A DNA stretch of 64,000 bases from Bacteroidota bacterium (GTDB lineage: Bacteria; Bacteroidota; Bacteroidia; Chitinophagales; LD1), in contig JAFDYQ010000005.1 in the NCBI GenBank assembly GCA_018267365.1, positions 1 to 64,000 on the forward strand, in the 5' to 3' direction. The notes beneath the pieces were generated by a model that had not been told where the DNA came from, searched no databases, and worked only from the letters and a program-made list of their open reading frames with translations. Numbering within the stretch: position 1 is the stretch's first letter; every line of letters starts with the position of its first letter. The translations under genes and the position numbers were made by a program. Of this stretch, positions 1 to 64,000 are shown piece by piece.

Positions 1-147
1 AATAATTGCCCGATTTCTCCAGTTTACAATGGTCCGGTTTTTAGGGGGGAGGTCAACTTCTACTCCTAGCACACCGAAATCCTCAACGACCGCTCCTTTC
101 AGAAGATAACATCCTTTCCCTGTAAATGGGTATCGCTTTATTGACAT
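1..147 (-). CDS. Partial hypothetical protein at window edge
   Basis: An open frame starts with ATG at 147 on the minus strand and runs off the left edge (49 codons visible). The peptide begins MSIKRYPFTGKG and contains KGAVVEDFGVLGVEV, which looks like real protein rather than random translation. I do not recognise the family. About 40 bases upstream another minus-strand frame ends at 189 with the residues EFHGDVVYMLG; it has no ATG near its start and could be a decayed remnant. Coding status is a judgement from peptide character only. Confidence 0.4.
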   Translation of the reverse strand, partial: MSIKRYPFTGKGCYLLKGAVVEDFGVLGVEVDLPPKNRTIVNWRNRAII

Positions 148-350
148 AGGAAAGTATACAGTATCAAAGAGGTCGGCTCGATCACGTATTAGCCGAGCAT
201 ATACACCACGTCTCCGTGAAATTCAACCTGTAAAATGTCCTCAATTGAGGTTCGATTAGCAGTTCCTGTCGCTTAAGGTACGCCAAGCCGTTTTCGGCGC
301 CCGAAACCCTTGTGGGGTGATATTTTTTAATCACTTCAACATTCATTCAC

Positions 351-533
351 ATGAAACTGACAATCAAGGAGTTGAAATTAGAGGTCAACTCGCCGAAACC
401 CAACGTGCTGGTAATCATTGCATTAATCGTCCTGACGCTCGCGGCAGCCTACGTGGCTACCCACTCGCCGGGACACGAGCATGATCTCAACGAGGTCATC
501 AAGGTGTTTAGGTCGCTCCCCGGGGCGTCCTAA
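351..533 (+). CDS. Small single-pass membrane protein
   Basis: A 60-residue protein with a charged N-terminus (MKLTIKELKLEV), one clear transmembrane helix at about residues 18-36 (VLVIIALIVLTLAAAYVA) and a short polar tail holding HSPGHEHD. No family is recognised. It lies 140 bases before a second tiny membrane protein of the same layout (672-839), and both precede one strong terminator. The pair may be accessory genes of the mobile element. Function is unknown; small toxin-like or membrane-modulating peptides are possible but unsupported. Confidence 0.6.
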   Translation: MKLTIKELKLEVNSPKPNVLVIIALIVLTLAAAYVATHSPGHEHDLNEVIKVFRSLPGAS

Positions 534-671
534 ACCGGCTTACATTAATAAATTGTTAAATTTTCAGTTAGCCCAGGTTTTTACAAAATCCGCGAATATT
601 TATAGATAAATACAGTGAGCAGAGTAAAATCCGCTCAGACGCATAACAAACAAATAAAATAGGAGAGAACT

Positions 672-839
672 ATGGAAATCAGCTACAAACGATTCGTTTT
701 CAAGCTCAAAGTGGTCGAATACCTCTGCGCATTCATCTTGCTTGCGTACGGCATCTGCCACTACACCAACGACACTCACGGCTTTGACAAGATTGTCGAG
801 GCAGTAGTAACCGTTGCCAAGAGCGGACTAGGCAAGTAA
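672..839 (+). CDS. Small single-pass membrane protein, second of a pair
   Basis: A 55-residue frame starting at the ATG at 672, preceded by AGGAGAG about five bases upstream. Such a purine-rich Shine-Dalgarno-like site is unusual for Bacteroidota. The protein has a basic N-terminus (MEISYKRFVFKLK), a hydrophobic stretch at about 15-30 (EYLCAFILLAYGICHY) and a tail with NDTHGFDKIVEAV. Its layout matches the 351-533 product: basic start, one helix, His-containing linker, amphipathic tail. Direct sequence identity is low. A strong terminator follows 15 bases after the stop. Function unknown. Confidence 0.6.
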   Translation: MEISYKRFVFKLKVVEYLCAFILLAYGICHYTNDTHGFDKIVEAVVTVAKSGLGK

Positions 840-853
840 CGCCTACTACACAC

Positions 854-891
854 AAAAGAGCCTTTGGTGAATTATCGCCGAGGGCTTTTTT
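854..891 (+). terminator. Rho-independent terminator
   Basis: A 16-base-pair stem (854-869 with 876-891, several G-T pairs) around the loop AATTAT. The downstream arm ends in six T residues. It closes the small membrane-protein unit. Confidence 0.8.
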
Positions 892-961
892 ATTGCTGGG
901 GGAAGTTCTAATTTAGGTATATGTGTCACAGATATAACAACAATACCAAGTCCAATCCTTT

Positions 962-1180
962 ATGAAATCTCATCCAAGTTCCATGATGATAGCGCATACT
1001 ATTGGCAAACGGATAGCATCTCGAGATGCTGACCCAAATATTCTAGAAGTTTTGGAGCCAGCTAGCAATAAGGTACTAGATACATGGTATAAAGTCACTG
1101 ATTTCCAAGTACCTTTTTCATTCGGCTCTTATATAAGACAAAAGGTAATATCTTTGAATATATTAAAAAAAGAACTATGA
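962..1180 (+). CDS. Hypothetical protein, first gene of WG-repeat operon
   Basis: A 72-residue protein, MKSHPSSMMIAHTIGKRI..., mostly polar and with no membrane segment. An in-frame stop lies about nine codons upstream, so it is not the tail of a longer frame. Its end overlaps the next gene by four bases (ATGA at 1177-1180), a classic translational-coupling overlap. I recognise no family. The coupling to two further genes argues that it is real and functionally tied to them. Confidence 0.6.
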   Translation: MKSHPSSMMIAHTIGKRIASRDADPNILEVLEPASNKVLDTWYKVTDFQVPFSFGSYIRQKVISLNILKKEL

Positions 1181-1839
1181 TTTTGGAAATTTACACTAGC
1201 CCATACTTCTATATCCCAACAACAATATTTGGCCTTATTGCCATTGTCTCTTCATGCCTTTACCTATATTTTCTGAATCGTGATAAAAACATCTTGAGCA
1301 GAATAGAATCCACACCTGAAAAAGATCGCGCGAAAGTGATCGAGATGACCTTAAACGATTTCGGAATTAGGGTGAGTACAACCGGAATGAGTGAAGAAAG
1401 TAAATTAGAAGTCATAGGGAAAATGATAAGAGCAAAAGAACGTAGATACCTCATTGTCGCTATTACATCATTCTGTATAGTTTTAGTGTTATCGTTTCTT
1501 GTGTACTTTATGAAAACTGACAATCCAACCTTGCGAGAAAGTGACCGCCAAGCAAAAGTCGATAGTATACAATTAAGCGATACTAGTGATTCAACTACAA
1601 AATTAATAAAACCACAAGTCAATAGTCATCAAGACGCATCAGATGAAAACCATAATAAAGTAAAAGCTGATAAAAAGGATTTCCCGACTAATCAGAGTCC
1701 TGTACCGCAAGTAAAATCGCAAAAGGAATCTTACCCCTCAACAGATCATACTCAGACTAATAACGGCTCGCATAACTTGAATGTGAACGACAACAGAAAT
1801 GGAACTATTAACTATACTCATATTGATACAAGTAAATGA
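1177..1839 (+). CDS. Two-helix membrane protein with C-terminal NLNVNDNR segment
   Basis: A 220-residue protein. Helix 1 spans about residues 9-32 and helix 2 about 89-111. Between them lies a charged region (DRAKVIEMTLNDFGIRVS..., residues about 50-88) with predicted helices. After helix 2 comes a long Ser/Thr/Lys/Gln-rich linker, then a terminal segment (residues 193-213) containing HNLNVNDNRNGTINY. The same segment recurs near the N-terminus of the next gene's product. The start overlaps gene 1 and the end overlaps gene 3 by ATGA each. The N-terminal part resembles membrane-anchored bacterial adaptor proteins in layout only; no function is assigned. Confidence 0.7.
   Translation: MILEIYTSPYFYIPTTIFGLIAIVSSCLYLYFLNRDKNILSRIESTPEKDRAKVIEMTLNDFGIRVSTTGMSEESKLEVIGKMIRAKERRYLIVAITSFCIVLVLSFLVYFMKTDNPTLRESDRQAKVDSIQLSDTSDSTTKLIKPQVNSHQDASDENHNKVKADKKDFPTNQSPVPQVKSQKESYPSTDHTQTNNGSHNLNVNDNRNGTINYTHIDTSK
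1753..1815 (+). repeat. NLNVNDNR segment, copy 1
   Basis: This stretch encodes 21 residues, including HNLNVNDNRNGTINY. The stretch at 2037-2099 encodes the same segment with few changes (HNLNVNDNRGGTINY). The two DNA copies differ at many codon positions while the peptide is kept, which suggests conservation of the protein segment rather than a recent duplication. Confidence 0.8.
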
Positions 1840-3887
1840 AATACGTGCTATTTTTATTCATTCTGCTTACGAATACCTCCGATGCTCAAGCTGTCCGCGC
1901 TAATAAGAACAACGGAATTAATGTGTTCGGAAACAATTCTAATAGTGTTGTTATCAATTATTCTAATGGCACAGTTATCAATATCCCTAACAACTCTGTT
2001 ATCAACTATCCTTATACAACCGATGATAGGCCTAAACAAACTAATACAGGTGATCACAACCTAAATGTAAATGATAACAGAGGCGGTACCATAAATTATT
2101 TAAGTGGACCGCAAGTTCAAACTCCTACCCATGTCCTTAAAATTAGAACCAACACTAAAAGCTATATTTATGTGGATGGGAGGCTTCGTGATAGCGTTAC
2201 GGTAGAAGCTCCGGCTATTATTGAACTTAAATCTGCTGGAATATATGCACTGAGGCTGGTAAGCGCATATTATAGTGACTGGATTATTGAACAGGATTAC
2301 CGTGTTGAAAAAACAGATATTGGCACTTCAACTTATGCATTTTTGAATTTCAAGATATCCCCTTATTTACATCCTGTACATAAAGTCGACAAGGGTAAAT
2401 ATGCCTATTTCAACATCTACACCGGAGAACTTGTGACATTGTTTAAATATGAAATAGCGAGCGAATTCAACGAAGGAGTTGCTACAGTGGGACTTGACGG
2501 AAAACTCGGTGCACTAGATGATTATGGTATGGAAAGAATTCCATTGACTTATGACCCATCAACAAAATTCAACTTTCGAAATGGTTATTCTGAGGCAATT
2601 AAAAATGGCAAGTACGGACTCATTGATGAAAATGGAAAGGCAACCGTTCCATTTATTTATGATTTTCTTTCATATTCTGGCGACAAATATGTGAGAGCAG
2701 TAATGAAAAATACATGGGGATATGTCGACACATTGAACAATGTTATTATACCATTTAAATACACATACGTCTCAGAAATTGACGGTAATTGGATTAAGGC
2801 AGCAACAGGTGGTTGGACATTCATGATGTTTAACACAGAAGCGAACGACGAATCGAAAGTTTATAACGCCAAATGGGGTATTATTGATCTTCAAGGTAAC
2901 GTGGTTCTGCCAGTTGCATATAGAGATGTCCTAACTAAAGCAACAGATGCACCTTCAATGCCATTACGGATGCAGAATGCAAGAATGGTTCCTGTCCAAA
3001 AGGAGTTGGATTGGAATTTCATATACTTAGGCAACTGGAAGGAAAAAAGCTTTGGCCCCTTCGCGGATGTCGATAATATTAGTAAAGACATGCTCAGAGT
3101 TGGAGTGATAGATCATAAGAATTGTAGGAAAAATAAAAAATCACCAGACGATTGCGAGAAGTATGGCTGCTTATCAAATTTCGGGCGTCAAATTTTACCT
3201 ATAAAATACGATAACATTTTTTGTTCTGAAAACATTCTTTGGATATCCAAAAATGACAGTATAGGCTTTTATAATGTTGACTCTAATCGTCAAATAACTG
3301 ACTTGATATATGAGTTTGGATATAGCGGCAAAACGAGTATGACTGAAGCATTTATTGGTGGCTTGGCAAAAGTTTATAAGAATGGATACAGCGGCTTCAT
3401 CAATAAAAGAGGTAAAGAAATAATCCCTGTTGAAAACAAGCCTGGAGGGTGCCATAGTGCCAAACAGTTCGGCAACTTTCATATTGTTGGAGTAAATGAC
3501 AAATTTGGAATTATTAGGGATGATGGGACTTGGGTGACTACGATGGACTATGATGAAATATTATTGGCAAGCAATGACAATGGCGCAAAGTACGAGAATG
3601 TGATTGCAATTTTAATCAGGAATGGTAAGTACAGGTATATAACAGCAACTGGGAAAATGTTGAATAATAAAGATTACGATTACGCGGGAGGATTTTGGGG
3701 GCACACAGGTATAGCAATTGTCGGGAAAGAAAATAAGTATGGTCTTATAAATATTAAAGGCTCCCAAATAGTACCTTTTATTTACGATTACATTAAAGTC
3801 ATTTCAAAAGATTTTATTGAAGCGCATGTCAATGACGAAGTAATGTATATCAACGACAGTGGACGTTGCTTATACGGATGTCATTAA
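1836..3887 (+). CDS. Secreted WG-repeat protein
   Basis: A 683-residue protein with a signal peptide (about residues 1-20, MKYVLFLFILLTNTSDAQA). The next roughly 45 residues are Asn/Val/Ile-rich, with NNSNSVVINY-like short repeats. The shared NLNVNDNR segment follows at about 68-88, then a PEGA-like beta domain (about 100-165, with SYIYVDGRL). From about 185 to the end run WG/KWG-type repeats, for example GKYGLIDENGK, NTWGYVDTLNN, AKWGIIDLQGN and NKYGLINIKG. WG repeats form beta-propeller-like arrays and are common in secreted or surface proteins of unknown role. It is the last gene of the coupled operon 962-3887. The operon is more AT-rich than the transfer genes beside it, so it is probably cargo of the element. 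Confidence 0.85.
   Translation: MKYVLFLFILLTNTSDAQAVRANKNNGINVFGNNSNSVVINYSNGTVINIPNNSVINYPYTTDDRPKQTNTGDHNLNVNDNRGGTINYLSGPQVQTPTHVLKIRTNTKSYIYVDGRLRDSVTVEAPAIIELKSAGIYALRLVSAYYSDWIIEQDYRVEKTDIGTSTYAFLNFKISPYLHPVHKVDKGKYAYFNIYTGELVTLFKYEIASEFNEGVATVGLDGKLGALDDYGMERIPLTYDPSTKFNFRNGYSEAIKNGKYGLIDENGKATVPFIYDFLSYSGDKYVRAVMKNTWGYVDTLNNVIIPFKYTYVSEIDGNWIKAATGGWTFMMFNTEANDESKVYNAKWGIIDLQGNVVLPVAYRDVLTKATDAPSMPLRMQNARMVPVQKELDWNFIYLGNWKEKSFGPFADVDNISKDMLRVGVIDHKNCRKNKKSPDDCEKYGCLSNFGRQILPIKYDNIFCSENILWISKNDSIGFYNVDSNRQITDLIYEFGYSGKTSMTEAFIGGLAKVYKNGYSGFINKRGKEIIPVENKPGGCHSAKQFGNFHIVGVNDKFGIIRDDGTWVTTMDYDEILLASNDNGAKYENVIAILIRNGKYRYITATGKMLNNKDYDYAGGFWGHTGIAIVGKENKYGLINIKGSQIVPFIYDYIKVISKDFIEAHVNDEVMYINDSGRCLYGCH
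2037..2099 (+). repeat. NLNVNDNR segment, copy 2
   Basis: Second copy of the 21-residue segment, in the N-terminal region of the WG-repeat protein. It lies after the signal peptide and the Asn-rich repeats and before the PEGA-like domain. See the copy at 1753-1815. Confidence 0.8.
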
Positions 3888-3905
3888 CTATTTAATTGGG
3901 TTTAA

Positions 3906-3930
3906 GAAAAAAGCAGCAATTTATGCTGTT
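3906..3930 (-). terminator. Terminator of the leftward transfer operon
   Basis: A 7-base-pair stem (3912-3918 with 3924-3930, one G-T pair). Read on the minus strand it is followed by a T-tract at 3906-3911. It lies about 140 bases past the relaxase stop and also just after the convergent WG-repeat gene. Confidence 0.6.
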
Positions 3931-4001
3931 AGAAAAATATTAAAGCAGTTGTTATGAGTTTGTAAAAGTATTATTTTTTGTTCATGTGTACAAGAGGGAT
4001 T

Positions 4002-4057
4002 CCAAAGGGCTACCCTTTGGCAGGAAAGCAAGTAGTAACTGTTTACAGGCTACTTGC
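4002..4057. other. Candidate oriT hairpin cluster
   Basis: Two perfect inverted repeats lie within 60 bases. CCAAAGGG/CCCTTTGG (4002-4009/4013-4020) has a 3-base loop. GCAAGTAG/CTACTTGC (4029-4036/4050-4057) has a 13-base loop. They sit between the relaxase stop and the operon terminator. Neither is followed by a T-tract on either strand, so they are poor terminators. Inverted repeats next to a relaxase gene are typical of transfer origins, and oriT is therefore my inference; no nic site can be read by eye. Confidence 0.4.
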
Positions 4058-4067
4058 AATCCTGATG

Positions 4068-4970
4068 CTAAACCTCTCGCCCTGGGCTTTCTTCTTTATC
4101 TAGCTCTTTTATCAGTTCTTCTTCCATATTCTCTTGTTCAATTTCTTCTTCAACTTCATACGTTCGCTCTCCACGTATATCTGCAAAACTTGCCAATCTT
4201 TCAGATCGCTCCTCTAATTCCTGCATCTTATCATTGCCAAAACCGAGTGTGCTAAATCGGTAATGCCTGTTGTCATCTACTCCCGAAATCTGCCCACCTC
4301 GCTCAAATAACTTCAAATTGCTCCTTACATTATCGTAGAATTCCTCCTTACTCATCGCCACGTCAAAGCTCTTTTCTAAAATCTCCTTGATTTCTTCCTT
4401 TCTGGATGCTTTGCCAGTATGCAGCTCTAATTGATATTCTCTGTCAGATTTCTCCTTTATCCCTTTTCCGTGCTGAACCCCTGAGTGGGTCAATCCTAGC
4501 TCTTTCTCATAACGCTGCATTTCTTCCTTTATAGATTGGAACTCTTTAATTGGAATAGATATTGGCTTTCCGCTATAGGCTTCTATTCCACTTACCATAA
4601 CATGAATGTGTCTATGACTTTCCTTATCGATATGAGCGGCGGCGAAGTAAAGCGCCTTATCATTTCTAAGCTCACTATACTTGCTCACTATTTTTGCAAT
4701 TACCTCGGGGCTCAGCTTATCAGTATCTCCTGAACGATAAGAAAAGATGTCATGATAAAGTTTGACTTCACCCTTACGATGCTTTGCTCTATTTCTTTCA
4801 TTATCCAAAAATTCCTTCTCAATTTCCTCAGTAGTCCGTCCCATAAGATTATGCCTAAAATACAACGGCATTCCTTTGGCATCTCGCATTACGGATTGCG
4901 GTTTGGAAATATACGCGGCTAACTGCCCGAATGAAGCTGATTTGCGGGTAAATGACCTAAGAATGCTCAT
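4068..4970 (-). CDS. Relaxase / mobilization nuclease
   Basis: A 300-residue protein that nicks and covalently holds DNA at oriT. The metal-binding motif is clear: H113-x-D115 ... H119-R-H121-I-H123 (HIDKESHRHIHVMVSG), with a candidate nucleophile Tyr20 in LAAYISKP. The C-terminal third is charged and probably coiled coil (EEEIEQENMEEELIKELDKEE). I chose the start at 4970 (MSILRSFTRK). It overlaps the end of the mobC-like gene by 14 bases, whereas the longer frame would overlap it by 101. It is the last gene of the leftward transfer operon. At 300 residues it is compact and has no helicase domain, as in mobilizable rather than self-transmissible elements. Confidence 0.88.
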   Translation of the reverse strand: MSILRSFTRKSASFGQLAAYISKPQSVMRDAKGMPLYFRHNLMGRTTEEIEKEFLDNERNRAKHRKGEVKLYHDIFSYRSGDTDKLSPEVIAKIVSKYSELRNDKALYFAAAHIDKESHRHIHVMVSGIEAYSGKPISIPIKEFQSIKEEMQRYEKELGLTHSGVQHGKGIKEKSDREYQLELHTGKASRKEEIKEILEKSFDVAMSKEEFYDNVRSNLKLFERGGQISGVDDNRHYRFSTLGFGNDKMQELEERSERLASFADIRGERTYEVEEEIEQENMEEELIKELDKEESPGREV

Positions 4971-5505
4971 CGACAATACTTCTGAGTGTATTGATAAAGT
5001 CAGGATTTCGTTTGATAGCAGATACGATTTCGTCATAGAGCTTTGGCGGATTAGCAAAAGCCTCCGTTACTTCTTCTCGTATCTTGGCAACAACCTTACT
5101 CAAATTCTCATAGTCATTGTCAGCTTTGAACCATCTACCCTTATCCCGATCCTGTATTTGCTGAATTGAACTCTGGCACCTCAGCAATGCCTGCAAAATC
5201 CTATCCAATACAATCTTATCTCTAATGACAAATGACGAAGTGAGGTAAGCGCTAATGGCTTTTTTCATTAGGGTATTCTCAGTTAGGTTATGCTCTTTGG
5301 CAGCTTTTCGGATTATTTCCGTCTCAGTGCGCTTAAAAGATAACGTATAGTGCTGGTTCCTCCGGCGTTCGTTCCTCTTATAAGATTTCATGTATAAACG
5401 CCTGTATTCCGCCTTTAAGGCGCGCAATTCGTCCCCGCAAGCATCAGTCTTGCCCAAGCCTTCGAGATAAGCCCATAACGCACTATTTCGCTTTACTGCC
5501 TTCAT
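4957..5505 (-). CDS. MobC-like relaxosome accessory protein
   Basis: A 182-residue protein. Residues about 50-90 (HYTLSFKRTETEIIRKAAKEHNLTENTLMKKAI, read in parts) fit a ribbon-helix-helix DNA-binding fold as in MobC/MbpA-like proteins. The flanking region is basic (YKRNERRRNQ), and the C-terminal half is helical and acidic-basic mixed. Such proteins bind oriT and help the relaxase load. It overlaps the upstream coupling-protein gene by 23 bases and the relaxase by 14, so co-translation is likely. Confidence 0.75.
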   Translation of the reverse strand: MKAVKRNSALWAYLEGLGKTDACGDELRALKAEYRRLYMKSYKRNERRRNQHYTLSFKRTETEIIRKAAKEHNLTENTLMKKAISAYLTSSFVIRDKIVLDRILQALLRCQSSIQQIQDRDKGRWFKADNDYENLSKVVAKIREEVTEAFANPPKLYDEIVSAIKRNPDFINTLRSIVDEHS

Positions 5506-6949
5506 CTAGCTTTAGGATAGGGATTACGTCAGGAATAAGCGTATTGCGATACTTAAAGGGAGGCAGATCAGTTTTCAACTTTAAAAAGGGCTGTTCAAAG
5601 TAGGGAGTAACCTTAACTTTCAATGGATGCTTACAATGAGCTGAGATAACAATCGCCTGATCAGGCTTCATGTTGCGTATGTCTTGGCTCAGCATCAACG
5701 GTCTGACCTTTACTTTTCCGTCTGCCTGTACATACTCAGTCTTACCAAGCAAGCTTTCCAGGTCTTGGCTTGTCTTCAATCCCTGCCCACTTAGATAAAC
5801 CTTAGTACGCGAAGCGTTGCGAATGCTCTCAGCTTCCGCTATTCCGAAGTTGTGGTCTATTTGGCTATCGGATTGCCATAGGGTCATCAGTCCACATCTA
5901 TACTTGCGTAAATTATTTAATATGTTTCCGAATTCTATATTGAGAGTACTTGCCTCATCGGCAATTATGAATACGTCGAGATCGTCCTTTTGAGGCAGCC
6001 TTGACATCAATACCCGAAGGGCAGTGTCGAAGAAAATCGAAATAAGTCCAGAGTACATTTTACTATCCAGTGTAGGTGTCTCAACGATGATGCAACACGG
6101 CTTTCGTCTTATCGTCTTCAGGTCAACGGTATTAACCGCAGTCGATTTGCAGACTGCATCGCTGTACCATAGTTGCAGTGCGGACTGGGTGCTAGCGATA
6201 ATTGACTTCAAGACCTTGTCTTCCATCGCAATGAAGCCTTCGTATTCCTTTGCAAGATCATTATCTGCCCTTGCAAAAAGCTTATCGAGCGATCTTTGAT
6301 TCGTAGCAAGCCTATTCAGCAGGAATTTCAGATTGTATATGTTCCTATACCGTGCTTCCTGCTTATTCAGAATCGCAATCAAAATATAAAGCAACATAGA
6401 GGTTTGAACTTGCCAGAAGTTATCACCAGTACCAGGCTTTAAAAAGCCCGCAAGTAAGAAAGCCAGCTTAAAGCAATCCGATTTAGTTTCGAGAAAGTCA
6501 TAGGGATTAAATGAGCTGGAATTATACGGATCGTCGAATTTAATAATTTGAACATCCGAGCCTACGCTTGTTAAGTAGGGGGCAACAATCTTTGCATCGC
6601 CCGAAGGACAGTTAATAATCATCGACGCGCTTGAACCGATGCTTAGCGCGCTCGGAATCACAAGAGCTGATGTCTTACGCGATCCAATAGGACCAATACA
6701 TAACACATTTTCATAACTTGTTTTTCGCGAGAGGCACCCATCAGCACTTCCTGTAACGCAAAAGCCACCATGATTGCCATCTAGCAGATCGCATTCATCA
6801 CCGAATTTAGCGCTATACGTGCGGTTATCGTGCTCGCCAAAGCTCTCGATGGCGGTGAGCGTTTTATCAACGATAACATCGCTCACCACTTTGCTCGCAG
6901 CACCTAGATACTGCAACAATCCCATAATATGTGTCCCTGCTCGTTCCAA
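5483..6949 (-). CDS. VirD4/TraG-type coupling protein (T4CP)
   Basis: A 488-residue ATPase that brings the relaxosome to a mating channel. The nucleotide-binding loop is at residues 86-94 (GPIGSRKTS), a Walker B-like segment is VFIIADEAS at about 325, and the sensor region is LMTLWQSDSQI. The family's usual N-terminal membrane pair is not obvious here; the small membrane protein encoded directly upstream (6951-7145) may supply it. The Walker A loop has Arg91 where the family normally has Gly before Lys, and the codon reads CGT. An alternative start is ATG at 6925 (MGLLQYLG). Gene order T4CP-mobC-relaxase fits a mobilization operon. Confidence 0.85.
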   Translation of the reverse strand: MERAGTHIMGLLQYLGAASKVVSDVIVDKTLTAIESFGEHDNRTYSAKFGDECDLLDGNHGGFCVTGSADGCLSRKTSYENVLCIGPIGSRKTSALVIPSALSIGSSASMIINCPSGDAKIVAPYLTSVGSDVQIIKFDDPYNSSSFNPYDFLETKSDCFKLAFLLAGFLKPGTGDNFWQVQTSMLLYILIAILNKQEARYRNIYNLKFLLNRLATNQRSLDKLFARADNDLAKEYEGFIAMEDKVLKSIIASTQSALQLWYSDAVCKSTAVNTVDLKTIRRKPCCIIVETPTLDSKMYSGLISIFFDTALRVLMSRLPQKDDLDVFIIADEASTLNIEFGNILNNLRKYRCGLMTLWQSDSQIDHNFGIAEAESIRNASRTKVYLSGQGLKTSQDLESLLGKTEYVQADGKVKVRPLMLSQDIRNMKPDQAIVISAHCKHPLKVKVTPYFEQPFLKLKTDLPPFKYRNTLIPDVIPILKLDEGSKAK

Positions 6950-6950
6950 C

Positions 6951-7145
6951 TCATATCCTATCTGGGAACAAATACATCTTGATTTTTCTATTGAGAGCCC
7001 TCAGCCAAATTTCAAGCATGCTAGTAACGATGTAAACAATAAACACAATGATCCTCCATAGCACACTCAGGATAAACCTGCATATTTTCCAAGCCCCATC
7101 GCCCAGCATTGCCCATGTTTCCTTACTAGCTTTCAAGCCTTCCAC
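6951..7145 (-). CDS. Small membrane protein of the transfer operon
   Basis: A 64-residue protein with one long hydrophobic stretch (about residues 22-44, FILSVLWRIIVFIVYIVTSM) between amphipathic ends. It overlaps the upstream lipoprotein gene by 20 bases and stops one base before the coupling-protein start. I recognise no family. By position it may be a membrane partner or anchor for the coupling protein, whose own N-terminus lacks an obvious membrane pair; this is inference. Confidence 0.6.
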   Translation of the reverse strand: MEGLKASKETWAMLGDGAWKICRFILSVLWRIIVFIVYIVTSMLEIWLRALNRKIKMYLFPDRI

Positions 7146-7842
7146 CGCTTATGATCACGCGGGCTCCTCGTTCTTCACAAATCTTTTTAAACAGCGAAGC
7201 AATGAGAGCATAGCGCTTAGAGCTTTCGTAGTTTGGCGCGTTATAGATTAGCTGTATGGAAACGCCTTTGAGATTATTATTGATGGGCGTAGCCTTGATT
7301 ATGATCTTTTCTACTTCTTCAGGATGGTTATAGAGCATATCCATGTCGGACTTTTTATAAACCGAAAAGAGGTCTGAGTTTTGGTGCAAGTCGGAGCAAA
7401 AAATCGCATACTTCTCCATGACGTTCTGAGACGCCAGTTCGTTCAAAGCCCTCGCTATTGGTCCGAATATTTCGGACTTGGATTTACCTAATGGCTGTAG
7501 GCTTACCTGCGCAAAAGCCAATGATATGCGAGCGTTAAAGTCATTGATAGCTTTGCTTCTTTGTCCAGGATTTTGCATAAGCTTTTCCTGCGGCGCTATC
7601 TCAAAACTTACAGATGGGGCATACTGCAAATCCGATATGGGTTCGATTTTGAATCGTCCGCCCCACGTATCTCGTGCGCGAAGATTGTAGAGGCGTCGGA
7701 CATCTTCGACATCCGGCAGGCTCATTTCCGAACCGGTTTGGTCGATTAAAACAAGTACTGATACTTCCGGGGAAGGACCTTTTAGCTCATTACATGATAC
7801 GAGCATAAGACAGATTAATAGGCAAGTTGTTATTGCTTTCAT
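7126..7842 (-). CDS. Lipoprotein with vWA-like domain
   Basis: A 238-residue lipoprotein. The signal peptide ends in the lipobox LVSC with Cys17. The mature part opens with VLVLIDQTGS, where D34-x-T36-x-S38 fits the first metal-ion-dependent adhesion (MIDAS) motif of a von Willebrand A fold. Later segments (FGPIARALNELA, YAIFCSDLHQNSD, VSIQLIYNAP) fit the alternating helix/strand pattern and a second acidic loop. vWA domains mediate metal-dependent protein contacts. It overlaps the upstream gene by ATGA and the downstream gene by 20 bases. A lipoprotein of this kind co-transcribed with mobilization genes is unusual; its role is unknown. Confidence 0.65.
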   Translation of the reverse strand: MKAITTCLLICLMLVSCNELKGPSPEVSVLVLIDQTGSEMSLPDVEDVRRLYNLRARDTWGGRFKIEPISDLQYAPSVSFEIAPQEKLMQNPGQRSKAINDFNARISLAFAQVSLQPLGKSKSEIFGPIARALNELASQNVMEKYAIFCSDLHQNSDLFSVYKKSDMDMLYNHPEEVEKIIIKATPINNNLKGVSIQLIYNAPNYESSKRYALIASLFKKICEERGARVIISGGRLES

Positions 7843-8873
7843 GATTGTTGATTTTTATTGTTTTGAAAAAGCGGCATGGTCAACGCCGAATGGTCGAATT
7901 TCATATTTGGCTTACGCCAGGATAGTTCCTTGTAAAACAGGGATAGCGCCTGTCTGCATAGGTTTTCAACTAATGCCTCGCATTGAGCCTGCTCTCCGGC
8001 AAGATCTGAGCGGCCTCTACGTTTCGCGTCGGACTCATGAGTGACGTTTTTGCTGTTTTTCTGACACTCTGCAATCTTCTTTTCCGCCTTCTTTATTTCC
8101 TTGCTTAGTCGGTCGAACTCGCTCTTTGCAAAACGCTCCTCCGCGTTTGGAAACTGCATGGCGACTATTGTCGCTCCGCCAAAAATGAGCGCCTGTATCA
8201 CCACAAAAGCAAGGGCAGTAACTATCGTTTCAGTGGAAAAAGCTACAGTGCCTCCGTTTGTGACAGAAAAGCTTCTGAGTAGGGCAAGGGCTGCAAAAAC
8301 AATGAGCATAAGCCAGCTAAAACTTCTGATGATTTTTACCTTCTCATGAGCAGGCTTGCCTTTTATAGACGTTCCTAGATGGATTGCAATAACGGACAAC
8401 GAAACTGCCGCGACAAAAGCGGGGACGATGGCAAAAAGCACATTTCCTCCTCCGACGGTAAAGCTCTGGACATTGTAGCTTGCTTCAGCTACAAAGCCCA
8501 CTACCTCCATCATTGCGTAAAACACATATGTCGCCCAGTTGAACCTTACTTTATGCCCTTTGCGCTCTCCCTCAGCAATGCGTTTCGCCTCCTTAGCTTC
8601 CGACAATTCTGCATCAAGAGTTTTATTGTCCTCATTGGCGCGCTTATCATCGAATTGCTTTTTAGCTTCTTCTTCTTGATAGGACTGTCTTACATACACC
8701 AATATTTCTTCATATGCTCCAATAAGGGCTAGTTCTGAAATCTTTATTTGGTCCTGTCCGGCATTCGCATCAGCTAAGCTTTTAGCTTCACTTGGGATGT
8801 TATACTTTATCGATTCAGCATTCGTATAGATGTACGATAAAAGTTCTGAGTTATTTGTAATTGTCTCTTCCAT
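7839..8873 (-). CDS. Four-helix membrane protein with coiled-coil arms
   Basis: A 344-residue protein. Residues about 1-105 are hydrophilic and end in a coiled coil (AKKQFDDKRANEDNKTLDAE). Four membrane helices follow at about 112-132, 143-163, 187-204 and 219-242. A second coiled coil (about 250-280, FDRLSKEIKKAEKKIAEC) and a soluble tail come last. No family is recognised. The start is one base after the preceding gene's stop and the end overlaps the lipoprotein gene by ATGA, so it belongs to the transfer operon. The layout suggests a scaffold linking cytoplasmic partners to the membrane. Confidence 0.65.
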   Translation of the reverse strand: MEETITNNSELLSYIYTNAESIKYNIPSEAKSLADANAGQDQIKISELALIGAYEEILVYVRQSYQEEEAKKQFDDKRANEDNKTLDAELSEAKEAKRIAEGERKGHKVRFNWATYVFYAMMEVVGFVAEASYNVQSFTVGGGNVLFAIVPAFVAAVSLSVIAIHLGTSIKGKPAHEKVKIIRSFSWLMLIVFAALALLRSFSVTNGGTVAFSTETIVTALAFVVIQALIFGGATIVAMQFPNAEERFAKSEFDRLSKEIKKAEKKIAECQKNSKNVTHESDAKRRGRSDLAGEQAQCEALVENLCRQALSLFYKELSWRKPNMKFDHSALTMPLFQNNKNQQS

Positions 8874-8874
8874 A

Positions 8875-9942
8875 TTATTGTGCTTTTGATGTGGTAAATG
8901 ATTTCCGCTCTAATTCGCTTCTATCAGCAAGACTAATAGAGTCAACAATCGATACTGTGCCGTCCTTGTAATAGATATTGCCCATTTCGTCATAGCCATC
9001 TATTTCTAATTGCTTCTCCCGCTTCGGAATCATTTTTGCATACTGGTCATTTGAAAGAACAGGATCAATCTCAAAAACTAAGAAGCTGTCACCGGGATAT
9101 GACACTTCACCAAGTGCGCGGTCGGGCCATGTAGCTTCTGCAAAAACATACTTCGTGCCGCTAGGTCCTTCGAAGTAGGGTCCAGTCCAACCATCGATGG
9201 CTATGCCCGATGCCATGTGCCTGCCCGGATAAACGACCAGACAAGATTTTTTGCCTAGATATGCCATGCATATAGAAAATAATAAAGCATGGTCATCACA
9301 GTCACCTCGATTATCCAAAATTGTCAGGATCGGTGAACGGAGGTATTCTTCGGGACCGGGAGGGTCGGCTTCTCGGGGTATACTGTGCGTCCAAGCAAGA
9401 ACACATCCTGCCATATCCTCCTCGGAAAAATGCTCATGGTTGGCAATACCTTTCAATTGGCTCGTGATTTGATCCATGTATGGATAGTACTTATCCTCTC
9501 TCAAATAGCTGAAGAATGACAGGCTTTTGGGGACCGCATTGTAAAAATTGTAGATGCCGATAGCTTCGGTGAATTGGAGGTTGTACTGATTTTGCTTATA
9601 TACCCACTTTGAATCAGTTGAATAATATTTCCCGTCTTGAATTTTGGGTTTTGGCGGCTCAGCAACATCTGTTTTCTCGCATGATGAAAGAAAAAGCAGC
9701 CACATTATAATAGTGACCGAGGCTTTAACCTTTGATGCTATGACCTTAGGAGGTATAAAGGGACCGATATAGACGTCCTGATAAAAAACCTGATCACACT
9801 TTGACCTTTCGGTATTTTGCAGAGCATCGTCATCAAGGTTTTGCTTCTCACTTGAGCCACTTCGGCTGTTAGATTTTCTTTTCGTTTTCTGGTCGAAAGT
9901 TCCTTTTTGTTTTTTGCTGCTTTTATTTGTATAAACTGACAT
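8875..9942 (-). CDS. Membrane-anchored transglutaminase-like cysteine protease-fold protein
   Basis: A 355-residue protein and the first gene of the leftward operon. A basic hydrophilic N-terminus of about 70 residues is followed by one hydrophobic segment (about 74-88, ASVTIIMWLLFLSSC). That segment ends in a lipobox-like LSSC, but it lies too far from the start for a normal signal peptide, so an internal signal-anchor is more likely. The catalytic core follows: Cys215 in NRGDCDDHALLF, His242 in YPGRHMASG and an acidic third residue (Glu269 or Asp274 in AEATWPD). This matches the transglutaminase-like/BTLCP triad, found in periplasmic proteases such as LapG. Substrate unknown. Confidence 0.7.
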   Translation of the reverse strand: MSVYTNKSSKKQKGTFDQKTKRKSNSRSGSSEKQNLDDDALQNTERSKCDQVFYQDVYIGPFIPPKVIASKVKASVTIIMWLLFLSSCEKTDVAEPPKPKIQDGKYYSTDSKWVYKQNQYNLQFTEAIGIYNFYNAVPKSLSFFSYLREDKYYPYMDQITSQLKGIANHEHFSEEDMAGCVLAWTHSIPREADPPGPEEYLRSPILTILDNRGDCDDHALLFSICMAYLGKKSCLVVYPGRHMASGIAIDGWTGPYFEGPSGTKYVFAEATWPDRALGEVSYPGDSFLVFEIDPVLSNDQYAKMIPKREKQLEIDGYDEMGNIYYKDGTVSIVDSISLADRSELERKSFTTSKAQ

Positions 9943-10009
9943 AATATTTAATTAAAACGTGACCGCACTTAGGGCGATAATTTGGTTTTTACTAAAGATT
10001 ATGGAAGCT

Positions 10010-10037
10010 TGATATATATATCATATTATGATAATAT
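10010..10037. promoter_or_regulatory. Two adjacent AT-rich palindromes, candidate operator
   Basis: TGATATATATATCA (10010-10023) is a perfect 14-base palindrome. It abuts ATATTATGATAATAT (10023-10037), a perfect palindrome around a central G. Their centres are about 13-14 bases apart. They lie upstream of the leftward transfer operon and of a short rightward transcript candidate. A dimeric repressor site is an inference. Confidence 0.35.
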
Positions 10038-10119
10038 AATCTCAGGCTATCCATAATGACTGATCTTAGGATGCATGCTCGAACCAAACAATCCTCTGAT
10101 CGGAAATACGATATAGCTC

Positions 10120-10146
10120 GCCCCTGCACATACACGGGGGCTTTTT
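10120..10146 (+). terminator. Rightward terminator with no protein gene upstream
   Basis: GCCCCTG (10120-10126) pairs with CGGGGGC (10135-10141), followed by TTTTT. No plus-strand protein gene precedes it, so it may end a small RNA starting near 10040. The loop sequence CACATAC (10127-10133) is complementary to GTATGTG at 10149-10155, just past the T-tract, so an alternative fold is possible. Confidence 0.55.
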
Positions 10147-10705
10147 GCGTATGTGTAATAGCTCTCCTTACGATGAAAACATCGTTTAAAAAACTATCCT
10201 GTCTCTGTCGGAGAGACCCAATAAATGTGCTGTTTGACTTCTTCGCAGGTAGCGCGAGATTCTAATTAATCCGCCTACTTGATTCGTGCAGTTACGCAAG
10301 ATTGATAGCAATGCAGCGAGGGCGAGTTCATCGCGGCATCAGCATGTATATTCCCCAGAGATTAGTTAGGGCATGCCAAGTGTTTGTTTCATCCTTTACA
10401 TTTTTCATTAATAAAAATGATCTGTATGCTAATTCTATAAAGGCTACTATTTAAGATGTACTGTTTCTGTTCCATATATCTAATACGAATAAGTAAATAC
10501 AAAAGTATAAGTCAGATTCCACAAAATCAGTAGAGTTAGTCACAGGAATTCCACGTGCATATTTCTACCTCAAATCTTCTTCACTCGTCTTTGAAAATTC
10601 CCAATCAACCACCTTTTCATTCTAAAATGACAAGCTTTAACGTCCATCCTTAATATAAGAAAAATTCCTGAATTTTCCAAATCTATTTTTTACTTTTTTG
10701 TTAAA

Positions 10706-10945
10706 TCACCTTGTCTTATCTAGGTCATTATTTATCTCCTTATCGTTCCTTATTTTTTCAAAGTCATTTTCACGTTCCTTTTGTTGGGTCCGCTCATATT
10801 CCGCCCCTCCGTCGATAACACCCTTTTCGTATTCGGATTCCACCGAAAGCGACGGCTTAAGCTTTTCAAACAATTCAGGATTGTACTGCCTCAGGCGATA
10901 GCCGGTATTAAAACCGGAGATATATGACTGCTCCTCTTGTTTCAT
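10706..10945 (-). CDS. Small charged hypothetical protein
   Basis: A 79-residue, highly charged protein (MKQEEQSYISGFNTGYRL ... NDFEKIRNDKEINNDLDKTR) predicted to be mainly helical. Its start overlaps the stop of the HTH gene by one base (TAATG), so the two are translated together. I recognise no family. Small acidic-basic partners of excisionase-like genes are common at element edges in Bacteroidota. Confidence 0.6.
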   Translation of the reverse strand: MKQEEQSYISGFNTGYRLRQYNPELFEKLKPSLSVESEYEKGVIDGGAEYERTQQKERENDFEKIRNDKEINNDLDKTR

Positions 10946-11223
10946 TACCTTTTAATTGAATGCTTCTCTATAAATTCTAAGATACTGTCTCGGTCGAAGA
11001 GATACACTTTCTTGCTCATTATCGAAACGCGTACAAGCGGTGAATCCTTTATGGCTTGTAACGTCGTTCTACTGGTAATTCCGATCATGCGCATTACTTC
11101 TTCTGAGGTTATCCATTTAGGCTCCTTACTCAAATTGTACTTCTCATCTATGTAGTCAACCGTACGATTGAGAAGTTCGTAAAAAGCACTTGTGTCTATG
11201 CAAATTGATTCCGTATTAGCCAT
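10945..11223 (-). CDS. Excisionase-like helix-turn-helix protein
   Basis: A 92-residue protein. Residues about 37-90 (WITSEEVMRMIGITSRTTLQ ... VYLFDRDSILEFIEKH) carry the MerR-type winged HTH of the HTH_17/excisionase group: an 'E-V-x-x-x-x-G-I-S/T-x-x-T' recognition region and a wing ending in the typical 'Y-x-F-x-x-x-x-I-x-x-F-I'. Such proteins in Bacteroidota elements bend DNA at att sites or switch transfer genes. It sits about 190 bases from the tRNA-Met fragment, the expected place for a directionality factor. No integrase gene is present in the window. Confidence 0.75.
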   Translation of the reverse strand: MANTESICIDTSAFYELLNRTVDYIDEKYNLSKEPKWITSEEVMRMIGITSRTTLQAIKDSPLVRVSIMSKKVYLFDRDSILEFIEKHSIKR

Positions 11224-11346
11224 GATGAATCTTTTGAGAGAATGGTATGACGTAGCCGTGCTATCGATTCCATAAGGCAGAATTGATAAAGTATCGGTAA
11301 ACAGATACCTGAAATTATGGCATGCGCCAGAGGCGGATAAACTCTC

Positions 11347-11365
11347 ACTTGCAAATTACTTGCAA
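11347..11365. repeat. Phased ACTTGCAA repeats left of tRNA fragment
   Basis: ACTTGCAA occurs twice (11347-11354 and 11358-11365), exactly 11 bases apart, about one helical turn. Related GTGCAA repeats with the same spacing lie right of the tRNA fragment. They resemble integrase arm-type sites; this is inference from position and phasing. Confidence 0.45.
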
Positions 11366-11368
11366 ATG

Positions 11369-11404
11369 AAAAAGCGGTTAGACGTTTGGAACATCTAACC
11401 GCTT
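11369..11404 (-). terminator. Terminator downstream of tRNA-Met fragment
   Basis: A perfect 11-base-pair stem (11372-11382 with 11394-11404), followed on the minus strand by a run of T (plus-strand AAAAA at 11369-11373). It lies 12 bases past the 3' end of the tRNA-Met fragment and was probably that tRNA's original terminator. Confidence 0.7.
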
Positions 11405-11415
11405 GATTGTTTGTG

Positions 11416-11463
11416 TGGTCCCGCCTGGGCTCGAACCAGGGACCCTCTGATTATGAGTCAGAC
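11416..11463 (-). pseudogene. tRNA-Met(CAT) 3' fragment, probable att core
   Basis: On the minus strand this 48-nt piece has the anticodon stem-loop (TCTGA-CTCATAA-TCAGA, anticodon CAT), variable loop, T-arm (CCTGG-TTCGAGC-CCAGG) and 3' acceptor CGGGACC plus discriminator A. The matching 5' acceptor (GGTCCCG) and D-arm are absent; the sequence before the anticodon stem does not fold into them. This is the typical footprint of tyrosine-recombinase integration into a tRNA 3' half. The intact tRNA-Met must be elsewhere. Confidence 0.75.
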
Positions 11464-11529
11464 CTCATCTACTCAGGTAGAATAAACCCAACAAGAATAT
11501 TACAGTCCAAGTAGAAATAAGACAAAAAT

Positions 11530-11567
11530 GTGCAAAACAAGTGCAAGAAAACAAAAATAGGTTGCAA
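11530..11567. repeat. Phased GTGCAA/TTGCAA repeats right of tRNA fragment
   Basis: GTGCAA occurs at 11530-11535 and 11541-11546 (11 bases apart), and TTGCAA at 11562-11567 (a further 21 bases). The spacing and sequence match the ACTTGCAA repeats on the other side of the tRNA-Met fragment, in the same orientation. Confidence 0.4.
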
Positions 11568-11585
11568 GAGAACTCACAACCTATT
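11553..11585 (-). terminator. Terminator downstream of tRNA-Arg
   Basis: A perfect 9-base-pair stem AATAGGTTG/CAACCTATT (11556-11564 with 11577-11585). On the minus strand it is followed by a T-run (plus-strand AAAAA at 11553-11557). It lies 10 bases past the 3' end of tRNA-Arg. Confidence 0.65.
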
Positions 11586-11595
11586 ATTTATCAAG

Positions 11596-11668
11596 TGATC
11601 CCGGAAGGAATCGAACCTTCGACCAATTGATTAGAAATCAATTGCTCTATCCGCTGAGCTACGGGACC
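11596..11668 (-). tRNA. tRNA-Arg(TCT)
   Basis: A complete 73-nt cloverleaf on the minus strand: acceptor GGTCCCG/CGGGATC, D-stem GCTC/GAGC, anticodon stem ATTGA/TCAAT with loop TTTCTAA (anticodon TCT), T-stem GAAGG/CCTTC with loop TTCGATT, discriminator A. CCA is not encoded. It marks the start of ordinary chromosomal sequence to the right. Confidence 0.95.
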
Positions 11669-11804
11669 GTCATTCAAAAGTGCGGCAAATATATCTATTT
11701 CCCCTCTATCCTGCTAGTGGTTATGTCACAGAGCATTAGGACAGCGGGACCATAGAATGTGGAAATTTGAGTGGAAAATAACGGACGTTTATGCGAAAAT
11801 CAAC

Positions 11805-11812
11805 TATTTTTG
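11805..11812 (+). promoter_or_regulatory. Bacteroidota -7 element upstream of T9SS gene
   Basis: TATTTTTG matches the Bacteroidota TAnnTTTG -7 consensus 28 bases before the ATG at 11841. No clean TTTG -33 box is seen at the usual spacing. Confidence 0.45.
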
Positions 11813-11840
11813 CCGAAACAAAAATCAGTAAACAACGATC

Positions 11841-12659
11841 ATGAAAAAACTATTTACCCTATTATCCCTTACACTTTTCTTTGGTGCCAGCTATGCTCAA
11901 TACTGCGGTAGCTCTCAGGTATCTGCTGTCAATCCCGGTAGCGGCTATGGCTTCCCAAAGCTTGATAGCATCGCCTGCATCGTGCAGGGTGCCAATACCA
12001 CGCTGGATATTCCTTTCCGTACGTATACCCACTTTACCGCGCAGGGCAATCCAGTAACGATCTACAAGCTCCGGATAGATGAAATGAGCAATCTGCCATG
12101 CGGCCTCTGCTGGTCTACCAATAAAGCCACTAATGAATTCAGCCCAGACGAATATGGTACTTTTCGGATACAAGGCACCACTAATGATGCAGTAGGCGAG
12201 TATAAAATACACTTGCTCCTTTCTGTCGCTACACAGAATGCCAATAACTATGACGTCCAAGGTATAGATGCCGACGCCGGTGGCGTATATCTCTATCTGC
12301 GTGTGATGGCAGCTAATGGCAGCTGTGCTCCGGTAGATACAAGCTCGCTGGGCCTTACCGCCAGCACACAATGCCCTACCGGTATCAACGATATGAAGAG
12401 CAATGTAACCTCCCTGACCGTACAGCCTAACCCAATGAGCAGTGAGGCTAATGTGACCTTCACCTCTGAGGTGGCAGGCACCAGCAACCTGACCATCACC
12501 AATATAGTAGGAAGTGTAGTATATCGCACAGCGATCAACACAAGGATAGGTGAAAATGCTACTACTATCAGCAAAGGCAACCTGCCTGCAGGTATCTACA
12601 TCCTGACAGTAGGCAATAACAAAGCGACTGCCTCCCGCAAGTTTGTGATAGCTGAGTAA
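11841..12659 (+). CDS. Secreted protein with T9SS type A sorting tail
   Basis: A 272-residue protein with a signal peptide (MKKLFTLLSLTLFFGASYA, cut near residue 19). A central beta-rich domain of about 165 residues is unrecognised. The C-terminal 80 residues form a typical type IX secretion sorting domain: VQPNPMSSEANV, then ITNIVGSVVYR, then LPAGIYILTV and a basic end. The tail targets proteins across the outer membrane, where it is normally removed by the PorU sortase. A good terminator follows at 12679. Confidence 0.85.
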   Translation: MKKLFTLLSLTLFFGASYAQYCGSSQVSAVNPGSGYGFPKLDSIACIVQGANTTLDIPFRTYTHFTAQGNPVTIYKLRIDEMSNLPCGLCWSTNKATNEFSPDEYGTFRIQGTTNDAVGEYKIHLLLSVATQNANNYDVQGIDADAGGVYLYLRVMAANGSCAPVDTSSLGLTASTQCPTGINDMKSNVTSLTVQPNPMSSEANVTFTSEVAGTSNLTITNIVGSVVYRTAINTRIGENATTISKGNLPAGIYILTVGNNKATASRKFVIAE

Positions 12660-12678
12660 TTAAGATTTTTTAGATAGA

Positions 12679-12707
12679 AAAGTCCCGTCGTTTGGCGGGA
12701 CTTTTTT
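12679..12707 (+). terminator. Rho-independent terminator
   Basis: AGTCCCG (12681-12687) pairs with CGGGACT (12696-12702), and is followed by TTTTT. It ends the T9SS-tail gene 11841-12659. Its T-tract overlaps the promoter of the next gene. Confidence 0.85.
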
Positions 12708-12734
12708 GTTTTTATGCATTGTAGGTTAGTTTTG
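12705..12734 (+). promoter_or_regulatory. Bacteroidota-type promoter for DUF1571 gene
   Basis: TTTG (12705-12708), 18 bases of spacer, then TAGTTTTG (12727-12734), a full match to TAnnTTTG. The -33 box lies inside the T-tract of the preceding terminator. The leader to the ATG at 12801 would be about 60 bases. Confidence 0.6.
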
Positions 12735-12800
12735 CGGGCATTGGCATCTGATTTGCATTTGCCTGACTTCTATATCATCTTACTAAAACCAAAACATCGA

Positions 12801-13676
12801 ATGAAAAAGAATGCGCTTTTGCCTGTAGCTCTGCTGGCAGTGATCTGCCTGGCTCTGACCGCTGCTGCGCCACCGGTCAGCCAGACACGCCAGATAGTAG
12901 ACAATATGCTGAACACGATAGCTCGCCACACGGGAGCTACATTCACGATGAATGCGGCTGAGCGCATAGTGGGCAAAGGAAATGAGTTTAACAAGATGTC
13001 GATGTTCACCAAGGTAAATGTAAATCCGCTGAAGATCTACGCCAAGGTACTCAGTGACCCTAATAAAGGCACCGAGCTACTCTACGTAACGGGGCAGCGC
13101 GACAATAAGATCCGCGTGAATCCCGGCAAGTTTCTGCCTTCACTCACTCTCGCCCCTACCAGCAATCTGCTGAGCAAAAACCAGCACCACACACTACTCA
13201 CCTCCGGCTTTAGCGTAGTACGTGATATCGTTTCTGCTGGGGTCAGGCGCGCAGACGCACAGGGTGGTTTTGATAAGGTATTTACCCTGCTGGGCGAGGT
13301 AAACTATGGCGGCCGCAAATGCTACAAGCTACAGATAGAAGATCCGACCTACGCCTATGTGAATGCGACCGGCCAAAACGGCGAGACTGTAAACTCTATG
13401 GCCAAGCGGCTGCTGGTGTCAGAGTACCATATCATGGAGCTAAACCCGGCCTACCGTTCACTCGATGCCAGCGTAGCCGGCAAGACACTGAAAGTACCTA
13501 CCTCCTACGCCAAGAAAAGCATCATGTATATAGACGAGGCTACCAATATCCCGATCTATCAGGAGATGAGTGATGAGAAAGGTATTTTTGAAAAGTATGA
13601 GTACTCTAATGTAGTATTGAATCCTGCCTACAAAGCGGATGAGTTCACGGAAAAGTTCTCTGAATACGGTTTCTAA
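12801..13676 (+). CDS. DUF1571 family exported protein with LysM-like segment
   Basis: A 291-residue protein with signal peptide MKKNALLPVALLAVICLALTAAA. The bulk resembles DUF1571 proteins: an N-terminal helix (QTRQIVDNMLNTIA), a beta-sheet region with VNVNPLKIYAKV and GTELLYVTGQRD, and a C-terminal IFEKYEYSNVVLNP. These are LolA-like-fold periplasmic proteins of unknown role. At residues about 195-235 an inserted stretch (ETVNSMAKRLLVSEYHIMEL ... AGKTLKVP) looks like a LysM peptidoglycan-binding motif. I chose ATG 12801 because it begins the signal peptide; an upstream in-frame ATG at 12714 precedes the -7 box. Confidence 0.75.
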   Translation: MKKNALLPVALLAVICLALTAAAPPVSQTRQIVDNMLNTIARHTGATFTMNAAERIVGKGNEFNKMSMFTKVNVNPLKIYAKVLSDPNKGTELLYVTGQRDNKIRVNPGKFLPSLTLAPTSNLLSKNQHHTLLTSGFSVVRDIVSAGVRRADAQGGFDKVFTLLGEVNYGGRKCYKLQIEDPTYAYVNATGQNGETVNSMAKRLLVSEYHIMELNPAYRSLDASVAGKTLKVPTSYAKKSIMYIDEATNIPIYQEMSDEKGIFEKYEYSNVVLNPAYKADEFTEKFSEYGF

Positions 13677-13683
13677 AAATAAC

Positions 13684-13707
13684 AGCCCGGCAAAAGCCGG
13701 GCTTTTT
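13684..13707 (+). terminator. Rho-independent terminator
   Basis: AGCCCGGC (13684-13691) pairs with GCCGGGCT (13696-13703) around AAAA, followed by TTTT. It separates the DUF1571 gene from the hydrolase gene at 13723. Confidence 0.85.
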
Positions 13708-13722
13708 AATACCCACAACTCT

Positions 13723-14706
13723 ATGCGTACCTTGCTTTTATTCCTTTGTCTGTATACACTGACCACTTCTGCCCAGCCTACTGCCACCTTCTCTGCGGCT
13801 GACCAGCCTGCAGCACCTGACTATAGTCAGGAAAAGTTTTGGAGCGCACTACCTTTTCGCAAAGATGCAGCGGACGTGATACCACCTGATGAGCAGTGGA
13901 TCAGCGATTCGCTGAAAGAAGTAGATGTTTTCTACATCTATCCTACAATCTACGAGAAAGGCAAAACATGGAATGCCAACCTGGCAAATAAGCGCCTCAA
14001 TAAAAGGATAGACAAGCTGCCGGTGCGCTTTCAGGCGGGTGTATTCAATGCGAGCTGCCGGGTCTATGCCCCACGCTACCGTCAGGGCAATATAAATTGC
14101 TACTATGATAGCATCAACGGCCCGAAAGGACTGGATTTTGCCTATCAGGACGTGGCTAAGGCGTTTCTGTACTATCTCGACCACTACAATCATGGCCGGC
14201 CTATCATCATCGCCTCTCACAGCCAGGGGAGCAACCATTCGTGGCGGCTGCTCAGAGAGTTCTTTGATGGTAAGCCACTGGCTAAACAACTGGTGTGTGC
14301 CTATGCAGTCGGGATGGGTGTGGACACCACATGGTATAAGGTGCTCCGACCATGTAGTAACGCTAATGAGACCGGCTGCTATATCACCTGGTCTTCATTC
14401 AGGGTAGGATATGATCCGGGTAAAGATATACTACGCAATCCCATGTGCGTAAATCCGATCACCTGGCACCGGGATACGATACCGGCACCAGCATCTGAGT
14501 CACTGGGCAGTATCTTTCTAAAGATACGCCGCCACCGGTGGGAGCACGCAGCCTCCGCACAAGTGCATCAGGACTATCTCTGGGTAAAAACGAGGTTACC
14601 GTTTGTGCGCAGCTGGAACGTTTTGCATCTGGTAGACTACAACCTTTTCTGGTATGACATCCGCAAGAACGTAGCGGACAGGATCCACGCTTATCTGAAG
14701 AAATAA
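13723..14706 (+). CDS. DUF3089 family alpha/beta hydrolase, exported
   Basis: A 327-residue protein with signal peptide MRTLLLFLCLYTLTTSAQ. It matches the DUF3089 group: VDVFYIYPTIY near residue 70, the nucleophile elbow SHSQGS (Ser in H-S-Q-G) and a late catalytic-type His in NVLHLVDYNLFW. Members are predicted lipase/esterase-fold enzymes of unknown substrate. The start at 13723 is used because the longer frame would run through the terminator hairpin upstream. Its stop TAA directly abuts the stop of fabD on the other strand, with no spacer. Confidence 0.8.
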   Translation: MRTLLLFLCLYTLTTSAQPTATFSAADQPAAPDYSQEKFWSALPFRKDAADVIPPDEQWISDSLKEVDVFYIYPTIYEKGKTWNANLANKRLNKRIDKLPVRFQAGVFNASCRVYAPRYRQGNINCYYDSINGPKGLDFAYQDVAKAFLYYLDHYNHGRPIIIASHSQGSNHSWRLLREFFDGKPLAKQLVCAYAVGMGVDTTWYKVLRPCSNANETGCYITWSSFRVGYDPGKDILRNPMCVNPITWHRDTIPAPASESLGSIFLKIRRHRWEHAASAQVHQDYLWVKTRLPFVRSWNVLHLVDYNLFWYDIRKNVADRIHAYLKK

Positions 14707-15585
14707 TTAAGCTTTCGCAATAGTGACAGTACTGTCTATCTTGCTCACAAGACCTTGCAGTACATTGCCGGGACCTACCTCTATAAAATTTGTCGCACCG
14801 TCTGTGATCATATTCTTCACACTCTGTGTCCATAGTACCGGTGCTGTCAACTGAGCTATCAGATTAGCCTTGATAACTGCTGGATTGCTCTCTGCCTTAG
14901 CTGTATAGTTCTGATAGATCGGGCAGATAGGAGTAGTGAAGACTGCCTTCTCTATGCCAGCTGCCAGCTCCTCACGCGCAGGCTCCATCAGCGGCGAGTG
15001 AAATGCACCACCTACTTGCAGCTTCAGCACGCGGCGCACACCGGCAGCGGTCAGCTTCTCCATCGCTATATCTATTCCTTTTATAGAGCCTGAGATGACC
15101 AGCTGACCGGGACAGTTGTAGTTAGCAGGTACGACTATCTCCTCTGTGACAGAGCGGCAGATGTCCTCTACCTGCGCTTCGCTTTCATACTTTAGCACCG
15201 CAGCCATAGTAGATGGCACCGCCTCACAGGCCTTCTGCATAGCAGATGCGCGGATACTCACCAGCCGCAGCGCTTCGTCGAAGCTCATGGTCTTATTGGC
15301 CACCAGCGCAGAAAACTCTCCCAGAGAGTGACCCGCCACCATATCAGGGCGGAAACCATCTATCAGCAGCGCCGATATCACAGAATGTATGAATACAGCC
15401 GGCTGCGTGACCTTCGTCTGCTTGAGGTCCTCATCAGAACCTTCAAACATCACAGAAGATATACTGAAACCGAGTATCTCATCAGCCTTTTTGAAATATT
15501 CTTTGGCCAGGTCAGACTGCTCATAGAGGTCCTTGCCCATGCCCTTAAACTGACTGCCTTGTCCGGGGAAGATGTATGCGTTCAC
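14707..15585 (-). CDS. fabD: Malonyl-CoA:ACP transacylase
   Basis: A 292-residue enzyme that moves malonyl from CoA to acyl carrier protein for fatty-acid synthesis. It shows GQGSQ at 8-12, the nucleophile Ser87 in GHSLGE, and the catalytic His in GAFHSPLM near 195, ending with FIEVGPGNVLQGL. The length is normal for FabD. It lies upstream of folE on the same strand's reverse order, with a 25-base gap, and may be co-transcribed with it. Confidence 0.95.
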   Translation of the reverse strand: MNAYIFPGQGSQFKGMGKDLYEQSDLAKEYFKKADEILGFSISSVMFEGSDEDLKQTKVTQPAVFIHSVISALLIDGFRPDMVAGHSLGEFSALVANKTMSFDEALRLVSIRASAMQKACEAVPSTMAAVLKYESEAQVEDICRSVTEEIVVPANYNCPGQLVISGSIKGIDIAMEKLTAAGVRRVLKLQVGGAFHSPLMEPAREELAAGIEKAVFTTPICPIYQNYTAKAESNPAVIKANLIAQLTAPVLWTQSVKNMITDGATNFIEVGPGNVLQGLVSKIDSTVTIAKA

Positions 15586-15610
15586 GATCGTAGATAGATA
15601 GATTAAGTAA

Positions 15611-16195
15611 TTAACTCAGCTTAGCAGAGATGAGGTTAATAAACTCATTCCGCGTACTTTGATTCTGAAACTCGCCCGTGAAGGCCGAAGTAGTAGTCGT
15701 ACTATTCTGCTTCTGCACACCGCGCATCATCATGCAAAGGTGCTTGGCCTCTACCACCACTGCTACGCCCAGCGGCTCGAGTGTCTCCTGTATGCAGTCG
15801 CGTATCTGTATAGTGAGGCGCTCCTGCACCTGAAAACGACGTGAATAAACATCTACTATACGGGCCAGTTTGCTCAGACCTACTATTTTGCCATTGGGTA
15901 TATAGGCTACGTGTGCCCTGCCGTAGAAAGGTAACAAGTGATGCTCGCAGAGTGAGTAGAGCTCGATATCCTTCACGATCACCATCTGGTTGTGCTCCTC
16001 GTGGAATATGGCACCTCGCATGATCGCATGTGCATCCATCTTGTATCCCGACGCGAGGAAGTGCATCGCCTTTGACGCACGCTGTGGTGTCTTGAGCAGG
16101 CCTTCGCGTGTGATATCTTCACCCAGCCCTTTGAGTATCTTCTCATAGTGCAGGCTGATACGGGCTACTGATGCTTCATCAAAGTTTCTTTCCAT
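15611..16195 (-). CDS. folE: GTP cyclohydrolase I
   Basis: A 194-residue enzyme forming 7,8-dihydroneopterin triphosphate from GTP, the first step of folate and queuosine synthesis. Zinc ligands are visible in CEHHLLPF and KHLCMMMRG, and substrate residues in SLCEHH and [10 protein letters not shown]. The 12-base gap to the upstream queD gene and the shared product/substrate suggest an operon serving queuosine as well as folate. Confidence 0.95.
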
Positions 16196-16207
16196 TTTCT
16201 TTTCGTT

Positions 16208-16615
16208 TTATTCGCCGTAGTATTCTACGTAAATATTCTCTGTCTCTACCAGCTTCACACAGTGCAGCTTGCAGTCTGTGAGGTGTGGCTCCATCCACTT
16301 CCATATCTGTATGGCCACATTCTCGGAGGTGCCAAGTTTATCCTTAAACTCGGGCACATCGAGGTTAAAGTTTTTGTGGTCCAGGCGGTCCACTATTTCC
16401 CGCTTCATGATCTTGCTCAGATGGTGTGCGTTGATCACAAAACCGGTTTCAGCATGCGGCACAGCCTTGACCGTGACATAGACATCAAAGTTATGCCCGT
16501 GGTAATGCTTATTGGCGCACTTGCCAAAAACCTCGCGGTTCTTTTCTTCGGACCATGATGGGATATAGAGCTTGTGCGCCCCATTGAAATGTTCTCTGCG
16601 TGTGAGGTAAACCAT
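16208..16615 (-). CDS. queD: 6-carboxytetrahydropterin synthase (QueD/PTPS family)
   Basis: A 135-residue protein. Zinc-binding His residues appear in REHFNGAHKL and HYHGHNF, with the catalytic Cys in FGKCANKHYHGHN. The enzyme converts dihydroneopterin triphosphate, the FolE product made by the next gene, to 6-carboxytetrahydropterin for queuosine. The size fits the family. Confidence 0.92.
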   Translation of the reverse strand: MVYLTRREHFNGAHKLYIPSWSEEKNREVFGKCANKHYHGHNFDVYVTVKAVPHAETGFVINAHHLSKIMKREIVDRLDHKNFNLDVPEFKDKLGTSENVAIQIWKWMEPHLTDCKLHCVKLVETENIYVEYYGE

Positions 16616-16696
16616 GATTTGATTTCGGATTTTTGACTGCCCGTCAGAGGCGGCTTCCCCGATTTCGGATGTGAAAGTACTACAAGTATATCAAAC

Positions 16697-18184
16697 TCAG
16701 AGCGTCCTGTTGCGCACCCACTTGCTTTCGCCAGTTTGTCCAGTACTTTTAGACGCAGAGCTTGCTTTAGGCTTACGCTCCAGTACATGAGCCGCTACCA
16801 GTGCCGCGATCTCCATCTCGGCAGGGTCTTCCTTTTTCAGGTACTCCGGCTTGAAGTGTTTTGCTACAAAGTGGGTATCAAACTTACCGCTCACAAAATC
16901 AGGATGCGTGATCACAAAAGCGCCGAACTGCAGCGTGTTCTTCACGCCGGTGATCTTATACTCCTGTATGGCGCGCAGCATGCGCTCTATAGCCTCTGTT
17001 CGGTCTTTGCCGTAGGCCACGAGCTTAGCTATCATCGGATCATAGTAGATCGGGATATCCATACCGGCCTCAAAACCATCATCCACACGGATGCCAGGCC
17101 CCTCGGGTTTTTTGTACTCCACCAGGCGGCCTATATCAGGCAGGAAATTATTGGTCGGGTCCTCTGCATACACGCGCAGCTCGAGCGCATGCCCACGTAT
17201 GGCCAGGTCCTCCTGAGTGAAGGACAACCGCTCCCCTCTCGCCACCTTGATCTGCTCCTTCACCAGGTCCACACCGCTGATCATCTCACTGACCGGGTGC
17301 TCCACCTGCAGGCGCGTATTCATCTCCAGAAAGTAGAAGTTCAACTCCTCATCCACCAGAAACTCCACTGTACCCGCACCGATATACGCGCAGGACCGGC
17401 CCACCATCACAGCCGCTTCTCCTATGGCCTTGCGCTTCTCCGGTGTCAGACAGGAGCTAGGGGCCTCCTCCACCACCTTCTGGTGGCGGCGCTGCACCGA
17501 ACACTCGCGCTCAAACACGTACACGATATTGCCATAGTTGTCGCCCAGTATCTGCACTTCTATATGCTTCGGCGAACCAACATATTTCTCTATAAAAACA
17601 CTGCCATCACCAAAGGCCGACAGCGCCTCGCTCTGCGCGCGCTGCATCTGTTCTGCCAGTTGATCCGCACTCTCCACCACACGCATACCCTTGCCACCAC
17701 CACCGGCAGAGGCCTTGATCAGCACAGGATAACCTATACGGTCACACAGCTCGCGTACCTCATCAGCCTTGTGTATGGCCCCATCGCTGCCGGGTACCAT
17801 CGGGATATTAAATTTCTTAGCTGCTTCCTTCGCAGAGAGCTTATCACCCATCACCTCTATCGCCTCAGGTGTAGGTCCGATAAAGGTGATCCCATTCTCC
17901 TCTACCAGTTTCGCAAAAGCCGCATTCTCCGAGAGGAAACCGTAACCGGGATGGATACCATCCACACCGAGCGTCTTGGCCACCTCCACTATTTTATCAC
18001 CACGCAGGTAGGAGTCCTTTGACGCCGGCGGGCCTATGCACACCGCCTCATCAGCGTAGCGTACGTGCGGCGAGTGCCTGTCAGCCTCGCTATAGACCGC
18101 CACGGTCTTGATACCCATCTCACGCGCCGAGCGCATCACGCGCAAGGCTATTTCGCCTCTGTTTGCTACCAGTATTTTCTTCAT
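16697..18184 (-). CDS. accC: Acetyl/propionyl-CoA carboxylase biotin carboxylase subunit
   Basis: A 495-residue ATP-grasp enzyme that carboxylates biotin on its carrier protein. The N-domain is MKKILVANRGEIA, the ATP loop ASAGGGGKGMRVV is near 165, and ECSVQRRHQKVVEEAPS and EMNTRLQVEHPVSE mark the active site. The C-terminal 35 residues are a Lys/Ser-rich extension past the normal end (about 450). No biotin carrier or carboxyltransferase gene is adjacent, so whether acetyl- or propionyl-CoA is served cannot be settled here. Confidence 0.92.
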   Translation of the reverse strand: MKKILVANRGEIALRVMRSAREMGIKTVAVYSEADRHSPHVRYADEAVCIGPPASKDSYLRGDKIVEVAKTLGVDGIHPGYGFLSENAAFAKLVEENGITFIGPTPEAIEVMGDKLSAKEAAKKFNIPMVPGSDGAIHKADEVRELCDRIGYPVLIKASAGGGGKGMRVVESADQLAEQMQRAQSEALSAFGDGSVFIEKYVGSPKHIEVQILGDNYGNIVYVFERECSVQRRHQKVVEEAPSSCLTPEKRKAIGEAAVMVGRSCAYIGAGTVEFLVDEELNFYFLEMNTRLQVEHPVSEMISGVDLVKEQIKVARGERLSFTQEDLAIRGHALELRVYAEDPTNNFLPDIGRLVEYKKPEGPGIRVDDGFEAGMDIPIYYDPMIAKLVAYGKDRTEAIERMLRAIQEYKITGVKNTLQFGAFVITHPDFVSGKFDTHFVAKHFKPEYLKKEDPAEMEIAALVAAHVLERKPKASSASKSTGQTGESKWVRNRTL

Positions 18185-18255
18185 GATCTTATTTTACCGC
18201 AAAAACGCCAAAGTGCAAAAATGATTTTCAAATATAGGAATGAATCAGCCATTAG

Positions 18256-19611
18256 TTACGACTCTGTTCCCACTAGCTCTCCCTCGCTCTTAGCTATGAT
18301 CACAGTCGCCAGACAGTTGCCAAGTACATTCACCGACGTACGCGCCATATCCATGATAGAGTCTACGCCAAAAATGACATAGATAGGCCACTCCGGCAAG
18401 TGGAAAGTAGCAACTGTACCGAGTAAGATCACAAATGATGCCTTGGCCACACCTGCCACACCCTTACTCGTGAGCATGAGCGTGAGAAGGATATATAGCT
18501 GCGTTGAGAAAGGCATATTAATACCCGCCGCCTGCGATACAAAGATGGCCGCGAGAGATAGATACAGCGTCGTCCCATCCAGGTTGAAAGAATATCCTAG
18601 AGGAAGTACGAATGAATATACCTTCTTATGCACACCGAGTTTCTCCATCGCACTCATAGCCTTCGGCAGCGCCGCATCAGAGCTGGCCGTAGCAAAGGCT
18701 ACTGAAACCGGCTCCTCTACAGCCTGTAGGAATTTCTTCACCGGCACTTTGAAGTAAAGCGCAATAGGCAGCAGCACCCCAAAGAGGAAAAACACCAACG
18801 CCCCCGCCAGCGTGAGCAGCAGCAGCCCAAAGTTTTTAAAGATACCCAGGCCCATCGTACCCACCGTGTAGGCTATCGCGCCACCCACTGCTACAGGTGA
18901 GAAGAGCATGACCAGATTGGTCAGTTTAAACATTACCTCCGATAGAATTTCCGCAAAGCGGACGACCGGCTTTTTGTATTCCTCTGCGCACATCGATACT
19001 GCGATGGCAAAGAGAATGGAGAATACCACTACCTGGAGTACATTATTTTCTGAAATTGCCTTTGCAATATTCTCAGGGACTATCTCGTAGAGCCGGAAGT
19101 GCTTGCCGGCCTCCGGCAGCGCATCGGGCTTCTCGATAGTGACGGGTTTGGCTATACCCGCTCCTGCCTGTGTGAAATTGATCGCTGCCAGGCCAATAAA
19201 TAAGGCCAGCGTAGTGACGATCTCAAAGTAGATGATGGCTTTGAGGCCCATACGACCCACCTGCTTCAGGTCAGAGTGGCCTGCAATACCTACTACCAGT
19301 GTACCGAAGAGCAACGGCGCTATGATCATCTTGACCAGCCGGAGAAATATCTTTCCGAAAACATTTAGCTCTTTGGCCAGATCAGGGAAATCTACACCTA
19401 GTACCACGCCGGTGATCATGGCTATAAATACCCAAATGGTGAGCGATCGGGCCCGCCAACCGTACCATAGCAGCGGTAACAGGCAGACCACCCGAATGCC
19501 GGTATAAAGCGACGACCCAAGATCAGCTATGCCACCTATCTGCAGCCATATGACCAAAACTATAATAAGACCTGCTAACAGGGCTATATTGCGCCAGAGA
19601 TGATGCTTCAT
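18256..19611 (-). CDS. Dicarboxylate/amino acid:cation symporter (DAACS family)
   Basis: A 451-residue inner-membrane transporter with about eight membrane helices and two re-entrant loops. Family signatures are the Ser-rich loop FATASSDAALPKAM and NLDGTTLYLSLAAIF, which bind substrate and sodium. It resembles GltP/GltT/DctA; substrate (glutamate, aspartate or C4-dicarboxylate) is not resolvable. ATG 19611 (MKHHLWRN) is preferred; an in-frame ATG 45 bases upstream would add a polar leader. Confidence 0.9.
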   Translation of the reverse strand: MKHHLWRNIALLAGLIIVLVIWLQIGGIADLGSSLYTGIRVVCLLPLLWYGWRARSLTIWVFIAMITGVVLGVDFPDLAKELNVFGKIFLRLVKMIIAPLLFGTLVVGIAGHSDLKQVGRMGLKAIIYFEIVTTLALFIGLAAINFTQAGAGIAKPVTIEKPDALPEAGKHFRLYEIVPENIAKAISENNVLQVVVFSILFAIAVSMCAEEYKKPVVRFAEILSEVMFKLTNLVMLFSPVAVGGAIAYTVGTMGLGIFKNFGLLLLTLAGALVFFLFGVLLPIALYFKVPVKKFLQAVEEPVSVAFATASSDAALPKAMSAMEKLGVHKKVYSFVLPLGYSFNLDGTTLYLSLAAIFVSQAAGINMPFSTQLYILLTLMLTSKGVAGVAKASFVILLGTVATFHLPEWPIYVIFGVDSIMDMARTSVNVLGNCLATVIIAKSEGELVGTES

Positions 19612-19697
19612 CGGCACAAAATAGGAAAATCTCCTATCAGGAAGCTGCAATGGCAAAACAGGCGCGAAAAATACCCGTTATGGTTTAACTTCACATC

Positions 19698-20102
19698 ATG
19701 ATTATACCCGGCATATCCAGCAGAGTGACACCACAGCGGCAGGCGCTGACATGCCTCGGCCTCTCACTGATCGCCATGGTGATCTGCCATTTTGCTTTTG
19801 CCGGTACGGCTACAGAATTTCTGGCAGCATTTAGCGGCATCATGTTTTACTCTCTTATGAATCCTGTCCTATCCATTTTTCACGAATCTTTTGTGAAGTA
19901 CACCTGGCCTTCATGGCTCTATTACATTGGTCTGCTCATACTTTTGCTGCTCGCGGCACGCTACATCTCCGGTACCAGTATATGGGCGCTACCGGAGTAC
20001 CGCATGATGCTGGGCAGTATTGTAGCCTTCTACCTCATCACCAGTATCATGGTACGTGTGATACGTGCTATCTGGGAGTTTGCAGAGAGTGACGAGGGCT
20101 GA
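19698..20102 (+). CDS. Small four-helix membrane protein
   Basis: A 134-residue hydrophobic protein with about four membrane segments (about 16-36, 40-60, 72-90, 104-125), ending in EFAESDEG. No family is recognised. It is divergent from the symporter gene and 62 bases upstream of rpe, so it may share a promoter with the latter. Confidence 0.7.
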   Translation: MIIPGISSRVTPQRQALTCLGLSLIAMVICHFAFAGTATEFLAAFSGIMFYSLMNPVLSIFHESFVKYTWPSWLYYIGLLILLLLAARYISGTSIWALPEYRMMLGSIVAFYLITSIMVRVIRAIWEFAESDEG

Positions 20103-20164
20103 TAACCACTTTCTGGTGGCTGTCTGTATTTTTTATTATCCTTACAGTCTATAGTTTATCCGAT

Positions 20165-20824
20165 ATGAGCATCATAGTCGCCCCATCTGTTTTGTCTGCT
20201 GATTTTGCCCATCTGGGCAGGGATATAGATATGCTGAATAGCAGCGAGGCGGAGTGGATACACATAGATGTAATGGACGGCTCCTTTGTGCCCAATATCT
20301 CTTTTGGTTTTCCCATCCTTCAGGCTATCCGCAAAAGGACTAAAAAATATTGCGATGTGCATCTGATGATCGTACAGCCTGAGCGGTATATCAAACAGTT
20401 TAAAGATGCCGGTGCGGATAGCCTGACCATACATCTGGAGGGCAATGTACACCTGGACTCGGTGATCCGTGAGATCAAAGCACACGGCCTCTCTGCAGGC
20501 GTAGCGATTAATCCTGCTACACCGGTGAGTGAGCTGAAAGAAGTGATCAGCCTGATAGATGTGGTGCTGGTGATGAGCGTCAATCCGGGATTTGGCGGCC
20601 AGAAATTCATACCCAATGCGCTGAATAAAGTACGCGAGACTCGTGACCTGATAGGCCAGTCAGGCTCCAAGACTAAAATAGAGGTAGATGGCGGTGTGGG
20701 GCTGGACAATGCTAAAAACCTGATAGAAGCCGGTGCTGATGTACTGGTAGCCGGCAATGCAGTCTTCGGCGCCAGCGACCCGGTAAAGACTATTTTTGAT
20801 ATAAAGCATGCCGCCTCGAAATAA
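20165..20824 (+). CDS. rpe: Ribulose-phosphate 3-epimerase
   Basis: A 219-residue TIM-barrel enzyme interconverting ribulose-5-P and xylulose-5-P. All signature residues are present: Ser in PSVLSADF, HIDVMDG, DVHLMI, MSVNPGFGGQ and EVDGGV. It is the canonical pentose-phosphate enzyme; a second, divergent copy fused to CBS domains lies at 41316-42317. A TonB receptor gene follows after 30 bases. Confidence 0.96.
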   Translation: MSIIVAPSVLSADFAHLGRDIDMLNSSEAEWIHIDVMDGSFVPNISFGFPILQAIRKRTKKYCDVHLMIVQPERYIKQFKDAGADSLTIHLEGNVHLDSVIREIKAHGLSAGVAINPATPVSELKEVISLIDVVLVMSVNPGFGGQKFIPNALNKVRETRDLIGQSGSKTKIEVDGGVGLDNAKNLIEAGADVLVAGNAVFGASDPVKTIFDIKHAASK

Positions 20825-20854
20825 AATCAACGTATAGCCGTTTCAGCCACGAAA

Positions 20855-23407
20855 ATGTCCAGACTCTCTATTCTTTTTTTGTTTCTCCTGTGTGCCGTGC
20901 GCGCCTTTGCGCAAGATCTGGCTACTATCACCGGCGCTGTGGCAGATGAATATGGCAAACCGCTCGAGCTGGTGAATGTGGTAGTAAAGGAGAATCAAAA
21001 ATACTTCACGTCTACTGATTCCCTGGGCCGCTATACTCTAAAAGTGCCTGCCGGCAAACGAATAACCATCTTATTTAGTTATCTCACCAAAACGATTTAC
21101 GCTACCACTATCCTGCCGCTCAAGGGTGATGAGAAGCAGATATCCTTTCAGGTACAGAGTGCTATCAATGTAGTACCAGAGGTAGTGGTAACGGATCAAG
21201 GCAACCGGCGAGAGGATCTATCCAATATCAAGGTGCACGAGGTCATGATACCCAACCTGGATGGCGGCATAGAAAACTATCTGGCAGCACAGTCACTGGG
21301 GGTCAATAAATCTAATGAGCTCAGCTCAAACTACTCCGTGCGCGGTGGTAGCTATGATGAGAACCTGGTCTACGTCAATGATTTTGAAATATACCGCCCG
21401 TACCTGATGCGCTCGGGGCAGCAGGAGGGTCTTTCTTTTGCCAATCCTAACCTGGTGAGCAATATCAAATTCTCGTCTGGTGGATGGCAGGCAAAATATG
21501 GAGACAAAATGTCTTCAGTGATGGATGTGACCTACAAGCGGCCTACTACCTGGGGCGGGTCAGTGACTGCCAGCCTAATGGGCCTGGCGGCGCACGTAGA
21601 AGGAGCCTCAAAGGATCCCCGCAAATTTTCCTTTCTTTTTGGCATCAGGCAGAAGAGTAGCCAGTATATCCTCGGCACATTGGATACCAAGGGCCAATAT
21701 TCGCCCAGTTTTATAGACGCGCAGTTCTTTGCGACCACTAATATCAGTAGCCAGGTATCTCTGGAGATCATCAGCAATGTGGCCCGCAATCAATTTAAGT
21801 TTATACCTGATGACCGTACCACTAAGTTTGGCACTGTAAGTACGGTAAAGCAGCTGGAGATGGCATTTGAGGGCCAGGAACTGGACAACTTCATGGCTGT
21901 GACCAATGGCCTGTCACTCGTACTGAAACCGGTAGAGAATCTGAAGATCAAATTTCTCGGCTCAGTGTACAATGATCTGGAGCACGAAAACTTTGATATA
22001 CTGGCAGACTACCGCATAGGCGACGTAGAGAGTGATCCGAGCAAGAGCAACTATGGAAAAGTGACCAACTACAATGGTATAGGTGGTATACAAAACTGGG
22101 GCCGCAATACGCTCTACATAGACGTCTATACGGCTGCTACACGCGGTTCATGGTTTGCCAGACACCATAACCTACAGTGGGGCCTGGACTACAAGCATGA
22201 GGAGATACAGGACAAACTCTCTGAATGGGATAGGCTAGACTCGGCCGGTTATTCGCTGCCATTTACAGCTGGCGGGCAGAAAAATTTCTATGGTGATAGT
22301 GTGCCGCTGAATGATTATGCTGTAATAGGTGTGGATCGCTTGCTGAAAAGTACATTTCACCTGAGCAGCAACCGTGTCAATGCCTTTATACAAGACACGT
22401 GGAGATTTGGAGATACGTCACGATTCAGCCTGAACTACGGTGTGCGATTTCAATACTGGGATGCCAATAAAGAACCTATCGTGACACCCCGCGCCCAGCT
22501 ATCGATCAAGCCATCCGTCAAAAAAGATATCATCCTTACTTTTGCAGGTGGCCTATATTACCAGCCGCCATTTTATAGAGAGATGCGCGACTCTGCCGGC
22601 CACGTGAATACGCACCTGCGCGCGCAGAAATCTGCGCATGCCGTGATGGGATTCAACTATGCCTTCAAAGCCTGGGGCAGGCCGTTTAGTTTTGTGATGG
22701 AGGGCTACTATAAGTATCTATGGGATATCGTATCCTTTGACTATGACAATACACTGATACGCTACTCCGGGCAGAATAATGCCAAGGGATACGCGGCCGG
22801 TGTGGATATGCGCCTCAATGGCGAACTGGCAGAGGGGGCCGAGTCATGGATCAGCCTCTCTCTCATGAATACTCAGAATATGATACAGGGAGCGACTAAA
22901 ACTGCCTATCTGGACTCTGCCGGCAAAGAGGTGACGGTAGTAAATAGCGTAACCAAGCCAACGATCACAGATACCGTGACCAGATCTGTAGGATGGCAGC
23001 CACGCCCTACCAATCAACTGGTGACTTTCAATCTTTTCTTTCAAGACTACATACCCAAGTGGCCGTTCATCCGATTTAATCTAAATCTCGCTTTCGGCTC
23101 GGGAGTCCCGGTCAAAGCACCAACAGTAGACTATTATACACCAAAGTTTACTCTGCCCTTCTATAAGCGCGTGGACATGGGTTTTGCAGCACAACTGTGG
23201 AATCCGAAGTGGGCAAAGAAGAAAACCAAGGCCAGCAAAGCATTTAAATCTGTCTGGCTGAGCCTGGATGTGCTCAATATCTTTGATATCCAGAATGTGG
23301 TATCCTATCTATGGATCAAGGATTTCTATAATAATCAATACGCTGTACCAAATAACCTGACTGGCCGTAGGGTAAATCTCAAAGTGGTATTCAACTTTGG
23401 CAGCTAG
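20855..23407 (+). CDS. TonB-dependent outer-membrane receptor with CarboxypepD_reg-like domain
   Basis: An 850-residue protein: signal peptide (MSRLSILFLFLLCAVRAFAQ), a carboxypeptidase-regulatory-like domain at about 24-105 (ITGAVADEYGKPLELVNVVV), a plug (YSVRGGSYDENLVYVNDFEI near 165) and a beta-barrel ending RRVNLKVVFNFGS with a terminal aromatic pattern. No SusD partner is nearby, so it is not a classic polysaccharide locus; the ligand is unknown. Its stop TAG shares CTAG with the convergent acetyltransferase stop. Confidence 0.92.
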   Translation: MSRLSILFLFLLCAVRAFAQDLATITGAVADEYGKPLELVNVVVKENQKYFTSTDSLGRYTLKVPAGKRITILFSYLTKTIYATTILPLKGDEKQISFQVQSAINVVPEVVVTDQGNRREDLSNIKVHEVMIPNLDGGIENYLAAQSLGVNKSNELSSNYSVRGGSYDENLVYVNDFEIYRPYLMRSGQQEGLSFANPNLVSNIKFSSGGWQAKYGDKMSSVMDVTYKRPTTWGGSVTASLMGLAAHVEGASKDPRKFSFLFGIRQKSSQYILGTLDTKGQYSPSFIDAQFFATTNISSQVSLEIISNVARNQFKFIPDDRTTKFGTVSTVKQLEMAFEGQELDNFMAVTNGLSLVLKPVENLKIKFLGSVYNDLEHENFDILADYRIGDVESDPSKSNYGKVTNYNGIGGIQNWGRNTLYIDVYTAATRGSWFARHHNLQWGLDYKHEEIQDKLSEWDRLDSAGYSLPFTAGGQKNFYGDSVPLNDYAVIGVDRLLKSTFHLSSNRVNAFIQDTWRFGDTSRFSLNYGVRFQYWDANKEPIVTPRAQLSIKPSVKKDIILTFAGGLYYQPPFYREMRDSAGHVNTHLRAQKSAHAVMGFNYAFKAWGRPFSFVMEGYYKYLWDIVSFDYDNTLIRYSGQNNAKGYAAGVDMRLNGELAEGAESWISLSLMNTQNMIQGATKTAYLDSAGKEVTVVNSVTKPTITDTVTRSVGWQPRPTNQLVTFNLFFQDYIPKWPFIRFNLNLAFGSGVPVKAPTVDYYTPKFTLPFYKRVDMGFAAQLWNPKWAKKKTKASKAFKSVWLSLDVLNIFDIQNVVSYLWIKDFYNNQYAVPNNLTGRRVNLKVVFNFGS

Positions 23408-23844
23408 AGTACCGCACCGAGCTTTTTCTGCATGTGATAGTGCTTTATGCCGACCTCTATAAATTCGGCTCCTATGGTCTCATATCCGAGCGCTTTATAA
23501 AATGGAGCAGCCACTGCACGTGCATGGCAATGCATAATTGTAAAACCTTCCTTCTTGGCATATTCCTCGGCGTAGCGAGCAAGAGCCTTGCCTATACCTC
23601 GCCCCTGCTCAGCATCATCTACCGCTACCTGCCGCATTTGTATCGAGCCACGGCCTGAGTCAGTCAGGGTAAGGGTGGCCAGTATCTCCTCTCCACGAAA
23701 TATTCCGATATGCACATCGGCTTTATCTCGCGCCAGATCTGCCGCACTGAATGTCAAGCCTAGCGGTATACGGAGTATCTTATAGCGCAGCAGCAGCGAT
23801 AGCAGGTACTCGGGGTCTGATTGCCGGAATGTTCTGATCTCCAC
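23404..23844 (-). CDS. GNAT family N-acetyltransferase
   Basis: A 146-residue protein starting at GTG 23844 (VEIRTFRQSDPEYLLSLL). The acetyl-CoA loop is MRQVAVDDAEQGRGIGKALA, followed by the late-strand pattern HCHARAVAAPFYKALGYE typical of ElaA/YjcF-like GNATs. The GTG start lies 11 bases after the CBS gene stop. The longer ATG frame from 23940 would lie inside the CBS gene and adds an Arg/His-rich leader with no family match. Substrate unknown. Confidence 0.85.
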   Translation of the reverse strand: MEIRTFRQSDPEYLLSLLLRYKILRIPLGLTFSAADLARDKADVHIGIFRGEEILATLTLTDSGRGSIQMRQVAVDDAEQGRGIGKALARYAEEYAKKEGFTIMHCHARAVAAPFYKALGYETIGAEFIEVGIKHYHMQKKLGAVL

Positions 23845-23855
23845 AGCAGCCCTAT

Positions 23856-24275
23856 TTATCCGTAGTAAGCTACGAGCTGAGCCAGGTCCTTGACAGTAGT
23901 GATGCCTACCAGCGTACCATTGTCTACTACCGGCAGGCACTGTATTTTGCTGTCATAAAAAGTCTTAGCCACCTTGCGAATAGACTCGGTGGGAGCTACA
24001 GTCACCGGATCTTTGGTCATGATATCGGTGATATTCATAGACTTGTCTATCTCCTCGCTATTAAACTTCATGTCCTTATACTTAGGATCATAAAAGAGTT
24101 TCATCAGGTCATTGGAGCTAATGATGCCTATGACATTTCCCTTGCCATCCACTACCGGCAGGTGGTGCATGTTGTGCTTTGAGAAAAGCTCCAGCACTTC
24201 GGAGAAATTGTGAAACTGATTGGCCACTACTACAGTACGGCTCATAATGGTAGATACAGGATCGTTGACTTCCAT
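23856..24275 (-). CDS. CBS-domain pair protein
   Basis: A 139-residue protein made of two CBS motifs: PVSTIMSRTVVVANQFHN with HHLPVVDGKGNVIGIISSND, then ITDIMTKDPVTVAPTESIRK with CLPVVDNGTLVGITTVKDL. Stand-alone CBS pairs bind adenine nucleotides and act as energy sensors. Probably co-transcribed with the acetyltransferase downstream. Confidence 0.9.
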   Translation of the reverse strand: MEVNDPVSTIMSRTVVVANQFHNFSEVLELFSKHNMHHLPVVDGKGNVIGIISSNDLMKLFYDPKYKDMKFNSEEIDKSMNITDIMTKDPVTVAPTESIRKVAKTFYDSKIQCLPVVDNGTLVGITTVKDLAQLVAYYG

Positions 24276-24355
24276 GGAGATGGGGATTTGAATTGTGATT
24301 TAAGTTTAGCTGAAAAATAAAAAATTCGGCTTAATATAGTGCACTAATTTTCGTC

Positions 24356-24916
24356 ATGCCATTTATTGACACAGACTTTCCGGGGCTCAAAATATTTGAC
24401 CCGACCGTATTTAGTGATAGCCGGGGCTATTTCGTAGAAACCTTTAATGAAAATACCTTCAAAGCAGCAGGTATAGATGTCCGATTCGTACAGGATAATG
24501 AATCAAAATCCCAGTATGGGGTAGTACGTGGCCTGCACTATCAGCTGGACCCGCACGCCCAGGCCAAGCTGGTGCGCGTGATCTACGGCGAGGTGCTGGA
24601 TGTGGTAGTAGATATCCGCCGCGGGTCACCTACCTATGGTCAAAAATATGAGGTACTCCTGTCTGGTGAGAATAAGCGCCAGCTCTTTATACCCCGCGGC
24701 TTTGCTCATGGGTTCTCTGTCTTGCGTGATGATACGGTTTTCAGCTATAAGTGTGACAATTTCTATAATAAAGACTCTGAGGGCGGTGTGCTGCTGTCAG
24801 ACCCGGACCTGGCCATAGACTGGCGTATACCTGCTGATAAAATGGTGATTTCGGCCAAGGATAAGAACAATCCGCCCCTGAAAGATTGCGTCAACAACTT
24901 CGAATACCGTCCATGA
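24356..24916 (+). CDS. rfbC: dTDP-4-dehydrorhamnose 3,5-epimerase
   Basis: A 186-residue cupin-fold enzyme of dTDP-L-rhamnose synthesis. The catalytic His lies in VVRGLHYQLDP, followed by AKLVRVIYGEVLDVVVDIR and the Tyr region GFAHGFSVL. Its stop overlaps the rfbD start by ATGA. rfbA and rfbB are not in this window. Confidence 0.95.
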   Translation: MPFIDTDFPGLKIFDPTVFSDSRGYFVETFNENTFKAAGIDVRFVQDNESKSQYGVVRGLHYQLDPHAQAKLVRVIYGEVLDVVVDIRRGSPTYGQKYEVLLSGENKRQLFIPRGFAHGFSVLRDDTVFSYKCDNFYNKDSEGGVLLSDPDLAIDWRIPADKMVISAKDKNNPPLKDCVNNFEYRP

Positions 24917-25791
24917 AAAAAATATTGGTCACAGGCGCTTCCGGCCAGTTGGGCAGCGAGATCAGGTTTCTGTCAGGCGGGTACAGCCAATACGCATTCA
25001 CGTACACCGACTCTGCTGAGCTGGACATCACAGACGCCGCAGCTGTGCAAAAAGAAGCCCGGGAAAACAGCTACTACGCCATCATCAACTGTGCAGCCTA
25101 TACAGCAGTGGACAAAGCTGAAACAGATAAAGACCGGGCCTACATGATCAATGCCACCGGTGCTGCCCATCTGGCCCGCGTAGCGGCAGCCACCGATGCC
25201 AAATTTGTGCATGTGTCTACCGACTTTATTTTTGATGGGACACACAGCCAGCCTATAGTGGAGGACGATCAGCCAAACCCGCTGAGCGTATACGGCGCAT
25301 CTAAGCTGCAGGGCGAACTGGAAGTCCTCAAGGCTAACCCGGATACGCTGCTGATACGAACCTCATGGGTATATTCCAGCTATGGCGCTAACTTTGTGAA
25401 AACGATCCTCCGACTCTGCCGCGAGCGCGACAGCCTCAATGTAATATTTGACCAGGTGGGCACGCCTACCTATGCGCGTGATCTCGCAGCCTTTATCCTC
25501 TCTGAGCTGGAGGCTGCAGTAGATCAAAAAATCGGAGGTGTATTTAATTATAGTAATGAGGGCGTAGCCTCCTGGTATGATTTTGCCATCGCAGTGCGCG
25601 ATATAGCAGGCCTGAAAACTAAAATATCACCTATAGAAACATCACAATATCCCACACCTGCTACCAGACCTAAGTATAGTGTGCTGAATAAAAGCAAGGT
25701 AAAAAAATCCTTTGGCATAGAGATACCCTACTGGAGGGATAGCCTCATGAGCGCTATGAGTATTATACTAAAAGAACAAGGCCAGAAATGA
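24913..25791 (+). CDS. rfbD: dTDP-4-dehydrorhamnose reductase
   Basis: A 292-residue SDR enzyme completing dTDP-L-rhamnose. NAD(P) binding GASGQLGSE lies near the start, and the active-site YGASKLQGE is the YxxxK pair. The start at 24913 (MKKILVTG) overlaps the rfbC stop by four bases and begins the Rossmann fold directly. It overlaps cysQ by ATGA. Confidence 0.95.
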   Translation: MKKILVTGASGQLGSEIRFLSGGYSQYAFTYTDSAELDITDAAAVQKEARENSYYAIINCAAYTAVDKAETDKDRAYMINATGAAHLARVAAATDAKFVHVSTDFIFDGTHSQPIVEDDQPNPLSVYGASKLQGELEVLKANPDTLLIRTSWVYSSYGANFVKTILRLCRERDSLNVIFDQVGTPTYARDLAAFILSELEAAVDQKIGGVFNYSNEGVASWYDFAIAVRDIAGLKTKISPIETSQYPTPATRPKYSVLNKSKVKKSFGIEIPYWRDSLMSAMSIILKEQGQK

Positions 25792-26564
25792 CTCACCGGG
25801 ATATAGATATTGACTACCTGCTCTCTGTGACGCGCCAGGCGGGAGCGGCTATTATGGAGGTATACCAAAAAGACTTTGCTGTAGAGTATAAGGATGATAA
25901 ATCGCCGCTGACTGAAGCAGACAAACTCAGCAATGCCGTCATAAATATGGCGCTCACTGAGCGCTACCCTGGGTCCAACATTATCTCTGAGGAGAATAAG
26001 CAGGTGCCATATGACATACGCAGGGATTGGCAGAGCTTCTGGCTCATAGATCCGATAGACGGCACCAAGGAATTCATCAAAAAGAACGGCGAGTTTACCG
26101 TCAATATAGCTTTTGTGGAAAATGGTGTGCCCACGGCAGGCTTTGTCTACGCACCGGCCCTTGCTGTCATGTACTATGCCGTAAAAGGCGATGGTGCCTA
26201 TAAGATAATGGATGGGCGCAAAGTAAAACTGGAACCATGCCCCTCCTGGCGTGACAAAACCGAGGTACGGGTGGTAGCCAGCCGCTCTCACATGAGCCCC
26301 GAGACACTCGATTTCGTAAAAGCTATAGAACTCTCCGGCAAGCAGATAGAGTTTATCTCATCCGGTAGCTCTCTCAAGCTATGCATGGTGGCAGATGGCA
26401 CTGCCGATGTGTACCCGAGATTCGGCCCTACTATGGAGTGGGATACCGGTGCGGCACACGCTATAGCGCTGTATGCAGGCAAGAACGTGATACATGCAGA
26501 GACAAAACAACCTCTTGTTTACAATAAAGAAAACCTGCTCAATCCAAGCTTCATAGTGGAGTGA
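25788..26564 (+). CDS. cysQ: 3'(2'),5'-bisphosphate nucleotidase
   Basis: A 258-residue inositol-monophosphatase-fold enzyme that hydrolyses PAP to AMP. Metal motifs are EENK in IISEENKQVPYD, DPIDGTKEFI and MEWDTGAAHAI. It is coupled to rfbD by ATGA. CysQ normally supports sulfate assimilation; its coupling to rhamnose genes suggests shared surface-polysaccharide expression, but no sulfate genes are nearby. Confidence 0.92.
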   Translation: MTHRDIDIDYLLSVTRQAGAAIMEVYQKDFAVEYKDDKSPLTEADKLSNAVINMALTERYPGSNIISEENKQVPYDIRRDWQSFWLIDPIDGTKEFIKKNGEFTVNIAFVENGVPTAGFVYAPALAVMYYAVKGDGAYKIMDGRKVKLEPCPSWRDKTEVRVVASRSHMSPETLDFVKAIELSGKQIEFISSGSSLKLCMVADGTADVYPRFGPTMEWDTGAAHAIALYAGKNVIHAETKQPLVYNKENLLNPSFIVE

Positions 26565-26683
26565 TACAAATGATAACACTGCCGTAACACTCAGTATGAC
26601 GCTCGGTGCTATGTTTGAGCAGGACATTGAAACTACTATAGAGAATTATCCAGCCCTTATATATTTAACCGAAAATACACCAC

Positions 26684-27370
26684 ATGCAGACTAAGATGGT
26701 CGTCTTTGATATGGCCGGTACTACCGTAGAGGATAGCGACAATGTACATCAATCTTTTATGGACGCTATGAAAGCGAAGGGCTATGATGTGACCCGCGAT
26801 GAGGTCAATAAAGTAATGGGGTACCCTAAACCATACGCCATAGAGACCATGCTGGACGAGAAGTTCAGATTGCCTGCCGGTGACGAGCGGTCAAAACTCA
26901 CGAATGAGATACACGATATATTTCTGAATGACATGGTAAACTTTTACTCTACCGATCCCGGCGTAAAGGGCAAGCCCAACGTAGAGTATATATTCACTGA
27001 ACTGAAAAACCGAGGCGTAAAGGTAGTGATCGATACAGGTTTCTCCCGCCCTATAGCGGATGCGATATTTAAGCGGCTGGGCTGGAAAGAGAAGGGCCTG
27101 TATGACTACAGTGTGACCAGTGATGAGGTAGAGCGGGGGCGCCCCCATCCCGATATGATACTGAAAGCCATGAATCACTACGGTATGACCGATACCAAAG
27201 AAGTAGCTAAAATAGGTGATACCCCATCTGACCTGATGGAAGGAATGAGTGCACACTGCGGCCATGTGATAGGGGTGACCTGGGGTGCCTACCGCCGTGA
27301 CCAGCTGGAAAAAGAAAAATATACACATCTCATAGATGACCTTTCTGAAATTCTGACGCTACTCCACTAA
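26684..27370 (+). CDS. Phosphonatase-like HAD hydrolase
   Basis: A 228-residue HAD enzyme with motif I FDMAGTTVEDSD, cap domain, the Lys/Arg region FSRPIADAIFKRLGW, and motif IV GDTPSDLMEGMSAHC. The motif-I form (D-M-A-G-T-T) is that of phosphonoacetaldehyde hydrolase relatives; the Lys of true PhnX that forms a Schiff base is not evident. It ends 2 bases before a DUF5690 transporter gene, so the two are an operon. Likely role: dephosphorylation or C-P cleavage of a small imported or salvaged compound. Confidence 0.85.
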   Translation: MQTKMVVFDMAGTTVEDSDNVHQSFMDAMKAKGYDVTRDEVNKVMGYPKPYAIETMLDEKFRLPAGDERSKLTNEIHDIFLNDMVNFYSTDPGVKGKPNVEYIFTELKNRGVKVVIDTGFSRPIADAIFKRLGWKEKGLYDYSVTSDEVERGRPHPDMILKAMNHYGMTDTKEVAKIGDTPSDLMEGMSAHCGHVIGVTWGAYRRDQLEKEKYTHLIDDLSEILTLLH

Positions 27371-27372
27371 TA

Positions 27373-28698
27373 ATGCAGATCACTCAGCGCTTCTTTCAAA
27401 AGCAACTCCGTGGAAATAAAGTATTTCTTACGATATACGCCTCTATAGTGTGCTTTTGTACTTACTCTTGTATGTATGCCTTCCGCAAACCTTTCTCTGC
27501 CGCACAGTACCAGGTAGGAGATGTAGATTTCAAGGTGATATTGGTCATTTCACAGGGCCTCGGATACATGATAAGCAAATTTGCCGGTATCAAGATTATC
27601 TCCGAAATGCGGGAAAAAGGCAGGGGCAGAAGTATACTGATCCTGACAGGCATCGCTGCTATAGCACTTTTCTGTTTTGCGGTCACCCCTTATCCGTACA
27701 ACGCGGTGTTTATGTTCATCAATGGTTTGCCACTGGGTATGATCTGGGGGCTGGTTTTCGGCTATGTAGAGGGCAGGCGTAGTACAGAATTCATAGGGTC
27801 TATGATGTGCGTAAGCTTTATTTTTTCCTCAGGCTTTGTGAAACAGGTAGGCTCCTGGCTGATGAAGGGTTATCATGTGAGTGAGTACTGGATGCCATTT
27901 GCCACAGGCATGATATTTCTGCTGCCTATGGTGTTCTTTGTATTTCTACTGGAGCAGATACCACCGCCTGATGCAGATGATATAGCAAACCGTACAGAGC
28001 GGAAACCGATGACTGCGGATGACAGGGCTGCACTGGTGGCCAAGTTCCTACCCGGTCTCATCGCGCTCGTCATCACCTACGCGCTCCTCTCTATCGTGCG
28101 CGATCTGCGCGACCTATTTATAGCAAATATCTGGAAAGAGAACCATTACGATAATGTGAAGGACATTTTTACCAGCACAGAGAATACGATCTCAGTGGTA
28201 GTATTATTTGCCATAGGGCTGATGATCGTGATCCGCAATAACTTCGCAGCCTTCCTGGTCAATCATATAATGGTAGCTCTGGGCTTTCTTTTTGCAGGAG
28301 CGTCCTCGTATATGTTTGCGCAGGGCTCGATCACCGCCTATAATTGGATGCTCTTTGCCGGACTAGGTCTCTATCTGGCCTATGTACCTTTCAATGCGTT
28401 GTTCTTTGAGCGCCTGCTGGCTGCCTTTCGCTATACAGCCAATGTAGGCTTTCTGATCTATATCGCTGACTCATTCGGCTATCTGGGTAGTATCGGGGTA
28501 CTTCTCTTCAAGACGTTTGGCCTGAGCCATGACATGCAGTGGACTACTTTTATGTCTACACTGATCATGGGCACCAGTGCGATAGGCCTGATAGGTATTC
28601 TGCTTTCATTTATATATTTCAACTGGAAATATAAGGCGGAGAATAGCACCGAAACTGAACCTATATCTGTCAAAGATCCCGCGTCTATAGCATCTTAA
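27373..28698 (+). CDS. DUF5690 family MFS-like transporter
   Basis: A 441-residue membrane protein with about 12 helices and MFS-like halves. N-terminal CTYSCMYAFRKPFSAA resembles the organophosphate:phosphate antiporter (GlpT/UhpT) group. The middle loop (PPPDADDIANRTERKPM) links the halves. It lies 2 bases after the phosphonatase-like gene, suggesting import or export of a phosphorylated or phosphonate compound handled by that enzyme. Confidence 0.85.
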   Translation: MQITQRFFQKQLRGNKVFLTIYASIVCFCTYSCMYAFRKPFSAAQYQVGDVDFKVILVISQGLGYMISKFAGIKIISEMREKGRGRSILILTGIAAIALFCFAVTPYPYNAVFMFINGLPLGMIWGLVFGYVEGRRSTEFIGSMMCVSFIFSSGFVKQVGSWLMKGYHVSEYWMPFATGMIFLLPMVFFVFLLEQIPPPDADDIANRTERKPMTADDRAALVAKFLPGLIALVITYALLSIVRDLRDLFIANIWKENHYDNVKDIFTSTENTISVVVLFAIGLMIVIRNNFAAFLVNHIMVALGFLFAGASSYMFAQGSITAYNWMLFAGLGLYLAYVPFNALFFERLLAAFRYTANVGFLIYIADSFGYLGSIGVLLFKTFGLSHDMQWTTFMSTLIMGTSAIGLIGILLSFIYFNWKYKAENSTETEPISVKDPASIAS

Positions 28699-28722
28699 CG
28701 GCGAATCCGGTATTTTTACCCT

Positions 28723-29094
28723 ATGGCAAAGAAGATCGATGCAAATCTCCTGCGCAGCTACATGATGGGCGCTGCTGACCCCGTGAAAGGAGTCAAGAGC
28801 AATGCCTCCATGTTTGGCGAGGAAATAGACCTGCACGTCGATAGCAGCCAGTTTCGAGGCGGCAAAAAGGAAGAGAAATACGCCATAGAGTACCAGATAG
28901 ACGCCCTGCACACCGCACTCGATAATGCCATCATGCGCGGCAAACTGGAGCTGCGCATCATACATGGCCTCGGCAAAGGCAAACTAAAGGACGAGGTGCA
29001 CAAAATCCTACGCTCCCACCCGCAGGTGAAGTCGTTTGAAAATGCCTATCACGCGCGGTATGGCTGGGGCAGCACGATTGTCTACTTTAAGTGA
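28723..29094 (+). CDS. Smr domain protein
   Basis: A 123-residue protein. The Smr signature runs from EEIDLHVDSSQF through LELRIIHGLGKGKLKDEVHK to YGWGSTIVYF at the end. Smr domains nick branched DNA or act on RNA; here it is alone, with a 35-residue N-terminal leader instead of a MutS2 body. A 24-base gap to the transporter gene allows co-transcription. Confidence 0.88.
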   Translation: MAKKIDANLLRSYMMGAADPVKGVKSNASMFGEEIDLHVDSSQFRGGKKEEKYAIEYQIDALHTALDNAIMRGKLELRIIHGLGKGKLKDEVHKILRSHPQVKSFENAYHARYGWGSTIVYFK

Positions 29095-29123
29095 CAGCGA
29101 ACAAAACCACTGTTTACGAGCGC

Positions 29124-29154
29124 TTATCCACAATTTTTCCACAAACTATCTTTG
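29124..29154 (+). promoter_or_regulatory. Tandem DnaA-box-like sites next to a -7 element
   Basis: TTATCCACA (29124-29132) is a perfect DnaA-box consensus. TTTTCCACA (29135-29143) differs at one base and lies exactly 11 bases further on in the same orientation. TATCTTTG (29147-29154) follows and fits the TAnnTTTG -7 element of the gene at 29175. DnaA control of that promoter is an inference. Confidence 0.5.
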
Positions 29155-29174
29155 TAGTCTAAATACAAGTGATT

Positions 29175-29564
29175 ATGAAATGGTTTGCAAAATGTATGAT
29201 CGCCCTGGGCCTGATATGCGCCGGCGATAAAGCATCGGCCCAGATGGTGGCTGATGGAGGAATGGAAAACCCTAACATACTGGCCGAGGCCAAAGCCCCT
29301 GGTACCTCTATCCAGAAAGAAATGAGCGTAGAGCTGAAAAACGACTGTGGTAAACAGGTAGCTATATACGCCGGCGACAAGAAAGAAGTCTATGGCGGTC
29401 ACGCACAGACATTCGGTGGTATGAGCAAAAATACGATCTATGTGAAGGAGGGTGATGTAGTATGTATCATGAATGACCCGAAGACGATACAGGCATGCTC
29501 TATCGTGAAGCCTACCACTACCAAGATAGAAGTCAACCCGGGCGGAAACGGCTTCGTGAAGTAA
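29175..29564 (+). CDS. Small secreted protein
   Basis: A 129-residue protein with signal peptide MKWFAKCMIALGLICAGDKASAQ. The mature part holds three Cys and Asn/Gly-rich beta segments (ELKNDCGKQVAIYAGDKKE, VVCIMNDPKTIQACSIV). No family is recognised. It follows a promoter with two DnaA-box-like sites and ends in a strong terminator, so it is probably transcribed alone. ATG 29175 begins the signal peptide. Confidence 0.75.
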   Translation: MKWFAKCMIALGLICAGDKASAQMVADGGMENPNILAEAKAPGTSIQKEMSVELKNDCGKQVAIYAGDKKEVYGGHAQTFGGMSKNTIYVKEGDVVCIMNDPKTIQACSIVKPTTTKIEVNPGGNGFVK

Positions 29565-29593
29565 TTTAAAGATTTTAAGAAAATAGTGAGATG

Positions 29594-29622
29594 GCCTGTG
29601 AGTATTCACGGGCTATTTTTTT
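29594..29622 (+). terminator. Rho-independent terminator
   Basis: GCCTGTGA (29594-29601) pairs with TCACGGGC (29606-29613, one G-T pair), followed by TA and seven T residues. It lies between the secreted-protein gene and the convergent gene at 29621. Confidence 0.8.
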
Positions 29623-29944
29623 ATAAAAACTGTCCGATAGAACGCAGATAGGCAAATATCAGGTCACACACCTTATGGATCTTCTCCTCCGGCAGGAAGA
29701 GCATCACACGCGAGCGGCACTCCTTGAAGACATGCTTTTTGATATCCTCCTCATAGACCAATTTACCGGCAGACTCATCCCATATCTCTATGAAGAGATT
29801 GGTGATCACATAAGCCTCATCCTCAGAAATATGAAAATCAAGATGCTGATAGATATAGCGGATCGTCTGCCAGTAGTCAGGCCGCCCCGGCACATTGAGT
29901 GCGGGATTATAGATCTGGTGTGAGGTGGCTTGGTTGGTCCTCAT
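29621..29944 (-). CDS. Conserved-looking hypothetical protein
   Basis: A 107-residue soluble protein, mostly helical, rich in aromatic and acidic residues (YWQTIRYIYQHLDFHISEDE, LFIEIWDESAGKLVYEEDI). No signal peptide or family is recognised. Confidence 0.65.
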   Translation of the reverse strand: MRTNQATSHQIYNPALNVPGRPDYWQTIRYIYQHLDFHISEDEAYVITNLFIEIWDESAGKLVYEEDIKKHVFKECRSRVMLFLPEEKIHKVCDLIFAYLRSIGQFL

Positions 29945-30001
29945 TTTGGGGGAGAAAAGGAGGATGAAGATACGGTGAAAAAACTAAACGGGAAAATGAG
30001 T

Positions 30002-30415
30002 TCAGTATTTTATTCCATCTATTTCTGTGCTGATACCTTGCCCTGTATTACACATCCATGTATAATCTTGTAACCTCAGTATATTATGTGCGTAGCGCCC
30101 ATTTATCGGACTGCCTCCACCATGAGGACATGCGGCACTACCTCCTGAAAGGTTACTATCTATTGTCATAAGGATCGTACTTTTATTGTAAGGATATGAA
30201 ATTCGTACTCTATGCCCATCATCAGGATTCATAAGTGTTATGCTTCCGTCATATATAACTGTATCATAATAATTAGGCACTGCCTCTGTGTTGTAAGTAA
30301 TAACAGTAAAATGGTAGTCACCGGTAATAGCGAAACGTGATGGATTAGCTGGATCAGCTTTCTTACAGGAAGAAAAAATTAAAAGCATTATAGTTAGAAA
30401 AAATAATTGCCTCAT
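30002..30415 (-). CDS. Lipoprotein, paralog A
   Basis: A 137-residue lipoprotein with lipobox FSSC (Cys17). It shares with the next gene's product the string NPSR, a G-x-YHF motif, YDG-x-I, PDDG, a CP motif and a C-terminal I-x-G-V/I-KY. Probably a tandem duplication. The region is more AT-rich than its neighbour. Function unknown; its beta-rich character suggests a small surface lipoprotein. Confidence 0.75.
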   Translation of the reverse strand: MRQLFFLTIMLLIFSSCKKADPANPSRFAITGDYHFTVITYNTEAVPNYYDTVIYDGSITLMNPDDGHRVRISYPYNKSTILMTIDSNLSGGSAACPHGGGSPINGRYAHNILRLQDYTWMCNTGQGISTEIDGIKY

Positions 30416-30466
30416 CGGTACTAAAGTTTATCTAAAGATATAGTATCGTTATTATTAAAAACTACA

Positions 30467-30835
30467 TTAATACTTTACCCCGATAGTATAAACGGTGCTG
30501 CCACCATTATCACACACATACACATTATCTTCTATAAACAGAGAATCGTGCCGGTAATGAGCCACGACAGGACAATAGGCGTTTTTGTCCGTCAAGGTGC
30601 TATCCCGCGTGGTCATAGTCAGCTCCTGAGGTATATATGACAAAACAACACTCACACCATCATCCGGCTCCACAGCATGTATGAATCCATCGTAATGGGT
30701 ATAGCCATTATAAAAGAAATGATAGTTACCTATCATCCTCGCGCGGGAGGGATTCACAGAGCTGGCCTTGCGACACGATGAGGCCATCACAGCCATCAGT
30801 AGTAGTATGACCGATAGATATTTCACAGGTAGCAT
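30467..30835 (-). CDS. Lipoprotein, paralog B
   Basis: A 122-residue lipoprotein with lipobox ASSC (Cys21). It aligns with the 30002-30415 product along its whole length: KASSVNPSR, GNYHF, YDGFIHAVEPDDGVSVVLSY, LTMTTRDSTL, AYCP, VYVCDNGG, IGVKY. A five-base gap separates it from menB upstream. Function unknown. Confidence 0.75.
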   Translation of the reverse strand: MLPVKYLSVILLLMAVMASSCRKASSVNPSRARMIGNYHFFYNGYTHYDGFIHAVEPDDGVSVVLSYIPQELTMTTRDSTLTDKNAYCPVVAHYRHDSLFIEDNVYVCDNGGSTVYTIGVKY

Positions 30836-30840
30836 TTTGA

Positions 30841-31662
30841 TTATGGAAACTTAGGGAATTTGCTCCAGTCTGGCTTGCGCTTTTCTATGAAAGCATTCTT
30901 GCCTTCCTTGGCCTCATCGCTGAGATAGTAAAGCAGCGTAGCATTGCCCGCCAGCTCCTGTATACCTGCCTGGCCGTCCAGTTCTGCATTGAAAGATGAC
31001 TTCAGCATACGGATAGACAGCGGAGATTTCTCCTGTATCTTCTTAGCCCATTGTATAGTAGTATCTTCCAGCGCTTCCAGCGGCACTACCTTATTCACGA
31101 GACCCATGTCCAGGGCATCCTGCGCATTGTACTGATCACAGAGAAACCATATCTCACGCGCCTTCTTCTGGCCCACACAGCGCGCCAGGTATGAAGCACC
31201 AAAGCCACCATCAAACGAGCCAACCTTAGGGCCCGTCTGACCAAAGATGGCATTCTCAGAAGCGATAGAGAGATCACATACCACATGCAGCACATGACCA
31301 CCACCTATTGCAAAGCCATTCACCATGGCGATCACCGCCTTTGGTATCGAGCGGATCTGCTTTTGCAGGTCCAGTACATTGAGGCGCGGCACCTGGTCCT
31401 TTCCTATATAGCCGCCATTGCCGCGCACATTCTGGTCACCACCAGAGCAGAAGGCCATATCGCCCTCACCGGTCAGTATCACCACCTCTATCTCCATGCT
31501 ATCGCGGCAGATATTCATCGCGTCTATCATCTCTTTCACGGTCAGGGGTGTGAAGGCATTGCGATAGCGCGGGCGATTGATCGTGATCTTGGCTATTCCC
31601 TCGAAGAATTCAAATTTGATCTCTTCGTATTCTTTGATAGTCTTCCAGTCTCTCTTTGCCAT
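30841..31662 (-). CDS. menB: 1,4-dihydroxy-2-naphthoyl-CoA synthase
   Basis: A 273-residue crotonase-fold enzyme that closes the naphthoquinone ring in menaquinone synthesis. It shows the N-terminal [12 protein letters not shown], the oxyanion-hole region [10 protein letters not shown], and [20 protein letters not shown]. The genes menF, menD, menB run in order on the minus strand with short gaps, consistent with an operon. Confidence 0.95.
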
Positions 31663-31709
31663 TATCCAGGTATTTAGTAGTTAGTATTTAGTATTAAGAA
31701 CCTTTACGA

Positions 31710-33350
31710 TTATCTAATGTTGCCGAGGAAAGTAAAATAATCCTTGTACACCTTCTCACTGATAGCGCCGTCGGTTTTGATCTCGAGGATAGCAGGGCGG
31801 CCCTTTTGTGGTTTATAAAACTGCCCCAGCACAAACTCCAGATCGTCGGCGCGGTCGCAAAAATAATAAGGTATCTGATACATCTGGGCCAAATGTTCGG
31901 CGCCATGCTGATGCCTGGTTTCAAAGAAAGTGGAGAAGCCCTCCACCCGCTGCGGTCCATCTATCAGGCGGAAGATATTGCCCCCGCCATTATTGATCAC
32001 GATGATGCGCAGATTAGGTGACAGGTAGTTATTCCAAAGTGCATTGGAGTCGTAGAGGAAACTCACATCGCCCAGTACACAGATAGTAGGACCGCCATAC
32101 TGCAGCGCAGCACCCGCCGCCGCGCTCATAGAGCCATCTATGCCACTCGTGCCGCGGTTGGCATTCACAGTATTATCTGCCCTATGATGGAAAAAACCCG
32201 CATAGCGGATCGGTGAACTATTGCCATACTGTATGCGCGCGTGCTTTGGAAAGGTCTGCGTCAGTGTCTGAAAAACCTGCCAGTCGCAAAAAGGCGCCTT
32301 GACACCAAATGCCTCCGTACCTTTCACCGCCTGCCGGTGCAGCGCCATCCACTGATTACGATAGGCCACATCAGCAGATCTGCCTGCCGAGGCTGCAAGC
32401 GTAGCTACAGGATCACACACCACATGGTGGTATTCCTTTGCGCCGAGGCCATTCCAGCCACCAGCATCATCTGACAGGTGATAGTGATGCGCCGGTTGTA
32501 CTTTGCGTAGCAACTGACGGATCCGCTTAGACACGATCTGCTTGCCTATCGTGATGATCGTATCAGGTGCCAGGGCAGCGAGGTCGCCCTCGCTCAACAT
32601 AGCGAGTGTCGCGTCCAGATGAGTGATCGTGTCCAGTCCGTGCAGATTGGCCAGCGGCTCGGTGATGATGGCCAGACCTGTCGTAGCAGATAGTTTGCGG
32701 ATCAGTTCATACAGTGCCGCATCCGGTTCAAGCATACCACAGATCAGCAGGGTGCGTGAGGTGACGGGCACTTGCGTTACCGGCAGCTTTGGCAAAGCCG
32801 GTGCAGGCGCAGTCACGGTCAGGCGCTTCTCCGCATGGCCATAGAGCGGCTCGCGTAGCGGGATATTGATATGCACCGGCCCATACCCGTGACGGGTAGT
32901 TTCAGTGATAGCCTTAGCCGTGATGGTGGCAGCCTCTGACGCTGTCTCCGGCAGTGTGAAGCTGGCCTTAATATAGTTGCGGTAAATATCGGTCTGGTCA
33001 ATAGCCTGATTCTCTCCTATGCCTATATAGTCCGTCGGACGATCAGCGGTGAGGATCAGTAGTGGCACCTGCTGATAAAAAGCCTCACAGATAGCAGGCG
33101 CAAAGTTCAGCACCGCCGTACCGGAGGTACATACGATGGCTACAGGACTCCGCTGCTGCTGCGCGATACCGAGGGCAAAGAACGCCGCCACCCGCTCATC
33201 AGGCACCACCATACACTGCAGGTCTTTCACCTGAGAGAAAGCCACCACCAGCGGCGCAGAGCGCGAGCCAGGGGCAAACACCGCCTGCCGGATACCACGC
33301 AACCTGCAAACCTCTGCGAGTGCCTGTATATTCTGTTTGTCTGTAGTCAA
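31710..33350 (-). CDS. menD: SEPHCHC synthase (MenD)
   Basis: A 546-residue thiamine-diphosphate enzyme adding a succinyl semialdehyde unit to isochorismate. N-terminal FAPGSRSAPL, catalytic-type Glu near the cofactor ring, and the ThDP/Mg motif GDVSFLYDSN ... NNGGGNIF are present. It uses the product of MenF, encoded directly upstream. Confidence 0.95.
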   Translation of the reverse strand: MTTDKQNIQALAEVCRLRGIRQAVFAPGSRSAPLVVAFSQVKDLQCMVVPDERVAAFFALGIAQQQRSPVAIVCTSGTAVLNFAPAICEAFYQQVPLLILTADRPTDYIGIGENQAIDQTDIYRNYIKASFTLPETASEAATITAKAITETTRHGYGPVHINIPLREPLYGHAEKRLTVTAPAPALPKLPVTQVPVTSRTLLICGMLEPDAALYELIRKLSATTGLAIITEPLANLHGLDTITHLDATLAMLSEGDLAALAPDTIITIGKQIVSKRIRQLLRKVQPAHHYHLSDDAGGWNGLGAKEYHHVVCDPVATLAASAGRSADVAYRNQWMALHRQAVKGTEAFGVKAPFCDWQVFQTLTQTFPKHARIQYGNSSPIRYAGFFHHRADNTVNANRGTSGIDGSMSAAAGAALQYGGPTICVLGDVSFLYDSNALWNNYLSPNLRIIVINNGGGNIFRLIDGPQRVEGFSTFFETRHQHGAEHLAQMYQIPYYFCDRADDLEFVLGQFYKPQKGRPAILEIKTDGAISEKVYKDYFTFLGNIR

Positions 33351-33405
33351 GGTTATTATGATAAGACGAGGGCAAACATAATGAAGTTATAGCTGTAGGA
33401 AAGCC

Positions 33406-34416
33406 TTATAGCAAACCTTTCAGCACGGCTATCTTCCGCTCGCTCTCCAGCCATTCCTGCTGCGGGTCGCTATCACCAGTGATACCGCAGCCGGCATAGA
33501 ATATCAGCTGCTTTGGCGTCACCTCCATACAGCGCAGATTGACGAAAAGGTCCGTGCGGCCATTGCGGTTGACGGGGCCCAGGTAGCCAGCATAGAAACG
33601 GCGGTCAAAGCCCTCCTTCTGCTGAATGTACTTCACGGACTTTGCCTGCGGGATGCCGGATACCGCAGGCGTAGGATGCAAGGTCTTCACGACTTGTTGC
33701 CATACGTCGGCCTGCATTGATTTGGCTGTAAAGGTAGTGAGCAGATGTTTGAGGCTACCGGCCTCACTTGTGACAGGCCCACGGACTTTGATAGCTTTAT
33801 CAGATATGGCGTCGAGCTTCCGGCGGATAAAGTCGGTGACGATGGCCTGCTCCTCTTTTTCCTTGTCGCCCCACGGAGATGCATCAGACACAGCCTTGGT
33901 CCCAGCCAGCGAATAGGTGGTCAGCTGGTCGCCCTTTTGCGCAGCCAGTATCTCAGGACTCGCACCGATCCACATACCCACGCCAGGTATCATGGTGAGT
34001 GAAACAAAAGCAGCCGGATAGGCGCTGCATAGTTTATCAAAGAAAGCAGGCGCCTCAAACCCGGAAGCCTTTGCTACAAGCAGCGCACGTGCCGCTACTA
34101 TTTTGCCGTATGCGCCGGAGCGAATGTCTATAGTGATATTTTTGACCAGCCGTATGAAAGAAGCCTTCGTTGCTGCCTTTTGCTTTACGACAGGAAGAGG
34201 CTGTATCGTCTTGGCACTTCCCGCTACAATGTAATAAGGTTTAATACCGGGATCGAATGGCGCAAAGGCAAAAGCCTCTTGCCCATTTTTCAGCTTTCTC
34301 ACTACACCACCTGTGATGTAATGCACACTGCGCGTACCGGGCAGGCGGTAGAGCGCCAGCGCCCGGCCACTGGCTAGCGCCTCGTGATAGAGTGTGGATG
34401 TATCTTTGCGCGCCAA
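33406..34416 (-). CDS. menF: Isochorismate synthase (chorismate-binding family)
   Basis: A 336-residue enzyme of the anthranilate/isochorismate synthase superfamily: FVSLTMIPGVGMWIGASPE, the TYSLAGTK motif, HLLTTFTAKS, and the final PQQEWLESERKIAVL. It is somewhat short at the N-terminus versus typical MenF, as is usual in Bacteroidota. First gene of the menF-menD-menB set. Confidence 0.92.
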   Translation of the reverse strand: MARKDTSTLYHEALASGRALALYRLPGTRSVHYITGGVVRKLKNGQEAFAFAPFDPGIKPYYIVAGSAKTIQPLPVVKQKAATKASFIRLVKNITIDIRSGAYGKIVAARALLVAKASGFEAPAFFDKLCSAYPAAFVSLTMIPGVGMWIGASPEILAAQKGDQLTTYSLAGTKAVSDASPWGDKEKEEQAIVTDFIRRKLDAISDKAIKVRGPVTSEAGSLKHLLTTFTAKSMQADVWQQVVKTLHPTPAVSGIPQAKSVKYIQQKEGFDRRFYAGYLGPVNRNGRTDLFVNLRCMEVTPKQLIFYAGCGITGDSDPQQEWLESERKIAVLKGLL

Positions 34417-34516
34417 AGCTGTTAATGCTTATCTAAAATCATATCTTCACCACGAAAGTATTTAAAAATAAGACTCGGGAAATACCTCTCAAACCTATAG
34501 ACCGCAGCCATACTTT

Positions 34517-35137
34517 ATGATCGAGAAAGAACTCTACTTCATCCGCCACGGGCAGACCGACCACAATAAAAAAGGCATCGTGCAGGGCAAAGGTGTCAAC
34601 CTACCCCTCAACGAACTAGGCCAGAGGCAGGCCCGCGGCTTTTTTGAGATGTACAAAGGGGTGCAGTTTGACAAGATCTACACCTCTACCCTGCTTCGGG
34701 CGCAGGAGACGGTCTATCCCTTCCGCGAGCTGGGCTATGAATTTGAGCCAAGACCAGAACTGGATGAGATCAGCTGGGGTGATATGGAGGGCAATGCCGC
34801 TGTGATGGAGAATAGCGATGACTTTCGCAACCTGACCGATCAATGGAAAGCAGGCAATGACTATGCGAAACCCCACGGCGGCGAGAGTCCGCATGACGTG
34901 CAGACGCGCCAGCTGCGCTTCATAGAGCACATGAAAGGGCAGGCAGACAAAAAGATCCTGGTCTCAATGCACGGCCGTGCTATACGCTGTATGATGTGCA
35001 CGCTGACAGGCACTCCACTGAAAAACATGGAGGATTTCCCGCACGTAAATCTGTCTCTTTACAAAGTTAATCTTCTGGCAGGCGGCAAGTTTGAGATCGA
35101 GAAGTTTAACGACACGGCTCACCTCGAAAATATCTAG
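34517..35137 (+). CDS. Histidine phosphatase (phosphoglycerate-mutase-like)
   Basis: A 206-residue enzyme. The catalytic RHG box is in YFIRHGQTDHNKKG and the second His in SMHGRAIRCMMCTL. Members include cofactor-dependent phosphoglycerate mutase, CobC-like and general phosphatases; the true substrate cannot be set here. Its stop lies three bases from the gldC stop on the other strand. Confidence 0.9.
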   Translation: MIEKELYFIRHGQTDHNKKGIVQGKGVNLPLNELGQRQARGFFEMYKGVQFDKIYTSTLLRAQETVYPFRELGYEFEPRPELDEISWGDMEGNAAVMENSDDFRNLTDQWKAGNDYAKPHGGESPHDVQTRQLRFIEHMKGQADKKILVSMHGRAIRCMMCTLTGTPLKNMEDFPHVNLSLYKVNLLAGGKFEIEKFNDTAHLENI

Positions 35138-35140
35138 CGA

Positions 35141-35494
35141 TCAGCCTCTGGTATTTTCCCAGTCTGCAGTTTTCTTGGCCAGCTGCTCTGCAAAGGCTTT
35201 GACCTCCTCTTTTACGTAGGGATTCTTCGTCGCCTTGTGATATGACTCTGCCATAGACAGCAGTGTCTGAAAGAAATGAGAATGCATCTCATCAGTGGTC
35301 ATCTCATTGGTCCAAAGGTCTATTTTGAGGGTCTCCTTGCTGGCAGCATCCCAGATAGATACCATGATAGACTTACAGTCGCGCAGCTCCTGTGTTTTGG
35401 TGTCAGTAGCCTGCCACTTGATATCTATCGGTACATTCTGCTCGTCGAGGCCTACTTTAAATCTTATTTCTGATTGCTTGGTGATCTTAGACAT
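35141..35494 (-). CDS. gldC: Gliding motility protein GldC
   Basis: A 117-residue protein matching GldC: MSKITKQSEIRFKVGLDEQN, MVSIWDAASKETLKIDLWT, TDEMHSHFFQTL and YHKATKN. GldC is an accessory of Bacteroidota gliding/T9SS systems. The thioredoxin-family gene lies 42 bases upstream on the same strand. Confidence 0.9.
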   Translation of the reverse strand: MSKITKQSEIRFKVGLDEQNVPIDIKWQATDTKTQELRDCKSIMVSIWDAASKETLKIDLWTNEMTTDEMHSHFFQTLLSMAESYHKATKNPYVKEEVKAFAEQLAKKTADWENTRG

Positions 35495-35536
35495 TCTTAA
35501 TTATTTATCGGGGCTGATACAGACCTATTCTGTTTA

Positions 35537-36157
35537 TCAACCATTCCATTTCTTGACCAAATCTATAAATTCCTCCTGTATAGAGCGGGTAGCATCCTGC
35601 CCATACCAAGCGTGTATCATGCGCACCTTGTCTCCAAAAGTAATATCCGTACGGTCCTTATTTTCCATCACGATCTGCTGCAGGATTTGAGGCCGTGGCC
35701 CCCAGGTACCCAGCTCCTCTCTGGTCCCTGTACGGAGGCAGATCAGCTTTGGTATAGAGCGGCTGCCACCCGTCGTGTAGTGATCCAGTACATCGGGGTG
35801 AGAGTCACTCTGGAGCACGCGAAAATCTATACTGTCACTACACGTCGAGAAAGTATACAGCGCCGCTATCTCCTGTGATACATCACCGCACCAGGGTTCA
35901 GCCAGTACTACCCATATCCAGTGATCCTTCACAGCGCTGAGCTGGTTATAAAGCTTAGACTCTATATTTATGTTTGCCAGCACATGATCCATGCGCTTCA
36001 GGTTATCGCCTGTATAGCGCAGCATCTTCTCCTGTCGGTAGAGCTCCGGGCGGTCCGGTCCATCCACATAGCGTCTGACGAGCGCATAATACTGCTCCCA
36101 GCTCAAAGACTGTGAGAGTAGTTCCTGAGTTATATAGCTTGTCATGTGAGGGGTCAA
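35537..36157 (-). CDS. Thioredoxin-fold protein
   Basis: A 206-residue protein with no signal peptide. The active-site position reads EPWCGD (single Cys, followed by G-D rather than C-x-x-C), so it is not a standard disulfide oxidoreductase. It also has the cis-Pro region SIPKLICL. It resembles the 'thioredoxin family' proteins of Bacteroidota with one conserved Cys. A second in-frame ATG lies at 36145. Confidence 0.8.
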   Translation of the reverse strand: MTPHMTSYITQELLSQSLSWEQYYALVRRYVDGPDRPELYRQEKMLRYTGDNLKRMDHVLANINIESKLYNQLSAVKDHWIWVVLAEPWCGDVSQEIAALYTFSTCSDSIDFRVLQSDSHPDVLDHYTTGGSRSIPKLICLRTGTREELGTWGPRPQILQQIVMENKDRTDITFGDKVRMIHAWYGQDATRSIQEEFIDLVKKWNG

Positions 36158-36292
36158 AAATAAAGTATTTTAAAATAGTCCTATACTTATAGTACTGTTC
36201 TTTCAGTATCTCCTTTCTCTTAAAATTTTACAACCCGAACTTGTAAATGCCGGCATAGTCGTACCTTGCACCCGCTAAACACCACCATTATT

Positions 36293-37150
36293 ATGCTGAG
36301 AGTAGACTGGACCAAATTTGAGACCTATAGCGAGCCGGTTGCGATCATTATCATCTCATATGCCATAGCCAAGCTCCTGAGTCTTCTCATACGCAGGTAT
36401 ATCCGCAAGTCGGCCAATGTGATGCACTTTGACCCGACCAATTACAACTTCCTGCAAAATGCGGTCAGCTTTATCGTATTCATCTGCGCCACCCTGTATA
36501 TCTTCTGGCGGATACCTACCCTACACAGTTTTGGCAAAACACTCTTTGCCGGTGCGGGTATAGCGGCCGCCATCATCGGTTTTGCATCGCAGGAGGCTTT
36601 CTCCAATATCATCAGTGGGGTCTTCATAGTGATCTTCAAGCCATTCAGCGTGGGTGACTACATCAAGCTACTGACCAGCAATCAGATAGGCATAGTGGAG
36701 GACATCACGATCCGTCATACCATTATCAAGAGCATAGAGAACCGGCGCATCGTGATACCTAACTCTGTGATCAGCCGGGAGGCAATACTGAATAGCACGA
36801 TCAAAGACCCTAGGGTGATGTTTAACCTCGAGGTAGTAGTGGTGTACGAGAGCAATATAGACCGGGCTTTGGAGATCATGCGGGAGGAGCCTCTGAAACA
36901 CCCTGACTTTATAGATGGTCGTACAGAGGCTAAAAAGCGAGAGAATTATCCCATTGTAGTCTCCAAAGTAGTAGCTCTGGAGGATAATGGCGTACGCTGC
37001 CGGGCCTATGTCTGGGCACCAAACAATGATGCGGCCTTTGAAATGAAGTGCGATCTGCTCAAAGCCCTCAAAGACCGTTTTGACCAGGAAGACATACAAA
37101 TATCTCATGCTCAGCGCCTAATGGGACTAAATACCAAGAAAGCATTGTAA
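36293..37150 (+). CDS. MscS-family mechanosensitive channel
   Basis: A 285-residue protein with three N-terminal membrane helices. The third is the Gly/Ala-rich pore helix (LFAGAGIAAAIIGFASQEAF), followed by the beta domain start FKPFSVGDYIKL. This is the MscS core. ATG 36293 starts just before helix 1; the longer frame begins with TTG. Confidence 0.9.
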   Translation: MLRVDWTKFETYSEPVAIIIISYAIAKLLSLLIRRYIRKSANVMHFDPTNYNFLQNAVSFIVFICATLYIFWRIPTLHSFGKTLFAGAGIAAAIIGFASQEAFSNIISGVFIVIFKPFSVGDYIKLLTSNQIGIVEDITIRHTIIKSIENRRIVIPNSVISREAILNSTIKDPRVMFNLEVVVVYESNIDRALEIMREEPLKHPDFIDGRTEAKKRENYPIVVSKVVALEDNGVRCRAYVWAPNNDAAFEMKCDLLKALKDRFDQEDIQISHAQRLMGLNTKKAL

Positions 37151-37244
37151 CATCCCTGCGGATAAAACGTAAGAAACTGTGGACAACTTCGTCCAAACTG
37201 CTGACACCTCCCGCACCCTCTTTTCGTAAAAAACGATTAAAACG

Positions 37245-37664
37245 ATGAATATGCGTGCGATCATCAGTATCCTGTTGTGGGCTTCTATTTTGGCGGCGTT
37301 GGCTCTGCTGAGCAGCTGCTCCAAGAGGAATAGCCACACTTTCAACCTGTACTTCTACACGACCAATGCTACCATGCCGAAGGTATACGTGATACAAAAC
37401 GGCAAGAATATGGGCCAGGTACCGGTATTAGAATCGGATCCCGCAGGTGTAGATTCTGCACAGCAGCTTATGATATCTACACGTGATGCATCTACAGAAA
37501 TAGACCTGGCGGATGCTCAGGGTCATGTAGTAGAGATGATCACCTACAAATTTCATGACGATGGCTCATACAAGGAAGGTGGCGGCGGCTACTTGCTTTA
37601 TGACACGTGGCAGAAACAGCCATACAATCTGCTGCTGCGTATGAACGGACAGTTTAAGCTATAG
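37245..37664 (+). CDS. Lipoprotein of unknown function
   Basis: A 139-residue protein with signal peptide and lipobox LSSC (Cys25). The mature part is beta-rich with Tyr/Gly-containing strands (FNLYFYTTNATMPKVYVI, GGGGYLLYDTW). No family recognised. Its stop is two bases from the purM stop on the other strand. Confidence 0.75.
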   Translation: MNMRAIISILLWASILAALALLSSCSKRNSHTFNLYFYTTNATMPKVYVIQNGKNMGQVPVLESDPAGVDSAQQLMISTRDASTEIDLADAQGHVVEMITYKFHDDGSYKEGGGGYLLYDTWQKQPYNLLLRMNGQFKL

Positions 37665-37666
37665 GT

Positions 37667-38833
37667 CTATTCATATAGGAAAGCTCCGTGAGGCGTTTCT
37701 AAAACTACCTGATTGCCGGCAGAAGCCTCTACATGCCCTATCACCTGCCCATCTACGCCAAATGAACGCGCAATATCTATCACCGTTTGCGCATCCTGCT
37801 CATCTATATATATCTCCAGACGTGTACCGCAGTTGAGTACTTTATACATTTCTTTCCATCCTGTGCCGGATTCGGATTGTATCATGTCAAACAGCGGTGC
37901 TACCGGTAGCAGATTATCTTTCACGATACGCAGGCCCTCGATGTAGTGCAGCACTTTGGTATGTGCGCCGCCGGTACAGTTGATCAGGCCATGTATGCGG
38001 CCTGGTATCTCGCGCAGCAGCTTTTGTATCACGGGCGCATAAGTCCGTGTAGGTGATAGGAGCGCCTGGCCTACATTCAGCGGCGTACCGTCCAGCGGAT
38101 CGGTAACCCGCTTAGAGCCGGAGTAGACTAGCGCAGCATCTATGTTTTGATCAAAAGTTTCTGGGTACTTCTCTGCATAATACTTGCTCAGTACATCGTG
38201 GCGCGCTGAGGTCAGGCCATTGCTGGAGATGCCGGAGTTATACTGGCGCTCGTAACTAGCCTGTCCGTAGGAGGAGAGGCCGACGATCACCTGGCCGGGT
38301 TTTATATTCTGTGTCAGTACGAGCTCACTGCGCTTCAGGCGCACCGTCATAGCAGCATCTACCGTCACTGTTTTTACTATATCGCCGAGGTCGGCAGTCT
38401 CGCCACCCATCAATTGTATTTGCACACCGGTCTCATTCATCAGGTCAAGAAACTCCTGCGTACCGGCTATGATCTCAGCTATCACCTCGCCGGGTATGTA
38501 GTTCTTGTTGCGGTTGATGACGGAGGTGAGCAGGAAGCGGTCAGTCGCACCTATGCAGAGCAGGTCATCCAGGTTCATGACTATAGCATCCTGCGCTATG
38601 CCGCGCCAGACTGAGATATCGCCGGTCTCGCGCCAGTAGAGGTAGGCCAGGATAGACTTGGTACCCGAGCCATCTGCGCTCATTACATTGCACCACTGCT
38701 CATCACCGCCCAGGTAGTCCGGATATATCTTGCAAAAAGCCTTTGGGTACAGGCCGTGGTACAGGTGCTTTACGGCTGCGTGAACGTCCTCTTTGCTGGC
38801 AGATACGCCCCGCTGCAGATATTTGTCATCCAT
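37667..38833 (-). CDS. purM: Phosphoribosylformylglycinamidine cyclo-ligase (AIR synthase)
   Basis: A 388-residue PurM-family enzyme of purine synthesis. ATP-site residues are in SADGSGTKSI, MNLDDLLCIGA and MGGETADLGD, with a later GLINCTGGAHTKVL region. It is longer than E. coli PurM (345) and has the Bacteroidota form of the N-terminus (YLQRGVSASKEDVH). It makes AIR from FGAM. Confidence 0.9.
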   Translation of the reverse strand: MDDKYLQRGVSASKEDVHAAVKHLYHGLYPKAFCKIYPDYLGGDEQWCNVMSADGSGTKSILAYLYWRETGDISVWRGIAQDAIVMNLDDLLCIGATDRFLLTSVINRNKNYIPGEVIAEIIAGTQEFLDLMNETGVQIQLMGGETADLGDIVKTVTVDAAMTVRLKRSELVLTQNIKPGQVIVGLSSYGQASYERQYNSGISSNGLTSARHDVLSKYYAEKYPETFDQNIDAALVYSGSKRVTDPLDGTPLNVGQALLSPTRTYAPVIQKLLREIPGRIHGLINCTGGAHTKVLHYIEGLRIVKDNLLPVAPLFDMIQSESGTGWKEMYKVLNCGTRLEIYIDEQDAQTVIDIARSFGVDGQVIGHVEASAGNQVVLETPHGAFLYE

Positions 38834-38852
38834 GTGCGCTTATCTATATTTG
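38822..38852 (+). promoter_or_regulatory. Bacteroidota-type promoter for TPR gene
   Basis: TTTG (38822-38825), 19 bases of spacer, then TATATTTG (38845-38852). This is a full match to the TTTG / TAnnTTTG consensus, 52 bases before the ATG at 38905. It overlaps the start codon of the divergent purM gene. Confidence 0.65.
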
Positions 38853-38904
38853 AGCGAGCCAAAGAAACGGACAAAAAACGATAATCATAAAAGCTTTCAT
38901 CCAC

Positions 38905-39762
38905 ATGCAGGAGCTACCTGATTTTGATACCCTTTGGAACTATGCCGATCCGGTCGCTACAGAGCTGAAATTTCGCCATATACTGGATACGGAGCCTACT
39001 CTGACCGATCTCTCCTACCATCTCCAACTCCTCACTCAGCTGGCGCGCACCTACAGCCTACGCAGGATGTTTGACGAGTCTCAGAATATACTGGACGAGG
39101 TGCGATCCGCCCTGGGCGATGAGCCCAGCCCAGAGCAGGTACGCTACTATCTGGAGCAGGGCCGTGTGTATAATTCATCGGGAGATAAGCCCCGTGCACG
39201 CGAGGAGTTTGAGAAAGCGCTGGCCATGTCTGAGTCTGTGAGCGCGGACTTTCACACCGTAGATACGCTGCATATGCTGGCCATCGTATCAAAACCCGAT
39301 GAGGCGATAGAGTGGAACAAGAGGGCGATGCTGAAAGCCGAGTCCTCCCCAGATGAGCGCGCGCAAAGCTGGCTCGGATCCCTGTACAATAACCTCGGCT
39401 GGTCTTATTATGGCAAGAAAGACTTTGCTGCGGCGCTTGACATCTTCCGCAAAGGACTGGACTGGCAGCTGGCCAAAGGCCGCGTAAAACAAGCTAGCAT
39501 AGCCAAATGGTCGGTGGCCCGTACCCTGCGCGCCATGGGTAAAGTAGAAGACGCGCTGGACCTCCAGCTCGAGTTGGAGCAAGAGAACAAAGACTCTGAT
39601 GGCTACAACTATGAGGAGATAGCAGAATGCCTAGTGGAGTTAAACCGTAAGGAAGAGGCTAAACCGTATTTTGCCAGAGCATACGACGCACTGAAGGATG
39701 ACCTATACCTGAAAAGCTCGGAGCCGGAAAGATTGAAAAGATTGGAGAAGCTGTCAAGGTGA
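38905..39762 (+). CDS. Tetratricopeptide-repeat protein
   Basis: A 285-residue soluble protein of helical repeats, with TPR-type pairs such as ARTYSLRRMFDESQNILDEV, GRVYNSSGDKPRAREEFEKA, NNLGWSYYGKKDFAAALDIF and IAECLVELNRKEEAKPYFAR. No signal peptide. A protein-protein scaffold; partner unknown. A good promoter precedes it. Its stop TGA abuts the macro-domain gene's stop. Confidence 0.85.
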   Translation: MQELPDFDTLWNYADPVATELKFRHILDTEPTLTDLSYHLQLLTQLARTYSLRRMFDESQNILDEVRSALGDEPSPEQVRYYLEQGRVYNSSGDKPRAREEFEKALAMSESVSADFHTVDTLHMLAIVSKPDEAIEWNKRAMLKAESSPDERAQSWLGSLYNNLGWSYYGKKDFAAALDIFRKGLDWQLAKGRVKQASIAKWSVARTLRAMGKVEDALDLQLELEQENKDSDGYNYEEIAECLVELNRKEEAKPYFARAYDALKDDLYLKSSEPERLKRLEKLSR

Positions 39763-40293
39763 TCACAGTGCGAGCAATAGCTGCTCGTATATACTGTGGT
39801 TGATAGCGTCAAAGGCCACGAAAGTTACTTTCTCAATACTCTTTTCTTGTTTCAGAAAATCGGAAACAGTGCTTAGTGCTATTGCAGCTGCCTTATCTTT
39901 AGGAAAATGATAAATACCTGTACTAATTCCAGGGAAGGCAATTGTCTTTACTTCATTCTCGACGGCCAGTCGCAAACTATTGTGATAAGCTCTTTGCAAA
40001 AGCGTCTCCTCCCCTTTGCCACCCCCATTCCAGACAGGGCCTACCGTATGTATCACGTATCTGGCAGGCAATCTGCCCGCTGTAGTGATCACTGCTTCCC
40101 CCACAGCGCAGCCACCCTGCCGGTTTCTGATCCTTATGCACTCCTCAAGTATTTCTTTGCCACCGGCGCGGTGAATAGCTCCATCCACACCACCACCTCC
40201 TAGCAGGGAAGTATTGGCAGCATTGACTATAGCATCTGCAGATACTTTAGTGATGTCACCATGCAGGAGTACTATCTTGTCTTTGTAGTTCAT
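39763..40293 (-). CDS. Macro-domain ADP-ribose hydrolase (O-acetyl-ADP-ribose deacetylase type)
   Basis: A 176-residue macro domain: [34 protein letters not shown] and [17 protein letters not shown]. MacroD/YmdB-type enzymes remove ADP-ribose from proteins or hydrolyse O-acetyl-ADP-ribose. It is three bases from the upstream DAHP synthase gene, so probably co-transcribed. Confidence 0.92.
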
Positions 40294-40295
40294 GG

Positions 40296-41294
40296 TTATA
40301 CGATCTTCCTGCCCACAGCATTTGCCACTGCATCCATACTCTTGTACAGCGCGCGAAACTGCTCAAAGTTGAGCTGCTGGTCTGCGTCTGACTTGGCTAC
40401 TTTAGGATTAGGGTGCGTCTCTATAAGGAGGCCATCTATACCCATAGCGATGCAGGCGCGGGAGAGGTCTGCTACGCCGTAGGCATAGCCTATAGCATGG
40501 CTAGGATCAAGGATCACGGGCAGATTGGTATATTGCTTCAGCCAGGCCACACCGCAGAGGTCGAGGGTAAATCGCGTCTTGGTCTCAAAGGTGCGGATGC
40601 CGCGCTCACAGAGCATTACATCAGAGTTGCCGCTGCTGAGTACAAACTCTGCCGCCTGCACAAACTCCTGCAGCGTAGAGCCAAAGCCGCGCTTGATCAG
40701 CACTGCCTTTTTGCTCTTGCCGCACTTGCGTAAAATGCCTTGGTCGTACATGGCCTTGGCACCTATCTGCACGATATCGCTGTATTCTATTACCTCATCT
40801 ACGTGTGTACTATCGCGCACCTCTGTGATGATCTTGAGGCCATATTTGCTACGCATTTTGTCCAGCAGTTTCAGGCCTTCCAGACCCAGCCCTTGAAAAG
40901 TATAAGGTGAAGTCCGCGGTTTGTAAGCGCCTGCACGGAGCACCTTCACACCCAGCTCTACGCAGAGCTGCGAGGCCTGCTCTATCTGCTCCTCGCTCTC
41001 TACAGAGCATGGGCCGGTGATCACGGCGGTGTGATTTGTCTTGCCGCCTATGGCCACGGTGCCGAGGTCTATGGTACGGATGTCTCTGAGGTATTGCTTG
41101 CTGGCCAGCTGTATGTCTGAGTCAGTGGCGTAGGTAGCTTCAGCCACGTCTTTGAGTGCAGCATCTGCCTCCTTTACCTTGGAGGAGGTCACCAGTACGT
41201 ATTGCTTACCATTATGAAAGACGATGGCCTCATACTGGCGGCCTAGTTCTTCAGCTTTTTGCTGATCGATATTACTGTGAAGATGGATGATCAT
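40296..41294 (-). CDS. aroF: 3-deoxy-7-phosphoheptulonate (DAHP) synthase, type I-beta
   Basis: A 332-residue enzyme starting the shikimate pathway. Residues about 1-70 form the ferredoxin-like regulatory domain found in the I-beta subgroup. The barrel shows [41 protein letters not shown] and [12 protein letters not shown], including the metal-binding Cys/His/Glu/Asp set. It makes the chorismate precursor used by menF. Confidence 0.93.
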
Positions 41295-41315
41295 TTGATT
41301 GTTTTTGAAGGCCTG

Positions 41316-42317
41316 TCAGCCTCTCGTCAGGTTATTGAGCAGAACGGCACCGAGCAGTTTGCCCTCGCTGTCTACTACCGGCAAAAATAGTATAATGAAA
41401 TTTAGTTCGTTGATCATAGCCAGCATCTGGCCGAGGTCCGCATCACCGCTGATGCGTATGGGATCGGTATTGATCATTTCGCGCACGTCTACGCTCACGA
41501 GATTGTCCAGCTGGCGTATCAGGCCGCGGCGCAGATCAGCATTGCTCACTACGCCTTTGAGATTATTGTGCTCATCTACTATCAAGACAAAGCCTTTGCG
41601 GTGCGATTCAATAGTATGAAGAACGTTTTCAAAGCTAAGATCCTGCTCCTTTAGTACTGGTAGATGCTCTATCGGAGTCATGAAGTCTGATACCTGATAG
41701 CTTCCTACAGGGGGAGTTTTGTAGAAACTCAGCATACCAGATCCTATACTGAAGTGATTCATCAGGAAAGATCCCGATACAATAGAATCAACTCCCAGCA
41801 ATCTCAAAATATATCCCACCTCATCGTTTACTCCGCCATCTACCTGAATTTTCAGGTTAGGATATCTGTTTTTTATCTCTATGATGCGTTTGAAATTCTC
41901 CTTCTGAAAGCTCCCTCCACTGACCCCTGGCGTGGTACACATCAGCATCACATAATCATACCCCTCATCAGGGTCAATGATAGATATCGGCGTACTTGAC
42001 TCTATACCCGTACCGAATTTCGTACCACCTATCTGCAATATATCAATACCTCCAGGCCCAAGTGGTTCCCTTTGCCAAGTGACGTATTCTATCCCCAACT
42101 CTTCTATTTGCGCATTGTACTTCCAGGGGGAATCGGAAATGATATGTAAATCGATTGGGATATTTGTCAAACTACGTATAACCCTGATATCGTCAAAGAC
42201 GGACGGATCATCCCTACAGTCGATATGCAGCATATCCACACCATGCCCACTCAGTTGAGCTACTATTTCGGCTAACGGTTTTTCCCTCTGGGAATAAATG
42301 GAGGCAGATATTTTCAC
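41316..42317 (-). CDS. Ribulose-phosphate-epimerase-like barrel fused to a CBS pair
   Basis: A 333-residue protein starting at GTG 42317 (VKISASIYSQREKPL). Residues about 1-205 are an Rpe-type barrel: HIDCRDD in place of HIDVMDG, DLHII in place of DVHLM, MCTTPGVSGGSF in place of MSVNPGFGGQ, then QVDGGV. The catalytic His/Asp pair is kept, but two of the three conserved Met residues are changed. Residues about 210-333 are a CBS pair (VSDFMTPIEHLP, FVLIVDEHNNLKGVVSNADL, MINTDPIRISGD). GC is visibly lower in the barrel half than in the CBS half. The longer ATG frame would nearly reach the divergent gene's start. Substrate unknown, perhaps a surface-sugar intermediate. Confidence 0.8.
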   Translation of the reverse strand: MKISASIYSQREKPLAEIVAQLSGHGVDMLHIDCRDDPSVFDDIRVIRSLTNIPIDLHIISDSPWKYNAQIEELGIEYVTWQREPLGPGGIDILQIGGTKFGTGIESSTPISIIDPDEGYDYVMLMCTTPGVSGGSFQKENFKRIIEIKNRYPNLKIQVDGGVNDEVGYILRLLGVDSIVSGSFLMNHFSIGSGMLSFYKTPPVGSYQVSDFMTPIEHLPVLKEQDLSFENVLHTIESHRKGFVLIVDEHNNLKGVVSNADLRRGLIRQLDNLVSVDVREMINTDPIRISGDADLGQMLAMINELNFIILFLPVVDSEGKLLGAVLLNNLTRG

Positions 42318-42429
42318 TGATGCAAATTGAAAGTTTTTGGGTGGAAATACAAATGACGGCGCAGTGGTAGCAGCTATACATGAGATAATTGCCCCGGAGA
42401 TGGCTATTTTCACGACTACAATACGCCGC

Positions 42430-44424
42430 ATGTCATCTACAGACCAGCATACCAACGCCCTCATCCATGAGACCAGCCCCTACCTGCTCCAGCACGCGCA
42501 CAATCCCGTACACTGGATGCCCTGGGGCAATGCAGCCTGGGATAAGGCCAGGGCCGAAGATAAACTCGTAGTGGTCAGCATAGGCTACTCTGCCTGCCAC
42601 TGGTGCCATGTGATGGAGCATGAAAGTTTTGAGGATAAAGTGGTGGCGGACATCATGAATGACCACTTCGTCAGTATCAAGGTAGACCGCGAGGAGCGCC
42701 CCGACGTAGACCAGATCTATATGGATGCCGTGCAGATCATCACCGGCCACGGCGGCTGGCCGCTGAATGCGATCTGTCTGCCGGATGGGCACCCTATCTA
42801 TGCCGGCACATATTTTCAAAGGGAGCAGTGGAAACAAGTACTACTCTACCTGACCAATTACTACCACAAAGAACGCGAAGACGCCCTGGTGCGTGCCGCA
42901 GAGATCGTGCGCGGCATCAAGGTGCTGGACACCATTACGCCTGTGGCTGATGCGGCCTTTGATCCAGCAGACCGTGCGGCTATGTTTGAGCGGATAGACT
43001 ATGCCTGGGATTATGAGAGAGGAGGCCGCGCTGGCGCGCCTAAATTTCCTATGCCTATTACGATGCAGTACCTGCTGCAAAACTACTTTTACACTCACAA
43101 TGAAAAAGCACTGAAGGCCGTGACCATCACGCTGGACCAGATACTGGCGGGTGGTATCTATGACCAGATAGGCGGCGGCTTTGCGCGCTACTCTGTAGAT
43201 GCAGAGTGGACCATACCGCACTTTGAGAAAATGCTCTATGACAATGCCCAGCTCGTCTCGCTCTACTCGCAGGCATACCAGATCACCAAGAAGGAATCTT
43301 ACCGCGATGCTGTGTATGAAACGGCAGCTTTCCTTCAGCGCGAAATGACTGCACCATCAGGTGGCTTCTACTCTGCACTAGACGCAGACTCAGAGGGTGT
43401 AGAGGGGAAATTCTACATATGGACTTATGATGAATTGAAAGGCATCCTCGGACAAGACTTTGATGCTTTTACTTCCTACTACGATGTAACGCCGGAGGGT
43501 AATTTTGAGCACGGCTATATCAACCTTCGCAGGCTTTCACTAGAAATACCGGATGCGGCTACAAAGACCAAAGTCCGCAGATGGAGCGAAAAGCTACTCG
43601 CCATCCGCAGCGCGCGCATAAGACCGGGGCTGGATGATAAGATACTGACCTCATGGAATGCCCTGATGCTGAAAGGGCTGATAGATGCTTGTAATGCCTT
43701 TGGCGATGATACCTTTCTACAGCTAGCGCACGCCAATGCTTCTTTCATCAAGACAAACTGTATCAAAGCCGATCACAGTCTCTACCGCAGCCACAAGGAA
43801 GGACGCTCCACTATCAATGGTTTTCTGGATGACTACTCGTTTACTATCGAGGCCTTCATAGCGCTGTACCAGGCTACCTTTGAGGAGGCATGGCTGACGG
43901 AGGCCAAGGCGCTGGCAGATCATGTCATCCAGCATTTTTACTCTATAGAAAAAGGCATTTTCTTTTACACCTCTGTCAGCGATGACCCACTCATAGCACG
44001 CAAGACGGAGACATCGGATAACGTGATCCCATCATCCAACTCCAGCATGGCCAAAGCGCTCTACCTGCTCGGCCACCTGCTGGATGAGGAGCGCTACCTG
44101 CGCATAGCCCGCCAGCAGACACTCAACCTGAAGGAAAATGCACTAAAGCACACCGCGTTTTACGCCAACTGGGCCATGCTCACAGATGGTTTTATACAAG
44201 AGCCAAATGAGGTGGCGATCTGCGGGGAGGATGCATTGCATCTGAGAAAAGACTTTGCCAGTGCATATAGACCTGACACGATCATACTCGGTGCGATGAA
44301 GGAAAGTACGTTACCACTACTCGCAGGAAAGTATCAGGCGCAAGGCACCTGGATCTACGTCTGTCGCAATAAGACCTGCCAGCTACCCGTACAAACGGTG
44401 AGCGAGGCGAGGCAACAGATGTAA
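42430..44424 (+). CDS. Thioredoxin-domain protein of the YyaL/SPATA20 family
   Basis: A 664-residue protein. The N-terminal thioredoxin-like domain (about 1-160) carries [14 protein letters not shown] with a C-x-x-C motif, and [13 protein letters not shown]. The rest is a six-hairpin (alpha/alpha-6) glycosidase-like fold with [27 protein letters not shown] and [18 protein letters not shown] 42430 ([19 protein letters not shown]) matches the family N-terminus; upstream codons are extra. Function of the family is not settled. Confidence 0.9.
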
Positions 44425-45048
44425 CTATATACCGGCCTCTTGCTGTAGGAGCGCCCAAATCAGCGGATAGTATTTGCCCTTGAGCGAGCGCATCTTATCC
44501 TTATCAGCCCAGAGTACCTGCTCGATATCTTCCTCCGTTTGTGGCGTGAGTTTATCCTGGCCTTCCTTGGCCGTCATGTGGTACCAGTGCGTCTCTTTGA
44601 TGCAGTTCTTTCCTTTCAGGACGTAGCAGTGATAGGTCACGATGGCCGGCTCTGCCTGCGTGCCGATCTGCACACCTGTCTCCTCCTCTACCTCACGGCG
44701 GGCAGCGCTGAATATCTTTTCGCCCTTCTCCACCTTGCCCTTCGGCAGGTCCCAGTAGCCGCGACGAAACATGATGAGCACCTCACCGCGCTCATTCTCT
44801 ACGATACCGCCGGCTGCTACGATGCCATCCGCATAGTTGAAAATAGACTCCAGTGCTTCCTCTACGTGCGGGGTGATCAGCAGGATATTCTGATGGTACT
44901 TTTCGTCAAAGAGCTCTTTAGGCTCCACGCGAAACTCAAAGCCGCTTTCGTCATCTGCTATGACTCTTTGATAGTTGCTCCTGTCAGCACTGATATCCGT
45001 GGTAATGAGCAGGTGCTGCTCATTGAAAAAGACCTTTATATTGTTCAT
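44425..45048 (-). CDS. Nudix hydrolase with N-terminal extension
   Basis: A 207-residue protein. The Nudix box GKVEKGEKIFSAARREVEEETGV lies at about 115-137, read as G-x5-E-x7-REVEEETG. The first roughly 75 residues (MNNIKVFFNEQHLLITTD...) form a separate small domain. Substrate not determinable; nucleotide or sugar diphosphates are typical. It is divergent from pyrE by 33 bases. Confidence 0.88.
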   Translation of the reverse strand: MNNIKVFFNEQHLLITTDISADRSNYQRVIADDESGFEFRVEPKELFDEKYHQNILLITPHVEEALESIFNYADGIVAAGGIVENERGEVLIMFRRGYWDLPKGKVEKGEKIFSAARREVEEETGVQIGTQAEPAIVTYHCYVLKGKNCIKETHWYHMTAKEGQDKLTPQTEEDIEQVLWADKDKMRSLKGKYYPLIWALLQQEAGI

Positions 45049-45057
45049 CTAGTTTGA

Positions 45058-45065
45058 TAGTTTTG
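45058..45065 (+). promoter_or_regulatory. -7 element of pyrE promoter
   Basis: TAGTTTTG fits TAnnTTTG, 16 bases before the pyrE ATG at 45082. No clean TTTG is seen at the -33 spacing. The leader would be very short. Confidence 0.45.
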
Positions 45066-45081
45066 CGGCCAAATCCTGACA

Positions 45082-45723
45082 ATGATCTACAATAATGTCG
45101 TGGCACGCGAAGTTGCCGAATACTTGCTGGAAATCAAAGCTGTGGTACTGAGCCCGGAGCAGCCTTTCACATGGGCATCCGGCCTCAAGAGTCCTATCTA
45201 CTGTGACAACCGCAAGACCCTTTCCTACCCACGTGTACGCACTTTTATCAAGACAGCTTTTGCCGAGATCATTGCTGAGGAGTTTAAGGGTGCAGAAGTG
45301 ATAGCAGGCGTGGCTACAGCGGGTATCCCGCACGGCGCGCTGGTGGCGGATGTGCTGAACCTACCCTTTGTCTACGTGCGAGACAAGCCCAAAGGTCATG
45401 GTATGGAGAATCAGATAGAGGGCAAACTGAATAGTGGTCAGAAAGTAGTAGTAATAGAAGATTTGATCTCTACCGGCGGCAGCTCTCTGAAAGCTGTAGA
45501 AGCGCTACGCTCTGCAGGCGCAGATGTAATGGGATTAGGTGCGATATTTACTTATGGTTTTGACAAGTCAGTAAAAGCATTTGAAGACGCTAACTGCAAA
45601 TTCTTTACCCTCTCAAACTATGAGTCCCTGCTGGACAAAGCCATAGAAAACGACTACGTGAAAGCCGCTGATAAAGACGAACTGATAAAGTGGTATAAAG
45701 ACCCTGAGGCCTGGGGCAAGTAA
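45082..45723 (+). CDS. pyrE: Orotate phosphoribosyltransferase
   Basis: A 213-residue enzyme adding PRPP to orotate in pyrimidine synthesis. The PRPP loop is VVVIEDLISTGGSSLKAVEA, with FVYVRDKPKGHGMENQIEG containing the flexible catalytic Lys loop and PFTWASGLKSPIYCDNRK at the N-terminus. Length is normal. Confidence 0.95.
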   Translation: MIYNNVVAREVAEYLLEIKAVVLSPEQPFTWASGLKSPIYCDNRKTLSYPRVRTFIKTAFAEIIAEEFKGAEVIAGVATAGIPHGALVADVLNLPFVYVRDKPKGHGMENQIEGKLNSGQKVVVIEDLISTGGSSLKAVEALRSAGADVMGLGAIFTYGFDKSVKAFEDANCKFFTLSNYESLLDKAIENDYVKAADKDELIKWYKDPEAWGK

Positions 45724-46887
45724 TCAGCTCCTGGTTTTGCCTACGCGATACACATTATAGCTGCGGATAGCATATACGGCTGCTATCAGAATATTGGCCA
45801 GCAGAAAATGCTGCGGTAGCAGTTTCCATCCTATCACTACTATAGCAGCCAATACAGCCGACACAAGAAAATAGTATTGCACCCATTTCCTCTTCGCTAC
45901 AAACGGAGTGAAGAAAGCCATGACCAGATGCGTGGGCAGCGCCCAGAGGATATTGAGATTCCACTGTGTGGTAGTATGCTCTGTGAATCCCCCCAATAGG
46001 AGAAACTGCCATCCGAAAAATCCGGCAAGGAAAAACAAGATGATGTCCAGCGCGTAGAAATACCGACCACTTTTGACTTCCCAGAAAGTCACCATCACAA
46101 TTAGCAGCAGCAATGCTCCAAAGACCATCACCGGTGTGATCTTTTGATCCAGCGTTTTCTCAGTAGTCGGTTTTACATCTAGCAACGTCACTTTAGGCCC
46201 CGCTAGTGGCTGGCCTGATATCGTAGCATGGGCAAATGCCTGGCTGAGGTAATCCGGCAGAAATGTCTCCTCCTGTGGAGTGGCCGTACGATCCACCGGG
46301 AGGCCTATCAGCAGCCCCATGCCAAACTGTTCCCAGGGTTGCTGCTCGGAGTAGTCATTGATCAGTGTGCGAAAAGACTTCTTATCCTTAAAAGTGCTAT
46401 AGTCAAATTTGACCTCGGGTATATTTTTCTCAAATACATCACGGATCCGCGTAGCGCAGTTGTCCCAAAGAAAATCGTAGCGGTAGTTTCGATTTTCCGG
46501 TTTAGCGTTGTTGACCAGAAAGTCAAAGATCTTTACTCGCTGGCTGTCATTGAGGTGTAGCTCCTGCTCATAGATGCTACGACCTTCATAGACATAGTTA
46601 TCATAGAAATCACGGTAGCCGTCCACACCGATCATGTAGATCATGTGGCCCTTGAGGAAGTTCAGGTAAAAATTTGGCGCGCCGAAGTCGAAGGTGCCAT
46701 AGTTAAACACTACATCAAACCCCTGTCTGTAATCTGTGACTCTGATTCCGCTATGCCCAAAACAGGAGTACAGTTCATTGCCCGGTGCGCAGGTGAGCAG
46801 GCTGATGCGGGCAGAGTCTGATAGCTCCACAGCACGTACCTGCTGCACACAAAATACCAGACATAAGGCCAAGATGAGCGTACGCAT
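45724..46887 (-). CDS. DUF4105 membrane protein, candidate lipoprotein N-acyltransferase (Lnb-type)
   Basis: A 387-residue protein with signal peptide (MRTLILALCLVFCVQQVRA). The DUF4105 domain (about 28-200) has TCAPGNELYSCFGHSGIRV and FLWDNCATRIRDVF, giving a conserved His and Cys pair. About four membrane helices follow at 255-385. DUF4105 proteins (Lnb) have been described in Bacteroides as enzymes that add the third acyl chain to lipoproteins; I rely on memory for this. The many lipoproteins in this window would be substrates. Confidence 0.85.
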   Translation of the reverse strand: MRTLILALCLVFCVQQVRAVELSDSARISLLTCAPGNELYSCFGHSGIRVTDYRQGFDVVFNYGTFDFGAPNFYLNFLKGHMIYMIGVDGYRDFYDNYVYEGRSIYEQELHLNDSQRVKIFDFLVNNAKPENRNYRYDFLWDNCATRIRDVFEKNIPEVKFDYSTFKDKKSFRTLINDYSEQQPWEQFGMGLLIGLPVDRTATPQEETFLPDYLSQAFAHATISGQPLAGPKVTLLDVKPTTEKTLDQKITPVMVFGALLLLIVMVTFWEVKSGRYFYALDIILFFLAGFFGWQFLLLGGFTEHTTTQWNLNILWALPTHLVMAFFTPFVAKRKWVQYYFLVSAVLAAIVVIGWKLLPQHFLLANILIAAVYAIRSYNVYRVGKTRS

Positions 46888-46906
46888 ATGGAGAGAGAAC
46901 TTCTGT

Positions 46907-47509
46907 TTAGTTGAGGTTAGGATTTTCGGGATAGCCCGCCATAGTTTGATAGATGCCTCCCATATCCGTCATGATCTTTCGCCAGAGATTGTCAGGATCA
47001 TTATCAAAGACGTATTCATGCCTGGCGCGAGCTATGATCCATGAGTTATCTTTGATCTCATCTTTGAGCTGCTGCGCCTCCCATCCGGAGTAGCCGATGT
47101 AGAAGCGCACATGGTTTGTCGTGATCTCGCCCTGGCGTATCAACTTTTTGAGCTGGTCAAAGTTTCCTCCCCACCAGAGGCCCTCGGCTAGTTTAGTGCT
47201 ATCTGTGATCAGGTGACCCATAGTATGCACCATCTGTATCATATCTGTACCGACTGGGCCGCCGAGAAAAAGTTTACCCCCGAAATCTTTAGGAAAGTTC
47301 TCCAGCAGGTCATCTAGGCTCAGCTGGACTGGCTTATTGAGTATGACCCCCGATGTGCCCTCTACACTATGATGACGGCATACCAAGATCACCGTCCTGC
47401 GGAAGTTTTCATCCCACATAAACGGCTCCGACAGGAGGAGACTGCCGGGCTGTATTACTTTGTCCTTCTCGTGCTCGTAGCTCCAGATGCTATTTGTACT
47501 CTCGCTCAC
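46907..47509 (-). CDS. YqgE/AlgH family protein
   Basis: A 200-residue protein with the family signature VIQPGSLLLSEPFMWDENF, TVILVCRHHSVEGTSGVILN and LFLGGPVGTDMIQMVHT. Family function is uncertain (putative regulator). It ends 20 bases before the DUF4105 gene and on the same strand, so they are probably one transcription unit. Confidence 0.9.
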   Translation of the reverse strand: MSESTNSIWSYEHEKDKVIQPGSLLLSEPFMWDENFRRTVILVCRHHSVEGTSGVILNKPVQLSLDDLLENFPKDFGGKLFLGGPVGTDMIQMVHTMGHLITDSTKLAEGLWWGGNFDQLKKLIRQGEITTNHVRFYIGYSGWEAQQLKDEIKDNSWIIARARHEYVFDNDPDNLWRKIMTDMGGIYQTMAGYPENPNLN

Positions 47510-47618
47510 TACTCAAACCTACGGTAAAAATCCCAAATCATTTGACATTTGAGTGGCTCAACGAAGTGTCAATTTTCATCGTCTTAGAATGTAAATGAAT
47601 GCTTAAATTAGCACCTAT

Positions 47619-49361
47619 ATGAATTCAAAACGGTTTCTCCTTCTCTTTTGGTCGATGCTGCTGGGTTCGGCTACGCTACTGGGTCAAACTACTTACTCTT
47701 TCAATGTAGCTGTAGATACGGCTATCGAGGCTAATGCTACTGTAATAGCCGGGTATGTGCGCGCCGATACGCCGCCTGCGGCAGATGATTCTGTCCAGAT
47801 CTCAATAGTAGGATCACTGCCGCGGTCATCTCACATGAATCCGCAATCGCCTTACACCATCTATTTCCCGGCGGGTGCAGATTCCGTGCCATTCAGCATA
47901 CAGCTATACGATGACACCTTTCCGGAAAATCCGGAGCACGTACATTTCCACTTGAATGCCTATGGGACTTCCGACTCTATAGGCGCTCAGAATACACTGC
48001 TTTTTGTATTGGTAGATAACGACCTGCCCGCTACCATTAGCTTTGTGATAGATACAGGGTCTGCCTATCTGCATGACGGTTCATTTTCCGTCTGCGTGAC
48101 GATCAATAACCCCAATCCATTTTATGTCAGGTACTACACGCGCACCTATGACTCAGCGTTTGTGACCCCGCTGGGTCATTTTACCGCCTTAGGTGGATGG
48201 AATTATTTCTATACCTGGGGTACTATCTGGGCGCCTCCCGGTGTCAGTACACTATGCCAGGATATTACTATTGTGCCTAATAGCGATACACTACCTGATC
48301 GTACATTGATGGTAGTCGTCCAAAATCTGGATGATAACATACTGACAGATTCCACGTTCCGGTTTACGATCCACAATGACAACTGGTATTATCCTCCTTC
48401 GGTTTCGTTTGACCATACCGGTATGATCGTCTTAAAAGATACTACAGTCAGAATAGGTATTCCCATCACTACCTACAATCCCAATCATCTGGCATTCCCT
48501 TTCATCGTAGATACGGTGGGCTTCAGCTCCACATCTACGCTGGATAGCAATATTCTGGCGCACCTTTACTTCAATGGCAACAACTATTTCAATCACCCCG
48601 GTGGTTTGTGGCATGACACTGTTTGGGCCTTTGTCCTGGACAATCATCTGATAAATGATACCAGCACGATTGTATTTCGCTTCAAGGGAGTCAGGCAAAA
48701 CTTATCCCCGGATACGCTGTTCTATCTGACAATGATCGATACCGGTGCATTGGTCATATCATTCAAGGGGGCGGGTTTTGCTCATCTCAAGCTGGACAGC
48801 ATAGGCTATGTGCAGGTCTATACGAGCGGGCCGGTCAAATACGATATCACCGCCAAGGTGACTTACCTCAATGGAGATGCCGTGATGGGCACTGACTTTC
48901 TCTGGAGAGATACTACAGTCACATTTCCAGCCAATGCCTATGATACGATATCCCTACCGGTGACAATGCTGAGAAATGGCGTACACGATGGCAATAAACA
49001 GATCAACTTCCTGCTGTCTGATGTCACACCATCTACGCCCAGGTACGATATCATCCAATACACTTATACCATTATCGACAATGACTCAATGGCTGTCTGG
49101 CCCACAGGCTTAGATGAGCCGGGTAAAGAAGCAATAGTACAGATTTACCCTAATCCATTTGTCAATGCTATCACCATCCATACTGTCGCATCATATTATT
49201 ATGCCATTTATGTCACCGATATGCTGGGTCGTAGTGTAAAGGTGATAAAGGATGTGATCGGAGATACCACTTTGCCTCTCTCTGAGCTGCCTCAGGGCAC
49301 ATACCTACTGCGTGTAGAAAGTGTAGATCATAGTTTCACGAGCCGTATCACCAAGTTCTAG
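47619..49361 (+). CDS. T9SS type A sorting-domain protein with Calx-beta-like repeats
   Basis: A 580-residue protein with signal peptide MNSKRFLLLFWSMLLGSATLLGQ. The body holds about four beta-sandwich units ending in DN/NDN turns (FVLVDNDLP, FTIHNDNW, YTIIDNDS), like Calx-beta repeats. The C-terminal sorting tail has QIYPNPFVNAITI, YVTDMLGRSVKV and LPQGTYLLRVES. It is a secreted surface protein of adhesin-like build. Its stop shares CTAG with the convergent Nudix gene. Confidence 0.85.
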   Translation: MNSKRFLLLFWSMLLGSATLLGQTTYSFNVAVDTAIEANATVIAGYVRADTPPAADDSVQISIVGSLPRSSHMNPQSPYTIYFPAGADSVPFSIQLYDDTFPENPEHVHFHLNAYGTSDSIGAQNTLLFVLVDNDLPATISFVIDTGSAYLHDGSFSVCVTINNPNPFYVRYYTRTYDSAFVTPLGHFTALGGWNYFYTWGTIWAPPGVSTLCQDITIVPNSDTLPDRTLMVVVQNLDDNILTDSTFRFTIHNDNWYYPPSVSFDHTGMIVLKDTTVRIGIPITTYNPNHLAFPFIVDTVGFSSTSTLDSNILAHLYFNGNNYFNHPGGLWHDTVWAFVLDNHLINDTSTIVFRFKGVRQNLSPDTLFYLTMIDTGALVISFKGAGFAHLKLDSIGYVQVYTSGPVKYDITAKVTYLNGDAVMGTDFLWRDTTVTFPANAYDTISLPVTMLRNGVHDGNKQINFLLSDVTPSTPRYDIIQYTYTIIDNDSMAVWPTGLDEPGKEAIVQIYPNPFVNAITIHTVASYYYAIYVTDMLGRSVKVIKDVIGDTTLPLSELPQGTYLLRVESVDHSFTSRITKF

Positions 49362-49984
49362 ATGGGTCGATTTTGTAATACAAACACAAATTCGCTCATC
49401 ATGATGGCAGTCGCGCCCCATATCACGTACTTGTCGTAAAGATATGCCGGCACTTCAACTTCCGCTTTCCCTATCAGCTTGATACGCGTAGTAGCCCGGT
49501 TCTCGTCGTTCATGAAAAAGGATAACGGTATCTCCACGATCTCCTCCACTTCATATTCGTGCTTAGTAAAATTAAATGGACCGGACAAAATACCTACTGT
49601 AGGATAAACCAGAAAATTGCTGGGGGGTATGTAGAGATGAGTCAGGTGACCTAATACCTGCACCGCAGCCGGCTCTACACCGATCTCCTCCTGTGTCTCG
49701 CGCAGCGCCGTATAGGTAATATCGGGATCGCCCTCTTCCTTTTTGCCTCCGGGGAAACTCATCTGGCCACTATGCGTGCCACTATATTCTTTGCGTAGAG
49801 TGAATATTACCTTATACCCTTCAGGCACAGGATTGATCAGAAGCAATACACCACCTATGCGCGGATTAAATTTCATTACCTCCTCGTCAGTATAGTCCGG
49901 CCTGTATCCCGGTGCCATCAGAAACTGTGCTTCCTTGCCAGGCAGAGGACGTGCGAGTCTTGCTTTTAGATCAGAAATGTCCAT
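49358..49984 (-). CDS. CoA pyrophosphatase-type Nudix hydrolase
   Basis: A 208-residue protein. GQMSFPGGKKEEGDPDITYTALRETQEEIGV combines the UPF0035/CoA-Nudix lead-in with a full Nudix box (read in parts). This is the NudL/YeaB group that hydrolyses CoA and its esters. Confidence 0.9.
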   Translation of the reverse strand: MDISDLKARLARPLPGKEAQFLMAPGYRPDYTDEEVMKFNPRIGGVLLLINPVPEGYKVIFTLRKEYSGTHSGQMSFPGGKKEEGDPDITYTALRETQEEIGVEPAAVQVLGHLTHLYIPPSNFLVYPTVGILSGPFNFTKHEYEVEEIVEIPLSFFMNDENRATTRIKLIGKAEVEVPAYLYDKYVIWGATAIMMSEFVFVLQNRPI

Positions 49985-50041
49985 TTTCTTTTATTTCTCC
50001 AATATTCTTAAATTCGCCTTCCCTCATAAAAGGTGAAGTTA

Positions 50042-51193
50042 ATGCAATCAAGATTTATCACAGCAGGCATTTTGAAAGACGAGACCGACGTGGTGCTGGC
50101 ATACGAGCTGAAGGAGGCAGAGTTTCGCCTGGACCTGCATGTCATTCCCAGAAAGGCGCTGAGCAAAGAATTATTTGACAAGCTCAGTACTGACTGGGTG
50201 AGCGGAGGAGAGTTTGAGTTTCCCGAAGGGACTGAGCTGATCAATCCTGACATCAATGCTGACAGCATCCTGCCCGACCAGATCAAATCTGACAAGACAG
50301 GCGAGATACGCCATAAGCAAAATGAATGGGCAGTACAACTCCTGACCAATAAGCTATGGGAGAGCTACCTGATAGAACTGGACAAACTCAAAAAGCGCGC
50401 TGCCGAGTTGGCGCATTATGACAAGTCGCTTTTTGATGATGCCAAGTCATACTGGGAGCGTGTACTGGAGCACAAAAAAGAAAGAAATATCACTCAGGAG
50501 AGACTGGATAAGATCAAGGAAGACGTCAATGCGATCTTTGAGCAGCTCAAAACTTTCCGCAAGACTGAGAGTGCAGAGTTTGAAAAAGGTTCCAATGGCG
50601 TACGCGAGCAGATAGTGGAGAAGCTAAACCAGATTAAGGCCAAGGCTGATGAAAAGGCAAACTTCAAGGCCTTGCATGACGAGATCAAGGCTCTCCAAAA
50701 TGAATACCGCAGCCAGCGTCTGCTGAAGTCAGATGAGACGACTGTGCGCAAGGCCTACGATGATGCATTCCACTACATCAGCGAGCAGCGCAATAAGTAC
50801 TTCTCTGACAAATTTGAATCCCGCATTTCCGGCCTGAAAGATGTGATCTCCAAAATGGAGAAAGGTCTGGAGCGTGACCGCAAAGACCTGGACTACTTTA
50901 CGAAGAAAGCCGAAAGCCCACGCATACAATCTTTGGAGCTACAGCTCCTGAAGGTGCGTCTGCGCCAGATCAAGGAGACTATCACCTCCAAGGAAGACAA
51001 GCTAAAGGACATACACAAAACACTGGATAGCATCCTGAAGCAGGCTAGCAAATCAAATAAGGCAGAGAAAGGCGCTAAAGATACCGACAAGCCCGAGCCG
51101 CAAGCAGAAGGCACTACAGAAAATGCCGTATCAGGTGAACAAACCGAAGCCCCTGCACCGGAAGCGGCCACCGATGCTCCCGCAGAGCAATAA
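50042..51193 (+). CDS. Long coiled-coil protein
   Basis: A 383-residue cytoplasmic protein. The first roughly 100 residues form a small globular part (MQSRFITAGILKDETDVV ... EFEFPEGTELIN). Residues about 110-335 are near-continuous coiled coil rich in Glu/Lys/Arg, and the last 45 are a Pro/Glu/Ala-rich tail. I recognise no family. ATG 50042 is used rather than the GTG three codons earlier. A 17-base-pair terminator follows. Confidence 0.75.
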   Translation: MQSRFITAGILKDETDVVLAYELKEAEFRLDLHVIPRKALSKELFDKLSTDWVSGGEFEFPEGTELINPDINADSILPDQIKSDKTGEIRHKQNEWAVQLLTNKLWESYLIELDKLKKRAAELAHYDKSLFDDAKSYWERVLEHKKERNITQERLDKIKEDVNAIFEQLKTFRKTESAEFEKGSNGVREQIVEKLNQIKAKADEKANFKALHDEIKALQNEYRSQRLLKSDETTVRKAYDDAFHYISEQRNKYFSDKFESRISGLKDVISKMEKGLERDRKDLDYFTKKAESPRIQSLELQLLKVRLRQIKETITSKEDKLKDIHKTLDSILKQASKSNKAEKGAKDTDKPEPQAEGTTENAVSGEQTEAPAPEAATDAPAEQ

Positions 51194-51210
51194 CTTTTTA
51201 AATCTCTATA

Positions 51211-51252
51211 AAAGCAAAGCCCTCAGGACGACCTGAGGGCTTTGCTTTTTGA
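51211..51252. terminator. Strong bidirectional terminator
   Basis: A perfect 17-base-pair stem (51211-51227 with 51232-51248) around the loop ACGA. The right arm is followed by T residues and the left arm preceded by A residues, so it works for both convergent genes. Confidence 0.9.
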
Positions 51253-51265
51253 TTCTTGATTCAGG

Positions 51266-52687
51266 CTATTTAGCTACTGTGATTTTAGTGACAGCCAGTG
51301 TCTGGCCGGCTGCATTAGCTATCTGTATGGAGTAGTACCCTGCATCCACACTGCTCAGATCCAGTACTGACTGCCCGGAGGCGAGCTGCATGGCGCTCAC
51401 CAGGCGTCCTTGCAGATCGTACACTTTTGCTTCCCCACCTGTGATCTGACTATTAGCTGTGACATACAGCTTATCCTTTGCAGGATTAGGGTACACCCTG
51501 ATAGCCGCATCTGCACCCAGTGCAGATATACCTACTGTGCAATCGACTATATAAAAGCGAGACAGAGCAGCACTGGCAGTACAGCCATTATTATCCGTGT
51601 AGATATAGGTCAGGTTCTTATTACCAAGTGAAGCATTTGCCGGATAGAATATCCCTTGACGCACACCGTTGCCGGTATAGGTGCCCCCTGCAGGGCTACC
51701 ACCCGTCAGCTGGATAGGTGCATCGTCTTTGCATAGCGTATCGAGGTATCCCGTGAAGGTCACTACGGGCAGCGGGTGAACGGTGAGGGTGATCGTATCA
51801 GATACCCATAGAGCATGGTTGTGAGTCACCAGTACATTATACTGACCGGAGGTATTCACACGTATTTTGTATGTGCTATATGGCAGCATGACTCCGTCTC
51901 GAAACCACACATAGCTATCTCCTGCTATCTCATCAGTACGTATAGCTATAGTATCTCCCTCGCACCTGACCTGATCCGTTTTAGGGAATAGATAAGCCTT
52001 GAAGATCGTATCGTAACCGAGAAAATGCACATTGTCCACCCACAGCTGGCCACCCAGGACACCCTGGCCGAAAGTAGTGGCGCTGGATTCGATCTGTATT
52101 TTTAGTGTATCCGGATTCAGAGCAGAATAGTATGTGATCTTTGCCTTTACAGTAGAGAAATTATTAGACGGGTTTAGGTTGATAGTAGCAGAGCCTACAG
52201 TCACTGTCCCGTCGTGAGCAGTGGCATGCGTCAGGTTTACATTCACTGTACCGTGATCTTGTCCGGACGGGAGCTTGTATTTATACGACAGTTCGATGGA
52301 GTCAGGCCGGTCTGTATACGCCACCCCGCCCAGTGTCACCTGAAACGATGTCAGCCCCTGCGGTGTCAAACCATAGTTGCCTATAGACATAGAGCCGGCA
52401 AAGGTAATATCGCCCACGATCGGGAAGGAAACTCCCTTTGTAGTAAGCAGTGCCGAGGAGGAGCCGGAGGCTACATTAGCCGGGTCAGTCTCCTGCACTA
52501 CGAGGTTTTGTGATGGCAGGTTAAAGGGCAGTACAGTCAGCACATCGTCTATGGTCTTCCAGCGCACAGGGTTTTGTGCGCCATTCAGAGAGGTCCAGCT
52601 CTCAAAATCACCATTCGGTATCGCGGTCTGTGCTGTAGCAGACAAAACAAAGGCACTGAGGAACAAGAAGGTATACACTCTTATCAT
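51266..52687 (-). CDS. T9SS type A sorting-domain protein
   Basis: A 473-residue protein with signal peptide MIRVYTFLFLSAFVLSATAQ. An N-terminal carbohydrate-binding-like beta domain (about 20-220, IPNGDFESWTSLNGAQNPVR) is followed by Ig-like repeats (CEGDTIAIRTDEIAGDSYVW, GGTYTGNGVRQG). The sorting tail has RVYPNPAKDKLYVT, VYDLQGRLVS and DAGYYSIQIAN. Probable secreted surface protein. Confidence 0.88.
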   Translation of the reverse strand: MIRVYTFLFLSAFVLSATAQTAIPNGDFESWTSLNGAQNPVRWKTIDDVLTVLPFNLPSQNLVVQETDPANVASGSSSALLTTKGVSFPIVGDITFAGSMSIGNYGLTPQGLTSFQVTLGGVAYTDRPDSIELSYKYKLPSGQDHGTVNVNLTHATAHDGTVTVGSATINLNPSNNFSTVKAKITYYSALNPDTLKIQIESSATTFGQGVLGGQLWVDNVHFLGYDTIFKAYLFPKTDQVRCEGDTIAIRTDEIAGDSYVWFRDGVMLPYSTYKIRVNTSGQYNVLVTHNHALWVSDTITLTVHPLPVVTFTGYLDTLCKDDAPIQLTGGSPAGGTYTGNGVRQGIFYPANASLGNKNLTYIYTDNNGCTASAALSRFYIVDCTVGISALGADAAIRVYPNPAKDKLYVTANSQITGGEAKVYDLQGRLVSAMQLASGQSVLDLSSVDAGYYSIQIANAAGQTLAVTKITVAK

Positions 52688-52773
52688 GCAGAAAAGTATT
52701 TATAGCTAAAATAATCAGGTTTTGATATTCCTACTGCACAATTCATCTAACATATGTCAGCATCCGCTGTCTG

Positions 52774-53454
52774 CTATCTCAGATCTACGACTTTGGCCCC
52801 AGGATACTTTTTGGCGTCGCACACAAAAAAATCATCACTGAGGTTGACAGCCGCGTTCAGCTTGTTGATCTTATAAATGTAGCGGACACCTGATTTCTCG
52901 TAGATCTTTGATTCCAGCAAGTCATTAGTAGCATCATCCAGCCCGACATCTATTTTAAAGTATGATACCTTCCGGTTTTGAGGGGCCAGCTCGATGACCG
53001 TCACATTTTTACCGGCAAAGGTTTTCTTCTCCTTGATCTGGTAGCTATAGCCCTCCTTATAGACGGAGAATATTTTAGTAGGTGAGAAAGTTTCATTGCT
53101 TTCTTCGTAGTCGTTTACCTGTATCTCTTTTGTCTTAGGGTTGTAACTCCAGATCGTTTTGCCATCACAGTAGATGTCCACGCCATTCATCGAGATCTTA
53201 AACTTATTGCCTTTCATCCAGAGCTTGCCATTGTCATTACTGGTGTACTTGCTATCGGGCTCGTCTGGCTTCAGTTTGGGCCTGATGGTAGTGAGTGTAA
53301 AGTCCACGTCTACGCTCTTGAAAGACTTAAAGCGATTGGTAGCTTTCTCCAGCAGTGCACCTGCCTCCGGATCAGCCACAGCGCTACCCTGCTGCTGCGC
53401 ATAGCTCAGGGCAGTCATAAATACGATGGCCAGGCACGAAAAGATCTTCTTCAT
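52774..53454 (-). CDS. lolA: Outer-membrane lipoprotein carrier protein LolA
   Basis: A 226-residue periplasmic protein with signal peptide MKKIFSCLAIVFMTALSYAQ. It has the LolA half-barrel pattern: ATNRFKSFKSVDVDFTLTT, GKLWMKGNKFKISMNGVDIYCDGKTIWSYNPKTKEIQVNDY (read in parts) and ALSDDFF-like end. It ferries lipoproteins to the outer membrane. Its gene lies 93 bases past ftsK on the same strand, a common Bacteroidota arrangement. Confidence 0.9.
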   Translation of the reverse strand: MKKIFSCLAIVFMTALSYAQQQGSAVADPEAGALLEKATNRFKSFKSVDVDFTLTTIRPKLKPDEPDSKYTSNDNGKLWMKGNKFKISMNGVDIYCDGKTIWSYNPKTKEIQVNDYEESNETFSPTKIFSVYKEGYSYQIKEKKTFAGKNVTVIELAPQNRKVSYFKIDVGLDDATNDLLESKIYEKSGVRYIYKINKLNAAVNLSDDFFVCDAKKYPGAKVVDLR

Positions 53455-53547
53455 AAGATATTTTGAAACTCAATAGTCAAAGGCTGCGCCAAAAATAGAA
53501 GAATGGCCAAAGGCATTAATTCGTTGGCCATTTGTTATGTTTTTTTA

Positions 53548-56190
53548 TCAACCTCTCAGCTTCTGCAAATAGTTGTCCAGCTCTACTTCCGTTTTGAATT
53601 TGACTTCGCGCGCCTTGCTGCCGAGGTTCTCTCCTACTATACCGGCCTCCTCCAGCTGGTCCATCAGACGCCCGGCGCGGTTGTATCCTAGCTTGAGCCG
53701 GCGCTGTATGAGAGAGGTAGAACCCATCTGGTTTTGTACGATGATACGTGCCGCATCTTCAAAAAGGCCATCCTTCTCACCGTCTATGAAGAAGTCTTCG
53801 CCTCCGGCATTTTTATCATTCGGATCTATATACTCCGGCAGCTGGAATGCCTCGTGATATCCCTGCTGATTGCTGATAAAGTCTCTCACTCTCTCTACTT
53901 CTGGTGTATCTACGAATCCGCACTGCAGGCGGATCATATCGCTACCTTGAGAGAGTAGCATATCGCCACGGCCTATGAGCTGCTCCGAGCCGCCTGCATC
54001 CAGGATCGTACGTGAGTCGATCTTAGACGTAGTCTTAAAGGCAATACGCGCAGGGAAGTTAGCCTTGATCGTACCGGTGATGATATTCACCGATGGGCGC
54101 TGCGTGGCGAGTATCAGGTGTATACCGATAGCACGGGCCAGCTGCGCGAGACGCGCGATAGGCATTTCTACTTCCTTGCCCGCTGTCATGATCAGATCCG
54201 CAAACTCATCCACCACCAGCACTATGTATGGCAGGAACTTGTGCCCGTTCTGAGGGTTTAGCTGCCTGTTGGTGAACTTGTGGTTGTATTCTTTGATATT
54301 ACGCACCTGCGCTTTCTTGAGAAGGTCATAGCGCTGGTCCATCTCTATGCACAGTGCATTGAGTGTGGTCACCACTTTCTTAGTATCTGTGATGATCGCA
54401 TCCTCTTCATTAGGTAGCTTTGCCAGGAAGTGCTTCTCCAGCATTTCATACAAACTAAGCTCCACTTTCTTAGGATCCACCATGATGAACTTCAGCTGAG
54501 ACGGATGCTTCTTGTATAGCAGCGATACGAGGATCGAGTTGATACCGACAGACTTGCCCTGGCCGGTAGCTCCCGCCATGAGCAGGTGCGGCATCTTGGC
54601 CAGGTCCGCCACGATGATCTCGTTAGAGATCGATTTACCCAGGCAGATAGGCAGGTCTGCCGTAGAGTTTTGAAACTTCTCTGATGCCAGCAGGGAGCGC
54701 ATGCTCACGATCTCCTTATTCACGTTTGGCACCTCTATACCGATCGTACCCTTGCCCGGTATAGGCGCTATGATACGGATGCCAAGCGCCGCGAGGCTGA
54801 GCGCGATATCGTCCTCCAGGTTTTTGATCTTGGAGATACGCACGCCCGGTGCCGGTACTATCTCATACAGCGTCACAGTAGGCCCGATAGTCGCCTTGAT
54901 CTTTGATATTTCTATCTGGTAATTATTCAGCGTAGAGATGATTTGATTCTTATTGCGCTCCAGCTCCTCCGGATCGTATTTGATCTTCTCAGAGCTGTGC
55001 TCATCCAGCAGATCCAATGATGGGAATTTGTAGTTTGACAGCTCCATGGTAGGGTCAAACTCAGACCCGATACCTCCATAGGTCGGTACGACCTCCACCA
55101 CCGCCTCAGGTTCTTCCTTCGGTGCCTCTATATCCAGCTTGAGGCCGGACCCTTCAGGCTCATCATCACCTCCATAGCTCTGCATGTCTACTGACTCAAA
55201 GTCCGACACAACCGGTGGTGCCACAGGTGTAGATAGTACCGCAGCCGGAGCCACCATTTCTGCGATCTTATTTGTCAGGATGATATCATCGTCATCGCCC
55301 TCTGCCATCTCTTCCTCCACCACCTCCGGCGCTTCCTCATCCCTAGGGAATGCCTCTTTTACGTTTGTGAGATTGTCCTTCGCAAAGATATTTTCACTCT
55401 CATCGCGGTATACAGGTACCTCTGCCATAGTAGCAGCACCAGTGGTGGCCATAGCAGGAGATATCTCCTTTTTAGCAAACGGGCGAAGCAGAAAATCAAA
55501 GTTGAAATTGTAAACCCATATACCAAAAGCTGTAGCCGTGCCTATCAGCGTAGCTGCTGTGCCTGTAGTGCGCAGGAGGCCCATGATCTGGCCATTCTCA
55601 CCTGTGAGATAGTCGCCAAAGGCACCGCCCCAGGCGATGGAAGACGCAGGATATATCAGATAATTAGCAAAGCTGAGAGCTGAAGACAGCCACAGCAGTC
55701 CAAAGAGTGAATAGGCAGAAACTTTGACGGCATTGAAGACCTTTTTCTGCGTCAGCATATTGAATCCGACCACAAAGAATACAATGCAGAAAAAGTAAGA
55801 AGCTATGCCAAACAGCTGGTCTATGAAAACATGAGATAGCACAGCACCGAGACGGCCCAGCGCGTTATTGACCTTTAGTGAATTATCCATCAGCGCGCCT
55901 GTAGCATTATTCATCAGGTCGGACTGATCATCTGATGCCGTGAAAAAGTAGGATGTAAAGGCAACAGCCAGCACGAACGCAAAAGACAGAAAGGCCATCC
56001 CCGCCAGCTTAGACACGCGGCCATCCTTCCACCACTGCAGCGTCTCCTCTCCCTCTGAGGCAAAGTCTGCAGGAGCAATCGCCTTCTTCTTGCGGGCCGG
56101 TTTAGCTTTGGGTTCGTCTTTCGGAGTGTCCTCCATATCTTGTTTCTTATGCTTCTTGCTCGCCGTGATCGGCTTGGTCTCTTCCATCAT
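53548..56190 (-). CDS. ftsK: DNA translocase FtsK/SpoIIIE
   Basis: An 880-residue protein. A Lys-rich start is followed by four membrane helices (about 60-230), then an acidic linker rich in Glu/Pro (EEVVEEEMAEGDDDDI). The motor follows, with Walker A MAGATGQGKSVGINS and Walker B YIVLVVDEFADL, and a C-terminal gamma winged-helix domain (LIQRRLKLGYNRAGRLMDQL). It pumps chromosomal DNA during division. ATG 56190 is chosen; the longer frame starts at TTG. Confidence 0.95.
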   Translation of the reverse strand: MMEETKPITASKKHKKQDMEDTPKDEPKAKPARKKKAIAPADFASEGEETLQWWKDGRVSKLAGMAFLSFAFVLAVAFTSYFFTASDDQSDLMNNATGALMDNSLKVNNALGRLGAVLSHVFIDQLFGIASYFFCIVFFVVGFNMLTQKKVFNAVKVSAYSLFGLLWLSSALSFANYLIYPASSIAWGGAFGDYLTGENGQIMGLLRTTGTAATLIGTATAFGIWVYNFNFDFLLRPFAKKEISPAMATTGAATMAEVPVYRDESENIFAKDNLTNVKEAFPRDEEAPEVVEEEMAEGDDDDIILTNKIAEMVAPAAVLSTPVAPPVVSDFESVDMQSYGGDDEPEGSGLKLDIEAPKEEPEAVVEVVPTYGGIGSEFDPTMELSNYKFPSLDLLDEHSSEKIKYDPEELERNKNQIISTLNNYQIEISKIKATIGPTVTLYEIVPAPGVRISKIKNLEDDIALSLAALGIRIIAPIPGKGTIGIEVPNVNKEIVSMRSLLASEKFQNSTADLPICLGKSISNEIIVADLAKMPHLLMAGATGQGKSVGINSILVSLLYKKHPSQLKFIMVDPKKVELSLYEMLEKHFLAKLPNEEDAIITDTKKVVTTLNALCIEMDQRYDLLKKAQVRNIKEYNHKFTNRQLNPQNGHKFLPYIVLVVDEFADLIMTAGKEVEMPIARLAQLARAIGIHLILATQRPSVNIITGTIKANFPARIAFKTTSKIDSRTILDAGGSEQLIGRGDMLLSQGSDMIRLQCGFVDTPEVERVRDFISNQQGYHEAFQLPEYIDPNDKNAGGEDFFIDGEKDGLFEDAARIIVQNQMGSTSLIQRRLKLGYNRAGRLMDQLEEAGIVGENLGSKAREVKFKTEVELDNYLQKLRG

Positions 56191-56409
56191 ACCCAAAGGT
56201 CTCAAAGTCAGGCTATACCTTATTAATGTGCTAACGCATTTTTGTACACAAATAGTATGGGGCTGTCTAGTCTGCGCATCGAAAAAGGGACAGTTTGCCG
56301 TGCGAAAATTCTCTCTTGTTGATTAGCACCGGATTGTGACAAATATCAGCTACGAAAGGCATTTATCTGACTGAAAATTAATATCTTGCGTATACCTAAC
56401 CCTATTCCC

Positions 56410-57891
56410 ATGGCTGCACCTAAAGTTCTGCAAGTTCTCAAGAGCATGAGCCGCGAAGAGATAGCGGACATGGATGATATCATAGCGTTGCAAAAGAAGC
56501 CGAGCATCAAAAAGCTCTACAAACTGCTCTGTAAAACTGCCCCTGATCAGATAGACAAACTGGACAAAGAGCTAGCCTTCTTTCAGGTCTTTGGCAAAAA
56601 ATATAATGCAGATGGCGACTACCTGTGGCGTAATGAACTGCGCCTGCTCATGGACCTGATAGAGGACTATGCGGCTGAGAAAATGATGCGCGCAGAACTG
56701 GCCAGGTCCGAGCGACTGCGTTCCACTTATTTTCTCCGCTACCTGATAGATAAAAAACTCTTCGCACTCATACCATCGGAGAGCGACCGTCTGAAAGAGA
56801 TGGCAGCCAAAGCATATGACTACAGTACCGTACAAACTGTCTGCGATCTGATGAATCCTTTCTATGGCAACTTTGCCTGGAATGATATAGCCATGCAGGA
56901 GCGCCTGGCGGCTAATGCCGAAACTCACAAGGACGCGGCCTGTCACAACTTTCTCCACAACTTCCGGAAGGCGCAGATATCACGCACCGCCTGCCAGCTA
57001 TTCACGCACAAAGGTGAATTTAAAGTGCAGCTACCGGAGGCAGATGTGGATGCTCACTTTGCCGGGTATGAGGATCCATACTCTCAGTACCTCACCCTGC
57101 GTATGGAGACCTTTAGCACGCCTCAGAATATGGACCCGGAGCAATACCAGCGCTGCCTGGATCATCTGGCCCGGTATCCCGATATACCGGACCGGGAGAA
57201 AGAAAGCTTTCTGCTACTCAATAACCTTGCGGGTTACTATTTCTTCCGTCATGAGTATGACAAAGCCTGGCAGTACAATACCGAACTCATCAAACTGGTA
57301 GATGCGCTCGAGCCGGTGTATGGTATCGCTGCTGTGATCAACTATGTCAGCAATCTGGCACATCTGGAGCGCTATGATGAGGCGTTGGCTACTGTGCACA
57401 AATACAATTCACTCATTCATCAGTTTCCTATGCAGATGGAGCGGCTGGCGTATATACAGGCCAGCTGCTACGCGCTAAAGGGTGACAGGGAAGCATTCAA
57501 TGCCTCGCTGCCCCGCCAGTTTGATGATCTGAGCAAGATCATGCAGTATCACTACCGCTTCCTCGTAGCACTCAGCCACTTCCTGGATAGAGACTATGCA
57601 CTGGCCATCTCTGAGGCTACAAATATCGAGCGCAGTATCAAGGCGCTTAAAACAGATAAGCTGAACTACTATGACGAGATCGTGACTGCATCTGAGCACA
57701 TGAGTATGTTCTTTGAACTCTACCAGGAGTGCAAGCTGGATGGCGCCACTGCACGTGTAAAGAAAAAGATCACTGGGCTCAATTCAGACATCATTCGGTT
57801 TACCGAAGCCAACCGAATGACATCCGGCCTCCTCTTTTACAGGTGGATGGTGATACAGGCCCGGCAGCTGGCGGATAAAATGGAGTCCTGA
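56410..57891 (+). CDS. Helical-repeat (TPR-like) protein, about 490 residues
   Basis: A 493-residue soluble, almost all-helical protein. N-terminal LKSMSREEIADMDDIIALQ resembles the start of the 61835-63325 product (LVQCLNKEEIRFYKLYSQR). The central and C-terminal parts have TPR-like pairs (LLNNLAGYYFFRHEYDKAWQ, SNLAHLERYDEALATVHKY). No enzyme motif. Its stop abuts the glycosyltransferase stop. Function unknown. Confidence 0.75.
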   Translation: MAAPKVLQVLKSMSREEIADMDDIIALQKKPSIKKLYKLLCKTAPDQIDKLDKELAFFQVFGKKYNADGDYLWRNELRLLMDLIEDYAAEKMMRAELARSERLRSTYFLRYLIDKKLFALIPSESDRLKEMAAKAYDYSTVQTVCDLMNPFYGNFAWNDIAMQERLAANAETHKDAACHNFLHNFRKAQISRTACQLFTHKGEFKVQLPEADVDAHFAGYEDPYSQYLTLRMETFSTPQNMDPEQYQRCLDHLARYPDIPDREKESFLLLNNLAGYYFFRHEYDKAWQYNTELIKLVDALEPVYGIAAVINYVSNLAHLERYDEALATVHKYNSLIHQFPMQMERLAYIQASCYALKGDREAFNASLPRQFDDLSKIMQYHYRFLVALSHFLDRDYALAISEATNIERSIKALKTDKLNYYDEIVTASEHMSMFFELYQECKLDGATARVKKKITGLNSDIIRFTEANRMTSGLLFYRWMVIQARQLADKMES

Positions 57892-58890
57892 TCAGGCCAC
57901 CTTTTGTGAGTCACGCAGGATGCTCTCCACCATCTCTTTTGACTCGTCTTTGAAGTCTATCTTCACTACCCTGCCGGCGGTGAGCCAGTGTGCCGTGCAG
58001 ACGGTATCGAGATCCTTTGATACTGTGATGCCCAGCTCCTGTAGTATCAGGGCATTGCACTGCTGCTCATATTGCTTTTTGATAGGGATACAGAGCAGCT
58101 TTTTGCCCAGATAGAGCGCCTCAGCTGTGGTCTGAAACCCGCCTGCAGTGATCACACCACTACAGGACGTGATATCCTTTGTAAAGCCGGCAGTGTTCAG
58201 CGCCTTCACCTCTACGTTCTTATGCCTGAAGCCCTGACCTGTATTGGTATATACTACAAATTTCTTCTCTGCAAAAACAGGCTGTGTAAAGAACTCCAGC
58301 AGCTGCTCCTGGGTATAAGATAGCAGATAGACGAGTGTAAAGTTTTCCTGCGTCACCTTAGCATCACGTATCTCTGTGCGGATGATGGGCGAGAAGATGA
58401 AGTTGTCAAACTTGTGGTAGTGCATGGCTACCTTCTGGTCTACCGGACAAAAGATTTTAGTAAACCACCTGGTGATCCTGTGCGAGCCGCTCATACGAGG
58501 AAACTGCTTGGACGTGGCGGAAAAAATATTGCCCAGGCCCACGGTATGTATACCGCGTAGCTTGGCTCCCCACGCGCTGATAGGCTCATAGTCTGATATG
58601 ATCAGGTCATAGCGGTGAAACCTGACCGCCAGAATACCCTTGATGCAGGAAAGGATATTCGCCTTCAGAAAGGATTTGAGCACGTTGATCTTGCCACCCT
58701 TGCCATAGGAGAAGCTGATACCGCTGAAGTGGTACTTGATATCAAAAGGCACATCTATCTTAGAGTTATTGCCGCTCACGAGCACATCTATCTGCTCTAC
58801 TGCCGGGTTTTGCTTCAGCAGATTATAAAGCTCTGTAGCGCGACTCAGGTGACCGTTTCCGGTGGCCTGTATACCAAATAAAATTTTCAT
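57892..58890 (-). CDS. Glycosyltransferase of the MJ1255/GT28-like family
   Basis: A 332-residue GT-B-fold protein. It starts MKILFGIQATGNGHLSRATE and ends with the donor-site region CSGVITAGGFQTTAEALYLG and IPIKKQYEQQCNALILQE. This matches the MJ1255/VC2487 group, related to MurG/UDP-GlcNAc transferases. It lies 54 bases past a metallophosphatase gene, and the two probably act on one glycolipid pathway. Confidence 0.88.
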   Translation of the reverse strand: MKILFGIQATGNGHLSRATELYNLLKQNPAVEQIDVLVSGNNSKIDVPFDIKYHFSGISFSYGKGGKINVLKSFLKANILSCIKGILAVRFHRYDLIISDYEPISAWGAKLRGIHTVGLGNIFSATSKQFPRMSGSHRITRWFTKIFCPVDQKVAMHYHKFDNFIFSPIIRTEIRDAKVTQENFTLVYLLSYTQEQLLEFFTQPVFAEKKFVVYTNTGQGFRHKNVEVKALNTAGFTKDITSCSGVITAGGFQTTAEALYLGKKLLCIPIKKQYEQQCNALILQELGITVSKDLDTVCTAHWLTAGRVVKIDFKDESKEMVESILRDSQKVA

Positions 58891-58944
58891 ATACTGAAAT
58901 TTCAGGTGATGAAATAGAAAAAAGCTATGGATGTATCCTATGGA

Positions 58945-59784
58945 TCATGCTACTCTGGTCACGTACTTCTGTATCTGATCTTGCAACTGTATCATAGACA
59001 GATTCCCCTCCTGCAGATCTTCGTCCTGGTCTTTATTGAGATCCAGATCATGATAGCGTACGAGAGTCCAGGCACCATCATTGTATTCCAGGGAGGTGAG
59101 GTTTTCTATCCAGTCGCCGGAGTTGAGATATGTGACTGCGCCATGGCCTGTCACTATCTCTCTCATAGCCGGCTCGTGTATGTGGCCGCAGACTACATAG
59201 TGATAGCCATTGTCTATGGCTATAGCAGCAGCTGTCTGCTCAAAGTTGCTGATGAATTTGACGGCACCCTTCACGCTGTCCTTTACTTTTTTAGACAGGG
59301 ATATGCGCTCGCGGCCCATCCATTGCAGCAGGTGATTTACACCTCTATTGATCAGGATGAGCAGGTCATAGCCCTGGCCGCCGAGCTTCGCGAGCCACTT
59401 GCTATGCTGCATACTCACATCAAATACATCGCCGTGAAAGAACCAATGCTGGCGGCCATCTATGTCTATGAGCAGCTTGTCCTCTATACTGAGGCCGCCG
59501 AGCTGCATACCACTATAGCGGCGCAGTAGTTCATCGTGATTGCCGGTGAGGTAGACTACGCGGGTACCATTGGAGAGCATCTTCATGATGCGCTGCAGTA
59601 CCTTGGTATGTGCAGCCGGAAAGTAAGACCGGCTCAGCTGCCAGATGTCTATGAAGTCGCCGTTTATGATCAGCAGCTCGGGGTCTATAGACTTGAGGTA
59701 CTGATTGAGCTCCTGTGCGTGGCACCCGTAGGTGCCCAGGTGTACGTCAGAGATGACGGCCACTTTGACCTTGCGCTTAGCCAT
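58945..59784 (-). CDS. LpxH-like metallophosphoesterase
   Basis: A 279-residue calcineurin-like phosphoesterase with AVISDVHLGTYGCH, INGDFIDIWQ, LTGNHDELLRR, WFFHGDVFD and VVCGHIHEPAM. This is the UDP-2,3-diacylglucosamine hydrolase-related group (COG2908). ATG 59784 (MAKRKVKVAVIS) gives a normal start. Whether it is the lipid A enzyme itself or a relative cannot be settled here. Confidence 0.88.
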   Translation of the reverse strand: MAKRKVKVAVISDVHLGTYGCHAQELNQYLKSIDPELLIINGDFIDIWQLSRSYFPAAHTKVLQRIMKMLSNGTRVVYLTGNHDELLRRYSGMQLGGLSIEDKLLIDIDGRQHWFFHGDVFDVSMQHSKWLAKLGGQGYDLLILINRGVNHLLQWMGRERISLSKKVKDSVKGAVKFISNFEQTAAAIAIDNGYHYVVCGHIHEPAMREIVTGHGAVTYLNSGDWIENLTSLEYNDGAWTLVRYHDLDLNKDQDEDLQEGNLSMIQLQDQIQKYVTRVA

Positions 59785-60038
59785 GTGATTGGTTTTAGCA
59801 AAAAAAGGAGAGTAATGTAAAGCACCGGTTGTGCTTATATTATCAAATCTGTTTGTCACCACAGACCTGATGTGCACCGTTCAGAAAACAGGATACATAC
59901 TATTGATATGGCTAGCCATATGCTATATCAAACGGAGCCGTAGGTGAGATATTTTAAATCAGCCCGTGAAGAGGTCTGCAGCCATCAGTATTTAATATTG
60001 CTTAACAAGCCGGCTGTGATAAAAAAGAAGCAGATCTA

Positions 60039-60611
60039 TCACTCCAATTGCTTGAAGATCATATCCTCTGCCATGGTGTGAAAGTAATGTGGCTTTACCT
60101 TGCGCCAGTTTACGTTTTCGTAGTTTTCGCCCATATTGATATAGTAGTGCAGGCGGTGCTTTTGCATCTCTGATATGACATGCGGACGAAAGTTCATAGC
60201 CATGATCCAGCCATCGTCATCTTTGATATCGTCATACCACTCCTCGTAGTAGAGATCATCCGAGCCGTGGAAATTCAGCACATTCTCCCCGATCAGTACA
60301 AAGCGGCGGATGCCCTCGTCTATCATCGGCTCTATCAGTCCGCGCTTCAGCTCCATGATGTCATTGTGTACGGCATCGTTCCACTCGCCCATCAGTTCGA
60401 TCACAGCAAATCCTTTATCATAGCTTACCCAGAGTACCTTGCAGTAGAGTGTGGACGACCCAAAAGAATCCCACTGCGGGTGTATGACATGATTATAGAT
60501 ACTGTGTGTATAGTGAAACTCACTGTACTTGCGGCGATAAAAAGGCGACAGCTTGTCATTGGAGGCTATATAGTCATCCCTCCACATATAAAAAGGCTCT
60601 ATCTCATGCAT
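60039..60611 (-). CDS. Conserved-looking cytoplasmic protein of unknown function
   Basis: A 190-residue protein rich in aromatic residues (FYMWRDDYIASNDKLSPFYR, HVIHPQWDSFGSSTLYCKVL), with strand-helix alternation and a central VIELMGEWNDAVHNDIMELK segment. No signal peptide or membrane segment. Not assigned to a family. Confidence 0.75.
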   Translation of the reverse strand: MHEIEPFYMWRDDYIASNDKLSPFYRRKYSEFHYTHSIYNHVIHPQWDSFGSSTLYCKVLWVSYDKGFAVIELMGEWNDAVHNDIMELKRGLIEPMIDEGIRRFVLIGENVLNFHGSDDLYYEEWYDDIKDDDGWIMAMNFRPHVISEMQKHRLHYYINMGENYENVNWRKVKPHYFHTMAEDMIFKQLE

Positions 60612-60692
60612 ACACTCTCCATAAACCGCCCTCCGCCACCATGGTGGATTTGTCTGCGATTTTTATAGATTTGAAGATAGAAATCAATCAGC

Positions 60693-61001
60693 ATGAAAAG
60701 AAAGCTATCCCTGGTATTTTTATCGGCTATACTGCTTGTGGCTGCCGGCTGCAAGAAGTGCTACTACTGCCACAATAGCTGCAAGGTATGCGAGGATCAG
60801 CACTTTTATATACAGGTGCAGTCAGAGGTGCTGGGCACCACCTACTACAATATGTACATCGACTCTCTGGAGGGCCTGGGCTGGACCTGCCGCGACACTG
60901 CATTCAATAAAGATATGCAGGTATGCGCTGAGAAGAACAAGGTCAATAACACTATCCTACTGAAGGAAGAAGCAGGCTATACCTGCACGCCAGTAGACTA
61001 A
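60693..61001 (+). CDS. Small Cys-rich lipoprotein
   Basis: A 102-residue protein with lipobox VAAGC (Cys20), directly followed by CYYCHNSCKVC. The mature part has four more Cys within 15 residues of the lipid anchor and three later. This C-x-x-C-type cluster could bind a metal or form disulfides. No family recognised. A terminator follows. Confidence 0.75.
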   Translation: MKRKLSLVFLSAILLVAAGCKKCYYCHNSCKVCEDQHFYIQVQSEVLGTTYYNMYIDSLEGLGWTCRDTAFNKDMQVCAEKNKVNNTILLKEEAGYTCTPVD

Positions 61002-61022
61002 ACTTCACATTATATTTTTAGA

Positions 61023-61050
61023 AAAGCCGGAGCACGACTCCGGCTTTCGT
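61023..61050. terminator. Terminator between convergent genes
   Basis: AAAGCCGGAG (61023-61032) pairs perfectly with CTCCGGCTTT (61038-61047) around a 5-base loop. A-rich and T-rich ends make it usable from both strands. Confidence 0.8.
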
Positions 61051-61064
61051 TTTCATAGTGGGTA

Positions 61065-61736
61065 TTATTGTAGTATAAACTTGATAGTGCGCCGCTCACC
61101 TCTGAAGGTCTGTATCTCGCAGAAATATAGCCCCCTAGACCAAGGTGCTACAGGTATGTGCTGCGCCTGGGTGGCCGTACCATCATACATCTGCCGCCCT
61201 TCGATATTATAAAAGCTTACTTGTTTAACGTTTTCCTGATAGTCCCCAAAATGTACATCGAGCATATCTCCGCTTTGAGTGAGGTACACCCTGGCGATAG
61301 CTGCATCCTCCAGCCCGGTCACCACACGTACGGTCACTGTGAGATAAATAGAGTCTCCCGGCCCGGCGTGCCCTCCGAGGTAGAGTGGCCAGATCACCAC
61401 ACCGGTAGGACCACCTATCAGTAGCGGATTATTATAGGGTACATGTATAAAAATAGAACGAGCCGTAGCTGGCGTACCGTTAGAGTCTAGCGGCAGCGCA
61501 GAAAAATCTACCGAGTCGGTACGAATGGAGGTTTGAGCAGTATCGATTCTGGCTTCGAAGAACACCTGCCCTCTAAAAGGAACTGTGTCAGTATTGTAGA
61601 TACTATCGTTGATCGGAGCGGTGGAGGTATCTACCGTACTGATATTAAATTGGGTCTGCGTAAATTTCAGGAATGACTGTGCCTCTGCAAAAAAGCAAAG
61701 AGTAGATCCGATCAGGAGTAGTAGAAGTTTGCGCAT
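61065..61736 (-). CDS. Secreted protein with T9SS-like C-terminal tail
   Basis: A 223-residue protein with signal peptide MRKLLLLLIGSTLCFFAEAQ and a beta-sandwich body. The C-terminal 65 residues look like a sorting tail (QVSFYNIEGRQMYDG, VAPWSRGLYFCEIQTF, basic end), but the usual P-N-P motif is missing; DVHFGDYQENV stands in its place. ATG 61736 begins the signal peptide. Confidence 0.75.
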   Translation of the reverse strand: MRKLLLLLIGSTLCFFAEAQSFLKFTQTQFNISTVDTSTAPINDSIYNTDTVPFRGQVFFEARIDTAQTSIRTDSVDFSALPLDSNGTPATARSIFIHVPYNNPLLIGGPTGVVIWPLYLGGHAGPGDSIYLTVTVRVVTGLEDAAIARVYLTQSGDMLDVHFGDYQENVKQVSFYNIEGRQMYDGTATQAQHIPVAPWSRGLYFCEIQTFRGERRTIKFILQ

Positions 61737-61834
61737 GGTAGTAATAGGTGCTTGCGTATACATAGATAATAAGAAGGCTGTTTAGGTTGCAAAATTATTT
61801 TAAATTCATCTTACCTATTCAAAATAAATTTCAG

Positions 61835-63325
61835 ATGGATACATTGCATAGCCTGGTCCAGTGTCTCAATAAAGAAGAGATCCGCTTCTACAAGCTCTAT
61901 TCACAGCGCTACATCACCGGACAGGATTCCTTGGGCAATCAGCTCTTTGACCTAATGCGCAAAGAGGCCACGGCATACAATGACCAGAACACATTTGAGA
62001 AGTTATATACCGCCAAAGGAGATAAAAACACTTACTACCGGCTAAAGAACAGGCTACAGCACGATCTCTGCGACTCCCTGACCATGCTTCACTTTGACAA
62101 GGATGAGGCGAATGAGCTATACCGCTACATCTGTGTGTACAATATCCTCTATGCAAAACAGAAGTATGAGCTGGCCCATTACTTCATACGTCAGGCAGAG
62201 AAAAAAGCTGAACAAAGCAACAATCCCGAACTACTCGATATCATCTACTCCAATATCGTAAAGCTGTCTAATCATATCTTGAAGATCAACCCAGAGGAAT
62301 ACGTAGAAAAGCAATCCCAAAATGCCCTGCTGCTGAATCGCCTACGGCAAATGGACCAGGTGCTGGCAGTGCTCAACTACCGTATCAAGGTAACCCAAAA
62401 CTTTCAGAAGGGTAATGAAAACCTGCTGAAGCTGGTGGACAAAACCGTCAAGGACTTTGGCCGGGATAAGACGATCAGCGAAAACCGCAGTTTCCAGATC
62501 AAGATATACCGCGCTATCAGCCAGGCCATGGTGCAGAAGCGGAGGTTTCACGAGCTGGAGGTCTACCTGCTCAAGACCTATGACTCCTTTCAGCACCATC
62601 ACTGGCTGGACAGAGATACGCATGATGTACACCTGCAGATGCTGGTCTATATCATCAATAGCTTCCTGATGCAGAAGAAATTTGACGAGGCGCTGCAGTA
62701 CATCAAGACTTTGGGCACTGAGATGGACCGCTACGACAGGCTCCTTTATAACAAGTACCTCTTCTTTTACTATAATACGCAGCTACTTGTATACCTCGAC
62801 AAAGACTATAACAAGGCGCTATACATCCTGGACGAGTTTGAGCGCATCACGCGAAAGGCATCTAACAGCTACTATGAGCAGTTCATACACCTGAACAGGG
62901 CCATCCTGTATTTCTGGACGAAAAAATATTCTGATGCAATTCGCAGCATTATCAAACTGTACCTCAACGATCACTATAAACAGGCAGACCGCAGCTTCAA
63001 GTTTAAAATAGAGATAGCAGAGGTGATCATGCAGTACGAGGCAGGAGATGCGGACACTGCTGAAAGAAGGATCAAGCAGATCAAAAAAACCTATACAGAC
63101 CTGATGAAAGACGCCACCTTTGCAGCAGACCACGCTGTGCTGGACATACTACAGTCTCTGATAGCTGCCATACCCGCTAAACCCTCCACCCGCACCATTA
63201 CCAAAATATCAAAGCTGATAAAAAACCTGGCTGCCGAGTCTGAGGTAGATACGCATATCATAGACTATGCCCGCTGGCTGGCACCCAAGGCTGGCATAGA
63301 CCTGAAAGCACTAAGTGCTCACTGA
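61835..63325 (+). CDS. Helical-repeat (TPR-like) protein, about 495 residues
   Basis: A 496-residue soluble helical protein. N-terminal SLVQCLNKEEIRFYKLYSQR, then YYRLKNRLQHDLCDSLTML, and TPR-like pairs later (YIINSFLMQKKFDEALQYIK, YYNTQLLVYLDKDYNKALYI). Length and N-terminal pattern match the 56410-57891 product, so the two may be distant paralogs. ATG 61835 is preferred over the TTG 48 bases upstream. Function unknown. Confidence 0.75.
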   Translation: MDTLHSLVQCLNKEEIRFYKLYSQRYITGQDSLGNQLFDLMRKEATAYNDQNTFEKLYTAKGDKNTYYRLKNRLQHDLCDSLTMLHFDKDEANELYRYICVYNILYAKQKYELAHYFIRQAEKKAEQSNNPELLDIIYSNIVKLSNHILKINPEEYVEKQSQNALLLNRLRQMDQVLAVLNYRIKVTQNFQKGNENLLKLVDKTVKDFGRDKTISENRSFQIKIYRAISQAMVQKRRFHELEVYLLKTYDSFQHHHWLDRDTHDVHLQMLVYIINSFLMQKKFDEALQYIKTLGTEMDRYDRLLYNKYLFFYYNTQLLVYLDKDYNKALYILDEFERITRKASNSYYEQFIHLNRAILYFWTKKYSDAIRSIIKLYLNDHYKQADRSFKFKIEIAEVIMQYEAGDADTAERRIKQIKKTYTDLMKDATFAADHAVLDILQSLIAAIPAKPSTRTITKISKLIKNLAAESEVDTHIIDYARWLAPKAGIDLKALSAH

Positions 63326-63372
63326 AAGATTTAATAACAGTTCTTATCACTTTTGCTTATTACCTTCGTATT

Positions 63373-64000
63373 ATGAGACGATTGACTTGTGTGCTTATTG
63401 TAATAATGAGTGTGTTGTTGTGCTCCTTTCGCGCGGTGCAGGAGAAGCCGCTGAAGATAGCGCTGCTGAAGTATAACGGCGGCGGTGACTGGTATGCCAA
63501 TCCGACCTCGCTGCCTAACCTGGTGAAGTACTGCAATGAGAACCTGGGCACTAACATAGAGACCGATCCCCCTACGGTGGAGGTGGGCAGTGCGGAGCTG
63601 TTCAACTATCCCTTTGTGCATATGACGGGTCATGGCAATGTAGTGTTCAATGACCAAGAGACGGAGAACCTGCGCAACTACCTGATAGGTGGCGGCTTCC
63701 TGCATGCAGATGACAACTATGGCATGGACAAGTTCATCAGGCCGCAGCTGGACAAACTAATACCGGGGTCCAAGCTGGTAGAGCTGCCCTTCTCACACCC
63801 TATCTTTCATCAGAAGTATGACTTCCCCAAGGGGCTACCTAAGATACATGAACATGATGGCAAGGCGCCGCAGGCCTTTGGCCTTTTCTATCAGGGACGG
63901 CTGGTAGTACTCTACACCTATGAGTGCGACCTGGGCGACGGGTGGGAAGATCAGGACGTGCACAAGGACCCCGAGGAGGTGCGCCAGAAGGCACTGAAGA
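63373..64000 (+). CDS. DUF4159 domain protein, 3' end outside window
   Basis: 209 codons are visible, running off the right edge. Signal peptide MRRLTCVLIVIMSVLLCSFRA is followed by KPLKIALLKYNGGGDWYANP, FPFVHMTGHGNVVF-like text (NYPFVHMTGHGNVVF), LIGGGFLHADDNYGMDKFI and PFSHPIFHQKYDFPKGLPKI. This is the DUF4159 pattern, often found near aerotolerance (Bat) and MoxR genes in Bacteroidota. A glutamine-amidotransferase-like fold is the usual prediction. Confidence 0.85.
   Translation, partial: MRRLTCVLIVIMSVLLCSFRAVQEKPLKIALLKYNGGGDWYANPTSLPNLVKYCNENLGTNIETDPPTVEVGSAELFNYPFVHMTGHGNVVFNDQETENLRNYLIGGGFLHADDNYGMDKFIRPQLDKLIPGSKLVELPFSHPIFHQKYDFPKGLPKIHEHDGKAPQAFGLFYQGRLVVLYTYECDLGDGWEDQDVHKDPEEVRQKALK

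What the first reader, a model, noticed from the sequence alone, without database searches (positions are those of the whole stretch)
4068..9942. Mobilization operon that also encodes a transglutaminase-like protein, a four-helix scaffold and a vWA-like lipoprotein
Seven genes read leftward with one-base gaps or overlaps of 4, 20, 23 and 14 bases. The last three are DNA-transfer genes (T4CP, MobC-like, relaxase). The first four build a membrane/periplasm module: an anchored Cys/His/acidic-triad protein, a coiled-coil membrane protein, a lipoprotein with D-x-T-x-S, and a tiny membrane protein. Mobilization operons usually lack such parts. A LapG-like protease acting on cell-surface or mating-contact proteins, with the vWA lipoprotein as adaptor, is one hypothesis.
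Basis: partly seen in the sequence, partly recalled or inferred. Interest (0 to 1): 0.62.

Follow-up and report, generated by a model that had tools for sequence, protein, structure and literature searches.

The report
DNA-transfer operon with built-in membrane complex
A mobile DNA element in a Bacteroidota bacterium carries, beside the genes that cut and export its DNA, a conserved pair of envelope proteins of unknown kind; relatives keep the pair next to the DNA pump almost without exception, which suggests that it is a working part of the transfer machine.

Summary
In detail: seven minus-strand genes, 9942-4068, read as one tightly packed unit. They lie in an integrative mobilizable element in tRNA-Arg; a 36-bp copy of the tRNA end, followed by an integrase start, lies on another contig of the same genome. 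The grouping must change. Core of the transfer unit: four-TM coiled-coil protein (CC), vWA-fold lipoprotein, 50-65-aa one-helix protein, coupling ATPase (T4CP), MobC-like protein, relaxase. Of 32 loci found with the vWA protein alone in 396 genomes of the order, 32 have CC beside or fused to it and 31 have the T4CP directly downstream; the 32nd ends at a contig edge. CC and vWA co-vary with the T4CP as strongly as the relaxase does. The transglutaminase-like protein resembles LapG but occurs in only 3 loci: accessory. Outside the order the CC-vWA pair sits in three type III CRISPR-Cas loci, so it is a portable membrane module. VirB4, the ATPase of known mating channels, was found in 2 of 24 carrier genomes. 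Best reading: CC-vWA-miniprotein is a dedicated membrane adaptor of the coupling protein. A VirB4-free transfer machine is possible but unproven.

The parts
8875..9942 (-). LapG-like transglutaminase-superfamily protein (accessory); Cys215, His242, Glu269; lipobox-like LFLSSC at Cys88
   Evidence: present in 3 loci only
7839..8873 (-). CC: four-TM inner-membrane protein with long cytoplasmic coiled coil; acidic residue in TM1 (E130) and Arg in TM3 (R200) conserved
   Evidence: model pLDDT 88.9; E/D130 in 28 of 28, R200 in 27 of 28; positive-inside counts
7126..7842 (-). vWA-fold lipoprotein with MIDAS-like D34-x-T36, S123, D151
   Evidence: model pLDDT 92.2; vWA domains fill the VIA list; D34 and T36 invariant in 32 of 32
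6951..7145 (-). mini-TM protein, one hydrophobic helix plus amphipathic tail, between vWA and T4CP
5483..6949 (-). type IV coupling protein (VirD4/TraG family), no clear N-terminal TM helix in this copy
   Evidence: Pfam PF02534 3e-33; nearest NCBIfam NF045973 CD1115 family 8e-40, below its cut-off; hydropathy
4957..5505 (-). MobC-like relaxosome protein
   Evidence: 58% identical to L025 copy; no Pfam match over cut-off; near 32 of 34 vWA ORFs
4068..4970 (-). relaxase (MobA/VirD2-like); longest ORF starts at 5057
   Evidence: Pfam PF03432 5e-13; aligned with L025 copy
10945..11223 (-). HTH_17 protein, excisionase-like by position (inference)
   Evidence: PF12728 2.3e-5, just under cut-off, here and over cut-off in homologs L025 and L066
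10706..10945 (-). 79-aa conserved protein next to the HTH gene, function unknown
11589..11624 (-). attachment repeat: 36 bp, exact copy at G000:C32:43385-43420 next to an integrase ORF
11595..11668 (-). tRNA-Arg (TCT), insertion target
1836..3887 (+). WG-repeat protein, probable cargo of the element
   Evidence: PF14903 3.7e-31

Best explanation
The window carries an integrative mobilizable element whose transfer unit brings its own relaxase, MobC-like protein and coupling ATPase, together with a dedicated membrane adaptor for that ATPase. CC is a four-TM inner-membrane protein; its coiled-coil arms point into the cytoplasm, where they can dock the T4CP, which in this copy has no clear membrane anchor of its own. 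The mini-TM protein is a second anchor for the T4CP. The vWA lipoprotein sits in the periplasm on top of CC and, through its metal-site face, binds a partner there: most simply a component of a borrowed mating channel. The LapG-like lipoprotein is an optional extra of this genus that would trim an envelope protein. Shown: gene order, linkage, folds, conserved residues, co-variation, element ends. Inferred: every contact between proteins, the membrane sidedness (charge counts only), the borrowing of a channel, and the protease step.
For: The vWA search alone gives 32 loci in 23 of 396 order genomes; 31 of 32 have the T4CP next downstream, the other (L084) ends at a contig edge; 32 of 32 have CC upstream or fused (the 34 ORFs include two loci brought in by the T4CP search). 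Two loci fuse CC and vWA in one ORF (L066, L085). In reverse, 31 of 44 T4CP-family hits at E<=1e-80 in the same order sample have CC and vWA directly upstream. Distances of 24 loci: CC-vWA r 0.61, vWA-T4CP 0.55, CC-T4CP 0.49, against T4CP-relaxase 0.49 and T4CP-MobC 0.47, Mantel p 0.0005 each; the HTH protein at the other end of the same elements does not co-vary (17 loci, r 0.05-0.13, p 0.09-0.35). vWA fold. CC topology N-in/C-in (loop K+R means 0.25, 4.04, 0.64) and conserved TM charges. Mini-TM ORF in most loci (profile: 21 of 34; the hydropathy scan finds further ones). Element ends.
Against: 13 of 44 T4CP-family hits lack the pair, among them close ones in Saprospiraceae (L096, L097), so CC-vWA is not needed by every member. 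The pair also serves type III CRISPR loci without any T4CP, so its role need not be DNA transfer. Co-variation does not show contact: genes of one operon co-inherit anyway. No complex was modelled. Helper channels (VirB4) were not found in most carrier genomes, so the borrowing step has no visible lender there.
Confidence: 0.5

Rival explanations
1. CC-vWA is an exclusion or defence module carried inside the transfer operon: an inner-membrane protein plus a lipoprotein that act on incoming DNA or mating contacts, or that harm the membrane when triggered, as membrane effectors of type III CRISPR systems do.
For: CC-vWA pairs lie in three type III CRISPR loci: L143 (RAMPs, Cas6), L148 (Cas10/Cmr2, RAMPs, Cas6, RT-Cas1), L161 (Cas10/Cmr2, RAMPs, Csx3, CARF-RelA/SpoT). 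Known type III systems use membrane effectors (Cam1, Csx23, CorA; passages of PMC11229360). Recalled, not tested: F plasmid places an inner-membrane and an outer-membrane lipoprotein exclusion gene just before its T4CP gene.
Against: Strict position directly before the T4CP and co-variation with it; defence cargo is expected to vary. PADLOC has no good model for either protein of the pair (best E 0.0042, coiled-coil part only). No CARF or other signal-binding domain seen.
Confidence: 0.27
2. CC, vWA and mini-TM protein, with the T4CP, form a small self-sufficient DNA-transfer machine that needs no VirB4-type mating channel.
For: VirB4 (PF19044) passes its cut-off in 2 of 24 genomes searched as carriers (G529, G730; G417 was included as carrier of a partial unit) and in 60 of 396 of the order, nearly all in family f2; no genome of the window's family f1 is among the 61 matches. 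Of 30 genomes with a T4CP-family hit at E<=1e-80, 3 have VirB4 over cut-off (G508, G529, G730), against 57 of the other 366. The window genome has three copies and no VirB4 match. No further widely conserved gene family apart from integrases was found within about 10 kb.
Against: Most genomes are drafts, and plasmids or ICEs are easily lost from them. IMEs often sit in genomes without a helper (PMC3158045, passages). A vWA fold and four helices give no obvious route across the outer membrane. PF19044 may miss odd VirB4 forms.
Confidence: 0.12
3. The pair is ordinary cargo that happens to be carried by one lineage of elements.
For: It is absent from 13 of 44 T4CP-family loci and is found in other contexts.
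Against: 31 of 32 linkage at mostly 20-30% sequence identity, overlap with neighbouring genes, co-variation equal to that of the relaxase while the HTH end does not co-vary.
Confidence: 0.06

Closest known systems
Integrative and mobilizable elements of Bacteroidota with MobP relaxase (NBU1, NBU2, Tn4555, Tn4399)
   Same: Integrated elements with a MobP relaxase and no mating channel of their own (PMC5704250 passages).
   Different: This unit also encodes a T4CP and the CC, vWA and mini-TM proteins.
IMEs that encode a VirD4 coupling protein (for example IME_SsalCCHSS3_ND of Streptococcus, listed in PMC5704250)
   Same: Mobilization genes plus own T4CP (table passage).
   Different: Other phylum and envelope; no CC or vWA protein named in the passages seen.
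VirD4-like CD1115 family coupling proteins
   Same: Best NCBIfam match of the T4CP (8e-40, 137 bits).
   Different: Below that family's cut-off of 250 bits; different neighbours.
LapG (PDB 4fgo, 4u65; entry identity recalled)
   Same: Cys-His-acid motif and the GDC[DE]D stretch; best PDB profile matches.
   Different: Distant (no Pfam match at E<=1); lipoprotein-like; no LapD or LapA homolog was sought.
vWA domains (Rpn10, integrin I, ANTXR, Ku)
   Same: Fold (Z up to 11.5, rmsd 3.2 over 161 residues) and MIDAS-like residues.
   Different: D-x-T without the second Ser; no Pfam vWA match in any of 32 members.
CoCoNuT systems with TerY-type vWA proteins next to VirB4- or EssC-like ATPases
   Same: vWA proteins and coiled coils near secretion-type ATPases (PMC11090510 passages).
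   Different: TerY-type vWA genes and CoCoNuT nucleases, not relaxase operons; homology of the two vWA groups was not tested.

Membership tests
Integrative and mobilizable element | Relaxase present | tested here: met
   PF03432 5e-13
Integrative and mobilizable element | Own integrase and attachment repeats | tested here: met
   36-bp direct repeat C55:11589-11624 and C32:43385-43420, no whole tRNA at the C32 copy, N-terminal integrase domains PF13102 and PF17293 beside it; C32 and C55 are separate contigs, so the join is inferred
Integrative and mobilizable element | No own mating channel (VirB4) | tested here: met
   No PF19044 match in the window genome; part of the element may lie in the assembly gap
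Integrative and mobilizable element | Transfer by conjugation | not testable with these tools
   needs a mating assay
vWA domain | vWA fold | tested here: met
vWA domain | MIDAS D-x-S-x-S, T, D | tested here: inconclusive
   D34, T36 in 32 of 32; S123 and D151 in at least 90%; second Ser of the motif not conserved
LapG / Peptidase C93 | Sequence profile of the family | tested here: inconclusive
   no Pfam match at E<=1; best PDB profile matches at E 2.2e-4 and 3.1e-6
LapG / Peptidase C93 | Cys-His-Asp/Glu catalytic residues | tested here: met
   Cys215 and His242 invariant in 10 sequences; Glu269 or Asp in nearly all (by eye)
LapG / Peptidase C93 | Cleaves a surface adhesin under LapD control | not tested
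   needs experiments; no LapD search was made
Type IV coupling protein | VirD4/TraG ATPase domain | tested here: met
   PF02534 3e-33, TraG-D_C, TrwB
Type IV coupling protein | N-terminal TM anchor | tested here: inconclusive
   hydropathy finds none in this copy but a clear one in several relatives

The most novel reading that the evidence does not exclude
CC, vWA and mini-TM protein with the T4CP are a compact, VirB4-independent DNA export machine of diderm bacteria. CC would be an ion-driven or gated four-TM motor (conserved acid in TM1, Arg in TM3) that links the DNA pump to a periplasmic vWA protein, and the same CC-vWA membrane gate would have been recruited by type III CRISPR systems.
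Probability: 0.1. Interest if true: 0.92.

Novelty: new variant of a known kind. Interest (0 to 1): 0.62.

Why it matters
How relaxase-plus-T4CP elements without a channel get their DNA across the envelope is poorly known outside Proteobacteria. This work gives a defined six-gene unit in which two membrane proteins without a Pfam name co-vary with the coupling protein as tightly as the relaxase does. It points to testable residues (E130, R200, D34, D151) and shows that the same pair occurs in type III CRISPR loci, so one study could explain two systems. It also marks lineages (family f1, much of f3) where such elements occur and VirB4 channels were hardly found.

Tried and rejected
Protease with vWA adaptor as one module: rejected, because the protease profile hits 3 loci only, and the more distant transglutaminase-like hits in the phylum (L087-L093) showed none of the transfer-gene profiles.

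Split coupling protein (mini-TM protein as the lost N-terminus of the T4CP): not supported. Some relatives have both an N-terminal hydrophobic stretch in the T4CP and the mini-TM protein (L059, L067, L072, L076), and the apparently longer T4CPs (L057, L058, L061, L078) were reading-frame extensions over the mini-TM gene.

CC fold: no useful match in the PDB (best Foldseek E 0.042, coiled coils); weak Pfam hits (Halogen_Hydrol 0.002) are below cut-off and probably coiled-coil composition. 8qox at E 5e-4 covers only profile positions 26-120, the coiled-coil arm.

Reach beyond: vWA in plasmids, no match. First genome-contig scan with the window vWA, none; second with a T4CP subset, 10 loci, of which 5 are Bacteroidota with MobC-like and relaxase genes, 4 are labelled Ruminococcus, Clostridia or Oscillospiraceae and one is an unnamed bacterium.

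Literature: no paper holds 'von Willebrand', 'coupling protein', 'relaxase' and 'Bacteroidetes' together (full text of the held library only); listings read, no such operon seen. PMC11229360: the terms vWA, lipoprotein and coiled have no occurrence.

Full report
WHAT IS THERE. Upstream lie a 79-aa gene and an HTH_17 gene, then a tRNA-Arg. The last 30 bases of this tRNA recur exactly once more in the genome, at C32:43391-43420; the exact repeat is 36 bp, no whole tRNA is predicted there, and the next ORF inwards carries integrase N-terminal domains (PF13102 2.7e-7, PF17293 3.8e-7) and runs to the contig end. C32 and C55 are not joined in the assembly, so I infer, but did not show, that they flank one gap. 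The window therefore starts inside an integrative element whose other end lies on C32. In several relatives too a tRNA gene lies within about 400 bases of the HTH gene (L059, L060, L066, L067).

COPIES AND RELATIVES. The genome has a second full copy on C25 (L025) and a third unit without the protease on C44 (L077), in a region with paired integrases and, by eye, copper-resistance-like cargo. A search with the two vWA proteins gave matches in 23 of 396 genomes of the order, 32 loci. I fetched the surroundings and scored all ORFs with profiles built here. With the final profiles 34 vWA ORFs are seen in the order loci, two of them (L108, L112) in loci brought in by the T4CP search: CC beside or fused 33, T4CP directly downstream 32, MobC-like 32, relaxase 31, mini-TM by profile 21. 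The exceptions are L084 (contig ends after vWA), L112 (weak vWA hit, 2e-5), L083 (divergent T4CP, 2e-7; no MobC or relaxase seen) and L072 (contig ends before the relaxase). Of the 32 loci that came from the vWA search itself, 31 have the T4CP and 32 have CC.

REVERSE TEST. A T4CP profile gave 44 hits at E<=1e-80 in 30 of the 396 genomes. 31 have CC and vWA upstream, 13 do not: G548 (two), G501, G613 (two), G398, G508, G669, G740 (second), G573:C1, G665, G556, G695. In G548, G501 and G398 other membrane proteins stand in that place; in G613 only a CC-like fragment does. So CC-vWA is a strong but not universal partner.

CO-VARIATION. For 24 loci with all five proteins (of 30 given; L062, L058, L082 and L066 were dropped for broken, short or fused genes, and L072 and L073 for lacking same-strand partners) the distance matrices correlate: CC-vWA 0.61, MobC-relaxase 0.62, vWA-T4CP 0.55, CC-MobC 0.54, CC-T4CP 0.49, T4CP-relaxase 0.49, T4CP-MobC 0.47, CC-relaxase and vWA-MobC 0.44, vWA-relaxase 0.37; all Mantel p 0.0005, the lowest possible with 2000 permutations. 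The HTH protein shows 0.05-0.13 (17 loci) with p 0.09-0.35. HTH is short, which lowers its power.

PROTEINS. vWA: AlphaFold2 with 32 sequences, pLDDT 92.2, pTM 0.87; Foldseek lists vWA domains first but with E no better than 1.2e-3; VIA-align gives Z 10-11.5 with vWA-type domains in nearly all of 50 rows. D34 and T36 are invariant, S123 and D151 nearly so. The anchor varies: lipobox in most, apparently an uncleaved TM helix in some (L057), fusion behind CC in L066 and L085. CC: pLDDT 88.9, long helix 40-105, four TM helices 116-139, 145-170, 175-204, 214-238, long helix 244-320. K+R counts per loop (0.25, 4.04, 0.64) place both ends in the cytoplasm, which agrees with the fusions, where one more hydrophobic segment puts the vWA part outside. 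Position 130 is acidic in 28 of 28 and position 200 Arg in 27 of 28; CC proteins of the CRISPR loci L143 and L148 keep both. Transglutaminase-like protein: Cys215 and His242 invariant in ten sequences; PDB profile hits are LapG-type entries; a distant relative, L087, matches Transglut_core at 3.9e-4, just below cut-off. T4CP: nearest PDB relatives Cag5 and TrwB.

HELPERS. PF19044 (VirB4 class) exceeds its cut-off in 60 of 396 order genomes but in 2 of 24 carriers. By T4CP-family carriage: 3 of 30 carriers against 57 of 366 others. This is not clear depletion in itself, since lineage confounds it: nearly all VirB4 genomes belong to family f2, most carriers to f1, f3 and small families. What it shows is that the unit occurs where VirB4 was hardly found. 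Tyrosine-recombinase genes are present in all carriers (24 of 24).

OUTSIDE THE ORDER. A 32-sequence vWA profile matched 17 of 296 genomes of the phylum sample, many weakly. I fetched surroundings for 16 of the 17 places outside the window genome. L141 (another family of the class) is a full transfer unit. L142 has a vWA protein beside other, T4CP-like genes. L143, L146 and L148 have CC-vWA pairs without T4CP; L143 and L148 are type III CRISPR loci. A search of 22 genomes of the family of G263 gave two more pairs in G773: L161 is a third CRISPR locus, L160 is not, with a kinase-like gene nearby. The remaining hits are more distant vWA proteins without CC at strong scores.

READING. The pair belongs to the DNA-transfer unit in this order, as far as linkage and co-variation can tell, yet it is portable. 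A membrane adaptor or gate for a cytoplasmic nucleic-acid machine fits both settings better than a protease adaptor. Which partner the vWA face binds, and whether a helper channel is needed, cannot be decided from sequence.

Noticed in passing
L143:7942-9848, L148:5098-7040, L161:7685-9612: CC-vWA membrane pairs inside type III CRISPR-Cas loci; no PADLOC match (L143 and L148 pairs tested) and not named in the passages seen of a 2024 survey of type III effectors.
   Followed up: partly
L161:18102-19352: CARF-type domain (Cas_NE0113) fused to a RelA/SpoT domain in a type III CRISPR locus; a Csx3-AAA protein lies at 6751-7683.
   Followed up: no
window 11413-11463: By eye, a 3'-half tRNA with CAT anticodon between the element and tRNA-Arg, perhaps a scar of an older insertion.
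   Followed up: no
L117 and L077 (G000:C44, about 163000-194000): Third mobilization unit of the genome in an island with multicopper-oxidase and metal-binding genes, paired tyrosine recombinases and a DNA cytosine methyltransferase (names from the sequences, by eye).
   Followed up: partly
L117:1692-2864 and L066:17504-18661: Small TrwB/HerA-like ATPases (385-390 aa), in L117 next to paired integrases; role unknown.
   Followed up: partly
L025:6077-8809: 910-aa ATPase-like protein between tRNA-Val and the mobilization unit, defence-like by eye.
   Followed up: no
L096:4061-5029 and L097:4573-5556: Saprospiraceae relatives carry a J-domain-like membrane protein (by eye, no Pfam match for L096) in place of CC-vWA before the same T4CP family.
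   Followed up: no
L025:10794-11123: Extra 109-aa ORF between the protease and CC genes in the second copy, no Pfam match.
   Followed up: no

Follow-up and report, generated by a model that had tools for sequence, protein, structure and literature searches.

What does an Rpe-type barrel joined to a CBS pair make, when a canonical rpe is encoded as well and the next gene resembles a DAHP synthase? The question is raised by a window of 64,000 nucleotides from a Bacteroidota bacterium (contig JAFDYQ010000005.1), whose relevant features are listed in Table 1. A preliminary description of this window had reported the two domains in a single gene and the separate rpe, and had named the sugar-phosphate isomerase KdsD as the relevant comparison. 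All three points were confirmed and the last one proved central. Searches of the open literature for a fusion of Rpe and CBS domains, for another enzyme giving arabinose 5-phosphate or for a route to Kdo without KdsA returned nothing on point.

Table 1. Features of the window discussed in the text
Feature	Position	Strand	Remarks
Rpe-barrel and CBS-pair fusion gene	41316..42317	minus	333 aa, GTG start at 42317
Rpe-type (beta/alpha)8 barrel, residues 2-186	41760..42314	minus	Pfam, AlphaFold2, Foldseek
CBS pair, residues 208-331	41325..41696	minus	Pfam, Foldseek; closest curated CBS family KpsF/KdsD
DAHP-synthase type I-beta-like partner, 'GAK[AS]MYD' clade	40296..41294	minus	332 aa, 21 nt downstream of the fusion
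Macrodomain gene (O-acetyl-ADP-ribose deacetylase-like)	39763..40293	minus	2 nt past the synthase
Canonical rpe	20165..20824		TIGR01163, 275.7 bits

Domain structure and active site of the fusion

Residues 2-185 of the fusion belong to PF00834 (68.3 bits, gathering score 21.1) and the part C-terminal to the barrel matched the CBS family PF00571 (44.7 bits). The motif MKISAS is the common start point of the homologs, in agreement with the GTG start. In the AlphaFold2 model (mean pLDDT 88) the best Foldseek matches of the barrel half were all Rpe structures. The best match of the CBS half among solved CBS structures was 4o9k, the CBS pair of a putative D-arabinose-5-phosphate isomerase from Methylococcus capsulatus, with a ligand that we take to be CMP-Kdo. 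The fusion shares its C-terminal CBS pair with KdsD/KpsF/GutQ (SIS plus two CBS), although the catalytic domain of those proteins is SIS and not homologous to the barrel; TIGR00393 (KdsD/KpsF, SIS plus CBS pair) matched the CBS part only (39.3 bits versus a cut-off of 203.7).

With Rpe and AlsE the fusion shares the fold, the phosphate site and the His/Asp/His/Asp metal and acid-base set, but it carries the additional CBS pair and scores far under the family cut-offs (63.8 versus 212.6 bits for the Rpe equivalog TIGR01163; 39 versus 271 bits for AlsE). The residues His31, Asp33, His58 and Asp160 were kept in 79/79 fusion homologs, as was the third Met of Rpe (Met126). The other two Met positions differ from Rpe: position 60 is Ile in all 79 homologs, and position 35 is Arg in the fusion of the window and variable across the family, mostly Asn. 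A Cys directly follows the first active-site Asp in 78 of the homologs, and the loop after strand 2 (GSFVPNISFGF in Rpe) is six residues shorter. The metal and acid-base machinery thus appears to be retained, with a sugar-pocket lining altered in a conserved fashion. This agrees with the earlier reading of the active site, in which the catalytic His/Asp residues were kept and two of the three Met changed. The new substrate suggested there likewise remains probable, as the ordinary Rpe active site was not found in the homologs.

The partner synthase

The neighboring synthase exceeds the NCBI cut-offs for type I-beta DAHP synthases (NF006421, 366.3 versus 335 bits; TIGR01361, 314.5 versus 267.75 bits), whose motif KPRTS is kept in its clade. 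With the KdsA profile TIGR01362 it reached 124.9 bits versus a cut-off of 314, and it lacks the KdsA motifs KANR and PAFLCRQ. The clade differs from ordinary I-beta enzymes in having GAK[AS]MYD in place of GARN[SA]QN, and in other fixed changes; KRGFG, a stretch of 15 residues and DPSHAxG are also fixed within it. All fusion-linked synthases fell into this one clade, which also holds unlinked copies from two fusion carriers (G058 and G361) and copies from G007, G010 and G020.

The genome of the window and five Gammaproteobacteria encode a second, different DAHP synthase, and therefore the partner clade is not needed for aromatics there. In nine fusion carriers (G032, G044, G053, G058, G356, G361, G366, G371 and G014) the partner is the sole PF00793 protein; it may be bifunctional, serving also as DAHP synthase, in these nine genomes unless a class II DAHP synthase is present.

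Gene neighborhood

Relatives were searched in the GTDB species collection, which gave 384 related stretches of which the best 80 were kept. In 74 of these 80 loci the fusion was followed by a synthase from the same cluster, and 55 had a KdsC-type phosphatase; the joints of the fusion-synthase-KdsC operon were mostly 4-bp overlaps. In Thiohalophilus thiocyanatoxydans DSM 16326, about 4 kb of contig 3 carry, in succession on one strand, matches to the CBS tail, the synthase, KdsC and KdsB. In gammaproteobacterial loci (L146) the trio is placed between yrbG and kdsB-kdsC-lptC-lptA-lptB-rpoN. In E. coli, kdsD itself sits in the yrbG-lptB locus (PMC10448790), and the fusion thus shares the operon surroundings of KdsD in Gammaproteobacteria. 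Gammaproteobacterial loci encode two KdsC-type phosphatases, which belong to the fusion operon and the lpt operon (3185-3754 and 6705-7238 in L146). A KdsC-type phosphatase was also present in the genome of the window; within the family of the window, none was found over the cut-off in G007, G008, G009, G010, G011, G014, G016 and G021.

Distribution relative to KdsA, KdsD, KdsB and WaaA

Lipopolysaccharide is anchored in the outer membrane through the sugar Kdo. Nearly all Gram-negative bacteria synthesize Kdo, and the pathway is a drug target. Its textbook opening enzymes are KdsD, which interconverts ribulose 5-phosphate and arabinose 5-phosphate, and KdsA. The occurrence of KdsA (TIGR01362) and of SIS-domain KdsD (TIGR00393) was compared with that of the fusion in 62 genomes (set 1, 40 fusion-positive and 22 fusion-negative) and in a second, independent sample made up of 57 relatives of Brumimicrobium oceani (set 2, 35 fusion-positive and 22 fusion-negative). 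Several of the KdsD proteins counted in the non-carriers consist of SIS alone and adjoin kdsA; they score below the TIGR00393 cut-off, which was chosen for SIS plus CBS.

In set 1, the profile search detected KdsA in 0/40 and SIS-domain KdsD in 0/40 fusion carriers, and in 22/22 and 20/22 fusion-negative genomes, respectively. In set 2, neither protein was detected over the cut-off in any of the 35 carriers (one weak SIS match of 92 bits occurred in G609), and KdsA was present in 19/22 and KdsD in 18/22 of the others. Both proteins were thus missing from 75/75 carriers, and the fusion-free relatives had KdsA in 41/44 and KdsD in 38/44 cases. The Fisher p-values for the exclusion of KdsA (2.9e-17 in set 1, 2.4e-12 in set 2 and 9e-29 combined) overstate independence because the genomes are related. 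The same pattern recurs in Gammaproteobacteria. kdsA is expected to occur together with kdsD or gutQ (PMC3402364); judged by these profiles, the fusion carriers lack kdsA and kdsD jointly and appear to have the fusion and synthase pair in their place.

The later steps of the pathway were kept. KdsB was found over the cut-off in 55/62 genomes of set 1, with fragments or weaker matches in the rest, and WaaA in 58/62, and both were retained in almost all fusion carriers of this set. When E. coli kdsB was searched for by distant DNA similarity, nothing matched.

G020, a fusion-negative genome of the same family as the window, displays the arrangement ABC transporter - synthase - PurM-like where its relatives have ABC - fusion - synthase - PurM-like, and it has a kdsD(SIS)-kdsA pair elsewhere in the genome. 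Its synthase nests among the fusion-linked ones. By gene order and phylogeny this genome seems to represent a natural replacement, in which the fusion is gone where kdsD-kdsA is present.

KdsA occurs without the fusion and without a detectable KdsD in two genomes of one family (G047 and G060), which may draw arabinose 5-phosphate from yet another source.

Proposed function and alternative explanations

We propose that the fusion probably makes D-arabinose 5-phosphate and that its neighbor makes Kdo-8-phosphate, the two being a non-orthologous replacement of KdsD and KdsA. The genomic case for this replacement is strong; we infer from sequence data both reactions, the exact substrate and the CBS ligand. 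The replacement appears to be spread over many Bacteroidota and some Gammaproteobacteria.

Rpe epimerizes the carbon beside the carbonyl; the intermediate is a metal-bound enediolate that has one Asp on each of its two faces. In the fusion, the corresponding metal site and the two Asp acid/bases would convert a pentose 5-phosphate to D-arabinose 5-phosphate, for which two routes may be considered. The geometry-conserving route would be C2 epimerization of ribose 5-phosphate, with the same R-to-S inversion as in Rpe. The alpha-carbon chemistry of Rpe would then take place at the next carbon away from the phosphate; allulose-6-phosphate 3-epimerase (AlsE) already acts at that distance, on a hexulose phosphate. 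The loss of the C1 hydroxymethyl group of the substrate would fit the changed Met positions. The other route would be ketose-aldose isomerization of ribulose 5-phosphate, as by KdsD. We know of no Rpe-fold protein that makes arabinose 5-phosphate and of no enzyme performing ribose-5-phosphate 2-epimerization. The most specific version, in which a ribose-5-phosphate 2-epimerase feeds a Kdo-8-phosphate synthase that arose from DAHP synthase independently of KdsA and the two initial steps towards Kdo were reinvented together, is put forward tentatively, at somewhat less than even chances.

The partner, as a descendant of I-beta DAHP synthases, would condense D-arabinose 5-phosphate with PEP to Kdo-8-phosphate, the reaction of KdsA, and the KdsC-type phosphatase, canonical KdsB and WaaA would complete the pathway. 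The DAHP synthase of Pyrococcus furiosus accepts several pentose phosphates including arabinose 5-phosphate, which makes the step from DAHP synthase to Kdo-8-phosphate synthase plausible. A product of the pathway is the probable signal for the CBS pair; CMP-Kdo is the most plausible candidate and may act in feedback. The ligand control predicted for the CBS pair in the preliminary description is kept as likely, but ATP or AMP need not be the ligand, the nearest solved CBS pair being that of an arabinose-5-phosphate isomerase.

Several observations weigh on the replacement of KdsD and KdsA. The DAHP synthase scores and the KPRTS motif of the partner count against it, and its sugar substrate may accordingly be a tetrose. 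The nine carriers in which the partner is the sole PF00793 protein, and the fact that we know of no Rpe-fold precedent for the proposed product, count against it as well. The main unexplained point is that the GAK[AS]MYD synthase survives in the fusion-free G007, G010 and G020 (L150-L152), whose genomes also encode canonical KdsA and KdsD, and therefore has, or had, another use.

The main rival, which we consider unlikely, is that the pair makes an analogue of Kdo, a 3-deoxy-ulosonic acid that would be activated and placed on lipid A instead of Kdo, with the barrel yielding another sugar phosphate or the synthase using erythrose 4-phosphate. The KPRTS motif and high DAHP synthase scores would suit such a product, as would the KdsC-type phosphatase within the operon, and G034 and G358 pair a divergent fusion with a divergent KdsB (about 103 bits), possibly for a different sugar. 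However, a different core sugar should leave its mark on KdsB as well as WaaA. WaaA is ordinary, and the KdsB of most carriers scores over the curated cut-off (up to about 310 bits in Gammaproteobacteria), while the matches below it include contig-edge fragments.

It is much less probable still that the fusion is a second, CBS-regulated Rpe that feeds erythrose 4-phosphate to the adjoining DAHP synthase for aromatics. The barrel keeps all catalytic residues and curated models call the neighbor a DAHP synthase, but the fusion misses the equivalog cut-off by a wide margin, a canonical rpe is present as well, and the active-site and loop changes are fixed. This explanation also leaves the strict exclusion of KdsA and KdsD and the location in lipopolysaccharide operons unaccounted for, and an ordinary second Rpe was rejected on the profile scores and this exclusion.

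If the replacement of KdsD and KdsA is correct, an unrelated second enzyme pair would fill the hole in the Kdo pathway of many Bacteroidota and some Gammaproteobacteria. The labels epimerase and DAHP synthase, which are widespread in annotations, would then need correction, and the Rpe fold would gain a new reaction.

Age and composition of the fusion gene

The fusion was present in 47/299 sampled genomes of the order of the window, and in an even phylum-wide sample (n=296) it occurred in the genome of the window and one other. The best 80 of the 384 relatives matched over 93-100% of the query except for a contig-edge fragment (L055). Barrel and CBS distances across the homologs were correlated (r = 0.76). 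These data indicate an old family, in which the fusion has been conserved in its entirety, and not a recent join.

In the window's copy the barrel has a GC content of 43.2% and the CBS half one of 48.4%, and the mean difference between the halves in the family is -1.5 +/- 2.2 points. The composition step of the preliminary description is real as a local 5-point difference, but was overstated as a step at the domain border: the GC-rich 60-nt stretches (63% and 57%) begin well within the CBS half, and a border step was rejected. The difference is a minor local quirk of one gene copy. The joining of an acquired barrel to a resident CBS module, as proposed earlier, has in its favor this GC difference of a single copy and is almost certainly wrong, because full-length homologs in hundreds of genomes share the domain order, the best 80 relatives match over nearly all of the protein, the halves diverge together and the GC step is not shared. 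Many close full-length homologs of uniform composition are what that description had named as evidence against its proposal, along with an ordinary Rpe active site, which these homologs do not have.

In G013 (contig 36, 9650-10656) the fusion is read as two frames that overlap (residues 1-170 and 164-333); a frameshift or a sequencing error may be the cause. The fusions of G034, G358 and G377 are very divergent, with about 25% identity to that of the window.
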